DNA of 64,000 bases from Pontederia crassipes (Eukaryota > Streptophyta > Magnoliopsida > Commelinales > Pontederiaceae): NCBI GenBank assembly GCA_030549335.1, contig CM060193.1, positions 65,201,646 through 65,265,645 on the forward strand, read 5' to 3'. Numbering within the stretch: the stretch's first letter is position 1; each line of letters begins with the position of its first letter. The position numbers were made by a program, and so were the translations under genes. The notes under the pieces are model-generated. The model saw only the letters and a program-made list of their open reading frames with translations. It did no database searches and had not been told where the DNA came from. Shown here in pieces: positions 1-64,000 of this stretch.

Positions 1-71
1 ACAAATTGTGGTGGTATTTGGGAGAAGGGGTTTCTGTGTCTCATTTTGGTTTTTATCTTTTTCATTGGTAG

Positions 72-3000
72 ATCATTTGAGACTGTCTGTCTGCGATTGC
101 GGAAGTCTTTCGAGAATCTGAAGCCTATGTTCTCGGGTGTTGAAAGTTCTGATACAGTGTTAGATGCCCTTGTCCAGCAAGCATTCTTGGGAATTCAGAC
201 CGTCCATTCTGTAAGACAACCTAAAACTTTGCAAATGACTGTTGTCATATGATGAAATATGGATTGTTATTAAGTCTCATGTAACTTCATACATTTTCTT
301 ATAGCAAGTTCTCAATTCAAATGATATTAGGACCAAAGAACAGAATAAGGAACTGCTGTTGAGGTTTGTTAACTTTGGCATTTTAGATATCTTTTCCACC
401 GTAGACTTCCATCATATATTTTAACCATATACATTTTACCAAAATCTTATTTAGGTTGTTGGTACACATAAAAAACCAGTATTTGAAGTTATTGACATCT
501 GAGCAAATATCTGAGGTCAGTGTTTGCCTATGATCTGATGTCTTTGTTTTGACCATTTGATGGTTTAATTAAATCTGTCTCAAGTCAACGTGGCTCTTCT
601 GCAGATAGATGCCTGGCTTAACTCCTTGGTTTTTGAAGATCGGAACAAAGAAAAGAATGTACCTGGTGGCAGTGGGCATATTGTGAATAGTAATGCAACT
701 CCATCTAAAGATCAATGTGTAAGCGATTTAGAGAAACAATATTTCATTTCCAGTTTCTCTAACAGCAATGCCGTAAAGGGGGTTCTGTCCAAGCTTGAAG
801 TCTCTTCTCTTGCTAGAGGTAGAGGCCCTTTGTTGGATCTTCATGCAGATTACGATGAAAACAGCCTGCCTTCACCCACAAGAGATAACCCTCCACAATT
901 TCCTATGCCAAAACCTATAGGATATGGTGTAGGGTCCATCACATATTCCCAGCCAATAATACCCAAAAGGATTGAGGAAAAGGAACCCATGTTGCATTCT
1001 TATGCAAAAGATGCAGTTAAGGCTGTCTCATCATATCAACAAAAATGGACTTCTGTACCTACAATCAATCGGCTTCCAAGCCCAACTCCTTCTGAAGAGG
1101 GCAACATTGGTGGTGACACTCAAGGAGAAATATCCAGTTCTTCGACTCCTAAAGATACAAATTTGGCCAACGTTTTTCAGGTATCTAAGCCTAGTTGCAG
1201 TGGTTTGTATACCAATGGTGCAACCGCAGATCAACTAGGTCCTAACAAACTGACTATGAAGGGTGCTCCGGTAGCAAACCATGTTGTGAAGTCTACAGCA
1301 AAGAGCAGAGATCCAAGACTAAGGTTCATGAATCCTGGAGCGACAGGTTCTTTGGAACAAATCAGACGCATGGGTCTTGATCCTAATAACATAAATAATA
1401 GATTCGTAGAAGGTATCCAGAATAATAAGAAGCACAAACCTCTTGATGATTCATTACCTGAGGATTATTCTTCTAAGAGGCCAAGAAATGACATTGCCAG
1501 AACTAAAGATATGTCAGCATCTGGAAGAGGTGGATGGTTGGAAGATGGTAATTTTGTTGCCCCTCATCCAAGTAACAGGATTCGAACAAATGATAATTCT
1601 GATGTCACTAATAGGAAATCAGGACATGGAGAAGATGGCTTTGACAGAAGACCTGCTGCTACTACAGATGTTCCAAATTCTATAGTTAAGCAAAACCCTG
1701 CATTTAATCCTTCTGCTCTTTCTTTGCCTTCTTTATTGAAGGCTGTGAATCCTACAATCCTCAAGCAGCTACTTGAGATTGAAAAGCAGAGATTGAGTTC
1801 TGAAAATCAACAGAAAAACTCTGGAGTAGTTTCTTCTACAAGTACTTCTCTTACGACATGGAATGAAGTTGGGCAAAATCCACCAGGAAAACCTCAGATG
1901 CTTATGTCTTCCGTTCCTCTGGTAATGCTAACCACTCGGGTTTTTACTAATTTTTTGTCACTGTTGGTAGTTTGTAGTTTCCAAGTTTCACTGTCCTACT
2001 AAACATGCTGAAAAAAAAATCTTAACATGCAATTGTAGAATCAGGTATTCCAACACCTTTCCTTTTCAAATTTGTGCTCTGTGGAAATAACAGCACCGTT
2101 ATTTCGTTAATCATTGTCTATTATGAATACTAAAATGTAATTTTTATATCTTCATTGGTACTAGATGAACATGCTGCTTTTTTGCTGAGCTATATTTACC
2201 TGAGATGGATATTTTTTGGCTCTCTTATAAAGTTTGTGTTGCAGTATCTTACATTTTCTATTATATTTGCAGAATCCACAAATTCGTATGAAACCTCGTG
2301 ACCCACGTCGTATACTTCACAGCAACATGGTTCAGAAGAGCGAGAACCCTTCAACTGGACAAACAAGAAATGGTGTTTCATCAAGTACGCAGAGTAGCAC
2401 AGACAATGTGACTGCTAGAGAAACACGAGAGCAGGCAGAAAAAAGCAATCTATATCCTCAAGCCGTAATTGCTAAACCAGATATTTCTCAGCAGGTTGCT
2501 ACAAATCCCAAACAGATAGCTAGCATTTTATCCAATTCACAAAAGACCAACCCTCCAACAGCCCTTCCAGTTTCAAATAAAAAAGATCAGCAAGATGTAA
2601 AGATTTCTGCAGCAGACCCAAATGATCCAAAAAATGTATCCTCTGTAGTTTCCGAAGCTGGTTCAGCACACACCTCCCAATTAAAGAACCCTTGGGGAGA
2701 TGTTGATCTTGAACATTTATTAGATGGGTATGATGATGAGCAAAAAGCTGCTATCCAAAAGGAGAGGGCAAGAAGGATAGCAGAGCAGAATAAGATGTTT
2801 GCTGCTAGAAAGCTTTGCCTTGTACTTGATTTGGATCATACTCTCCTCAACTCAGCGAAAGTAAATAAACAGTTAGAGTTTCATCATTTTTGTTATGATT
2901 AGAACGTTCATATGCTGACTTGATAAGTGTATTTCTTACCTCTGCAGTTTGTTGAAATAGACCCAGCTCATGAAGAAATTTTGAGGAAGAAAGAAGAACA

Positions 3001-4420
3001 AGACAGAGAAAGGCCACAGAGGCATCTTTATCGCTTTCTACATATGGGAATGTGGACTAAATTGAGACCTGGGATTTGGAATTTTCTGGAGAGGGTTAGT
3101 ATTGTATTTGCTGATATTTAGGTGATAGTTTTCCTGATGGATTTGAACTTTGAAGTTCTTATTAGTAACTTTACTTATTTTCTCCTCTTGGTGTGATGAA
3201 TGTGTAGGCTAGTAAGCTTTTTGAGCTGCACCTATACACAATGGGAAACAAACTGTATGCTACAGAGATGGCAAGAATACTCGATCCGACCGGGATGTTA
3301 TTCAATGGGCGAGTTCTCTCAAGGGGTGATGATGGAGATCCTTTTGACGGTGATGAGAGAGTTCCCAAAAGCAAGGACTTGGATGGGGTTTTGGGTATGG
3401 AATCATCTGTAGTGATTATTGATGACTCTGTGAGGGTGTGGCCACATAACAGGCTCAACTTGATTGTTGTAGAGAGGTATGGCCAAGTATCCTGACTCTC
3501 GTGTATTTAATCTTTAATATAAGATTCAGCTTTATCTTGTCATTACAATTCTGTCTCTTCACTACTTGCTGCATCATTGTCAGATATACTTACTTCCCCT
3601 GTAGTAGACGTCAGTTTGGTCTTCCTGGGCCTTCACTTCTTGAGATCGATCATGATGAGAGACCAGAAGATGGAACTTTAGCTTCTTCACTAGCGGTAGT
3701 GGGTCATTACTATGCTAATATGTCTTTGAAAGCTTCTTGTGCTTCTCTTTCATTAATGCTTTTGCCTTGGTAAAACACACACAGGTCATTGAGAGAATTC
3801 ATCAAATTTTTTTCTCGCATGATTCATTAAATGATGTCGATGTGAGAAGCATCCTTGCAGCGGAGCAACGAAAAATCCTTGCAGGTTGTCGAATTCTTTT
3901 CAGCCGGATTTTCCCAGTTGGGGAAGCCATGCCTCATCTTCATCCATTGTGGCAGACAGCTGAGCAGTTTGGTGCTGTCTGCACCAACCAGATTGATGAA
4001 CAGGTCACTCATGTCGTGGCTAACTGTTTGGGAACTGATAAGGTATTAGATTTATACCCTGTTCTGTAAACCAGACATGTGCTTGCAATTAGGTCCCTTA
4101 TTCGTGTTTCTTTTCCCTTTATGCATCCAGGTGAATTGGGCCCTTTCATCTGGAAGATTTGTTGTTCAACCTGGCTGGTGAGATTTGACCCTTCTCAAGC
4201 TTTGATTTCTTATTTGATGACCTCTTTTGGCTTGCAATCCCCACAGCACCATGGGACAAGCTTAATGCAGCTCATGATCAAGTCAATCGCACTTTTGCCC
4301 CTATATTCTCTTAGTGATCTATATTCAGGATTAAGCTGTTTTCCTTGCAACAGGGTAGAAGCTTCAGCTCTTTTGTATCGGCGGGCAAACGAGAATGATT
4401 TTGTGGTTAAAATACAATAA
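72..4420 (+). CDS. CPL3: CPL3-type RNA polymerase II CTD phosphatase, 3' part (5' end outside window)
   Basis: This is the 3' part of a C-terminal domain phosphatase-like 3 gene, which dephosphorylates the heptad-repeat tail of RNA polymerase II in the nucleus. Exons read as 72-210, 305-363, 455-515, 605-1921, 2273-2860, 2948-3094, 3208-3476, 3584-3695, 3785-4042, 4131-4177 and 4354-4420, all with GT-AG borders and a continuous frame. The long exon 605-1921 encodes a Ser/Asn-rich, poorly structured region. The catalytic FCP1 signature LVLDLDHTLLNSAK (the DxDxT acyl-phosphatase motif) lies at about 2816-2860. It is followed by the rest of the FCP1 domain (VVIIDDSVRVWPHNR at about 3409-3455) and a C-terminal BRCT domain (about 3930-4420, with THVVANCLGTDKVNW and PGWVEASALLYRRAN). 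The gene ends at TAA 4418-4420. The N-terminal exons and promoter lie left of the window. Identity rests on recalled CPL3 family sequence, which matches strongly from the FCP1 domain onward. Confidence 0.92.
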
Positions 4421-5440
4421 ACAGCTCCACATACCAAACACGTGGGACCCACCCTACTTATGGTAACCAAAAATTTCATAAAACTGATAACAATTTAGAA
4501 TGGTTATCCAAAAGACACCTTAATATTATAGTCCAAACTTAAGCCAGGAATGCCAAACCGTGAAGATGGTTGAATGGTGAACATGGTTTAAGCTCGGAAA
4601 AAAAAATTCAAGATGAATTGGGGTGGGAAGGGTCACCTAGAAGGACTTTTGAGAGTCACAACTGCAAAGTTTTGAAACAATGAATAGGAGAATGAAGACC
4701 CCATATGGATGCCTAAAGTTTCTAGAGACAATTGTCAAAGTTTTGAAGCAATGGTTGGGCAACTGAAGATCATATGGTTTGTTGAGGTTTTTCTTTGGAG
4801 AAATTAGGCATTCTCTTCTGATTCTTCCACACATGGGCATTAATGCTCCCCACATGGCCCTTTTCACAATATTAGGTTGCTACCACTGAGCTGTGATTGA
4901 AGCCTTTTTATAAGAAGAATTCCAGATAACTGATCCACACGGAAATTATTTGAGAATTTTTGTAACAATATTGCTTTCAGGGCCAAGAATCTAAAGCTAA
5001 CAACGGCACCTGGAAGCTTGAAGAGGAACCGAACCTGCTCTTGTACTATTCCAAAGGTTTTGGCGTGGAATGAGGTTTAACACTTTGAAAGGAAATGGTC
5101 TACCTGGCTGCAGTTTTATTTGACCCCCTATATATACGTACTATAACAGGAATGACTAGCATTGGAATGTGACCAAGGTATTAATTTCATCAAAGTACTT
5201 ATTTTAACTCTGGGCGAAAGGTTATTTAAAAGAAAACTAAAGTACAAAACTAATGGAAGAAAAAAAATCTTAAGCTAAAGATCAAGAAAAGGACGTAAAC
5301 CAAAAAAAAAAAACAGTTGTATGTATTGTAGAAATTTCATGTCAAATAGTTGAGAATAAATTTCTGATCGCGGACTTATTCGGCGGGTTTGAAAAAGATA
5401 TTGGGGTATCCGACTTGTCCATCCATTGTATTGTTCAATA
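4421..5440. other. spacer downstream of CPL3
   Basis: This presumably holds the CPL3 3' UTR, whose end cannot be fixed. A degenerate local duplication is visible at about 4663-4775: the phrase caaagttttgaa-caatg occurs twice about 74 bp apart, each followed by gaagac/gaagatcatatgg-like sequence. No convincing coding exon was seen. Confidence 0.4.
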
Positions 5441-5843
5441 CAGTGTTGTTAAGCGGTTGGATCAGTTGGTTTAAAAGAATTTGATCCGCTTTGCTGCAAT
5501 CAAATTTTATCAAAACTTGGGTTTTTATGGGTTTGAGTGCTTCCATAGGGTGAAAATAAAAGAAATGTAATATTAAAAATTTGTCAATTCTCAATCAACC
5601 TTCAAAATGTCGACTGAGAATTTTTTTTCCTCTCTTCTTTGACTATTCATTTTAATTTTTTCAAATCAAAATTTATATCAATTATCAATACATTTTTGTG
5701 AACATATAAAACATGAAAACATTACAATTTATTAATTTAATTATTCTATATTAATTTATAATTATCCAATTTGATTATTTGATTATCCGACTTGATCTGC
5801 TGATTAATCTGAATTGATGGTCACATGGAGTTTTACAACATTG
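5441..5843. mobile_element. hAT-like MITE, family A (older copy)
   Basis: The element starts cagtgttgttaa and ends gttttacaacattg, so its ends are imperfect inverted repeats. The same terminal pattern occurs at 26531-27101, where an 8-bp target duplication is visible. Here the flanks (gttcaata / gtttaggg) match only partly, as expected for an older insertion. Internal sequence is AT-rich with no ORF. Confidence 0.5.
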
Positions 5844-7144
5844 GTTTAGGGTGATCAAGTTTTTTTTTTACATTTTCTTATACTTTCAATCTTTACCTTT
5901 TTCTCATTTCTTATTTTTTTTCTATTTTCTCATTAGATTAATAAAATAATACAATAACCAGGATACTAATTTTCTCTTCATTTATATTTTTTAACATGAA
6001 TTTTTACTATCAGTTAGATTAAAGTGCTTATATTATATTATTAATGATTGTTGTAACTAACTTATTTTACAGATAATAATACACTATAATCACATTTTTT
6101 TATTTAAACAGTTAATACCATTGATGGATTAATTGTGGGGACACGCGGTGAATTCTTAGTTAACAAATCGAGAGAAAAGAATATATTGGTTGAACGAATA
6201 ATTTGGATGTCATCATACTCATTTTTTTTACATAATTTAACAGATACTTGCTATATTTACTTTCTATGGGCCTTGAAAAAACATATAATTGGCTGGATAA
6301 AAGATATAGTGCATCGAGGTTGACATAGTCTTAATATTCTAAAAAAAAGGGAAATCTTAATATTCTAAAAAATGGAAATAAAAGTGAAAGCCAATGTCCA
6401 AATCGACTGGGTAGATTCCGCAATATCCATGAAATTTTTGTGGTGTCGAACTTATAATTTAAAAGATTGGTTGACCTATAAATTGAAATGTCAAGTTTAG
6501 TAAAATAAACAGTTAAAAAATAACGTCATTGTTTTTCTAGTATTCTTAGCATGCAAGAAATTCTTTTTCCTGTGAGATAAAAGTAAATAAATCCTTCATT
6601 ATACTTTATTGCGTCAAATAGTTCTTCGTTGGAGAATCAAGACCGGAAGTAGTTTTTTTTTTTTTAATTTTTGTTGCTGAAAAAAAAATGTAGTATCTGA
6701 TTGGGTAAAATCCATAGATTAGCGTAAAGACAAAAAAAAAATCAATAGAAATAACTCGTCCAGCATAAGGTAACCGATAACCTAAATCTTTTTGGTATAT
6801 TAAAACTTACATCAAAATACGTGATCTTTTTAATTAAAACTTATATTATAAAATTTAACCGTTGAGATCTTACATTATGTTGACAGCGCCGCTACCTGAA
6901 TTATTTCATATGGATCGTGTTTTTCTTTTATTAGAAACTTATACATTTGAATTTGAAAATACATGGACTATAATCATGGATGGTTAGAATAACTAGTTAG
7001 CGGATTGTGTTCCAGGATTGCTGGAGACTAAGTAGTTTGAAGTTTGATTTCTAGAGTACTACTACGGACTTTCAAGTTTGATTCCTAGAGTACTATTATG
7101 GTAAGGAACTTATGTTAGTGTTAGTAGTTTTAAATGCCCATGAG
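5844..7144. other. AT-rich spacer
   Basis: No gene is evident. A small imperfect tandem duplication lies at about 7040-7100 (gtttgattYctagagtactaYtaYgg occurs twice). Otherwise only poly-A/T runs were seen. Confidence 0.4.
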
Positions 7145-7865
7145 TAAGGTCGTCAGGATCGTTTTTCGAAGTAGAATTGTAAGGGGCTTCGAGGATCGAA
7201 GATCGTAAGATTCTACTCATGAATAAAAAATATTTTTAAATATAAAATAATAAAAGTAATATTTTTATTCATAAATACTATGTTTATATATAAGTTAATT
7301 AAACATTGATCATTAATATTTTATTAATATTTTCAAATATAATAGATATTTTTATATCATGTGAAAGACGATATGATATATTTTTTTTAAAAAAAGTAAA
7401 ATAATAATACATAATATTTGATCTTAATGAACTATAATATTTATTAAAATGCAATATTATTATTAGATTCATAATAAAATTTAATATATAATTCTTAGTA
7501 TACGTGCAATAATAAAATTTAATTTTGATGAAAGATAATATATTATTAGATTCGTGACATGGCATAACAATAACATAACATCAAATTATTATAAGATATT
7601 AAAGTTCGTGAAAGTGAGACTAACATATACAATATATATAAATAAAATAGTTAAATCAAATTTTCTCAAATTTTTGTTTAATATTTTATTCAAATAAATA
7701 TTTTTTTATTAATATTCTAGTATTGTAAGATCCTATCGATCTTAAGATCCGACTATAAATTTGGTATATATCCTACATTTAATATCCTTTAGATAGGATT
7801 GAGATCGCTTTCTATCCGTAGGATCGTAAGATCTTACTATTCGGATCGGAATCATGACAACCTAA
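7145..7865. mobile_element. hAT-like MITE, family C (older copy)
   Basis: The ends read taaggtcgtcaggatc and (reverse complement) ttaggttgtcatgatt, matching the ends of the better preserved copy at 36741-37218 (caagattgtcaagatc / caaggttgtcaaaatc). The subterminal parts are rich in GATC/AAGATC motifs, as in that copy. No 8-bp target duplication survives (cccatgag vs gtattata), so the exact ends are uncertain by a base or two. Confidence 0.5.
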
Positions 7866-8398
7866 GTATTATAGACTAAAAGAAAGACGAGCTATCATTG
7901 ACATTTTATGTTGGTGAACTATTAGTGTCATATTATGGAATAAATTTTCTTGGGTTTATTCCTTCTTATCAAATAAAAAAAATGTTCAATGTAAAATAAT
8001 ATTCCAGAATACTAATCTTTCACTTAAATGTTTCAACTGTGTTGTAATTTTGGAGATCACGACATTAGATAACCTTATCAAAACGAATGATAATTTATTA
8101 AGTATTCTAATTTAATCTAGGTTAAAGAATTCTACCTAATTTTAACCAGAAAAAATAAAAGGGAATTCTACCTCGTGAGAAGAAAAAAATTATATCTTTA
8201 AAAATTATTAAAATGAATGGTAATTTGATAATTATTTCACTTAGTTAATAAAATAACTACTTTTCAACAAGTATGAAATAAAATAAAATTAGTTTATCTC
8301 GAAAGAATGACAAGTCTTATGAAACGGTAATATTTATTTGTGGGATAATCATCTCCAAGCATATATATTCCTCTGAATTAACCGTAGGGGTAAACTTA

Positions 8399-8994
8399 AG
8401 GTCTGTTTGATTCAAAATTTATTAACATTATGTTTGGATAAAACTTCGTTAAGGGGAAGGAAAGAAAATAAAAGAGAAGAAAAAATGAGAGAAGGAAATG
8501 AAACTTTTACATTCTAATTTGGAGTTGAAACAAAATATCACAAATGGAAAGAAATGATGGAGAAAAAGTGGAGATTCCCCTCCATTTCACTTTTTAAAAA
8601 TTTTATCAAAACAAGGAAATTTTTTTTTCCTTTCCCTCCCTCTCTTTACCTTCATTAAAATGATGAAAAGAAAATGTAAGAGAATAAAGATGAATAGTTA
8701 TTCATGTTTTGTTGATAGAAAAGAAAATGAATATAAAGTGATTGATTGATTTAGATAATTTTATCTTTTACATGTATAATTATATATTACTATTTGATTA
8801 CACATACTAAATATATCTTTTCCCTTCTTTTCACTCCGATTTGAAAGGAAAAGAAAAATGAAACATCGAAGAAAAATGGAAGAGAAAGAAGAGGATTTTT
8901 CCCTTCAACTTAAACTCAATCAAACGAGGAGAATAAATTTTCCTCCTTTCAATTTTCACTCATTACCGTCCTTCTACCCCAAACAAATAGACCC
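8399..8994. mobile_element. Tourist-like (PIF/Harbinger) MITE
   Basis: The element is flanked by TTA at 8396-8398 and 8995-8997. Its ends are AGGTCTGTTTG and, reverse complemented, GGGTCTATTTG, the typical GG-C-TGTTTG Tourist terminus. The interior is strand-asymmetric (purine-rich stretches then pyrimidine-rich ones) with no ORF. Confidence 0.55.
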
Positions 8995-9380
8995 TTAGAC
9001 CTAGCATGTATGGTGCAAATTATAATTAGTTACTTAACATTTTACAATAAATAATAAGATAGTCATAAATAAAAAAATCATTATAGGTTTTAAATAAATA
9101 AATTATTTATTTTCATTCAATAGTCACATTATTTAAAATTAAAAATGTATCAGTCAAAAAATCTTGTTTCATGTACTTAGGGGTGTAAGCAAAAAATAAA
9201 AAAAAACAAAAAGAAAAAAACAAAAAGCTAGAAAACTAACATGTCCGTAAAAGTTTAGGGTTTTTAAATTTCAAAAATCTTTTGATGGTTTTTTAGTTTA
9301 GAAAACTAGCCAAGAAGTCCGATGGAGACCTACCCAATAAAATTCATATAATATATATTATTATATTTTAAATACATATG

Positions 9381-9387
<7 letters not shown>

Positions 9388-9428
<41 letters not shown>
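9388..9428. repeat. (AT)n microsatellite
   Basis: An uninterrupted AT dinucleotide run abuts the left end of the MITE at 9427. Confidence 0.9.
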
Positions 9429-9432
<4 letters not shown>

Positions 9433-9802
9433 AAAGTATATATGTAGAGCATTTGATGTAAAACGGTGTAGAGCATTAATTTTACTTATTAAATTAATAA
9501 AATAATTATATATTAATTTAAAGTATATGTTAAATAATAAAAGTGATTAAAATTAAAATCATCAAATAATCTGATGGTCATGATCAAACTATGTTAATAA
9601 ATAGACTAATATGATGATTGTAATTTATTTGTTCTTGGATTTTACATTTTTATTATCAAATTACTCAAATAAATATATATTATTTCATTTAAGAAGTATA
9701 TAATTAATTTGATTATAAATTATAATTATTAAATTATTTTAAAAAATAAAAAATAAGCGCTCTACACATGGAGGTATAGAACGTGGTGCTCTACATTCTC
9801 AT
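9427..9802. mobile_element. MITE with two-part terminal inverted repeats, superfamily unclear
   Basis: The left end reads atgagaa, then tgtagagca, then about 20 bp, then gtgtagagc. The right end, reverse complemented, reads atgagaatgtagagca, then about 20 bp, then tgtagagcg. The same two-step terminal pattern on both sides supports one element. It inserted next to an AT microsatellite, so any target duplication is hidden. Confidence 0.45.
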
Positions 9803-10167
9803 TAATAAACATAATATCTATATAATTATATACATGGGAAATCTATATAAGCTATATATAACATAATATGTGATTGAAGTGAAAAATCTTTTAATATTAT
9901 CAATGTATATTTTATAAATATAATATTTATAAAAACCTAGGCCACGAAAAAGCCAACCCAAAAAACCAATAAAGTTTTTAAATTGATAAAATCACCCAAA
10001 AAATATATGCTGGTCTTTTTAAACTAAAAAAATCTACCCAACCCGTTCTACTTTCAACCTTAGATGCATTTATAAATTAGCATTTTGAATAATAAGATAA
10101 GAAATTAAGCAATGCTGAATTCAATAATTATAAACTCTTAAAATTAGAACAAGATTTGTGTTCCATA
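9803..10167. other. AT-rich spacer
   Basis: Only low-complexity AT-rich sequence was seen; no gene or clear repeat end. Confidence 0.35.
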
Positions 10168-10536
10168 TAGGGGTGTTCACAGTTGGTTTGACCTGACCCG
10201 GACTGGATCCGACCCGTCCGATTTTGGTCGGGTCAGCCCTCTTTGTGATCGGGTTGGGTCGGATCGGGTCGGGTGATCGGATTATTCATCCACCAATTTT
10301 TTTCTTATTTTTTATTATTTAATATAAAATATTATATAATATTTTATTTAAAAGCATGACATAATTTGTTAAATGTTTAAATATTAATTTTAAATGTAAA
10401 ATATTTTATTTTAATATTTTTGTATAAAATATAAGCTAAAATTAAAAAGTCGAGTCTTTAAGTCGGGTTGGATCGAAAAATTCCGACCTGTATCTAATTC
10501 GATCCGATCACGAATCCGACCTACTGAACACCTCCA
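10168..10536. mobile_element. hAT MITE, family B (GGGTCGGGTCGG arms), older copy
   Basis: The element runs from taggggtgttca to tgaacacctcca, imperfect 12-bp terminal inverted repeats. Its arms are rich in GGGTC/GACCC repeats around an AT-rich core. Flanking 8-mers gttccata (10160-10167) and gttctaga (10537-10544) agree at 6 of 8 positions, a decayed hAT-type target duplication. The intact relative is at 35621-36072. Confidence 0.75.
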
Positions 10537-11343
10537 GTTCTAGATGATATGATTCGCTAACATCCTTTCTATCACTCGAACGATCATCCGAACATGGCAT
10601 CGCATTCAATACTTCTCTTCGTTTATCATTTCTTTTATTGAGTAGAAAAAAGAGAAGTGAGGTTTCAAAGAGGCAAAAATTATAAATCAAAAAATCAAAA
10701 AACAATGTTCATTAATTATGTACTTAAGGTGAGGATACGCAAAATCATTTGTAACATTTTATTACGAAATAACATTGAATCCCATAGAATATTTAATTCA
10801 GATATCTTATCAAATATTAATGTGTTTACCCCTCAATTGACAAGTGTACACATTTTTTTTATTTGAGAGTCAAAATCCACATATATCATCAATAAAAGAA
10901 GAAATACCAAGTAAATCTCAAGTTGAAAATTATGTTATAAGTTTCCAAACATAAGTTGGAATGCAAAAAATGCGCTAGTGGCAAATACAACAACATTCCA
11001 GGTCGCAATTTTACAACTCCTGGATATCCTTTACGTAAATTACTTAGAATTTTTAGATGCTATTGGCTGTGCAGAAGTTACAAAATAAAGGACCACTTGT
11101 ACATCACAGTCTATGTTTGCCTCCTGTCTGCCTTTCCCCAGTTCTTTCAAGTGTGCGATCTGGTTTTGGCAGAAGGCATCGAATAATAGAATAGGCCACA
11201 ATGAATGTCCATATATCTTCAACATGAGAAGCATGCAAAGGATGTCTCATTCTTCAATGAATTAGAGCATAAAATTATGAAGAAAATGATTCAGGAATAT
11301 GCTTTCTCGTCCCGTTTGGTCTGCCATCTTGCACCTTTTCCAT
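10537..11343. other. spacer and probable 3' flank of the phosphatase-like gene
   Basis: No coding potential that I can support. The part nearest 11343 should carry the 3' UTR of the minus-strand gene ending at 11344. Confidence 0.4.
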
Positions 11344-14300
11344 CTAAAGAAGCCTGAGATGTGCCGTATCATTAAGCCGCTTAATTTGCCATCCTGATTT
11401 TAGCGAATGCTGCAGGAGTGTCACAGAAGAATCATCTATGGATATCTTATGAGACATCGCAGGACAGCAACCTAACAGACCGGTGACAAGGCATTTGATC
11501 GGTATTGCATGAGTGAAAATCCCGATGGACAAACCGGGATTTAATCTATTGCCATCATGAAGAAGGTTCTCCTGTGTGATTTCTCCTGGTGAGAATTCAT
11601 CCTCAGTTTCGTTTTCGCCAGTTGTCACAAACTGGAGTCTGCTTTTACCAGATTTCTTCTTCTGAAGACTAGGTCGGTTAAGTCTGTAAAGCAGATCCCA
11701 GTGAGGACCATCTCGTTCCTGAACTGAGTTAGTTGAGCTGTTGCGAGAGAGATCCTTTGTCTCATGTTGGTGCATCTCTGCTTCTCCTACTGCCAGTTTT
11801 TCAGGCAACCTTATGACAGTTCTATTAACGAAATCAATCATTCGGTAAACAACCTGTCTAAGTGATTCTCCTGATGGAGCACAGAAATCAGGCTGTGTTC
11901 TGTCAATCAAACTGACCATTTCCGGAGTATAGACTTCAGAGCGAAGGCAACCTTCCCACTGACCGAGACTAATGTTGGTCAACGCATCAGAAAGATTTAT
12001 CTGCTCTTCAACAAAACCAAGCTCCTGCAAAGTCGAAATGATATATAAATCAGTTGCAAACATAATTGAGTTTGAGAAACAATCGGAGAAAACACAAAAA
12101 CAAGGATCATAACATGCAACAGACGATTCTACGATTATTGACTGCATCGATAGATTTTTTGAGAGGTGAGTGCATCAACAAAACTTTTAAAGATGGAAGA
12201 CATTAAAATTTCTTTAGTAAAAGCAAAAACAAGTTGAAGATATGCAACATTGCAATTGTAATAAATTACTCTTCACCAAAAGTTGCATCATCGTTTTGGA
12301 AAAGGTGGTTTGTAAATGTAAAAAAGTGGTGTGTTTCAACACTATCCAGGGAAAGACCCTGATAAGCTGGAAATATATCTGTCTACAGTGTGTTTTCTGT
12401 CATTCCTCTTTCCACATCCCGTATTATATTGATCAGCGGCAAGAGACAAGAAAGAAGCAATATGTATTACATAAGTCAATAGAATAAGGGATGTTGAAAG
12501 GAGTCAATAGAATAAGGGATGTTGAAAGGGGAACAACAAAAAACGCACTGTAGATGGCATAAGCATGTACTGATAAGTAATGCTTTATATGTGTGATCAA
12601 GAACATTGATTTCTCTGTAATAAAGCTTCTAAGGTAGTTATTTCAACAACAACAACAACAACAATAACAACAAAGCCTTATCCCACTAGGTGGGGTCGGC
12701 TACATGGATCATACGACGTCATTCCACTCTATTCGTTGATTCATATTCATAGGATTCGACATGATTTTATGCTGGCTGTCGGGGCCTAACACAACCCTCC
12801 TCCTTTATCCGGGCTTGGGACCGGCTATAAAATATAGGCGGAGTTTCCATGTTCTAAGGTAGTTATTTCATCTTTAAAAATTAGATTGCTACGTTTCAGA
12901 ATTACAGATTCTAGATGAGACATGATTATGGTATTTGCTTTTTAATAAGCGTCAAAACTAACCTCTGGACCATGAATTCAATTTTAGAAATTGATATTTT
13001 AAATGCAAGTAACTTATCAATAACTATAAGATAGTGTGGTCTAACTTAATAACATAGAATCGGAAAGAAAGAAATATAGAGTAAGCCTATAATTCAACTG
13101 CTGATAAGATGTAACGGAAATTCAAATGTCAAACATATGTGCATACACGCTAGAGGTCTGACAAGCAGGAATGCTACCAAAAGGAAGCCAGGGTAGAGGG
13201 GATAGAACATGTCAATGCCTGATTTATTTTGTGAGCAGTGCACCTAATAGCTGATCACTCATTTTCAGTTTAATCTCATCAAAATATGTGTTGTTTTGAT
13301 CCCAGAATCTATTTTGCGAACTAGTGGAACATCTAGAACCAGCATTGGATGACAGTTCAGTCAGACATTATCTGTCAGCTATTTGGATGTGAGAAAAGCT
13401 AACATTTCGTCTAAAAAATAAAAAAGCTAGCATTACTCAACATTATCCTAGAAAAATTGGAAAATCCCATGCGAAGCTGGTGATAATAATTCAATAGTAA
13501 TATTATCTAGATGAAGTGAAAATTTGCAAGCAGCTGATTCAGATAACCACAACAACTTTTTTACCCTTAGGCCTCCATTAACACTGATAATAGTACACTG
13601 GAATCCATGCGGTCGCAGTAAAAGAGGCAATTTTTTAAGTAGTGCATAGTATATCTTGAAAGGAAAGAATCCAACTGCAAGATTTAGCGCAATCATAAAT
13701 TATTCAAGCCAAAGTCGCAGCACATTAAGTAACCAGAAATCTAGGTGAGAGTGATACCCGACAAACGAAGGCCGCAGTCGCCCGCGCCCGATCTAGAGGC
13801 GAACAATAGACCTCCCCGAAGCGCACGCCCTGGGACTTGAGGAACACGGCCAGCGCCCTCGCCTGCCGCTCCCCGTTCGGTGTCAGCCCCGCGGCAGATG
13901 CCCACCGTCCCCCGACCAGATCCGGGCGGAGGCTGGACGCGCACTCACCATGGGCGACCAGGAGCACCTCCGTGAACCGGTCGGTGACGGCGCCGCTGCG
14001 ACCGAAGAGGGATAGGGACAGAGGCCGGGGCGGAGGGAGTAGGACGTTGCAGGGGTCCCAGACCTTAATGGAGGGACCGGAGGATGCTCCAGAGGCGCCT
14101 GGAAGCATGTGAAGGCGAGGGGTGCCGGCGGCCGAGGGCTGCGGGGAGAGGGGAGACGCGGCCGCCCGACAAGGAAGGATCTCCGGTTCCTGCTCCAAGA
14201 CCTTCTCTATGGAGAGGTTCTTTGGGTTCCTCAGTCTTCGCCTCCTGCTTCTCCCCGGTGCCCCGTCGTCCTCGTCTTCCACCTCCATCTCCTCTTCTTC

Positions 14301-14381
14301 CTCATCGTCATCGTCCGAGGAGGAGGATTCGCGGAGAAGGGGTTGGGGAGAGGCAGTCGTGGAGGACTGGGCAGAGCCCAT
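11344..14381 (-). CDS. histidine phosphatase superfamily (phosphoglycerate mutase-like) protein
   Basis: Two exons on the minus strand, 14381-13758 and 12024-11344, join in phase 0 through a GT-AG intron to give 434 residues. The N-terminus starts MGS (possible N-myristoylation), followed by an acidic Asp/Glu stretch (about residues 23-39), an Arg-rich patch (about 44-51) and a Pro-rich linker. The phosphatase-like domain starts near residue 138. The motif that is normally L-x-R-H-G reads LVAHGE (residues 141-146): the catalytic His144 is kept but the preceding Arg is Ala. YCSPLDRARATA and a C-terminal IFTHAIPIK segment (second active-site His) follow. The family removes or moves phosphates through a phospho-His intermediate; substrate and activity here are unknown. 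The GC-rich exon 1 contrasts with an AT-rich exon 2. The C-terminus ends LKSGWQIKRLNDTAHLRLL. Confidence 0.85.
12646..12851 (-). mobile_element. short internally deleted RTE-LINE derivative (SINE-like)
   Basis: The element sits in the intron of the phosphatase-like gene, with its (TTG)n tail at the low-coordinate end, so it is on the minus strand. A perfect 19-bp target duplication, ttctaaggtagttatttca, flanks it (12627-12645 and 12852-12870). Next to the tail is the RTE 3' end (reverse complement of cccactaggtggggtcggct). The other end has a distinct block (ggcttgggaccggctataaa) also found at 50572-50735. It looks like the ends of an RTE LINE with the interior removed. The perfect target duplication implies a recent insertion. 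Confidence 0.8.
12871..13757. other. rest of the phosphatase-like gene intron
   Basis: The intron spans 12025-13757. Apart from the RTE derivative at 12646-12851, I see no further element or coding exon in it. Confidence 0.5.
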
Positions 14382-15455
14382 GAAGCAGCAAAGAGACGGC
14401 GGCGATGGCCGGAAGGAACGGGCGGCGGTGGACGAGGACGGTGGCGGTGCTACCGCAGGATTTAACGGCGGGCAGAGATCTAAAAGGAGCTGTTTTTTTT
14501 TATTTTTTTATTTTTTACGTGGTGGTGGCGGTGGTGGATGGCTTTGATGGTGTGCTTTGTTGTGTGTCTACATATATGGAGGAAATAATAATATAAAATG
14601 GCAGCAAAATTAAATAACATTTATGCAAAAAAAAAAACTTTTGTCTTTTAGACATTGGGGTAAAATTTAATTAAGAAATATAATTACAACAATTAGCTTG
14701 GTGACTCATCCAATTTATATTGGGCTCTAATTGCCACCTTAAAACTTATTAGTGTCAATCATTAACATTTTTTCTTTAACGTATTTTAATTTATTGAAAT
14801 TTTGTTTACGGATAATATGTATAATAGTTCATTAAAAAATTAATATTTATTTAAGTACTAAGTAAGTGCAAGGTCTTTCTATTTTATGTAATTTTTTTAC
14901 AGAGTATAATAACTACATTTTGGTCATTAAAAAAATATTCAAATTTCTAACTAATTCTTTGGATTCTTGTTTCTTGAAATTTTATCTATCAATTAATCAA
15001 CCCCAAAAAGCAAAAGTGTATAAACAAGATTTTCTTTTAACAAACATTCATGCATTTTAAAAATAATATAAGTCGAGAAAATTTTAGAATATAATCAAAA
15101 GTAGGATAAACGGTAAGAATATAAAAATAATAAAATAAAATAAAGGTAAAATGGCTTGAAGAGTGGTATTAATAATTTTCAGAGCGGCAATGGACCACAC
15201 TTAAAACTTATTTTTTTTCTAAATGTAATTTTAAAAGACGTGTAATGCAAAAATGTGTATCGCATTAAATGCATAACAATATAATATATAAACTACTTGC
15301 AAAAAATAAAAAGAAAATAAAATTTGGTTGGTGAAAGAAGGAAAAAAAATAAGATCTTATCCATCTTTATCATGTGAAATAGACTTTTTTTGTCAATGAA
15401 TCAAAGTGTCGTTAAAAAATCCTAATAGTGTAAAAAAAGTAAAGATAAGTTATTT
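14382..15455. other. 5' flank of the phosphatase-like gene, then AT-rich spacer
   Basis: 14382-14480 is GC-rich and probably holds the 5' UTR and core promoter of the minus-strand gene. The rest is AT-rich with no supported gene. Confidence 0.4.
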
Positions 15456-15960
15456 AGGGCCGTTTGGTACATTATTAATTTAATTAACCAATAATTTAGA
15501 TCATCAATTAACTATATTACAATTATCGATAATATCACTATTTGGTAAGTATTGGTAATATAAAAAATAATTAAAAGAGTTAGATAATAAATTATCACTA
15601 TACTTTTAAATAATATTGTAAATTATATTCACATATTATTAATTAAATAAAACAAAAATATAAAAATGAATATTGATAAAAAATGAGACAAAACTAAAAG
15701 TTATTTGTAAAAGATTTCAAATAATAAAGAAGATAAAGTTGAATTATATTTATTTACTAATAAAGTATTAAAATAAGAAATTTAATTAAATGTATTTTTT
15801 GTTAAAAATAAACTAGTAATATGTCAGTGAAATGATAATTAAAATTATTGATAATTAGTCACGATCAAATAAAATAATATGTTGAACTTTTAAATTTTAA
15901 ATGAAATATTTGACAATTTATTTGAATTATCTCGTTCCCTTAATCACTTGTTGGCATCCT
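15456..15960. repeat. possible Tourist-like MITE, only left end recognisable
   Basis: TTTAGGGCCGTTTGGTACA at the left is a typical PIF/Harbinger MITE terminus. A matching right end (reverse complement) was not found, so the right boundary is a guess and the copy may be truncated. Confidence 0.3.
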
Positions 15961-16200
15961 GTATTCTTTTAGACTCACTTGAGAAAAAAAAATAATTCAA
16001 AGATAGATATGCATGTACAGTAATTTAAACACATTGCAATATATATATTAGTTCATTCTTACTTTTGAATTAATTTGTCACAAATCTTATTATGTGTTCG
16101 AGGCATTTTTATCACATGCAACCTAGCTGTCCGATCACGTGCTTCATTCGTGAAGAAATCTAATTATGCTCTCAGCTGCTGTTAACGTGCCAAATAATTC

Positions 16201-16205
<5 letters not shown>

Positions 16206-16252
<47 letters not shown>
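16206..16252. repeat. compound (TC)n-(TA)n microsatellite
   Basis: A run of TC dinucleotides passes directly into a run of TA dinucleotides. Confidence 0.9.
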
Positions 16253-16815
16253 CAAAATATAGAAAATAGAATTATTAGATATTAAAATATTTTTGTTTAA
16301 ACATTTTAATAAACTCCTTAGAAATCTTTAATTGTATCCTTAACATATTATAAGCCCCCATCAATCCAGTACGTATACACAGTCATTTATAAGAAAATAT
16401 TTAATTGTATCCTTAACATATTATATTGAGTTAAATGTTTTTTTCGTCTCAGTTATTAAAATGTAGGGGTGAAAGTGATACAGACCATCCTACTTTTTTT
16501 GTTGTATTTTTAAAATTTTAAAAATCGTATCGATTTTTTCGATGATTAGGGGCCTAGATTTTACATATTTTATATTTACAAGAAAATATTGATATTATTT
16601 AAGAGGTGTTTTATTTCATAGATTAATATCATTCATATTGTATATAGTAATAGTATTAGTTATGACTTATTTTAATGTTCTATATATATAATGAGATAAA
16701 TATCATATTTATTGAGTAATTATATATATTATAAGTATTTAAAATATAATACTAATATATATACTCTAAAAATTAATTAAGTAGGCCTCAAAGGACTTTT
16801 CAGGTGATTTTTTTA

Positions 16816-17432
16816 GGCTCTGTTTGGCAAAGATATATATTTTATTAGAGGATAGCAGTTCGACTGGATAATAGCGATTTGATTAGAGTATAGCGGTTAA
16901 CTATCAGCGAATAGTGATTTGTTTATAAATTCAATAAAAATTATTTGGTAAATATAACGGTTAAATTAGCGTATTATATAAAATGACAAAAATAGACATA
17001 AGATATAATTTGTGATCATATACAAATTTTTATATGCATCATATTCATAAAATTTAATTAAAAGTATTTTATTTTGAATATTGATATTTTTTTAGAATAT
17101 TATTTTAATATAAAAATATTGATTAGTTCAAAATAAAAATCTTATTTGGGTTCAAAGTAAAATTAAGATGTGATATATATAAAAAATTAATATATGATGT
17201 TTAATAATTAAATTATTTTTATTTTAAAAATAAGGGTATAATAGAAAAAAAAATATGAAAACGCTATCTCTATACTCTATAAACTAGTAGGAATAGTTTA
17301 TAACGTTTTGTACTCAAATCTCTAAACGTTGTTCAGAAAAAATATTTATCAAACGTTTATAATAACATTTTGAATTTAATAAAATATTATTTGCCACTAA
17401 ATAATCTACTTTTTGACATGTCAAATAGTGCC
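16816..17432. mobile_element. Tourist-like (PIF/Harbinger) MITE
   Basis: TTA at 16813-16815 and 17433-17435 flanks the element. The left end is GGCTCTGTTTGGCAA and the right end reverse complements to GGCACTATTTGACA. A 617-bp AT-rich interior has no ORF. A degenerate relative (repeated tagcgatt/aatcgtta motifs) may lie at about 59285-59915. Confidence 0.65.
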
Positions 17433-17435
17433 TTA

Positions 17436-18109
17436 AACTTAAAAAACGTCTAATTTTTTTTTCAATCTGAAAAAACTTATAAATTTTATATCGGATTGGG
17501 TGGGTGGGTTATTTAGGTTTTTATTTTTAAATTTTTTACTTACACTCCTATTAAAATGTAACCCAAAATCGGTCCTAACTGTAACATTTGATTTGATTTG
17601 ATGTTGAAGGTGCATCAAGTCCACGTCAAGGAGCTTTACTCCACCCAAAAACAAAGTCCACGTCAAGAGTTGCACGCATAGAATCGATCAAAGATATAAA
17701 ATCCTCAACACCCCACTTAAAAACCTAGATATAAAAATGTGGCTTAGTTCGAGATGCATCGGACTCGTTCAATGTAGAAATATTTTGAAGTTGATCACTG
17801 TTGCAATGAGAAAAACGAAATTGCGTCTAAGCTTTTTCTTTAAATTTTTTTTTACATTTTCAAGAAAAGATGTGACTACTTTTTTAAAATCCAAAACGAA
17901 TTTAAAAAAATCTCATTTTTTTCCTTTCATGATTCAAAACATTAATTATCGTAATTATCATAAACAGTAATTCAATTATATATATATATATTAATCACAT
18001 AAGAGACAACCCCCAAACAGCGGAGTCGGAGATCCAGCAACTCTCGCCAAACAGCTGGGGCCCATGGCCACGTCACCACCAACCAAGTCCGAAATAGATC
18101 TACGTGCAG
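17436..18109. other. spacer
   Basis: No gene was recognised. Short AT microsatellite at about 17977-17992. Confidence 0.35.
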
Positions 18110-18510
18110 TAAATTTTAGGATTATTTTCATAATTCATCCTTAAATCTATCATCTAATTTTAAATTATGAATTTATTTTTTATCATTAAATTATCATAAT
18201 TTTTCTACTTTAGTACTATCATCTACTTATATTACATTTTCTGTTGATTTTACTTTTTCTCGTTTATAAAAAACTAAATTATCTTTTGCACCGGTGGCTT
18301 CGACCATAAAAATTAAGTATTCTAATATTTTTTTATTTTTTATATTTAATATTTGAATGTGTTATGAAGTGAGAGATAATTTATTTTTATAAATGAGAAA
18401 AAAAATAAAATTAATAGAAAATATAACCGAAGTTGACAGAGGATTAAAGTGATAAAGTTGTCAGGGGTAAGAAATAAATTTGTAATTTATAGAAATAATC
18501 TTAAATTTTA
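18110..18510. mobile_element. foldback-type MITE upstream of SCD2
   Basis: Most of this 401-bp segment is two imperfect inverted arms. The left arm begins taaattttaggattatttt; the right arm reverse complements to taaaatttaagattattt. Further in, ttctgttgattttactttt on the left pairs with tctattaattttatttttt on the right. No clear target duplication was found. It ends about 340 bp before the first SCD2 start codon. Confidence 0.6.
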
Positions 18511-18525
18511 TTGTCAAACTCTCGT

Positions 18526-18535
18526 CACACGTGGC
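18526..18535. promoter_or_regulatory. G-box/ABRE-like site upstream of SCD2 exon 1a
   Basis: A CACGTG core within cacacgtggcg, about 320 bp before ATG 18850. G-boxes bind bZIP and bHLH factors. A single motif is weak evidence of regulation. Confidence 0.3.
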
Positions 18536-18849
18536 GGCGAATTGAGTGGTTGTTTCGGACAAGGCCCGCGGGTCCCGCGTGACTCGTAGGGAAATATAAT
18601 AAAAATTAAAAAACGGGTGAAGTGCACTTGCTGTTGGCCACTTTACAGCGGATCCTTCAAATTAGCCCACGCATGTAAAATGCCTTCGTCGGCTTGCCCA
18701 CGCGGACGCAGTCGCACACCAAATCCATTTTGTTTCTCTCTCCTCCTCCTCCTCGGAGTCTTCTCTCCCAACTCCCATTGAGAGACAACGACGCCGACGC
18801 CTCTCGTCCACATCGAGATCGGAGGAGGAGCAGCGGCGGGGAGGGCCTT

Positions 18850-19230
18850 ATGGATCGCCGGAGGGCGGGAAGCCCCTTGTACGTACGGCAATACAGCGAC
18901 GGATCGGCGCCGTCGTCTCCGGCGCACCCGGCGGCCGCGGGCGCCGGAGGCAGCGGGACCGCCAACGGCCGGAAGGCGCCCAGGACCGCCAACGCCAACG
19001 CCCGGCTCGCCCAGATGATGATGAAGAAGAAGCCCGACTACGACGAGTACGACGACGTCGATGTCGCCGATCTCATCCCCGCCATTGTTGGCGGCGGGGG
19101 AGGGAGGTATGCTCCTCGCGGTGGGTCAACGAAGCCGACCGCCGCCTATGGTTACGGCGTCGGCGGAGGTGTAGCGATGGAGGCGGCGCCGGTGCGGACT
19201 GCGGCGAGGAGTCCGTCGCCTTCGGCTGCG
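18850..19230 (+). CDS. alternative first exon (1a) of the SCD2-type gene
   Basis: An open, GC-rich exon encodes 127 residues from ATG 18850 (MDRRRAGSPLYVRQYSDG...) to RSPSPSAA, followed by donor GTACGT. It parallels exon 1b at 20346-20720: same MDRRRA start, Ser/Pro-rich segment, ANARLAQ/ANARLAR motif, acidic stretch, Gly-rich part and terminal RSPSPS/A, ending in the same phase 0. Spliced to exon 2 at 21324 it would give a 562-residue SCD2 isoform. It differs from canonical SCD2 more than 1b does (MMMKKKPDYDEYDD replaces VMASQ-type sequence). It could be an alternative promoter/exon, or a first exon left from a partial tandem duplication. Confidence 0.65.
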
Positions 19231-20345
19231 GTACGTAATTTTTATTTTTATTTTGGTATAAATATTGATATGGACGCCTACCTGTCTCATTTATTACAAT
19301 ATTATTGTCGTCGATGAAAATTATATTATCTTTAATTTTTAAAGGAAAAATGTCATGTTACTGTAAATTTTTTAAAGAAAAATGTCGTGTTACTTGGTTT
19401 TAGATTTTTAATAATAATAAAATCGTCGGTCAATGCCTGTAGCCTGTGTAACATTCGTAAATACCACTCAACGTGAATAAAAATAGCAAATTTATCTCTT
19501 AGTCAAACTCAATTCCTTTTAATTTTTGTGCGCGAGTGTGTCATGCTATTATTTTCCCTTAATACTAAGTCCGCCGTATGCAAAATAAATGATGGATTGT
19601 ATATTTAAATATCAAATGAGACACAAATAAGCAGTATATATATATATATATAATATAATATAATATAGTATAATATAATATAATAATAAAATAAGAATCG
19701 ATTAACCATAACTCTGTGTATGCCTTTGTGGGATGATGAATAATCATATCTATCAGGGGAATGTGTCTTACATCAGTTGCTTGGCTGATCATTGCAACTC
19801 TTATTATATTTCGTCATTCATTATATGATGATTCGTGAGGTACTAAGGAAATGTCAGATGCATAAATCTTCCGGAATCTTTGTCCAATGGTTCATTACAT
19901 TGGCAGTACTTGAATCACGTAAAAGGTTCCACCGTTCAAGGATATTATTCTACAGTCCCAGGGAACTCAATATGCATAAAAAAAATTAATCATAAATTAA
20001 AATGAAATAAGATAAAGTTTTCAATACTTCTACCTTCTCATAATAATAATAATTATATTAATAGTAGTTTTTTGTAAGAACTGTCATTTTATATTTTATT
20101 AAGTTAAATTAGACCTCCTGTTCTTTTTTCAATAGTATCCCCATTGTTTTCGTCTTGTAATTTGCCGGCAATTATTAATCCGCGTTAAAAGCGAGCCGCC
20201 GCCACCGGGACGATAAAAGCGGGCGAGAGTTCCGATATCTAAAATATTACCAAAAATCCCAAAATCTTCTCCGATTCCATCACCTTAGACTGCCGTCTGA
20301 CCCAAGTCAGACGCGACCACCTCCGAGATCCTCGCCGCCGCGTCG

Positions 20346-23300
20346 ATGGACCGCAGACGGGCGATGAGCCCCGCTTACTCGCGGCAGAGCAGCCTGAGCT
20401 CGACCACATCGGGGTCCTCGCCGTCGTCTCCGGCGGCTATGTCGCCGGGGCACCACCGCTCGGCTTCGGCGTCCGGGATCACCGGGGTGCGCCGCACCCA
20501 GAATCTCGCCGCGAGGGCCGCCAACGCTCGGCTTGCCCGGGTTATGGCGTCGCAGGCCGCCGCCGACGCCGAGGAGGAGGAAGCGGATGATGACGAGCTC
20601 CTTCCCTCCTCTGTTGCCGCCGGCGGCGGTTTCAGGTTCGGGATGCCTCGATCGTCCGCAAATAGCAACGGCGGCCGCGGGTCGTTGCTGGGGAGGACTA
20701 CCAGATCCCCGTCGCCGGCGGTAAAATTTTCTTTAAACCCTTTCTTTTTTAGAAACGAATCCAAATTAATCTCACGTTTTTAAACTATGAAATTAGTTGC
20801 TACAATTTGTGAATTTTCAGTGATTTAATAATTACTAAAGTTAAAATTATTGAATTAGGACAGTACAAATATATCGAGGCTTTTTCTTGCGGCAATTTCT
20901 TTCAAGAATGAACATTACTAAGGGGGTGCTTATTGTCACTCGAAATTAATATTTTAATAACACAAATTCAAGCCACACTGGAAATGACTAATTCTTGGGA
21001 AGCATTTGTAGCTTAGACTAAAACGCATGGTCTTGTTGATCTTGCATCCTTTCTTTATATCCTAAATTACGTGACGTGAGCACTTAAGTTGTAATCCAAC
21101 ATTAATTGGTATGATTAAAAGTTCATACATGAGTGTCCTAATGAATGATTTCCTTGTCTTTACTTAACAGAAACCAATATCACCTTGTCTTGTTCACTAG
21201 CCTATTTCCTTTAAGCAATCGGTTTAGTGAACAAATCAAATGGCTATGGGTTACAAGATATTCAATTTTTATGGTATCTTAGTGGTTATTTGACTGAATA
21301 CATTTTCTTTGTCTTTTAATTAGTTGACTCGGAACATTGTAGAAGCTGCTCCAGTGACTCGTTCTTCTTCAACTGGAAGGCCATCTCTATCGGTCCGTGC
21401 AGTGCCAATGGTGCCACCAACCAAAACCGCACTAAGGACTCCAGCCCCTATTCCTTCCATAGAATCTCCTCTCGATAGACACAGAGACAAAAGGTAATAT
21501 GGAAATCTTGCTTCTTTAATAGATTTATATATCTGGTATGCTGTTTAGTGAAGCTTGTCTTCTAAGCCTTTATTTAGTAGCCACTATAATTTCATTGTAC
21601 CTTTTCCTAGGTATCCTGGTTATATATATAATGTCTTGCTGGAACACTTTTAACATATTTATGCAGATTTCATTAATCGACACCTGTTTTGACTCTGAAA
21701 GTTGTTCAACATTGTCATCTATGATGCTTTCTTAGACACCTTCAAAATAGAATAGTTATCTCATATAACATGATCCTTTTATAGGAAACTTTCTTAGACA
21801 CCTCCTTCAAAATAAAATATTATCTCATATGACATGGTCCTTTTATATGCTACCTTTGACACTGTATTTCTTACTTTATGTCAGCATGGGCATTATTTTT
21901 TCTATATCTTGTAAGGTTCTTTCCTATATTTCATTCTTCTGTGCATCATTGAATCCCCTGGTAAGATTGATCAATGTGATAAAAATCCAAGAGATGCCAC
22001 TTGATTTTTTATCATTTATTTTTCTGAATTTCAGATTGGTGGAAACCATGAAGCTGATGCTTTCTCATATATTTACCTCCTTGAAAGTCACAGTTTTTTT
22101 ATGTCTTTTATATAACTGATAACATATCTATTGCAGATTCCTTTTAGATGCTCACCTAACCAAACGAGAACCAGGAGAACTCCGTGAGGCATCAGCTCTC
22201 CAAGATCAGGTGCTTCACAGTGGCCTATTAATTTTTGAGATAGATGGATTTATCAAACACTTTGATGGAACCCCCCTCCCCCTTCAAGGACTCTGAGATT
22301 TATCTGCATTTTGGGAAAAGCTTAGGTTTTCTATATATATAGGCAACAAAATAAATTCTCACAGACCGAGTTCTATTCACAGGTTGATATGCTAGAAGAG
22401 GAGAACTATAGCCTCCTTGAAAAGGTTTGCTTTTATTTCAGATTTTTGTTAGTGAAATAATCTTTTCCTTTCCTTGTTCTTTTATTGATTCTACGCAACT
22501 CATCGTACAGCTGCAACTAGCTGAAGAGAGATGCAAGGAAGCAGAGGCCAGATCTAGGGAGCTTGAGAAACAGGTCAGAGTAATTCTTGCATCCTTTTAG
22601 TTTTGTTTCGGAGGATACTTGTGTTATGAAGTAATATGCATGATCCTGAAATATATACTTATAAGACATGCAAAAATATCCAACCATCTGTACAAATGAA
22701 AATTTCTTTTGTGTGGTTATTCTTTTATAAAAAACTTTCCTTTGTAGTTCATATAATACCTTCTTTTTAGAATAGTTCATATAATATCTTGGAATTTGGA
22801 AATGTCATATGCGACATTATCTTGTTGAGATTTGCAGTTGAACCTATGGAGAATTCTCATTTTGTTTTGTACATTTTATGAAAGTATATGTAACGCCCCA
22901 AGATTTTTTTCTTTGCCTGCCCAGAAGGCACGCAACTCAAACCTAAGACTTAATTATGACCAGTGGTTTACAATAGCGGAAGACTAAAATACAATAACTA
23001 TGCGGAAGCATCCTATACAATATCTATGGACCTGAGGATTATGGACCTACAACTATCCAATAAAAGACTTTATCAATGTCCATATCCAATGCGCATATCA
23101 TCCGTCATAGGAGCCACCAATCATCTCACCATCGCCATGACCATCACTTATACTAAACATGGAATTTTGGATGGGCCGCACGGCCCGGCATGCAGCCAGC
23201 CCGCCCAAAATCCGTACGGACCGACCGGCACGGACACGACCCGCACACGAGAAAATGGGCCATGTCGTGCCATTCTGTGTAGGGCCGACCATCCGCACTA

Positions 23301-26300
23301 TGGGCACGACACAACCCGGGAACGGTGAACACGGACTCGGCACGACACGGCCCATTTTGGCACGGATTATTTTTTTCCGCGCCAACACCAACCGCATATG
23401 ACGCACAAACACGGCCCGCGCTAAGATCACGACCCGCTTTATTTCGATTCGACAACACGTTCGCGGGCGGGTTCACGGACGTGCCGCTAAAGGAGGACAA
23501 CATGGGCCGTGTTCAAAGGAACGCGGACTGTGTCTGGTTTTTGTTATTACTCTCTGCCGCCTATAAAACACGGCCGAACCCTTCCCCCTTCTTTACACTT
23601 CCTCCTTCCCTTCCCCGCATGGCCACATCACATGACACATCCCTCATTTTCTCTATCAATCTCTCCTCTCACGTTCTCTCTCAATCTCCTCTTCTCTCAT
23701 TAAATAATTAAGATAACATTCTCACAATAGTCGATCTTAGAGTCATTTCGAGTGATATTGTCTTTTCACTTGAAATTGATCTAAATAGCGACTGTTGCAA
23801 GTATGCTTCATAATTACTCAATGAGAGTTTGAAAATCTTAATTTCTACGGCTGGCTCGGAGCAGGGCGGGAAAGTTCAAGTGAAAAATAAAAAAAGAAAG
23901 AAAAACGGGCCACCCGACTCGGCACGACCCGGCCGGCCCAATCATGCCAGGCCCGGACTGTATCAGGGTCGAAAACGGACCGTGTGGCACGACACGGGCC
24001 GCGGCACAGTCAAACACGGGTTGACCGACACGGGCACGGCACGACATGGCCCATTTTTCTATCTCTAACATGTATGGATCCAAGTACGGGCAAAGCCCAA
24101 TGAGATAACTCAGTACGTAGAATCACCCATAATAACCATCACTATGAATCATGGTCAATATCAATATCAATACTATCAAACAATTATCCATAACAACATA
24201 TGTTTGATAAGGATAAATAACAATTGGTAATAATCAATAAATCATAAAAAATTTGATTAATCATAGTGATTATCCATAGTATCAATTATTGATAATCAAT
24301 ATCCTTTCCATTCGATTCAATTATCTTAAATCAATTACCAATTGACCGTAGGTCAGTAAAGGCCACAATTCTCGATTATCAATTCAATATACGATTATTA
24401 ATTGATCAATTTCCAATTGACCAAACTCCAAAGGTCGATGAAGGCCACAATAGCAATCATCAATTCAATTCTATTAATGATTTATCAATTTATCTATCAG
24501 GCACAAAGGCCGCAATTTATTATCCATCAGCCATAAAAGCGCAATTCGATTATCCATCAACCAAAATGGCGAAATCAATAATCTATCAACTACTAGGGTG
24601 AAATCAATTGTCCATCAGCCACTAGGGTGCAAACCAATTAATAATTCAATTCGATTATCAATTCAATCTTTGGAATTACAAACAACCCTTTCGGGCGTAA
24701 TATGAAAGCTTTCTATTATTAAGGGACACCATGTCACTTCATGTCAATTAATAAATTCGGGTATGATGGGGGATGAAGAACTACACCCATGACATGCATA
24801 GTTTTTACGCTATTTGCCCAATTTAATTCAATTATCCATCAGCCCGAAGGCCCTATCAACCCGAAGGTGCAATTAGCCCGATGACACAGTTAGCCTGAAG
24901 GCCCAATCAGTCCCAGTGGCAATCAGTAGACGTGGGCCCAACAATTTTCAACTTTTATTTTAATTACCTAAGATGTCTATCTTTAACAATTTATCTTAGG
25001 TTAACATGACCCAATAAAAAAATCACTAGATTAATATATTAATCAATGATAATAATCAGATATGATAATAATAAATTGGATACAATAACAATTTGATCAG
25101 GATCAATCAATAACTAGATCAATACCATAATCAATATTATGATTGCGTGTAATAACAATAATAATCAATATGATGGCAATATGATAAGGTATAATCATAT
25201 TAAAATCAAGGATGTTAATCAAATGATCGGCGATGATTAACAATTATATCTATCCAATAAATTATAAATCAATACATAAAAAGATCAACTATTTGCCCCC
25301 AGAATCCGACCCGTGTTAGGTGGAACCCGGGTTGTGTTCTGGCGACGTTCGGTCTGGTCTGCCTCGACTGGTGGAACCCGAGTCGGGTATGACTCAAAAA
25401 CTCGGACCGAGTTGGTCCAGTTCGTTTCCAATTCTATGTTAGTCGAAGCTCGAGTCAAGTGTAAGAGCAACCCGGGCCAGGTTGTCCAACTCCTATCATG
25501 ATTCGACCTCGAGCTATCGTGCTCGGGACACGCCGGTGAGAACTTCGGCCAAGTTCCAAGGAACTCGGTCCGGTCCTATTTCGATTCGGGCCGAGTTATG
25601 TTGAACTCGGTCCTAGCAGGGAACTGCTGTCGGGAAATCTTGTTCCGACACGATTTTCGGCCATCCTATTTATACCATATGATATCCAATCGGTGCAAAC
25701 CAACTAGGAATCATCTAGTTTGTTGGCTGCACGAACGTCGATACTTTGATCGACGATTTCTCCGTGATGAGACCCTGAAACTCGTGCCTACCACTTGGAT
25801 CTTGTTCTCCTATGTCAGGGCTTCAAAATGATATGTTGATCGCGCTCTCAGGTATCTCGGTTTGTGAAAAAATTGAGGAGAAAGAGGGGCTCATGGTGCA
25901 GAATTCTTTGGAAGCTAATCATCCTTTCTAGCTACCCTTTAAATCCTATTTATAGCTCTTAATTAGGATTTTTTACTCCTATTGGACCTTAGGCTAATTC
26001 TCCATCAATCATGCCCATCCATCATTAATTACCTTATGTCAAATATTCAGATTTAATTAAATTCGGATTTCACTAATTATTTCATAACGATACTTATAAA
26101 AAATCTATCTCTACTCAAATTCCTTTTTATCTCTTCCATAACTTCTTCCAATCAAACTCTAGTTTCACCTTTTCCTTTTATTTCCTTCTTTTCTCTAATT
26201 TTCGGAATTATTTAATTTCATAATAATTTATCATCTAATTTTCGGATTATGGCTGAAATATTTCTAAGCAAAAAAATTCTCAATCATCTTCTATGTGGGA

Positions 26301-29300
26301 GTCCTATGTCCATTAAACATTCTTTTGGATTTCAAATCAAATTGAAATCCCTAATCCTACTCTAATTATAATTCCTACTTCAAATAGGACTTAATCTTTC
26401 TTTAACAATTGAACTTAGGTCAAATTACTTTACTGCCCCTATCGAAATCTTGGGGTGTTACAGAATATGCATCATATGCGTTGTCACAGTGCTATAGATT
26501 TGCTTAATTTCTTTTCAATTATGTATAAATCAATGTTGTAAGACCAAACCCAGCCATCGAGACGGAATGATCAATGGGTTAGGTTGGATTAGTCGAACCG
26601 GACGGTCGGACCGGATAATTTAAATTAATGAAAAAATAAAATAAGTTAAAGAGATGGTTGTAATATAACAATACACTAATAATATAATATATAATAAAAT
26701 AATTCGAATAAATATATATAAGGTAAATAAATTAAGTCATCAATCACATATTTATTAAAAAATCTTGTGAAGTAATTATCAATAAAAATATCGATAGAAT
26801 AATATATATGTGATGGAGAATGAAAGAAAAAATCGCGCGATCATAAATTTCAAGCAAAGATATATATATATAATATAATGTCCAAAAAAATATAATTTTT
26901 TCTATTCCATTTTTTTATTATTTTACAATTTGACCAGCTGAATCACTCAAACCCACCGGGCCGGTTGAACCCAAATTTTGACCAGGTTTGACTGGGTCAA
27001 AGCGGATCAACCTTATGGGTGAGTTTTAGGTGACTCGTGGGCCGTTTTAATGCATGGACACCAATTCGACTGGCTGAGCTAGGACGGGTTTTAAATCACT
27101 GGTAAAAATTCCATCGTAAATGGTAAATTGATGATGAGCACATGATATCTCACTTTTGTCGAGTGTGCATTCATCCTTAAACTCTTCAGATAGTTACTCT
27201 TTTCATAATTTGTCGCTACATCTCTTGGCGTGTGAAATTTTTAATATATGATGTGAAATGCATATCACCGCCAATGTTTCTTGTGTGTGAACATGCATGA
27301 ACAGTTAGAATCAAAAGTTTCTTAACTTTTTCTTTAGGGAAGCTTGTCAATTTCTTACTGGTGTTTCCTAAAGTTTCTTAACTTTTTCTTTGGGGAAGCT
27401 TGTCAATTTCTTACCGGTGTTTCCTATTTATTATTAGTTTTTGCGTATTTCAGTAGGCAGGGATGCAGAAACAGTTCAAAACATGTCCACTTGAATAAAG
27501 TAGCATAGGCCAATAATGTTTAGCAATCTTCTAAAAGAATCTAGCAAATGGCATAGACTGCTCCTGCTGGATCATGGTCACTAACACACTAGTAAAAGAA
27601 TGTCAAAGTTTACCAGAATATCATTTTTACAGTTAAGCCTTCATTATTTTGATTACTTGCTGCATTGAGATGTAGTTCATGCTCATAGATCAAACACTAA
27701 ACCAATGATTCAGGTGTGTGCCTGATTATGGTATATTGAGCAAATTGTTCTATGTTTCTACCTCTAGTTTATCACAAAGCTTAGTGATTATTAGTATTTG
27801 CTTGTGTCCTTGCATGTCATGGAAATTGCAGTTGTCTGTCCACAGGAGTATAGATGTGATCTCTCTATCACTTTTGAATAACATGAACCCATTTGATGAA
27901 TCTTGTTTTGGTCATTCTTAAAGTGATGAAGGAATATCAGATAGTTTTGATGTTCTCTTTCTTTTCTTCCATTTACTCCTAAGTGCTGTTATATGATTGC
28001 ATCAATATTTATTTTTCTGGACATTGCAGTGATCTTATTTTGATTTATCATCAATTTGCAGGTTGCTAATCTTGGTGAAGGTGTATCTCTGGAAGCTCGG
28101 TTGTTGAGTAGGTAAATTATGCTTTTCACTCTAATGAGCACAAACCTTTAAATTCTTGTTGTCATCTGACGCCTGTCTTAACTGCAGGAAAGAGGCAGCA
28201 TTACGTCAAAGAGAGGTGACTACCTTATGTCTTAACTTTTCTTTCTAAACAATTTATCCAATCTCAGTCATCATTCACTTGCGTAAGTTATATTTTTCCA
28301 GTTATTTGCAAAGCATTTCGAGGTATAGTCACTGTAGAAGCTGCACATAAAGCTTGAAATAAAATGGCTCCCTTTGTGGAATTTAACTCATAATGCAGAG
28401 AATGTGACTTCATTTGTTTTGCTGTTGCATCAACCAAACATCTTATTGTCAATGTTTTCTCTCTTTTTTCTTTAATTATAAGTTTCTCCATAAACTTGGT
28501 TTTGTGGATCTGAAGAAGGGCAAAAGAATCTACTTGAATCTTGAATGTATTATGAATAACTTTATTCTTTTAAACAACTATGTGCATGTAAAAGATGGAT
28601 TTGAATTAGCTATGACGTGTTATGCTCTGTGAATGATGAAAGTTTTGGTCACTTTATGTTTATATAAGTGGAAATGCTTACCAGTCAACTTAATAATTAC
28701 ATAAGCACCGGCAATCATCTATTCCAATAGTGAGTGATCAAGAATAATCTCGGATATTGATTACTATGGGAGGTATTATTTTAAGTTCAAAGGCTACGTT
28801 CGCTATTCCATTTTGACTTGGCTATTTCTGAATATGTTCTAAAAATTAGTCAAGTTATCTAGAGCCAGTAGGCTTTCATTGGAAGCGCATACTGCAGCTG
28901 TCACTTCGTCTTCCTGTGATTGTTTATTAATTTTGCGTGACCAACATTTAAATTTCAATGTGCAAGTTCTTGAATTCACTTAATCTATATTCAGGAAGCT
29001 ATGAAAGCTGCCATGAGAGACAAGGATGAAAGAGGTGAAGAAATGGCAGCAATTCAACAGCAGTTGCAGGTATTATTTCTGTTACCATTTGGCAATAATC
29101 TAGGTTCAAAGCAAGTGCCACAGGAAATTTAAATTTTACTGTTGGTCAATGTTGCTCACCCCAGTTGGCAGAAAGTGAATCTGAGAACACCAAGAAGCTT
29201 CTCGGAGAGGCTGAAGCAGAAGCAAAAGCATTAAGGTCCATGACACAAAGAGTGATCTTAACCCAAGAGGAAATGGTTTGTGTCTAAACAATTGCTTCTT

Positions 29301-32300
29301 AATTGTGTAAAGTTACTTTCTTTTGAACATGCTTGATCACAATCCACTGTGTAACAAATGATTGTTTATTCTCTACTGGACTTCAGGAGGAGGTTGTTCT
29401 CAAGAGGTGTTGGCTTGCTCGATACTGGTCATTAGCTGTTCAACATGGTAATCATCTGACTTTCTATGTGGTCATGTCCACATAGCAACTTTGATTTAAG
29501 TTTTTGCAAGACATGATTCACTCCCTTTGCATATCATGCATGATCTCTAGGAATTCTCTATTGGAAATTAAATGCGTACTTTTTTTATTTTGATCTTGTG
29601 TTTGTCTGTTTTGTTGGATTTAAAACTCCCTTTGCATATCATGCATGATCTCTAGGAATTCTCTATTGGAAATTAAATGCGTACTTTTTTTATTTTGATC
29701 TTGTGTTTGTCTGTTTTGTTGGATTTAAATTTTGGGCTGAGAAATTACATGGTCTATGAAGCATAATAAACATTATCAGGTAAGGTTTAGCACAATGATT
29801 TTGTTGCGTGAATGATGCATACATAAAGTGGAAACCTGAAATTGGGTTGCATGCAGATCTATTATCATAACATAAAAGTAGTGGGCATTTTGTAAACACC
29901 AGCATTCATGAGATGGATCAGGGATGTTTATTACTCGTGCATAATTTTACTTTGATCGGTTCCAAACCTTAAAGGATCCCCAAGGTCACCTGATTTCCTG
30001 ATATAAGATGCATGTGGAGACTCTTAGGAGCCTTTCTTATTGGCATAACCTCGGTAAAGTATAGGAGTTTCCTGGAATCGTGAACTGTAGATATTCAAAT
30101 TTGCTTCATGCCTCTGGTCTCTCTTTTTGACAGATTTATTGTTTATATGTTTTCACTTTTGATTGTCCCATATTATAAATTATAGGTATCTACCCGGAAA
30201 TTGCAGCAGCAAAGCAAGAGCTTTGGTCCTCACTAGCTCCTCTTCCATTCGAAATCGTTACTTCTGCTGGCCAAAGGGCTAAGGATGAATCTTGGAGCAA
30301 CGGCAAGTGATTTAATAATTAGCACCTTCATGATGATTACAAATTTATCCTGTTTTAGGGGATGAAAATTTATCCTTTACCCAGCTGAAAGTTTATTTAT
30401 GTATTGCATCTCATTTTTTTATAGGATTTGACGAATCCAATAAAAGAAGCAAATTAGTTCAAGATATAACTGATATAACTGGAGAAGGCAACATTGAAAA
30501 CATGCTTGCAGTAGAGAAAGGTCTAAAAGAACTAGCTTCTTTAAAGGTCATTTTTCATTTTCAAACAATCTTTTTTCTCTTACATCTTTTGTTTTGTGAA
30601 CAAGTACTCTCGTTTTGCAGTACATTTACTTTTATTTCATCATATATTTCTCTATGTTGATTATTTTAATTGCCCACAGGTCGAAGATGCTGTTGTGCTT
30701 GCATTGGCCCAATATCGGCGTCCTAATTTGCTTCGGCAATCTGGTTCAGGTTTGTTCATATTAATCTCCCTTTCATTTTATGCATCTTGACAAGTAGTAC
30801 CTTGCCTAGTTTATAATGCATCCTTTTTTAGAGATTGGAACAAGTTGGTCTTTTGAAGTTTGTAGGTGTCCAATTCAAGCTCCTAAAAATTTACACGAAT
30901 ACAGTATCTCCAGTCTACACTTTGATGAATACTCATTGACTATGACTCACCAAGTAGGAAGGATGATTGATGATATTGAAGAAGAATCGTGCTAAAAGAT
31001 TCTATAGGGAAAAGGAGTACTTGGAAGTATAACCCCAACAAAGTTGTCTTTACCTTTCCCTCTTGTGGTTATGTTTGTTTCCTTGATGAGATCCTACATT
31101 GAGAGTCGACATCTATTATATGGCACTAACCTGTTCTATCAACTGATTTGAACATTAGCTAAGAAATTTTTTTTTGTTGTCTCAAGGTTAAACAAACTTA
31201 GGCTTGAAAGAATGCAATTCAATTTCATATAACTAGTTTTCTGCATGCAGATATGATATTTCTTTAGTATTGTCACACTGATATATCTACTTCTGTAAGC
31301 TGACATGTTTTCATACTTTTTTCTGTATATGAAGATTTTCGATCCCCTGGAGACCCAAAATTCATTGAAGCATTTGGTAAGTACAAGTTATACAATGTAG
31401 AATGATGGATGTATTGTGTTCAGAATAAAAATTGTGATGTGATTTTAATAGAGTTACTTTTCTTGGCATGGATTCATAAATTATTTCAGCAAATAATTTA
31501 GTGTAATCTGTTAGCCATCTATCGTTTACATATTCTATTTTTTCTGTGATCTTCAGTTTATTTGTCGTTGCTTGTGTGTTATTTACAGAACTAAGCCAAG
31601 AGGAAACTGAAGATGTTCGTTTCAAGCAGGTAAATTTTTCCATAACTTCTTTGGAAAGTTTATTCTTGCCTTCATTTGTTTGTTGTAGAATACTGTGAGT
31701 GAGGTTTTGGATAATCTTTGAACCATCTTTTTTTTTCCCTGTGCGCAAATTTTATTTTCATTATTCAAAGTTATTGTTCTTAGGTCATTTTGTTCATTTA
31801 TCCTACCTATTTCATACTATTCACTGAGTTGCTCATTATCCCAGGCATGGCTTACATATTTCTGGAGGAGAGCAAAAACTCATGGGGTGGAAGAAGATAT
31901 AGCTGAAGAGCGTCTTCAATGCTGGATCAGCGGCATTGGTCAAACTCCAACTTCCCATGATGCCGTTGATGGTATGTTCAGTAGTCATATATTTGTGATG
32001 GGAATCCACACCTAAAATGTCTCTAAGTTAATCTATTTCTAAATTCTATCATTCCACACAGGAAGTGATAATAATTTTTTATTCATCAAATCATGTTTTC
32101 CAAAGGAACTATACAAGAGTATTTATGGGAGTTCTAAGTACACTATATCAAATAACTAGGAACTAAATAAACATCACACTCACACTCAAATAAAAGGAAT
32201 ATTACAAGGCAAATTTTTAAAGTAAAAGAAAATATGCTATAAGCCTAATTGTCCTGCATCAATTAGTTTATTTGTAGTAGCCATTTTCTTCATATGGAGC

Positions 32301-32821
32301 TTGCAATTTGAGAAATGTTTATCGCAAGTTCACAACCATTTGCATAGGTTTGCTAGCCTATTATCATAGCGTTCGTTAATCAGTTCACTGGTGATACATG
32401 CACATAAAACCATGCATCTAAGGAAATCTGCTGCTGGTTGACAATTTTGGTTGCCACATTCCTCATGCAGAAATCATCCGAAACTAGAATCTGTTTATGA
32501 GTGATAAAACATAATAGTGTTTCTGTGCCTGTAGTCTTGTTTCTGGAATTTAGTTGTATAAGCATAATAGCCGGTTAATTCTGTCGCATGCCTCTGTATG
32601 CGAAGCAATGTGCAACAGACAGTTGATTTCACTGATTTACTTATTGGATAGTTTTGATGAAGTTCTATTTCATCTTAACCTGGATTGTGCCCCTATGTGC
32701 TTCAGTTGAGAGGGGATTGATTGAGCTGAGGAAGTTAGGTATTGAACAACAGCTGTGGGAATCTTCTCGGAGGGAAATTGATGGCAATCAAAAGCTATCT
32801 ACTGATGCAGATAACTCCTAG
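20346..32821 (+). CDS. SCD2: SCD2-type coiled-coil protein (STOMATAL CYTOKINESIS DEFECTIVE 2-like)
   Basis: Seventeen exons encode 560 residues: 20346-20720, 21324-21493, 22137-22209, 22383-22424, 22511-22573, 28062-28111, 28188-28215, 28995-29069, 29165-29275, 29387-29447, 30186-30302, 30425-30546, 30680-30749, 31335-31376, 31589-31629, 31845-31971 and 32706-32821. All junctions keep frame; intron 30303-30424 uses a GC donor, the others GT. The N-terminus is Ser/Pro-rich and disordered ([16 protein letters not shown]). A coiled coil runs from about residue 200 ([18 protein letters not shown]) to [13 protein letters not shown]. Then comes the conserved C-terminal part ([55 protein letters not shown]). 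Arabidopsis SCD2 acts with SCD1 in clathrin-dependent trafficking during cytokinesis and polarised growth; the role here is inferred by homology. Intron 22574-28061 is enlarged by transposons. Confidence 0.92.
21730..21846. repeat. imperfect tandem duplication in SCD2 intron
   Basis: Two adjacent copies of about 58-60 bp, each beginning tttcttagacacc and containing tatctcatatRacatgRtccttttata. They lie between exons ending 21493 and starting 22137. Confidence 0.75.
22889..26462. mobile_element. solo LTR of a probable Ty3/gypsy retroelement (fossil), interrupted by a hAT element
   Basis: The segment begins TGTAACGCCCCAAGATTT and ends AAATCTTGGGGTGTTACA, an 18-bp near-perfect inverted terminal match of the TG...CA type. 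The 5-bp flanks gtata (22884-22888) and gaata (26463-26467) agree at 4 of 5 positions. No gag/pol sequence was seen, and an internal TATA-like tatttatag fits a promoter. About 2.67 kb remains once the nested 0.9-kb hAT element is removed. Family assignment is by terminus type and length only; a TIR transposon is the alternative. Confidence 0.6.
23162..24064. mobile_element. non-autonomous hAT-like element nested in the solo LTR
   Basis: GC-rich ends are full of GGCACGGCACGRC/GGCCCGTGCC-type repeats, with the interior less GC-rich. The right end tagagatagaaaaatgggcc (reverse complement) has the TAGAGAT start common in plant hAT elements. The 8-mers taaacatg (23154-23161) and ctaacatg (24065-24072) agree at 6 of 8 positions. 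At about 23560-23710 a cctataaaacacgg segment followed by pyrimidine-rich sequence resembles the promoter and leader of a hAT transposase gene. No transposase domain follows, so it looks internally deleted. Confidence 0.55.
26531..27101. mobile_element. hAT MITE, family A
   Basis: Ends are CAATGTTGTAAGACC and, reverse complemented, CAGTGATTTAAAACC. Flanking 8-mers gtataaat (26523-26530) and gtaaaaat (27102-27109) match at 7 of 8 positions, supporting hAT. Subterminal GGTTGAACC/GGTTCGAC-like blocks are shared in style with the copy at 5441-5843. It lies in the large SCD2 intron about 70 bp right of the solo LTR. Confidence 0.7.
27314..27425. repeat. 56-bp tandem duplication in SCD2 intron
   Basis: Two adjacent 56-bp copies, 27314-27369 and 27370-27425, differ at only a few positions (starting aaagtttcttaactttttct). 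Confidence 0.9.
29521..29730. repeat. 105-bp near-perfect tandem duplication in SCD2 intron
   Basis: Copies 29521-29625 and 29626-29730 read identically apart from the last base. Both start ctccctttgcatatcatgca. The near identity implies either a very recent duplication or an assembly artefact. It lies in the intron between exons ending 29447 and starting 30186. Confidence 0.95.
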
Positions 32822-35612
32822 CCACACGGAAGAGCTGTTCTTTTCCTTCGTATGTGCATGATAATTTTTCATCCATAATTCGTTTGGCCAAGTGTCCTTC
32901 CAACCGATACATCGAACCTCATGTACTGCTACTCAGCATCCTCGCCTAAGATGATGTGCGGTTTACATTTGTAAATATGGTCATATTTTTTGTCGCAACA
33001 ATCTGCCAAGTCAAATATGTTTCCGTTACTCTTATCATTTTAGATAATTTCTTACAATGAATTGTATGAAATAGGAACTCAGATTCCAAGAATTGTCGAT
33101 CCAGGGCCTTCATTGTGTAGATACTTTGTATTAAGTGGAATTATGATCCCTGTATAATATGACATTGGCATACTTTTTGTAAAGAGGAAACACACCGTTT
33201 ACTTGCTTGAGGAGCTTGCATCCGACGGATCTATCAGTCTAATGCGATGCTCACAAAGTGGTTTATTATTGCTTGGACCGAGAAAATAGTCACTTTACTA
33301 TCTTGATGTAACACTGTGATGGGAAAGAGATTCATCAGTTTCCCTTGTCTCATTCACACTAAATCAGACCATCGAGATAAAGGAGTGCATTTTTGGACAT
33401 CCGTGGGTCTTAAGCCCATAACATTTTTGTTGTCCTCGATTCTTCTTTCTTTATCCTCACGTTTGTAGAACAACGAAGGAAGAGCGAGAGAGACAGAGTT
33501 TAGGTAAAGGGGAGGCCTAGCGGCGCATTGCCCCTAGGGCCTTGGGGCTCTAATTCTCGTGTGAAGTACTTGAGTAGTTTATCACACTTTGTTTACCATT
33601 TGCTTGCATGCATGTACCCGTCGTTAGTCCAAGTATCACGAGTTGTATTAATTTGTGAATAAGTCCATGATCTCGTGATTTATATATATTGGCTTCAGAG
33701 AGAAAAACCAATGTTGGGATTCAGACCTGGCAGATGCAGCCGGGTTGTGATTAAGATCCTCCGTGTGGCGACTCGTCTTCGTATTAATTCAGTTGGGATT
33801 CTTAATCCTCTTGCTGTACTTACAAGTTACAACTTTGGCGGTAAATTTGTATCATACAGTAACGAGATTAACATCCATAATATGCTCATGATGCATTCTT
33901 ACTTGCAAACGCATGTAATGATTACGAGAAACACTGAAAACACTGTTTATCTTCTTCCTCCTCATCGAACTCCATGAACGTTTACATAAAAAGGATCAAC
34001 ATGTTCCCTCAAGCCCATCGCCCATTTGGAGGGCCCAAAATTCATAGCACATAATTATGCTCATCTTTCCACCTCCTCTCTCTTTCTCTCTCTCTCTCTC
34101 TATATATATACATACATATATACGAGTATAATGCGTGTGACGGGGAGGAGGAAGGGAGAGAGAAATAATATATGGTCAATCTACAGTTCATGAATCTCGC
34201 ACCTGGCATATGAGCCGGGTGCATGTTCCCGCATGCCTTGTCCCGCGCCCTTTTATTTTCTTTGTTTTCTTTCTCACCTGATTCACTCTGTTCGGCATCA
34301 TTGCAAGCCTGACACAATATTATCATTACACAGGAGAGCAGCAAAAAGAAAAAAGAAGAAAGGAAGGGGGCAAAATGACCCGAGTCAGTGCTAAAAACAC
34401 AGAACACAAGCCCTGCACGCCACCATTACTCACTCCACCAAACACAGCCCCTTTTGCTGCTGTGCTGCCTCTGGTCTCTCACTTGCCCCAACTTGGAGGA
34501 GCAATTCCATTGCCATGGCTGGACTTTTCCTTGGCTTCCAGTTCCAGTTTTTCAGTAGTTCATTTTTTATCGACCGCTACCACCTCCCAAGTCACAACCG
34601 AGGAGTGCACCCAATCCTTTCTTCATAGATTATTAGGACTGCCAGTTGATCAAATGTAAACGTTATTAGCAATCATCTGACTTCCCTCTTATTGGTTTCT
34701 TTTGTTGCTCATGGACACAGCTCTGACAAAAGAGGGATGGCAAGAATGTATCTAATATGGAATACACACAGCTTTGCTTTGGTGTGGTGTGGTGTGGGTT
34801 TCATTGCTCATTAGAATACTACCATATGCAAAAGGAGATGAGCTTTTACTTATGGTGCAGACTAAAAACTTAACGTTATGATCGTTTCTAAGAGTTGGAA
34901 GCCAGAAAGCGTAGGGAGATGCAAAAAGGGGGAAGAAAAAGATAAGGAACAGAAAGCTTTCTCTTCAATTCTTCTTCTTAGTTCTTCCGCATCTTCTTCC
35001 ACCTTGCTTTAGCTTTGCTTTACTCACAAGACTCCAAAGAGCTGAGAAAAGCGCCAGAGCTGCACTCTCTACGCCTCTATCCTCATTGTCTTGATGCCCT
35101 CTCTCCTCTGCATGCATTCATCTCGCTCTCCAGCTTTAAAATTTTTAGCGGCCCAAGTTTCTTTTTCTTTATTAATAATATGATATATGTGTGGCAGTTA
35201 AGAATTTAAAATAATTTATTATCAAGGTGGAAAGAGCTTGAAGCTGCATATGGAGCTTGGTAGGCTTTGCCATTCCCAAGGGGAGAAGAAGGTGGAGATA
35301 ATATAAATATAGGCAAAGTGGGTGTTGGAGTGAGCATATGGCCTCATCTCTATGTTCTTTTATCCTTTTCCTTGTTTAAAGGGCGAGTGATGTATTGTTC
35401 TTACTTGTTCCAGGATTAATAGGATGTCTCATATGGCCCCCAGGTGCCATGAACAAAAAATGTTTTATTCAACATATAATGTAGTAGCACTGTGCGTCCA
35501 TTACTTTAAAGTCGTTCGATTTGAGATGGATGGTTGACGACGCATCTAATTCAGTGCACGAGTTCAAATGATTTAGCGGTCCAGTGTCTTTGTACATCTC
35601 CTTAGGACCTTA
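32822..35612. other. SCD2 3' flank and spacer
   Basis: The SCD2 3' UTR occupies the first few hundred bases, ending at an undetermined point. A (TC)n-(TA)n microsatellite lies at about 34076-34112. The block 34380-35120 is less AT-rich with pyrimidine-rich stretches, but I recognise no protein or known miRNA in it. Confidence 0.4.
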
Positions 35613-35620
35613 TCCCGCAT

Positions 35621-36072
35621 TAGGGGTGTTCACCGGGGTTGGGTCGATCCGATGAATCCGACAACCCGACCCGACCCAATTTAGTTTGGGTCGGGTCGGA
35701 TTCGAATCCAACCCGATGGGGGTTCGGATCGGGTACGGGTTGGGAAATCCCAACCCGAGTCGACCCGACCCGATGATCCGACTTTTTTTTTAATTTTTTA
35801 CTTATTTTTAGTCCTATAATTGATTTAAAATAGAAAAATATTAAAATAAAATATTTTAATTATTAAAATGATGTCAAATATTCAAAAATGCATCTTTTAT
35901 ATTTTATAATATTTATTAATTAATTTTTTATATTAAAATAAATATAAAAAGTAAGACAAAATTTAAAAAAAAAGAAAAAAGAGTGGTCGGGTGACCCGAC
36001 CCGATCAAATTTGGTTAGGTCGAGTAGGATTTGTTCACGGGTCGGGTCCAACCCGACCCTTGAACATCCCTA
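35621..36072. mobile_element. hAT MITE, family B, with perfect 8-bp target duplication
   Basis: The element runs from TAGGGGTGTTCA to TGAACATCCCTA. It is flanked by perfect 8-bp duplications TCCCGCAT at 35613-35620 and 36073-36080, diagnostic of hAT. Both arms carry repeated GGGTCGG/CCGACCC motifs able to pair with each other around an AT-rich centre. It has no ORF, so it depends on a transposase elsewhere. Confidence 0.9.
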
Positions 36073-36080
36073 TCCCGCAT

Positions 36081-36732
36081 ACAACATTTTCTTCTCCATC
36101 TCAACGGTTATAGTAGAGGTTCGAGAGATCACCCTCCACGCTCCACCTATCGCTCGCCTTCCATCCTCCTCTTCGCCGCACGAATTGCACTACTCGATCT
36201 GCTCTAAATCACGCGCATTTACATTAGCTTTCATCTCGTCCCTCCATCTATCATAAGCCCCTGGACTAGTGGACTCACAATGTTATCATTATTGTGTGAT
36301 ATCACACTAATATTTCTCTTTCCCTCACTCTCTCCCTCTCTATATATATTTTAAGTGATGAGATTTGATTACTTGTCATTGATGAATGAATCAAAGTTCA
36401 GTATTCAGATACATTAATCCTATAATATGAAATTGAAATTTTTGTTATGCCATTAGGACGTAAAGTTCGAAAATACGTACGTAATTAAATTAAGGATGCA
36501 TGACACTTCGGTATAATGCCATACAATTATATGCATTCATGATTTAACTGTATGCCCCATGTGGTGCATATAAGACATCTTAGTTTTAATTGCATTTTCA
36601 ATATTTTTTTCTATTTAAAAAGCTCATAAACAATAAACAAGCACTTTTCCTATTTGGCTGTAAATACAAAAGGAATTAATTTGTACGTGAAAGAACTCTG
36701 AACAATGGTATTGTTTCTTGAGAAACTATGCA
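36081..36732. other. AT-rich spacer
   Basis: No gene or bounded repeat was recognised; a short (TC)n run and AT-rich DNA only. Confidence 0.35.
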
Positions 36733-36740
36733 CTCTTCAA

Positions 36741-37218
36741 CAAGATTGTCAAGATCTTGCTCTATATCTTACAATTTTACGATTTTACAGATCTCGATTT
36801 TATCCTGAGAATCTTATATATAAGATCTTAATACGATCTTAATTTTGATCACACAATCTTACTTACTTATCCGATTATATGCGATCTCATATGATTAATA
36901 TAATAATTTAAATATTGATTAAAAATATATTTATGATAATAAGAATTAATTTATATGAACTTAAATATATTTTTATTCATTTTTAATATATTTTGACTTA
37001 AGAATCAATAAAAAAATGTCTTAGTGAGGTATAATTTAATATTTCAATGTGAAAAATTTATCAAAAATATATTTATTATTTATAATATATATTATTTTAT
37101 TAATAGGTAGGATCTTATGATCCTCGATTCGATCTTATGATTTTCGATCCGATCTTATGATCTTCAATCTTATGACTCCCCATCGATCTTATATAAAATT
37201 TCGATTTTGACAACCTTG
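36741..37218. mobile_element. hAT MITE, family C, with perfect 8-bp target duplication
   Basis: Ends are CAAGATTGTCAAGATC and, reverse complemented, CAAGGTTGTCAAAATC. CTCTTCAA is duplicated perfectly at 36733-36740 and 37219-37226. The subterminal regions consist of repeated GATCTTA/TAAGATC motifs. No ORF. Confidence 0.9.
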
Positions 37219-37715
37219 CTCTTCAATTTCATATTGCTCTTTTTTTCTCTTCTTTTTTCCTTACTAGAAGTTGATCCGGCTATTCCATTAATATTACTCT
37301 ATTATGAACTCCGGAGTTCCTAATATATTAATTAAGACTTTATATAATTCATTAAACTATATATACATCTGCATATAATTTCTATTACATATGCATATAT
37401 AATATATGAAGAAGGCATGGCTTCCTTTTTTTTTTATCTTTGTAACCTTTTGAGAAGAAGACAAGAAGAAACACATGTAATGATCGAGTTGTGCTCGTTG
37501 GATGAAGTAAAAATTACACGAGAACAAGTTCTTGCGACTCGACAGCAAAAAAATAGAAATTGGAGCAAGACGTATCGGACGTATAAAAAAGATAGAACAC
37601 GAGCTCCATTTTGTTCTCTCGTGCGCATTAACAAGAAAACTTTCGCGGAAATTGTGTGTGTTTCTTTCGTGGTAAAGCAAAGTGCTTGTGTCTCTTAGGA
37701 AAATGGAGGAAAAAA

Positions 37716-37720
37716 AAGAA

Positions 37721-37752
<32 letters not shown>
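37716..37752. repeat. compound (CT)n-(CG)n microsatellite
   Basis: A CT run passes directly into an alternating CG run (cgcgcgcgcgcg), a purine-pyrimidine alternation prone to Z-DNA. Confidence 0.9.
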
Positions 37753-37753
<1 letters not shown>

Positions 37754-38024
37754 TTATTCATGTCTTCCAAACTACCTCAACTATCATTAAAAGCAACAAT
37801 TTTTTGATAATTATGTTATCTCGCAAGCTTGTGCAATAATTAGCTAAAAGAAACTGATCATGATAAGCTTATTGCCTTTTGCATTAGATGATAAACTAAT
37901 TTCAGGCTCTCAACAACATTTGAAGATATCATTATTTTTTTTTAAAAAAAAAATCTACATTCTCCTTTTAGGACCAGACCGACATTTATAATTATGTTTT
38001 AAATGATGTATTATCCATTAATGT

Positions 38025-38515
38025 GATGGGAAAATTCGAGAACAGGAAGAGAAAATCGTAGAGAGATTGCAGAAAAATTAAAGGAGGCACACGAATTACC
38101 CAAGTTCACCCTTGAGATTAGGGCTACGTCCTGCAAAGAGATTTCACTATATCGTTTAGGTTTACAGTCGCCACTCAAATTACATTTGAAAATAAGCTAT
38201 AAATAAGCCTTTCCTAAACGGGTTCAAAACCCGAATAAAACAAAGAAAAAATTAATCTGAACAACACGGACTGACTAAACAAAAGTCCAAAACCCGTCGG
38301 GAGGCGGTGCCTCCGAACCCCCCTTTTGTTCGCACGCAGCAGCACAGGCAATCGGATAATACTTCGATTCCCCTAAACTCACGTGGACGAATCCGATATG
38401 ATAAATAAGGAGTCCTGAAGTATTCACCAACTCCAACATAATGCACCCGAAGGCGCATAAATGAAAATAATACCTTTTCATAGTACACATATATCATAAA
38501 TGTGAAAATCAAAAT
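38025..38515. mobile_element. possible LTR-retroelement fragment (fossil)
   Basis: A less AT-rich block with phrases such as aagttcacccttgagattagggctacgtcctg, split here as aagttcaccctt / gggctacgtcctg, resembles sequence found near Copia-type LTRs in many plants. Neither end was recognised and no coding domain remains. The assignment rests on similarity from memory only. Confidence 0.25.
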
Positions 38516-40022
38516 TTAACAAACTAAATAGACACACCTTAACAAATATTTTGTATTAAAATTCTGTTTGGCAAATGGAATCATGTTGGAATCATAATTT
38601 AGTTTTAATCAATTCCCTCTAATTGATGGAAGAAACTTGATATGATCCATGGCGTGTCATATCTTTTTGACGTCACAGCACCTTTTTTTAATTATACTTT
38701 TCCTTTTTTTTCATTTCCTTATTTTCTCTCTTATTTTTTCTGTCACAAAATAAATTATTCATTAAATATGATATACTTATTATAAAAGTAATAATATAAT
38801 ATTATTTATTGCTTATAATTTTATTAATTTTTTAATATATTAAATACAATTTATTCAAAATAAAATTTATTATATTAAAATAATATATTTTTACTAATTT
38901 TTAAATAAAAAAATTAATTTATATTATTAATTAATAAAATTATATTTAATATTTATAATATTTAGTTTTTATTCAAACACTTACTAAAATTAATTAATCA
39001 TATTAAATATTTTATATCATACCAACTTACGGTGTACTCTAGGAATCAATTTTTATATATCTAAAAATGTATAAATGCAAAAGTCATGTATATTATATAT
39101 AACATAATTTAAGATTTAAATGGTACAACTTAATTACTTTGCGTCACTTCTATCATATTATCAAACATCAATCATTTGATATTGATAGCAGTAGTACAAA
39201 CCCATGGTCCTTTTCTTAACAACATATTTCACATCTTATTTTCTCATAGAAAAGAATATGCAAGAAAATCTACAACCCAAATTCTAACAAAACATTTATA
39301 CAAAACACACACAAAAAACAAATGAGGTTACTTTATAATTTATGTTGGGAAAGTGATTGTTTGTAAAATTATGACAAACACAGCTGACACATTTACTTCA
39401 AATATAAATCAATGACTACACCTTTAACCATAAAACTTGTACACATATAACTTTAATTCTCTAAAAATAACATTACTCATTTTTTTGTGCCTAGAGTTGT
39501 ACAACAAGTAACTTTCTTCTGTGTTCTATAAATATATTTGTTATATTTTTTTAATTACCACCCTAATATATAAGAGTGAGGAAAATGCTCAATCTTGAGT
39601 AACACCCCACTTTCTAAGAGAGAATTCATATGGTGATCACTACGACGAGTAGAACTTAAAATAATTTTTATTACATGCATGAACAGAGAGATTTTTAAGT
39701 AAGGTCAAATTATCACTAACAAAAGTTGGGATGAAGTTAATAGTAATTTCTCATCATTTAAGTAAAAATCTCGAGTTCGAACATAAAAAATTTTCGTCGA
39801 GAGTCTCTTTTGTCATAGTTAGTCATGTTTTTTGAAACGAAACTAGATTAATCGGACTCGATGACGTGTCGAGGTTCTAATCTGTAATATGTGACTAGTG
39901 CACATAATTCTTAGTACCATAGAAATTGAATGATCGACATTGCTTTTCGGACGTTGGGGTGCCAATCGAAAATAATATTTATTACTTGACTCTCAACACT
40001 GTTGATATTGATATTTTTGTTA
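38516..40022. other. AT-rich spacer
   Basis: No gene is supported. 38750-39010 is almost pure A/T. Confidence 0.35.
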
Positions 40023-40037
40023 TGTATATAAAAAAGA

Positions 40038-40131
40038 TATTGATATTGATATTTTAATTATTAATAGAGCGAAATAGCGTCGTATGATCCATATAGTCGA
40101 CTCACTTAGTGGGATAAGACTTTGTTATTAT
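40038..40131 (+). mobile_element. 94-bp 5'-truncated RTE LINE 3' end
   Basis: The right part reads cgtatgatccatatagtcga and then the RTE 3' end up to ttgttattattg, in the sense orientation. A perfect 15-bp target duplication tgtatataaaaaaga lies at 40023-40037 and 40132-40146. The first 30 bp are simple AT-rich filler. Confidence 0.75.
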
Positions 40132-40146
40132 TGTATATAAAAAAGA

Positions 40147-43100
40147 AGGTTTATATACTTTTATGCTAAGGGGAGTAATGAATATTAATAACGAGTGTCC
40201 TTGTGAGGAGGAGTGGGCTCACCATGTCTGATTGAAAGGTATTTCTCATCTCTTGACTGGTCTCTCTGTTCTGCCTCAAAGTGACAAGTAGAGGACATTC
40301 GTGCAAAGCTCACTGACTTTGCCTCCTCCCCTACTTGGCTACTTCCCCCTTTCAAATTTTTTTTTATCCCCATCTCCTTGTTCTTTTCTCCCTCTCGCTT
40401 CATCCACACTGTGCATGGATAATGCTGTACTAAAATGTTAATGAGGTGCCCCCTCTGTCCATGTATTCAATCTGTCTACCCCCTTGAGATTATTGTGTAT
40501 ACATGGGGAACATGACCCCTTGTTTGCTAATTGCTGTGAGCATTTCAACGTAGCTAAAGACAATTATACAGAGATGTGCAGGTGCGTACCACACAGACAG
40601 GCTGAGAGAGAGGAGAGGAGAGAGAGAGAGACAAAAGAACCCTGTCTTGTATCTGCCAGTCCATGATATGGACAATCTAAGGCCTACGTACTACTCTGCC
40701 GTAGCAGTAGTCCATTTGTATTGCTCTCTGGATTAGATAGACCGAGTGGTCGTCGTCTAGGTTTTTACTCTCATTCTGCACTGAATCGTGCACCACTGCT
40801 TCCCAATCCCCTCGGTCTTGGACTGCCGTGCTGCAGCTACTGATCACTCAGTCCGTAGACACGCAGACTGCTGATTCAATTATTTTAACATCTACTTCTT
40901 AGCTTAGGTAACTACACTTAGAACGATAAGATCTACTGGCCTGCTTTCTGTGTTTAGCTCTTCTTTGAGGCTGCTCTTTCTTTCTTATCATGTTTACTTA
41001 GTGGAACGCTAACATGCAGGTCTACCGAGTACTCACATCATGAACACAGGAGCTCCTCGTTGATCTGCTTTATATAGATGTTAAGAGCTAATTGGTGGTG
41101 GATGCCTTAAAAACCTAAATTGACAAGGCCACGAAGGTCCACACAAAGGCTGTGGACCTCTGTGCATGGCGGATGATCACTGCTCTCATTGTTCTCTCAC
41201 ATGTGTGTGCATGGACAGACTGCAAAGATTCCAAGCTGCCATGTCTGAGAGTGGAGATTGAGCAGCATCTCCCTCGCTCTCTCTCTCTCTCACACACACA
41301 TCAAAATGCCTTGTGCAGGCAGAAGAACTCCATCCATGCTGTGGCTGCTGCAGACTCTGCAGTGCTCCCTAGGGATGACAAAAAAAAAAGAAAGAGTGGG
41401 AATAATGGAGCGAAGTTACACAAAATTGGAACTGATCCTGATCTCTGTATGGGAGACAACACAGGGCTTGACCGCCATTTTGCACATACGAGTGAGAATA
41501 AAACAAGAAGGATACATGATAGCAGCCTCACCACCGGCTAAAGCTGATGGTGCATTTTCCTTCTCCAAGATTAGTTTGTCTTTCTTTTCCCCCTCTGATC
41601 AGAAAGTTTTGGACTGTTTGGGTTGCTTTTGAACTGCCACCTGAATCTCATCGATGACGGATTGTACATTCAAGCAGTAAAAGATTCCTCCTAATCCGGG
41701 AGAAAGAAAAAAAATGATCTGTTAAAAAAAAAGTCTGAACAGTTACAAAATGAAAAACATGCCATCAAGCCAAATAATTCAAATCTCTGAGCAGTTCAGA
41801 ACAAGGACTCTGTAACACTATTACTCATGAATTTTTGCCCATGGAGGCTCGTTTACCGTTTCTTCTGAAAGAAAGAAAAGATCAAGCTTGATGACCAGTA
41901 ACATAAACAACAATCAACAGTCTTCTTAAATTGTCAGTAATCAGAAGCATAACTGATGTTGGAGTTAATGGTTTTAAAGGTGATAACTTGATTATACATG
42001 CAAGCAATACTTTTTGGTGCAAATCACAGACAGATTGATCCTACATGCAAGCGATACTCATAAGTATTTGATCATTATTTGTAGGAACTCAAATTTGCCA
42101 TTAGACTGCAATAATGATCAATACTTTTCTTTGCTAGTGCATGCTCATGAACTATCTATAAGAACATAGTCAGATTCATGCACGCTTAATTTTACTAGCT
42201 CTCTACTGTAACACCATTCACATGATTGTTGCAAACAAATACAATTATTTTGTTAGTAATAATGTGATATTAATATTATCTGATATTCTCGTGAGATGAG
42301 GGCAATGATATCGTCCTTCACCTCGAATAAACTTGGAGAGCTTTGTCTTCCTCCTTGGTAAATTTTTCCAATTTCATTTTCAGACACGTCTGCATTTAGA
42401 ATTATTGATGATGGAATGAAAGTGATATGAATAAACTCTAATTAATTGATGATGGAACGAAAGTGATCCAAATAAACTCTAATCAAAGTGATTGACTCGT
42501 GAAATCGGGGTTACTTACAAATTTTTTCATATTTGATCTCTCAATTATCGAAGTTGGAGAATCTTATTGTAAGTTAAGCGGAGATAGATCCAAGATTAAA
42601 ACTTTGGGGGCTTAAGTTAAACCCACAAGTACAACCTCTTCCTTATTTTAAAATATGGTGATCACTATGATAATCTATTACTTATATTTTAATGTCATAA
42701 TACAAATACTTAGAAATATTATATTGAAATTTTAGTTCTAAAATTAATTTTATATATAATTGAAGTTTTAAAAAATTGGACCGCTCATTTTAATATAGTT
42801 AACATTTCATTAATAAGAAAATGTGAAACATGGATTCAAAGAAACGTTTCTTTCTAGCAAAGAAGAGACTAAAGAACTAAAAATTGGGGCTCACAAAGGT
42901 GGCAGCAGGAAGTATAATGGCTGTCTGAAGGGGACACCCATTGTGGTGCAGCATAATAGTGAACCAGAATCTTCATAGATATGTGCCTTTTTTTTACAGG
43001 GGGGAAGATGTGTCTTCTTTCTTGGAATGTTATTATATCAATAATGACAAGCCCTTGTTTTGGAAAAGTAGATTGATGGAGTTTCACATCCTTGCTCCTG

Positions 43101-43998
43101 CAAAAAAAAGGAAAAAAAAATAGAATCACTGTATCTTGCTCATCTTTACTGTCAAGCCCATCACAGACACAGAACCCCTAGGATGAGTGCAACAGTGATA
43201 AATAGAAGACAATTAACAATCTGCAGTAAAAAGGTCTTCCCTTGTGTGGGATTTGAAACTAGGCATGAGGCATTTTTCTTGATATATATTATATATTTGT
43301 GTATACTTTTTTTTTGTATATACTCATTATAGTGTCTTTTTTTCATCACTATTTGGTAAAGTGGAATATCAAATCAGGAGTTAGTACCTGAAGCAACCAT
43401 CAGGCCTCAATCAATCACTTATGTGAAATATTTTTTGTGTGGCAGACAAGACATGAGAAAAATAAAAGAGGTTTTATTCCTGACAAAGACCTCAGGCCTC
43501 TTGATCTGTTCCTGCAGGAAGGGATCAGAAAAACCGAGCTCTCTCTGCTTTTGCTTGAGGTGAAACACACAGTGTCTTGCCTGCATGAGGTTGCCAAACC
43601 TTTACCATTCACTGTGAGACAATAAGGGGAGGGAGGGAGGGAGAGAGAGAGAGAGAGACAGAATTATAAAAGAAAAACTGGGCTGTAAAGCCAAACCTTT
43701 TACTACAGTTTTCGGACTTCCTCAGACACTTGTGAACCTTGACTTGTCCTTATCTACAGCAGCAAGAGTACATATCTAATTACAAAATGTGATCAGGCGT
43801 GGCAGTTAACTCTCATAAATTGAGTCGTGGATACGGTTTTAGATTTCTTAAAACGGCAGTCACTTTTGTGTCTAGGCGAATTGTACTGCCTTAAAGGCAT
43901 TTATTAATATATTGTACTTTCTAAGCCGTAGCCACAGTTCTCCATTTCAAAGTTTGGTCTAACATTACAGAAGATTAATAAAAAAAATTAACAAATCA
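40147..43998. other. spacer upstream of the carboxypeptidase gene
   Basis: No protein family was recognised in either strand. Small features: GA-rich run at 40605-40630, and a 46-bp imperfect tandem duplication at about 42400-42490 (gatgatggaaYgaaagtgat occurs twice). A GA-rich run also lies at 43625-43660. Block 40200-41640 is less AT-rich and could be transcribed, but nothing identifies it. Confidence 0.35.
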
Positions 43999-44002
43999 TG
44001 GA

Positions 44003-44010
44003 TATATATA
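44003..44010 (+). promoter_or_regulatory. possible TATA box of the carboxypeptidase gene
   Basis: tatatata about 115 bp before ATG 44125. A start site some 30 bp downstream would make 44125, not the in-frame ATG at 44014, the first usable start codon. Confidence 0.3.
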
Positions 44011-44124
44011 TGGATGGGCTCAACAGGTCACTCAACCTTAACAAGTAGAACTCCTCTCTTTCCTTCCTCTTTCTTCTTTGTCCTTGCTTGTGCGCTCGTC
44101 CCAGTACTGTGCGAGTTTGGAAAC

Positions 44125-46560
<2,436 letters not shown>

Positions 46561-49252
46561 AATTAATACTCCCAAGAAAGCCAGCCTGGGTAGCTTGCAC
46601 CGTCTGTAATTACATGAGAGCTTTAGCATTGAGCACTGAAATGTGTGCATCTTGAATTCAGAGTACCTCATGCAGAAAAGAACGAAAAAAAATGTGATAA
46701 GGTGTTCATGACAGTAAAAAGTTGAAGCTTTCCAATTTTTTGAGTGCCTGATGTGACGCATTTAGGCACAAAACGGGATTACTATCGTGTTTACCTCAGG
46801 CTCATAAATACAAGGCCCGTTTCTGTTCTTTGTCTAAGTTGTCTTTTTTTTATAATTCTTTTTCGATCAAAAACACGGTTGAAAACGTAAATGTATCATC
46901 CTCTGAAAGTGTTAATCGATCTTGTGATCGGAATCCTCACACATGAGAAGTGAGAATGAAGTGAGAAGAACCTTATGCTCCGATTTCTGCTCTCTTACAT
47001 CCCACAGTACAAATGGAGTCAACTTACAGGACTAACGCCATGATATCACCTTGCAGCTTTGGTGTTCGAGTCGTCAATCATCCAAAGCACACTCAACAGT
47101 TTGCTATGACACAAGTTGAAACTTATCTGCAAGTAATGATGCTATGCTCTGGGCTTCAAGTCTTACCGTCTATTGATGGTTCCCCACTGAACACCTTGGC
47201 TCAGAAGAACTCTGCTCATCCCTGGAACCTCTCTGTAAAACCCAGACAAATGTCGGGCTTGACTTGAAATGTGTATGCGTACAAGGTATGCATAATGGCA
47301 ATAATGACTGCACTGAAGTAATGGCAAAGAGGTTGAAATATTTTAAAAGCAATGAGTGGAAAAGTAGCTCAGAGCAGCAAACTCAAAGCAAAGATATGCT
47401 TTACAAGGTAAATGGGCATAGGTGCTGAACAGAAACTGACGACGATGAAACCTTGCTATCCCGTTCAAAATCAAGTGTGTTTGTCACATGGATGGTGTAG
47501 CTCAGAGCAGTAAGCTCAATGCAGAGATGTCCTTTACAAGGTTAATGTTCTTCCAGAGGGTATAGTTGCTGAATCCATAAATACTTGAGCAGAAACTAAG
47601 GACGATGAAGTCAAGTATGTTACATCAATGGTGTAATGCAGGTTTTTATCATTCAAAAACTCACTTTCAGAAAAAAGAAAAAGGGAATTGCATGAACAAA
47701 TGCAAGCTGCATCAGTACGGTGGCACATCAGGCTTTGACTGTGGAAAATATCATGCATTACAAATCATATTGATAAATTCTAGCACCAAGGAAAGCAATA
47801 CTCAGCTGCTCAAGACATAATGAGCATGGCAATTATAGCATATCAATAACTGCGAATTTCACTACTTACAAACAAAAAGAAATTTCCATCCCTCCATGAT
47901 ATTCATGTCACGATAGAAAACCATAGAGTATGTAATTTGTAATCAGCTGCGATCAGTTAGCAAACTACGCTCCACTTTGTTAGGAAAATGGAAGATGCTT
48001 CAAGCGTATGAAGCAATTGAAAGGAATATTTTCCATTGGTTCAATACATCAGAAAAGTTGCGTGCCAATTTCCAAAAATTGCCCAAACTAAATCATTAGT
48101 GAAACATTATTAATCCATGAGATTTAAATATGCGACAAAAAACTGAAAAAAAAGAAACTTCTTTATGATAAAAAGGACAATAGAGTTGAAACAAATTACC
48201 TGCACATAAATGTACAACCTATCAATTATTTGTTACAACTATGAAAGAGCAACATTCAACTTACTTTTATCTAGACAACAGAAATATGAAAGTTTCTTGT
48301 AGTAGTTTCACCAAATCCTTTTAATAAACCTTAAGAGAACATCCAACAAGTGCTCCATGTATACCTTTGCGTTACCTATGAGTTGTTCCACACTTAACTA
48401 AGAATGTCAAAATGGTAGTCATCTTTTCTGCTCTAAAAAAAACTAAGAATAAAGCCTTCTAATGTACACTACATGTTCTACTGGAGTTCTCCGTTGCATC
48501 ACTAAACTAAAGTAATATACAATTCCAAATTATCACTTGACACTCTTAGTTTGGAAGGAAAAACTGCAGAGCCATTCAAATGGTATAGAACCCCAAAATT
48601 CTTATTTTTCTCTCATTCTCCATCTTTAGAGGATTCAAACCTGACATAAGAACCAAAAAAAGGAGAAAAAAGGACCTGACATAGGAATCCCAAAAGTGTT
48701 CCAGTGTGAATGTTCAATAAGCAAACATGAAACCCTACAACTGCAAAATGGTACTTGAAATTCCACAATAATTACCGCACACAATTCTCCTAATACAAAT
48801 GGAACTGGAATGTCTACAGCCATGACGAGAAGACATGGTGTCAAGCAGAAGAAGGAAATAACTCAGAATTGCATAACTATAAGTTAATCTGCCTGGTTGA
48901 TGGCCACACATTATCATGGTGGCTCATTCAATATGAATTACACTTCATAATGGTGGCTCACTCAATATGAATTTCACTTTACCATTATACAAAAGAAAGT
49001 TTCAAAATATCATACACTTTACATGAAGAAATACTTGCCTTCTCTTAAGTGACAAAAACCAGTTAAAAAAAGTGACAAAAATAAATCATGGCACAAAAAA
49101 GAACACAAATCAATATGATAGAACAAGCCCCAAAATACATACATTGACAAAAACAAATTTTGAGGCATTTTAAAACTTTAACCATTTAAATATTGTGCAA
49201 CATATGTTGTGGTCATTCTGACTGCGACTTCACCTTATTCAGGATCAATTTA
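46561..49252. other. carboxypeptidase 3' flank and transcript-like spacer
   Basis: The 3' UTR of the carboxypeptidase gene lies at the left. The rest is moderately AT-rich, with no protein family recognised. It could include distant 3' UTR exons or a non-coding transcript of the minus-strand gene at 51328-52404, but nothing proves this. A 33-bp imperfect duplication lies at about 48915-48985 (atggtggctcaYtcaatatgaatt twice). Confidence 0.35.
47364..47625. repeat. imperfect 133-bp tandem duplication
   Basis: Copies start at 47364 and 47497 with gtagctcagagcag. Both contain a ctttacaaggtWaatg segment and a later gcagaaact-acgatgaa segment (the first copy reads aacagaaactgacgacg). Confidence 0.65.
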
Positions 49253-49444
49253 ATCTATGAGATCATGTGTGAAGTAATTAGGAGCTTTGTCTAACACCAA
49301 CTGCTTACAACATACACAAGATAATTGAATCATGCCCAGATTTCCTCATGCAGCTCAATCAACAATTTTCTGTGCAGCACCTGTTGAAGAAACTTAAAAC
49401 ACATGTTGTACCATAGATTAAACAAAGTACATGATTTAAAATCA

Positions 49445-50464
49445 ACAACAACAACAAAGCCTTATCCCACTAGGTGGGGTCGGCTACATGGATCATACGA
49501 CGCCATTCCGCTCTATTAGTAACCAAACCTTTCGATATATTATTCACCAATAGATCTTGCTCTATTAGTTCGCCAAGTGTCCGCCTTGGCCTCCCTCTCC
49601 CTCTTTTAATCGGACTCCAGATTATTTGATTTACTCTTCTTACTGGCGCATCTAATGGTCTTCTCTGAACATGACTAAACCATCTCAAATGATTCTCTAC
49701 CATTTTCTCACTAATAGGAGCCACTCCGACTCGTTCACGTATATGGTCATTCCTAATCTTATCTAATCTTGTATGACCACACATCCATCTCAACATCCTC
49801 ATTTCGGCTACCCCCACTTTACGTTCATGTTGTCCCTTCATAACCCAACATTCACTACCATATAACACTGCTGGCCTTATAGCAGTACGATAGAATTTTC
49901 CTTTAACTTTATTGGGTACTTTTCTATCACAAAGAACTCCAGTGGCTTTCCTCCACTTACACCAACCAGCTTGAATTCTATGATTAACATCGTCATCAAT
50001 CTCACCATCTTGTCTTACAATTGATCCTAAATATTTAAACTTTGTCACTTGAGGAATTATATCCTCCCATAACCTAACTTTCAAATCGTCTCTAAGTTGT
50101 TTATTTGTGAAATTGCTATACATATATTCTGTTTTATTCCTACTTAAACGAAAACCCTTTGACTCCAACGTATTTCTCCATATTTCCAATTTTGTATTAA
50201 TCTCTTCTCTTGAATCCGCTAAAAGTACTATATCATCCGCAAATAGCATGCACTTAGGTACCTCCTCTGTGATACTCTCGGTTATAGAGTCGATTATCGA
50301 GGAGGTACCTAAGTGCATGCTATTTGCGGATGATATAGTACTTTTAGCGGATTCAAGAGAAGAGATTAATACAAAATTGGAAATATGGAGAAATACGTTG
50401 GAGTCAAAGGGTTTTCGTTTAAGTAGGAATAAAACAGAATATATGCATAGCAATTTCACAAATC
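49445..50464 (-). mobile_element. RTE-clade LINE fragment with internal inverted duplication
   Basis: The (TTG)n tail is at 49445 and perfect 16-bp target duplications acatgatttaaaatca lie at 49429-49444 and 50465-50480. From the tail inward on the minus strand, about 49470-50270 encodes the C-terminal part of an RTE reverse transcriptase, from the catalytic FADDIVLLADS motif through KYLGSIVRQDG, RWMCGHTRLDKIRN and RWFSHVQRRPLDAPVRR. The 5' part (full RT N-terminus and endonuclease) is missing. Instead, a second copy of the FADD region is present in inverted orientation at 50299-50463. The reading frame is open through the retained 3' part. Confidence 0.88.
50103..50463. repeat. 165-bp palindrome arms within the LINE
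   Basis: Left arm 50103-50267 and right arm 50299-50463 are reverse complements with one mismatch noted (t/c near 50118), separated by a 31-bp spacer at 50268-50298. Both arms carry the FADDIVLLADSREEIN-coding segment, so it can be read on either strand. Confidence 0.93.
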
Positions 50465-50571
50465 ACATGATTTAAAATCATCATCACAAATCACAATCTA
50501 CCATAAAATAGTTAAAATCAGCACTAAAGAAAGCATTTGATGTTTTAGGACAATGAGTATTTAATTTATCA

Positions 50572-50735
50572 CATCAACAACAACAACAAAGCCTTATCCC
50601 ACTAGGTGGGGTCGGCTATATATTCGTTGATCCATGTTCATAAGATTCGACAGGATTTTACGCTGGCTGTCGGGGCCTAACACAACCCTCCTCCTTTATC
50701 CGGGCTTGGGACCGGCTATAAAACATAGGCGGAGT
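50572..50735 (-). mobile_element. short internally deleted RTE derivative (second copy)
   Basis: The 164-bp element has its (TTG)n tail at the low-coordinate end and 14-bp perfect target duplications tatttaatttatca at 50558-50571 and 50736-50749. It shares the ggcttgggaccggctataaa and cccactaggtggggtcggct blocks with 12646-12851 but is shorter between them. Confidence 0.8.
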
Positions 50736-51327
50736 TATTTAATTTATCAACATGTTGAATCAAAACCACTATATAGAGACAGTGCTAGAAGCAAAACATA
50801 GATGATAACCTCTAAAGGATTGAAATTAAGAACCAGAAGAAAAAACATGATATGGGAACTAGAAATGAATGATCAATCTTAACTAGAGGCATTTATCTAT
50901 GTAATCATATATAAAAGTAATGATCAGTTCCATCTGACACCAATTGCTTACAAGATAAATACGAACATTGAATCATGGCATCAAAATTCCGGCATGCAAT
51001 CAGCCTTATGGCTGTCAACAGTTCTAAATGCAGCATCCTGTTGAAGAATCTTAAAGCTTTTGATGTATCAAATCCAAAGTGCACTATGTAATCAAAATCA
51101 CAAGTTACAATCTCCCACCAACTATTTAAAATCTATGCCTTATAAGCATTTGATGTATCATAGATTGAACCAAAATCACTATATAGAGAAGTATCAGAAG
51201 CTACAACCTATCCCAGTTGTTTAAAAACTGCAACCCAATTCATTTCTTTTGTACAATACAAGCACCATTTCTCTAGAACATGACTTTTCACGATTATCTC
51301 CTCCATTATTTTCCAACCAGAAAAATG

Positions 51328-52404
51328 TTAAATGCAGGGACCTAATGAGAGAGCCTCAATAGCTATCATCTCACTTGAACATGACTTTCCAACTATCTTT
51401 CCCAGATCAGTCTTCCTGCCAGCAAGGATCTTAAATGCAGGGACCTGATGAGAGAACCTCAATAGTTCACTTCTTGACAAGGTCCTAAACAGCTCGAAAC
51501 CTTCCACTGACTGTCTCTGGAACACTGCATCTGTCCCCTCCACCAAAATCAACGCAGCCACCGTCACCTCTCCTTCCTCGTCATTGAACCCAGACACTAC
51601 CTCCACCAGTTTGCGCACAAATCCCTTCTCCCGCTCATCCCACTTGTGATACACAGCCCAAATCTCCCCCCTCCTTGGAAAAATCCTGTAGGACGTCCTC
51701 GAGATATCAGCTTCGTCGTGCAGCTCCTCATTCAAGGCCACCAGGTGCGACAAGTCGCCGAGGTCCATGGTCATTGTCGGCGAGTCAGTCACCCGGAACA
51801 GGCCGCAAGCCACGGGGATGCCGTCATCTGCCCAACGACGCTCCTCCTCAGAGGTGGGATGGTACTCCAGTAGGGTGACCTCCACTGTGCCCTCCGTCGC
51901 CCCGATGCATTCGATGCGAGCATAGGCTAGAGGAAAGCCACATGCTTCATGCGGAACAACCCAAACTTGACCGACCTCAAAAATTCCTCTTCCTAGAATG
52001 TTTGTATCGATGCTACCGTCGTCTCCGGCGCGGCCGTCCATCTGAACCTGCCGAAATGGATGTCTCATGATCGGCATTGTCATCCCTTTGCGGGAGGAAG
52101 ATCTCCTAACCTTCGTAGTGGTTTTCGGAGCCTTGAGTTGACCGGTGCCAGAATCCTTAGCATCAGTGGTCGTCACCGAGGGCTTCTTCGCTACCGTCGA
52201 CGATCTCTGATGTTTCTTGGAGGAGGAACCGCCGCCGCCGCCGGCAGCTGCCGCCATGCGGGCTTCGAGAGATAGGAAGTGGTGGCGGCAGTAGATCTTG
52301 CCATGGAAGCGAGGCTCACTGCACCGCCAGGTCTTACCGTCGTTCCTATGACAGCGGAGTTCGTCTGGCGGTGGGGAACCAGCCCGGCGTCGGCGCCTCG
52401 CCAT
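51328..52404 (-). CDS. WRC zinc-finger + DUF3444 protein
   Basis: An intronless 358-residue ORF on the minus strand. Residues 17-42 form a perfect WRC motif, C-x9-C-x10-C-x2-H (Cys18, Cys28, Cys39, His42), seen in plant GRF transcription factors and in other nuclear proteins as a DNA-binding or interaction module. Basic clusters (RRRRR at 3-7, KVRRSSSRK at about 98-106) suggest nuclear import. Residues about 137-335 match DUF3444, a domain usually found at the C-terminus of plant DnaJ-like proteins: FEVGQVWVV, YRIFPRRGEIWAVYHKWD and LLRFSHQVPAFKI. No J domain is present. The function of DUF3444 is not established. The start ATG 52402-52404 leaves the WRC just inside the N-terminus and lies about 310 bp from the edge of a MULE. 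GC content falls from N- to C-terminal coding sequence, as in the other host genes here. Confidence 0.85.
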   Translation of the reverse strand: MARRRRRAGSPPPDELRCHRNDGKTWRCSEPRFHGKIYCRHHFLSLEARMAAAAGGGGGSSSKKHQRSSTVAKKPSVTTTDAKDSGTGQLKAPKTTTKVRRSSSRKGMTMPIMRHPFRQVQMDGRAGDDGSIDTNILGRGIFEVGQVWVVPHEACGFPLAYARIECIGATEGTVEVTLLEYHPTSEEERRWADDGIPVACGLFRVTDSPTMTMDLGDLSHLVALNEELHDEADISRTSYRIFPRRGEIWAVYHKWDEREKGFVRKLVEVVSGFNDEEGEVTVAALILVEGTDAVFQRQSVEGFELFRTLSRSELLRFSHQVPAFKILAGRKTDLGKIVGKSCSSEMIAIEALSLGPCI

Positions 52405-53023
52405 GGATCCCGGCGGCGATCACACAATGCTGAGCATTTAATCCGAGCGAGGGTTTAAGGTGGGGTTTTCAATGTAACGCTTACAGTCTCTAACAAACTC
52501 CTGTTCAAATCCTTAAAACAAAATAACAAAAAAAAAACCCAAAGAAAATAATCAAATTATCTCATCTTTTTTCCTTAATTTAATTTAAGGAGCTTAATGA
52601 GTTAATGGAAATATTATAAAGGTTTTTCCATTTATTTTGGAAACAAATCTTAAAATTTAGTTGTCTTTTAAGTGTTGCAATGAAACAAAATTGGTCAGAT
52701 TTGTTAGAAAACATAATATTTTGGGGAAAACGATCACGTGGATCCTTTTAAGAGTCCATATCCACGGCAGCAAATGCTGCGCGCGGTCCAGCGCAGTGAG
52801 GCGCGGTCCAACGTGGTGAGTCGCGGTCCGGTTCAATGGGGCAAAAGGTCCTGACTCCCGCGCGCTGCTTCGTTTTTGCCTCAAAAAATCGCAAATTCCT
52901 CTCTATTTTTCAGCAGCCCCGATCATCATCGCTGCAGTTCTTCGCCTTCGCCGCCGTGAGATCTAGGGCATCAACACGAAAAGTGAACCGGCCAACCCCG
53001 CTTTGACGCTCGTGCGCTGCATG

Positions 53024-53212
53024 TCTTCAACGTCGTCGCCCCGAACCCCGCCTGTGTTGATGCCGCCGTGAGATTACCTATCTTCAACGCCGTCGCCCCG
53101 GACCCCGTCTGTGTTGATACCGCCGTGAGATTGCCTGTCTTCAACGCCGTCGCCCCGGACCCCGCCATCCTTGGACGCCCGCCTGTGTTGATGCCGCCGT
53201 GAGATACAGGAC
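53024..53212. repeat. 57-bp subterminal tandem repeats of the MULE
   Basis: Three units start at 53024, 53081 and 53138 with tcttcaacgYcgtcgcccc and end in gccgtgagat. The third unit has a 17-bp insertion. Related blocks in opposite orientation lie near the right end (about 58490-58870). Confidence 0.85.
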
Positions 53213-53389
53213 ATCGACGCAAACAAGGTTACATATACATTGCACGATAGCCATATATGTAATGAATTTCCAAATACTCATTTCATGTAATGATTTTTGC
53301 CAACGCTGTTCCGGTCACCGACACCGCTGCCTCGGACATCATTGTTTACAAATTTTATTGCATTTAGAGGATGCCGTGTAGGACGTGAA

Positions 53390-55947
53390 ATGGAGGCGTC
53401 CCTTGAAGATGTTGTTGCCTTGGACACTTCTTCAATTTTTGTTGGAACAGAGGTAGAATTAAAAGTTGCTTTCGGATTTGATTAGTAAATTAATAATAAA
53501 TTAATCAAAATTGACATATGGCAACTGAATTGTGCAACTCTTTGATTAGCTTTCATGTATAGTTTTTGCAACCCAATTGTGCAACTCCTTGATTTGATGC
53601 AAGATATCATTTGTGGTGAAAATATATGCATATTGGTGGAATGATAATTAATCGTGTAATAGGATGTTGCTTCCATATTTCTTTTGAGCATATGATACAT
53701 GTATTTTTTATTTTAATGTTGCTTCACCAAGGTTTTTTTTTTGGCTAAATAGATTGGTACAAACAATAATATGAATGAAGGAACTTTGTTTGCAAAAGAT
53801 AATATGAAACATTGCTTGGGTATGTTATTTGATAGTGAAAAACAAGCTTATGAATTCTACAATCGATATGCCAAAGTTATTGGATTTTCTGTACGAAAAT
53901 CATTTACTGGAGAGAACAAGAAGACAAAAGAAATCGTTAGTAGATTGCTTGTGTGCTCAAAAGAAGGGTACAAGGAAATTACTGAGAAGAACATTGAAAA
54001 GTAGGTGAAAAGGAGAAGAGACATTCGTTCTGATTGTCAAGCTCACCTACAAGTTGCAATGAGAACAGATGAAATGTGGGAGGTTAAAAAATTTAAAGAA
54101 GAGCACAACCATCTTTTTGCTACACCATCAAAGTTTGGAAGGCTATGCTCACACAACACAATTGTGGATTCTCCCAAGGGAGTAATGACAACCTTGCATG
54201 ATGTTGGAATGGGGCCAAGTAAAATTGCCAAAGTCCTCAATTATTCCGGAGAACCATCCATTACTACTCAGAATGTAATGGATCATTTGAAGAAGATACG
54301 AAAGAACAATGTCAGCGAAGAATGTTTGGGCGTCATTAGATATTTTCAAAGTAAAATGGTCGACGATGAATGATTTATTTTTGAGTGGAAAGTGGATAAA
54401 AATAGTATAGCAAGGAGTGTTTTTTGGGCAGACTCAAGATCAAGAGATAGTTACTGCACGTTTGGAGATGTAAGTTTCAATACAACTTATAGAACAAACA
54501 AATTGTGCATGTCGTTCGCCCCCTTTACAGGCGTCAATCATCATAGGCAATCAATTTTATCTGGTTGTGCCTTATTAGCGGATGAAATCGAAGACACATT
54601 CATTTGGTTATTTAAAACATTGTTAAAATGCATGTTTGGAAAACACCCCATCTGTATCATCACAGATCAAGACATTGCTATGGGCAATGCAATTCGAAAA
54701 GTCTTTCCAAACACACGCCACATGTATTGCATATGGCATATTAAAAAAATGCGATGATCAATCTTCATGATTTATATGCTCAAGATGGCTTTGAAGCAGA
54801 TTATAAGAAGTGGATTCATGGCTCTTCCAGTGTTGAAGAATTTGATAAAACTTGGTTGTGCTTGAAGCAAAAATATGATATTCAGAATGATCATTGACTT
54901 GCTATTATGTATGCAAAGCGTCATCATTGGGCATCAACTTATTTGAAGAATGTATTTGCAGCAGACATGCACACAACTCAAAGATCTAAAATCATCAACT
55001 CTTTTTTTTATGGATATGTGAATTTCAATACATCCTTAGTCGATTTTGTACAGCAATATGACAAGGCAATTTGTTCTCGTCGTGAAGCAGAAGAGCAAGA
55101 GGACTTCAAGTGTATGAACAATCAGACTGCTATAATTACCAAAAATCAATTAGAATTACATGTAGGTTCAATCTACACTGAGAAAAATTTTGCCTTGTTC
55201 CAAAAGCAATTTTTACACATGTTTGATTTTCATTGTACTAAAATTGAGGACATGTCACACAAAGTTGTTTATTCGGTATATTTGGGAGGGGCTGAAGACA
55301 AAGAGAAGAACATTATGGTTTACGATGATGAAATGAGTGTTTCAGTCAATTGTTCTTGCAAGATGTACGAACGAGATGGAATATTATGTTCTCATATTTT
55401 ATGCGTGATGAATACTGAAAAGGTCATAAGGATTCCTGAACAATACATCCTTAAACATTGGACATTGGATGCTCGATACTCAAAGACGCGGGCAATTCAT
55501 CTGAATGCATACGAAATGAGCAACGGTCAACGAATTATTATCCCAATTCAAAAATTAGATTTCAAATATAATATGAGAATGGCTACTGAAATGGGCTTGC
55601 GGTCACCTGAGCACTTTGATGTTGCATCTATACTTGCTGAAGAGTTTGTCAAAAAACTATCAGTTATTAACTCAGCTCCTGTTACTTTCACCAAAACTAT
55701 TAGTTCACAAGGAGTAGATATTATTATACATGATCCTCCTCGTGTGAAATCAAAAGGAAGACCCAAAAAAGCAAGTAGGATTAAATCTGACATTGAAATT
55801 TCAATGTCACAAACAAAAAAGAAAGTAGCAAAAAGAAAAAAACAAAAGGATCATCACACAATCATGGGTTCCTCTTCTAAGGTTTTCTTCGCAATAACTT
55901 ATTCATTAGATTTCCTTCACCCAAAGATGTTTAATTACTATGAGTAA
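53390..55947 (+). pseudogene. FAR1/FHY3-like MULE transposase, decayed
   Basis: A probable short exon 53390-53452 (MEASLEDVVALD...) splices in phase 0 to an exon from 53753. Domains in order are a FAR1 DNA-binding domain (KQAYEFYNRYAKVIGFSVRKS, about 53840-54120), a MULE transposase core (VFWADSRSRDSY, FGDVSFNTTYRTNK, CIITDQDIAMGNAI, YCIWHIKK, about 54420-54745), a helical region, and a SWIM zinc finger (CSCKMYERDGILCSH, about 55350-55396). The C-terminus is Lys-rich (to 55947). The gene is broken by in-frame stops at 54002, 54371 and 54895 and by a frameshift at about 54741-54757; the last 346 codons (54907-55947) stay open. It resembles Jittery/Far-Red Impaired-type transposases, from which plant FAR1 light-signalling factors were domesticated. 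Context inside intact TIRs shows it is a transposon gene, not a host FAR1 gene. Confidence 0.9.
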
Positions 55948-57657
55948 TAAATATTTTATTGCAGATTTTTTATACACGACTGGAAGACAACATATCATTC
56001 TCATGCACGTCGCCATAGGTATCACATATTGCTTATCTCATATAGAAATTGATTTTTCTATTTATATAGGGGTGGCATGGAGAAGCTGATGTCTTTTGAT
56101 CGCTGATACATGGATGTTAATGAAGCCATTGTGTATCTTCAATTATAAATCTATTATTTTGTGGGCAATCTGGGTAATGATATTATGTATTTTGTATAAA
56201 AGTAATGATATTGTCTCCTTATGCTTGGGAACCTATCCATCTCTGATGCCATTCTCTACTGTAAAAGATCCAGTGTAAGCTTCTGAATCATGTCTGTTTC
56301 CATATTCCATTTTCTTCTCTTAAATTTTATTTGATCGATCATTGTAATTAGCCATAGATTTTGATTCTAACTTGTTCTGTACCTTTTTTTTCTCTTTTCA
56401 GGGCCAAGACAGCAACTAAAGAAGACTGCAGATAAAAAGAGTGTCCAAAGTAGTATGGACTGAACACTGCAATTAGCAAAGCTATTCTAGGTTGGCATAA
56501 AAAGAACACTGCAATTACAAAACTACAAGTTTTGGCATAAAAAGGAACACTGCAATGAGTTTTAAGATGATGTGTTCTTCGCGTCTGACATTAAGAAAAA
56601 TGATGTCTCAGTAGAAAAGTTGAATCTTCAATTATGTATTTTGTATAATGATATTGTCTACTTGGGAACTGGTAGAATGATTTGGGACAATCTCTAATCT
56701 AGTTGTTGTAGTAGATTCTGTTGAAAGATTGATTTGTGTTTATTTTTCCCAATTGTGATATCTTCTGGCTGGCTATTAAAGTTGTGCTAAATATTGTATG
56801 AATGTGAGAAAGGACCTTGCAGAAACATAGCATGAGGTCAAGTGGTTGAAGGATTATGAGCTACAGCCGAGACAGTAGAGGAAATGGATTGCAAGAAGGG
56901 GGCAAGGAACAAGCTGAGCAGCCCCATCAACGACAATGATGACTTAAAATGTACATAACAGGGAAGATTGAATGTAGATAGTAACTCAGTCTCAGCACAC
57001 AATTTGATATTGCAGATGGACAATTAACAATACAATATTTGATAATCGACCCATAGGAAAAGAAAATCAATTAGTTTATCATTATCGATCTAATCTATTT
57101 TCTTTGAAAAGTCGAATCTATAAAGTTTGAGAAAATGAAATGCAAGATGTCGAAAACTAATCACTACAAAAAGTAGAAGTTAATCTAAAAATAGAATACA
57201 TCTGGATGCATCTGGATTTGAGTTGAGTTGTCAATACATCTGGATGTTGTACATTTGGTTAATTTGTAGAATCCTAAGCATGAATTGCATGCACTTGAGA
57301 TTGTTCTTTGGGAACCTCTGCTGCAAAGTTTGGATCGTTTCTGTTTGTTTCACCCCGTAACATATTTATGCATGAAAAGTGCATACAATTATAGAATCAT
57401 GAAACTCGATGTTGCAAGAACGTATATAACCTTCAAATGAATCATAGTTTCATTCAGGACAATACAAAAATGCATTCAATAAATGGAAATAACAACAAAT
57501 ACACCAGCACATGAAACAACAAATACACCAGCACAACAAAGTCTTCATACCACAACGACAAAGTCTTCATACCACAACTAATACTAAAGCATAACAACTA
57601 ATACATCAGCACATCATCCAACGACAAAGTCTTCATACCAAATCTAAGAATATCAAA
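55948..57657. other. MULE interior between the two genes
   Basis: No further coding domain was recognised. 57485-57645 holds imperfect short tandem repeats (caacaaatacaccagcac and acaaagtcttcataccac units), probably the 3' flank of the GRF gene. Confidence 0.45.
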
Positions 57658-58171
57658 TCACACAATTTTCATACCACAACTACTAATACTTAATAAACTA
57701 AAACAAGTCCATTCTCCAAACCACATAACAGAATATAAGTCCGGAAAAAAACACAAGATTTCCATCCTTCGAATCTTATCATCACGCTCCACAACATTAT
57801 TGAGCAATCCTATAAGTATCGATCTTTCTTTGTCTCCTTTACGTTTCGGGTTTTGTGTCCTTTCGGCCTCAGAAAGCAATCCTTTTAAGATGTTCTTACG
57901 TCGGTCTTCTATGTCCGGATCGAACCATTGAAAAAAACCGCAATCACTTGATGGACATTTGATCTGCAAAAACACTTTTTCTTAGCAAAGCACGAACAAG
58001 AAACTATTAATTAACTTGTGTATAAAAATGAACTTTATATACTCGATAATTTGTGCATCCCCAAAATCGTCTTCCTGGATTCTTTTTCGTCCACGAAATA
58101 TTTAATTTTGCCTTCTCCCCACATGCGCAAAATGGAGTATCATCATATGAACTGTAGGCTAAAGATGACAT
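57658..58171 (-). CDS. GRF-type zinc-finger protein carried by the MULE
   Basis: Two exons on the minus strand, 58171-58034 and 57963-57658, join in phase 0 over a GT-AG intron to give 147 residues. The join rebuilds a GRF zinc finger: CACGEKAKL, SWTKKNPGRRFWGCTNY, then CPSSDCGFFQWFDPD. This fits the family pattern of paired Cys residues, an NPGRxFxxC centre and CxFFxWxD. A Lys/Arg/Glu-rich, probably coiled segment follows (about residues 60-115), then a hydrophobic tail with CFFPDLYSVMWFGEWTCF that may be a membrane segment. Small GRF proteins with this layout are common in plant genomes, and the domain binds single-stranded nucleic acid in other proteins. It converges on the transposase gene, as mudrB converges on mudrA in maize MuDR. 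No stop or frameshift was seen. It could be a captured host gene or a true second transposon gene. Confidence 0.7.
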
Positions 58172-58370
58172 CTTCAAGCAAATTAAAGAAAACTTGTCAT
58201 GTTATGGAACTTAAATGATTCATGAAATAGCAAAGTGAAGATGACAACTACTGAACATTAAAATAGCAGAAGATGACACAATGAAATTGATAACATTTAC
58301 ATACTGAACTGTTGGCCAAAGATGACATCTTCAAACAAATTAAAAAACTAAAACTTGTCATGATAAACAA
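58145..58370. repeat. imperfect tandem duplication over the start of the GRF gene
   Basis: gaactgtaggctaaagatga at about 58148 and gaactgttggccaaagatga at about 58302 begin two copies of a segment that includes the GRF start-codon region and continues to aaaacttgtcatg. The second copy lies upstream of the gene. Confidence 0.75.
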
Positions 58371-59284
58371 TTACATAGTGAACATTAAAGTAGAAATAGC
58401 AACATAGATCAAACACCCACTTTGGCATCTGAACAAAGACACTGATGCTTAGTCATGCAACTTACATGGACTTCTTTCAAGTCGATGTCCTAGATCTCAC
58501 GATGTCGGCGACGCAGTGGGGGGAGCTGGGAAGGTCTGGGGCGACTAAGGCACGTCGTCTAAGGCAGTAGGCGCACGGACATCCAAGTTAGTGATCGGAG
58601 CAATGGCTGCTCATCATTGGCAAAAATCAGAACATGAAACAAGTCTTTAGAAAATCATGCTTAGAGTGGATCAAGAATGGATGGCTGGCGTGCAACGTAG
58701 ATGTAACCTTTTTTGCGTCGACGCCCTAGATCTCACGGCGGCAACAGTTCGGGGGGCGTCCAAGGGTGTCGAGGTCTGGGGCGGCGGCGTTGAAGGCAGG
58801 CAGCGCACGAGCATGCAAGCGGGGTTGGTCGGTTCCCTTTTTGTGTTGATGCCCTAGATCTCACGGCGGCGGGCGGCGAAGGGGGCGTCGAAGGGGGGTT
58901 GGCGGCGTCGTGGAAGGCGGCTCCAAGGTGAAGAACGGCGGCGATGATGATCGGCAAATGGCGTGACTCGGGGCGACTACTTCAGAGAGACGATCCGAGG
59001 CTGCTGAAAAATAGAGAGGAATCCGCGATTTTTTGGGGCAAAAACGAAGCAGCGCGCGGGAGTCGGGACCTTTTGCCAATCGAACTGGACCACGACTCAC
59101 CACGCTGGACCGTGCCTCACCGCGCTAGACCGCGCGCAGCATCTGCTGCGGCAGTCCACAATGTGGACTCTTAAAAGGATCCACATGATCCTTTTCCCCT
59201 AATATTTTTTCTCTTTACATTTTGTTTCTCATACTTTTTTAATAATTCATTTTATTTGGAAAAAATAATCTCATACTAATGTTT

Positions 59285-59915
59285 CAAATAGCGTTTAGCG
59301 ATTCAAACATTTTTTTATAAATGAGAAAAATAAGTACTGTTTAACGTTTCATATGAAAATATTAAAAAATTATTTCTATTAGCTTTTAGCGATTAGAGAT
59401 TAATGTTTTATAAAATTTTCCAATTTTACCTTTATTCAAATATATTATTTCTTTCTAATTTATCTTATTATTTTCTCATTTTTATTTTATATTCATTTAA
59501 TATATTTATTTTTTTATATTCATGTTTAATTAATTACAAATTATTTATATGTTAACAATGAATAAAAAATAATTTCATAATTAATATTTTTATATCATGA
59601 GTGCACTATATAAAATTTATTGTCAATATAAATTTCTATATCTTTTAACAAAAAATTAGTTGTAAAATTTTATTTTATTTGATTCGGATATCAATATTTA
59701 ATTTATTATAATATAATAGAATTGGTATAGTGGTTAAATTAAATAATTTGTCACGTCTAATTATGTCATTTTATATTCAATAGATAATTCTATCATAGTT
59801 TACTAAATACTTATTTGTTATAACATCTAATCGTTAATTATCATCTGCTACGCTATTCATTAGTTAATCATCTATCCGTTAGTTAAATCGTTATTCACTT
59901 ATCAAACTGTTACTT
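59285..59915. repeat. degenerate Tourist-like MITE relative (tentative)
   Basis: Both ends carry short tagcgatt / aatcgtta motifs in opposite orientation, like those in the MITE at 16816-17432. No clean terminus or TTA target duplication was found. Confidence 0.25.
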
Positions 59916-60250
59916 TTAAAAAAAATTGACAACAATTATTTTTGTATGAAAACCAAGAGAAAAGAAAATATTTTGACGGTGTAGAACAATACGTTCTAAC
60001 CGCAGTTCACAAATTGAAATGTCTACCCTTAAAAGATGCTGAAAATATTATTTTCTTGCATTATATTTTTTGGGGTAAACCACATGTCCGCTACTGAATC
60101 ACGTTTTCGTTAACATTGATGTTAATATTTGTATTTTGGAGTCCTCGCCTTAGTCGAACCAGGCCATATGTTAATGGGCTGGGTGGCCCAACTATGATGA
60201 CCCTGTGTAACCCATTTAAACGGCACTAGATTCGATTTTTATTTTTTGAA

Positions 60251-61050
60251 GTAATTTTTAATTGCTGAATTTTACTTTATAACAAATTAATCCAGCAACT
60301 TACAAATTTATGATAAAAAAATTTTCTTGACCTGCAATAATAAGTTTTCAGATTAATTTGTTGATTAAAATATTGATGTGACACTGGGTTCAAATAAAAT
60401 ATTATATATTTATTAAAAATAATATATAGTTATTTATTTTAAAATAATAAAAAATTGTAGAAAAAATAGAGGGGGAAAAAGGATGTTGAAATTATTCATA
60501 AGTTGAATTGGAATAAATCAAAAGTTATTAAAATAATATATAAATATTCATATTTTTATGTGCACCGAGAAAAAATAATATATAAATTTGTATTTATAAA
60601 TAAATTTTAAAAATAAAAAAGAGAAAGAAAGGGGGCATCACACCCCTCCTCTCTCTAATTTTAAATTTATTTTTAAATAACTATTTCTATGTCATTTTGA
60701 TAAATGTATTTATTTAAATAATGTTGCACCTTCTCTCCTAAAACTTTTTAAAATTTATCTTATCAATATTTATATATTCTTTTAATAAATTTATTTTGTT
60801 TACAATTCAACTTATAAATAATTTTAATATCTTTTTACCCCTCTCCTTTTAAATAAATATATAATATTTTATTTGAGCTCATCGCCACATCAGCATCCTA
60901 GTCAACACATTAACTTGGAAACTTGTTATTGCAAGTTAAAGGAATCTTTTTGTTACAATTTTGTAATTTGGAAGATTGATTTGTTAGAAAGTAAAATTCT
61001 GGATTAAAATGAGATTGACCGAAAGTTAGAGGATTAATGGTGAAAATTAC
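60251..61050. mobile_element. 800-bp foldback element (long inverted repeat)
   Basis: Two arms of roughly 400 bp are imperfect reverse complements. The left arm reads gtaatttt ... gaattttactttataacaaa ... gatgtgacactgggttcaaa ... taaaatattatatatttatt. The right arm, reverse complemented, reads gtaatttt ... gaattttactttctaacaaa ... gatgtggcgatgagctcaaa ... taaaatattatatatttatt. The left arm lacks about 39 bp near its outer end. The centre (about 60620-60660) is GA-rich then CT-rich. No coding sequence. Confidence 0.75.
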
Positions 61051-61789
61051 TTTTTTTTTGCGCCAAAGTATACCTTGTTTTCTTGTAGTGTTGTAGAAAT
61101 TTGACTAGTGTATCAAGTTAAATTTTAATATGTAGATCCATGATTCTAAAATTAGATGTATTGTAATTTTGTTAATATTCTTTATCTCTTTGTTGATACA
61201 TATAAGAGACAGATGCACCAATCGTTTTTAATTTGGGGTGTACATAGATTGGTCCTTTTTTGTACCATTACTTCATGTAGTAAATCATCGCTTTTTTGTT
61301 TTAATAAAAATACACGATATTAATTAAAATTTGAAAATTGAATTCTTTTAATTAATTGTGAATTATAGGATTAGAGACTTCAAATTGCCTCTAAGTTTGT
61401 TCTCATTTTTTTTTTGTTTGAGTGAGATATCATTGAAATTGAGGACAAAGAACATATTTAATTAAGATAAGATTTACATTCAAGAATTGTGGTGTATTTT
61501 ACATATAATAATACATGCAAAACGAAAACTTGATATGACAATCAAGTCGCATTCTTTGACATATATGTTCTTATCTTCATTTTATAGTTTTTTAGAAGTC
61601 TAATGAACATGTCAATTGCATTGCAACACATGAAAAATCAACCCATCCCCCGAGTAAAGAGATAACATTGGCATTTTTTTTAAATAAGGTTACTCATTCA
61701 TTAATCAAAAGAGGGGAGGTGTCCCAGTACATAATATTCAGGAGTCCAGGAGGTGGATCCTCAATCCAAAAATAATTCGAGTGGTGTTC

Positions 61790-62069
61790 TCAACCAAAAT
61801 TTGTCAAGAAGTCAGCAGCATGGTTTGCTTCTCTAAATATATGTTTACATGTAAAGTCCTTGTAATTGTGAGATGAAGTGTCATATATTTTTGATGATAT
61901 TGAACATTCGCCAAGGGCAAGTAAAAGTTCGATTAATAATTTGCGCAAGTGTAGCCGAGTCAGTACCGCAAGCAATCTTCAAAAGTCCTAATTGAGCATA
62001 GCAATGAAGCTCCTTCCATAATCCCCAAGCTTGAATCAGCCATGTCGCGACCGAGCGCCCCTGCAGCAT
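61790..62069 (-). pseudogene. RNase H domain fossil, probably from a non-LTR retrotransposon
   Basis: On the minus strand, WGLWKELHCYAQLGLLKIACGTDSATLAQIIN and later FREANHAADFLTNFG (each part under 20 residues: GLLKIACGTDSATLAQ; HIFREANHAADFL) match the plant RVT_3-type RNase H domain often found at the end of LINE polyproteins. The two parts lie in different frames and no reverse transcriptase was found nearby, so it is a broken remnant. Confidence 0.6.
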
Positions 62070-62689
62070 TCAAGACCCAATGTAAGTTTTCAACTAAATT
62101 ATTGAAAATTCTCAACAGTTAAATAACATGTATAACATAAGATATTGTGGACACCAAGTTCCATATAAAACTTTGACTTGATTGATCTTGTTCTGAGATT
62201 TCTGTGGGGAAAAAAGGTGAAAAGAAAAGATAAGAAGATACTTAATTAAAAGATAAAATGATATGTTACAATAAAATCACAATTATAGTCTCTTATCATG
62301 ATACCTTAAAATTAATCTTAGGAACCTAAGGACGTCAACTACTTTCTTTCTCTCCTATCATCTTTTTCATCATCGTCAAGTGCCGAATATGAGAGTATGA
62401 GAGTAACAAAGCCAAACCGAAGAGATGTCCGGAATAATATCAGTTATAGTATTAACGTACATTTTATTTATGTGGATTCACATATTATTTCTTCAATGGA
62501 TCCATAAATATGAACTTTTTAATAGAATAAATCACGATAAATTGTGTTAATAGAATTTAAATCTTTTACAATGTGATATGAGATTAATTGTAGGAAATAT
62601 TATTTTTATCTTTTTGTCCAGTTTCATATTATTAAGAAGGGATTAATGGGTGTGCTACCCATTGAAATATGTAGCAATGTGCTACACAC

Positions 62690-63360
62690 TTGGAGAGCCA
62701 TCAGATCTTTTGTGAACGACGAGTGGATTTTAAGGGGTTGTTTCAGCGGTTGCACACACGAAATCGCCGGCTTCCTCTGCCCAAGCTAACCAAAATTGTT
62801 GTCGCCAAGTACATCCTCGTCGTAGCCCAATGTCCTTGCCGCTGGCCACGGTCACCGTCGGTCAAGTTCGCTGTCATCCTCGCTTGTGCTTCCTCTCGCC
62901 TAAAGGTGCACAAGGCCATGGCCGCCAAATGTCGTAGTCCCAACTCCTCGTCTGCATCGTCTGAAAGTGTACAAGGGCTTGAGCAAAGGAGATCGGTGGC
63001 AACTACGTGCAGAGAAGATCGGCGTATGCCGACAACGACTTGGATTAGAGGACATCGTTCGGCCGCGGACAACAAAGATTGTTTGGTGGCAACATGCAAG
63101 GATGCGTACCGGTGGACGACAACTACGTGCAGAGAAGATTGACGTTTGTCCGCAGCGGCTTCGAGTAGAGGAGATCGTGTGCCGGCGGCGGACATCAGAG
63201 AGATCGTTCGGCGACAAGAAAGATGATTTGGCGGTGGAGCCTTTAAGTAGAGGATATCGGCGGCAAGTGTAGAGAAGATCATGTGGCAGCGCCGGAGAGG
63301 ACGTGTATGGTTGAGACGAAGAAGTCCGGTGGCTCCGACAGTGGCGGAGCTAGAAGAGAT
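62690..63360. other. GC-rich island with 120-bp tandem repeat, nature unknown
   Basis: A sharply bounded island of higher GC lies in very AT-rich DNA. aactacgtgcagagaagat recurs at 63001 and 63121, exactly 120 bp apart, with similar following sequence (gaggacatcgttcgg / gaggagatcgtgtgc). A third weaker block follows near 63250. Long open frames exist on both strands but match no family I know and look composition-driven. It may be the subterminal part of another transposon; the MULE here has similar GC-rich tandem subterminal repeats. Confidence 0.35.
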
Positions 63361-64000
63361 CATCGGTTCACTAAAATAATAAATATTAACATTAAAAATA
63401 AATTAATTTTAAAAATTTATAAAAAAAATAATAAAAAAATATTTTTTTACAGTTTTTAATTTTTATTTATAAGAATATTATATAATTATATATCCATATC
63501 TTTTGTGAATGGACATTAGCAAGCAAATGAATGAAAAATATATTTCAAATAAAAAAACAACGATTTATAATATACAATATAAAATGGTTGAGCTAATTAT
63601 GTTAAATTTGTTTGAGATTTTCATATATGTTGTAAAAAAAATAAATAGAAGGTAAATAAAAAATTATGTAAAGATATTTAAAAACATAACATATAAAATA
63701 TTAAAATGTTTGAGATGATTATTCTAAAAACATTTTTTAGGTTTACATATTTTTTACTTCCATATTGAAAAATTTGATAGAAGTTAATTAAAAAAGTATG
63801 TCAAGATATTAAAAATATAACATAATAAAATAATTGAAGCAATTATTGTAAAAAGTAAATAGTTGTTAAAGTAAAGAATTAAAAGTACGCGTTGCAAAAC
63901 AATTGCTTAGACTGGGGATTCAATCTTGGTTGAGATGGACAGTCCTAAATGTTGCAGTCACCAAACCAACAAAGACCTTACTATATATGTTAAACTTGAG
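63361..64000. other. AT-rich spacer
   Basis: No gene or bounded repeat was recognised. Confidence 0.35.

What the first reader, a model, noticed from the sequence alone, without database searches (positions are those of the whole stretch)
52723..59199. Intact-looking MULE that carries two convergent genes: FAR1-type transposase and a GRF zinc-finger protein
Seen: perfect 9-bp TSD, long TIRs, a FAR1/MULE/SWIM transposase gene on + and a spliced GRF zinc-finger ORF on -. The layout parallels maize MuDR (mudrA/mudrB convergent), but mudrB is unrelated to GRF fingers. Inference: FAR1-type MULEs may have their own second gene, a small ssDNA/RNA-binding GRF protein. The many small GRF-domain proteins annotated in plant genomes would then be transposon genes.
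Basis: partly seen in the sequence, partly recalled or inferred. Interest (0 to 1): 0.72.

Follow-up and report, generated by a model that had tools for sequence, protein, structure and literature searches.

The report
Jumping gene with zinc-finger partner gene
In one plant genome, many Mutator-type jumping genes carry, besides their transposase, a second small gene for a GRF zinc-finger protein facing it, and selection has kept that gene's protein sequence, so it looks like an overlooked helper gene of the element rather than a stray piece of host DNA.

Summary
The layout is real: a 6,477-bp Mutator-like element (52723-59199) with a perfect 9-bp target-site duplication, ~590-bp inverted repeats, a FAR1/MULE/SWIM transposase gene on + and a two-exon, 144-aa GRF gene convergent on -. 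It is not intact: the transposase has three in-frame stops and a frameshift. GRF is not a one-off capture. Of the 40 scored transposase relatives closest in DNA, 31 have a convergent GRF within 8 kb. Genome-wide, 112 of 113 GRF/MULE neighbours of this type within 8 kb are convergent (shifted controls: at most 5 places). An intronless GRF class sits the same way beside MuDR-type (PF03108) transposases: 90 of 90 pairs; 67 of 71 close relatives have it. Each GRF class shows purifying selection like that of its transposase (w 0.23/0.24 and 0.28/0.27). So GRF is a recurrent second gene of two MULE types in this genome. Nine paper searches listed no description of it; a 2019 survey table gives FAR1-bearing Jittery-group MULEs one ORF. 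A single-strand-binding helper of transposition or reinsertion is the likeliest function, but that is inference.

The parts
52714..52722 (.). left copy of the 9-bp target-site duplication, TAATATTTT
   Evidence: read directly, identical to the right copy
52723..53308 (.). left terminal inverted repeat, begins GGGGAAAACGATC
   Evidence: collinear inverted-repeat arms I1-I7 and I11
53390..53452 (+). probable first transposase exon (21 codons, MEASLEDVV...)
   Evidence: inferred by eye from an in-frame ATG, a GT donor at 53453 and an AG acceptor ending at 53752; not tested further
53753..55860 (+). main transposase coding stretch: FAR1 DNA-binding domain, MULE catalytic domain, SWIM finger; broken by three in-frame stops and one frameshift
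   Evidence: Pfam matches; stops and frame
57658..57963 (-). GRF gene exon 2 (second half of the GRF ribbon, charged stretch, hydrophobic tail, stop)
   Evidence: open frame, AG acceptor; spliced product matches PF06839
57964..58042 (-). 79-bp intron inside the GRF domain
   Evidence: GT...AG; by eye the break falls at the same domain position in L041, L042 and L044
58043..58171 (-). GRF gene exon 1 (43 codons, CxC and NPGRRFWGC half of the ribbon)
   Evidence: open frame; dN/dS 0.12 between copy groups A and C
58612..59199 (.). right terminal inverted repeat
   Evidence: collinear inverted-repeat arms
59200..59208 (.). right copy of the 9-bp target-site duplication, TAATATTTT
   Evidence: read directly

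Best explanation
The element is a decayed copy of a two-gene, FAR1-type (Jittery-like) MULE family. Its second gene, on the opposite strand and facing the transposase, encodes a small GRF zinc-ribbon protein that belongs to the transposon. Shown here: the layout, its recurrence, its constraint and its co-divergence with the transposase. Inferred: the protein binds single-stranded DNA (as reported for the GRF fingers of NEIL3), perhaps multimerises through its helical tail, and assists the transposition reaction where DNA is single-stranded. That could be the staggered cut ends, the 9-nt gaps left at the target, or the reinsertion/repair step, a role like the one reported for maize MURB. My confidence is about 0.93 that GRF is a genuine element gene and about 0.4 that it works as a transposition or reinsertion helper; the score given is for the whole statement.
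For: Transposase-chosen sample: 31 of 40 places scored by DNA have a convergent GRF within 8 kb, and none of the 40 has one in another arrangement. Wider set: 376 MULE places (merged) against 335 GRF places (merged) give 113 neighbours within 8 kb, 112 with GRF downstream on the opposite strand, median 2.9 kb; 40 shifted controls gave mean 1.8, maximum 5 places. The one exception is a GRF that pairs convergently with a nearer MULE. Six of the seven copies with both ends found (21 examined, all chosen for holding GRF exon 1) have perfect and different 9-bp TSDs, so they are separate insertions of a GRF-bearing element. Selection between copy groups A and C: GRF w 0.23 (exon 1 0.12), transposase w 0.24, dS 0.53 and 0.45; the two wrong frames of exon 1 give 1.35 and 1.52. 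GRF and transposase distances correlate across 15 copies (Mantel r 0.87, 0 of 2000 permutations). A MuDR-type class repeats the pattern: 90 of 90 pairs convergent; 67 of 71 relatives at 70% identity or more have GRF, 1 of 18 below 40%; w 0.28 and 0.27 over 7 pairs. GRF and ssDNA: PMC9266487 (passages). Closest solved structures are NEIL3 GRF domains, weakly (E 0.014 and 0.03).
Against: Nothing here tests function, expression or binding. MULE places without a GRF among the places held: 9 of 40, 264 of 376, 38 of 128 in the MuDR-type set. The GRF searches scored only 150 of 1,080-2,008 candidates each and copies decay, so these are not clean absences; but L043, with a 681-aa open transposase frame, shows no GRF motif downstream, so GRF is not proven essential. 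My motif scan missed the diverged GRF exon 1 of L042, seen only by eye, so it could miss others. Of 16 GRF neighbours of the 150 best-scoring FAR1-domain places within 9 kb, 2 are not convergent; these were not looked into. The C-terminal tail is weakly constrained (w about 0.6). Maize Jittery is listed as an active one-gene MULE (PMC9168764 passage). One genome only.
Confidence: 0.6

Rival explanations
1. Regulatory or anti-silencing second gene: the GRF protein binds RNA or single-stranded DNA of the element and counters host silencing or tunes transposase expression, as the vanC product of Hiun does, and takes no part in cutting or joining.
For: Known second genes of MULEs include an anti-silencing factor (Hiun vanC; PMC6446971 passage). 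GRF fingers may also bind RNA (PMC10969213 passage). The conservation data do not tell the two roles apart.
Against: Pfam and NCBIfam scans found no domain other than GRF in the GRF proteins tried. A finger with general single-strand affinity would need element specificity from elsewhere; that is an argument, not a test.
Confidence: 0.3
2. Passenger: a host GRF gene captured by one MULE and carried along without function (Pack-MULE-like hitch-hiking).
For: MULEs do capture host gene pieces (PMC6446971 passage), and three of 20 fetched sister copies have lost GRF exon 2 (L025, L034, L040).
Against: Purifying selection in the true frame, like that on the transposase; one arrangement in 112 of 113 and 90 of 90 pairs; recurrence in two transposase types.
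Confidence: 0.03
3. Two independent gains: FAR1-type and MuDR-type MULEs each acquired a GRF gene from the host or by exchange, because a single-strand-binding partner is useful to any MULE.
For: The GRF genes read in the FAR1-type loci have an intron inside the domain, and the MuDR-type ones have none; by eye the two classes share little beyond the GRF core.
Against: Same place and orientation in both, which a common two-gene ancestor would also give. No tree of the two GRF classes with host GRF genes was made.
Confidence: 0.5

Closest known systems
Jittery-type plant MULEs (FAR1 in the N-terminus; group 36 of Dupeyron et al. 2019, PMC6446971; table and passages seen)
   Same: Transposase with FAR1 at the N-terminus and SWIM at the C-terminus, TIRs; 9-bp TSDs are stated for Jittery and TED in PMC9569675 (passage).
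   Different: The survey table gives this group one ORF, 8-bp TSDs and TIRs of 39-292 bp; maize Jittery is a 3,914-bp element with one gene. The element here has a second, convergent GRF gene, a 9-bp TSD and TIRs near 590 bp.
Maize MuDR (mudrA/mudrB)
   Same: Two genes in opposite directions, long TIRs; MURB is reported as crucial for new insertions (PMC9168764 section 23).
   Different: The window transposase carries FAR1, and PF03108 was found upstream of 0 of 244 places of its type. That mudrB is unrelated to GRF is recalled and comes from no call.
Abermu MULEs with antisense ORFR (PMC9168764; section 23 and passages read)
   Same: Antisense second ORF in a MULE, Ka/Ks below 1.
   Different: MuDR-related transposase; the passages seen name no domain in ORFR, and it differs between distant plants. 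Whether any ORFR is a GRF protein was not tested.
MULEs with other second ORFs: MutB of Mutyl, vanB/vanC of Hiun, plant mobile domain ORFs often in antisense (PMC6446971, table and passages)
   Same: Accessory gene beside the transposase, in several cases antisense.
   Different: Other protein families; the word GRF does not occur in the main text of that survey (0 occurrences).
GRF zinc fingers of NEIL3, APE2 and TOP3
   Same: Same Pfam domain (PF06839) and a weak sequence match to NEIL3 structures 7omk and 7jl5.
   Different: There the GRF is a module of a larger repair enzyme (NEIL3, APEX2: PMC9266487 passage; TOP3: PMC10969213 passage); here it is the only domain found in proteins of about 98-144 aa.

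Membership tests
Mutator-like element (MULE) | target-site duplication of about 9 bp | tested here: met
   perfect TAATATTTT on both sides
Mutator-like element (MULE) | long terminal inverted repeats | tested here: met
   about 590 bp each side
Mutator-like element (MULE) | MULE transposase domain PF10551 | tested here: met
   3.2e-29
Mutator-like element (MULE) | uninterrupted transposase in this copy | tested here: not met
   three in-frame stops and one frameshift; bears on the copy, not on the family
Jittery/FAR1-type MULE | FAR1 N-terminal and SWIM C-terminal domains | tested here: met
   window: all three domains over their cut-offs. FAR1 and MULE over cut-off in L041, L042 and L044; SWIM of L044 just under its cut-off (19.3 against 19.6) and not reported for L042. 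Of the 244 similar MULE places, 25 have one of the 150 scored FAR1 places upstream; the rest are typed by similarity only
Jittery/FAR1-type MULE | single ORF, as listed for the group in PMC6446971 | tested here: not met
   second convergent GRF gene in the window and within 8 kb of 31 of 40 close relatives
MuDR | MuDR-type DNA-binding domain PF03108 before the transposase | tested here: not met
   0 of 244 places of the window's type, against 48 of 71 places of the other class; 150 of 268 PF03108 candidates scored
MuDR | mudrB-homologous second gene | not tested
   no mudrB sequence was used
GRF zinc-finger protein (PF06839) | domain score over the curated cut-off | tested here: met
   36.4 bits against 25.9 for the spliced product
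GRF zinc-finger protein (PF06839) | binds single-stranded nucleic acid | not testable with these tools
   needs protein; reported for NEIL3 GRF fingers (PMC9266487 passage)
Pack-MULE (captured host gene fragment) | no transposase gene, carried host fragment | tested here: not met
   transposase sequence present; GRF under purifying selection

The most novel reading that the evidence does not exclude
Small GRF proteins are the general second gene of plant MULEs, occurring in both the FAR1/Jittery and the MuDR-like types, and supply the single-strand-binding function that turns excision into reinsertion. One-gene relatives such as maize Jittery, described as excising without reinserting, would then be elements that have lost it, and many annotated small plant GRF proteins would be transposon or ex-transposon genes.
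Probability: 0.22. Interest if true: 0.86.

Novelty: new variant of a known kind. Interest (0 to 1): 0.68.

Why it matters
Second genes of MULEs are few and poorly understood. A recurrent, constrained GRF partner in two transposase types gives a defined protein to test for the reinsertion step, bears on the reported excision without reinsertion of Jittery, and offers a reason for the many small GRF genes: in this genome 23 of the 46 GRF places reported by the Pfam search sit convergent to a MULE place among those held. Such genes should be checked for flanking transposons before they are counted as host gene families.

Tried and rejected
One-off capture was tested and is disfavoured. Chance neighbourhood was rejected by shifted controls. 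A first dN/dS table included a spurious alignment of L040, whose exon 2 is deleted; one search masks exon 2 of L025, L034 and L040 and replaces it. One search used a hand-picked 80 of the 150 places, two of which repeated places; one search uses all 150. One search's own GRF list was left out; four of its 40 places are not in the 335 used there, and adds them for the 40 places. The copy groups A, B and C were set by me by eye after seeing the data. All 20 sister loci were chosen for holding GRF exon 1, so they cannot show how often GRF is missing; one search was run for that. TSD search: L042 matched only inside a (TA)n run, which is uninformative, and L041 gave no pair that passed (its output was cut). 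L043 was a negative for GRF. Structure prediction of the GRF protein was not run: it is spliced, so the window does not give it letter for letter, and the other loci came from a source the tool does not accept. Paper searches aimed at a GRF gene in a MULE, none listing one. In one search only 40 of 401 papers were listed, and the papers were seen as listings except PMC10969213. The two papers use GRF for a transcription-factor family and in a reference title (passages). One search looked for GRF and ssDNA; PMC2528002 (passages) added nothing on GRF. Repbase and subscription journals were not searched.
Full report
Observation. The window holds a Mutator-like element at 52723-59199 (6,477 bp). 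A perfect 9-bp duplication, TAATATTTT, flanks it, and inverted-repeat arms pair 52723-53308 with 58612-59199. The + strand encodes a transposase with FAR1, MULE and SWIM domains, but its frame carries three stop codons and one frameshift, so this copy's transposase is broken. On the - strand a two-exon gene (58171-58043, then 57963-57658, 79-bp GT-AG intron) reads 144 aa and matches the GRF zinc ribbon at 36.4 bits, over the 25.9 cut-off. The element lies in a 1.13-Gb genome of unnamed species; that it is a plant I infer from its genes.

Sister copies. The GRF exon-1 region has 39 other scored places in the genome (40 of 217 candidates scored, 97% down to 78% identity). I fetched the 20 best of the 39; with the window this makes 21 copies, all chosen for holding GRF exon 1. 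Seven had both ends recognisable, and 6 of the 7 (window, L022, L025, L026, L029, L030) have perfect and mutually different 9-bp duplications; L027 does not. Seventeen of the 20 sister loci hold transposase sequence in the stretch fetched; L024, L034 and L036 do not. GRF exon 2 is missing in L025, L034 and L040. To ask the question from the other side, I took the 40 transposase places scored by DNA (876 candidates): 31 have a convergent GRF place or 34 within 8 kb, 9 do not, and none has one in another arrangement.

Selection. Codons of all copies were aligned to the window frames, and codons with stops or gaps were left out. Between groups A (7 copies near the window) and C (4 most diverged), GRF has dN 0.121, dS 0.528, w 0.23 (exon 1 alone 0.12), and the transposase dN 0.106, dS 0.449, w 0.24. 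The two wrong frames of exon 1 give 1.35 and 1.52. Between A and B w is 0.45 for GRF and 0.57 for transposase, and between B and C 0.32 and 0.30. Within the groups A, B and C it is 0.39, 0.59 and 0.30 for GRF and 0.65, 0.70 and 0.54 for transposase, as expected where copies have decayed after insertion. There the wrong frames are not well separated from the true one (within A exon 1 gives 0.36 in frame, 0.61 and 0.28 out of frame), so the case rests on the diverged groups. The last 46 codons of GRF are weakly constrained (w 0.58-0.63). Pairwise distances of GRF and transposase correlate across 15 copies (r 0.87, 0 of 2000 permutations) and across the 12 of groups A and B (r 0.89, 0 of 2000).

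Recurrence in FAR1-type MULEs. Transposase places merge to 376; GRF places merge to 335. Within 8 kb there are 113 neighbour pairs; 112 have the GRF downstream of the transposase on the opposite strand, at a median 2.9 kb. The one exception is a GRF (C27:2303355) that pairs convergently with a nearer MULE. Forty shifted controls gave on average 1.8 places, at most 5. The 112 places are 30% of 376; the GRF searches scored only 150 of 1,180 (46 reported), 1,765 or 2,008 candidates, so this is a lower bound. By identity to the window transposase, 20 of 43 (80% or more), 8 of 23 (75-80%), 22 of 77 (70-75%) and 0 of 7 (below 70%) had one, which does not use the GRF list. These places are called FAR1-type by similarity: the FAR1 domain itself was read in the window, L041, L042 and L044, and 25 of 244 places have one of the 150 scored FAR1 places (of 2,177 candidates) upstream on the same strand. 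Of the GRF places within 9 kb of those FAR1 places, 14 are convergent and 2 are not; the 2 were not looked into. Fetched examples: L041 and L042 (GRF convergent, domain split by an intron at the same place by eye), L044 (same), and L043 (681-aa open transposase frame, no GRF motif before the TIR). L042 has an uninterrupted 758-aa frame with FAR1 and MULE domains; its GRF exon 1, which my motif scan missed, appears to have lost one cysteine of the CxC pair.

A second class. One intronless GRF gene from the Pfam list (98-aa open frame; L045) lies convergent to a transposase with a SWIM finger that hardly resembles the FAR1-type one (21.6 bits). Searching with both (150 of 386 and 150 of 1,080 candidates scored) gave 128 distinct transposase and 134 distinct GRF places: 90 pairs within 8 kb, 90 of 90 convergent, median 1.5 kb, 20 shifted controls 0-1. 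By identity to the query, 67 of 71 (70% or more), 19 of 34 (50-70%), 3 of 5 (40-50%) and 1 of 18 (below 40%) have the GRF; 89 of the 134 GRF places have such a transposase. The MuDR-type DNA-binding domain PF03108 (150 of 268 candidates scored) lies upstream on the same strand in 48 of 71, 19 of 34 and 14 of 23 (below 50%), but in 0 of the 244 FAR1-type places, so the classes are distinct. Over seven GRF/transposase pairs (L045 and six fetched out of the 90, chosen by me for coverage and identity spread; one GRF has a stop), w is 0.28 for GRF and 0.27 for transposase; wrong frames give 1.46 and 0.80 for GRF, 0.84 and 1.04 for transposase. The distance correlation there (r 0.99, 3 of 2000) rests on seven pairs and probably on one outlier. 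The ten best PF03108 places, with open frames of 595-732 aa, which look like domesticated MUSTANG-like host genes (a label from recall), have no GRF place within 8 kb; four of them are also among the places without a call-49 GRF.

Mechanism. Shown: in this genome GRF belongs to the element's layout, sits in copies with separate insertion sites, is constrained about as strongly as the transposase between diverged groups, and nearly always faces it. [quoted passage not shown] A 9-bp TSD implies staggered cuts and so 9-nt gaps at the target (general knowledge). MURB, the second protein of MuDR, is reported as crucial for insertion (PMC9168764 section 23), and Jittery, a FAR1-type element with one gene, shows apparent excision without reinsertion (PMC6446971 passage). 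I therefore favour a single-strand-binding helper of transposition, most plausibly at reinsertion; an anti-silencing role is the main rival. No experiment here bears on this.

Known or new. Additional MULE genes are known: mudrB, MutB, vanB/vanC, antisense plant-mobile-domain ORFs, ORFR (PMC6446971 table and passages; PMC9168764 section 23 and passages). The survey table gives ORF number 1 for the plant part of the FAR1-bearing Jittery group, and GRF does not occur in its main text. Nine searches of the held library listed no paper describing a GRF gene in a MULE; the listing was cut at 40 of 401, and Repbase and most subscription papers were out of reach. I rate it a new variant of a known kind.

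Limits. One genome, unnamed; capped search lists; hand-copied coordinates; no expression data; gene models from sequence alone.

Noticed in passing
window 51328-52419 (-) and 52723: The element lies about 320 bp upstream of the first methionine of a gene with WRC and DUF3444 domains, a position typical of MULE insertions near gene starts (recalled).
   Followed up: no
window 49470-50462 (-): 330-aa open frame that reads like the end of a non-LTR retrotransposon reverse transcriptase (motif FADDIVLL, recognised by eye).
   Followed up: no
G000 C16:47342548, 47368535, 47394527: Three GRF places of equal score spaced 26 kb apart, each with a MULE place about 2.5 kb away: probably a local triplication that carries the two-gene element.
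   Followed up: no
L041 around 240-284, L042 around 426-472 and 5708-5728, L043 around 2927-2964: Three fetched elements of other families lie beside long (TA)n runs, L042 with (TA)n on both sides of GGGGAAAGG ends, which suggests insertion into TA microsatellites as described for MuTAnT (abstract start seen in the listing).
   Followed up: partly
G000 C15:5690331, C9:44161469, C10:37362431, C16:54182953 and six more PF03108 places: The ten best PF03108 places have open frames of 595-732 aa and no GRF place within 8 kb; probably domesticated MuDR-type host genes.
   Followed up: partly
L045 1-1830 and G000 C6:12225479: In the MuDR-type element of L045 the PF03108 domain lies about 3.9 kb upstream of the SWIM part, with a long stretch without transposase frames between; possibly an insertion.
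   Followed up: no
G000 C9:52440374/52442665 and C10:27327675/27329255: Paired GRF places without a MULE among the places held, 1.6-2.3 kb apart, likely duplicated host genes with two GRF fingers (TOP3A-like by recall).
   Followed up: no
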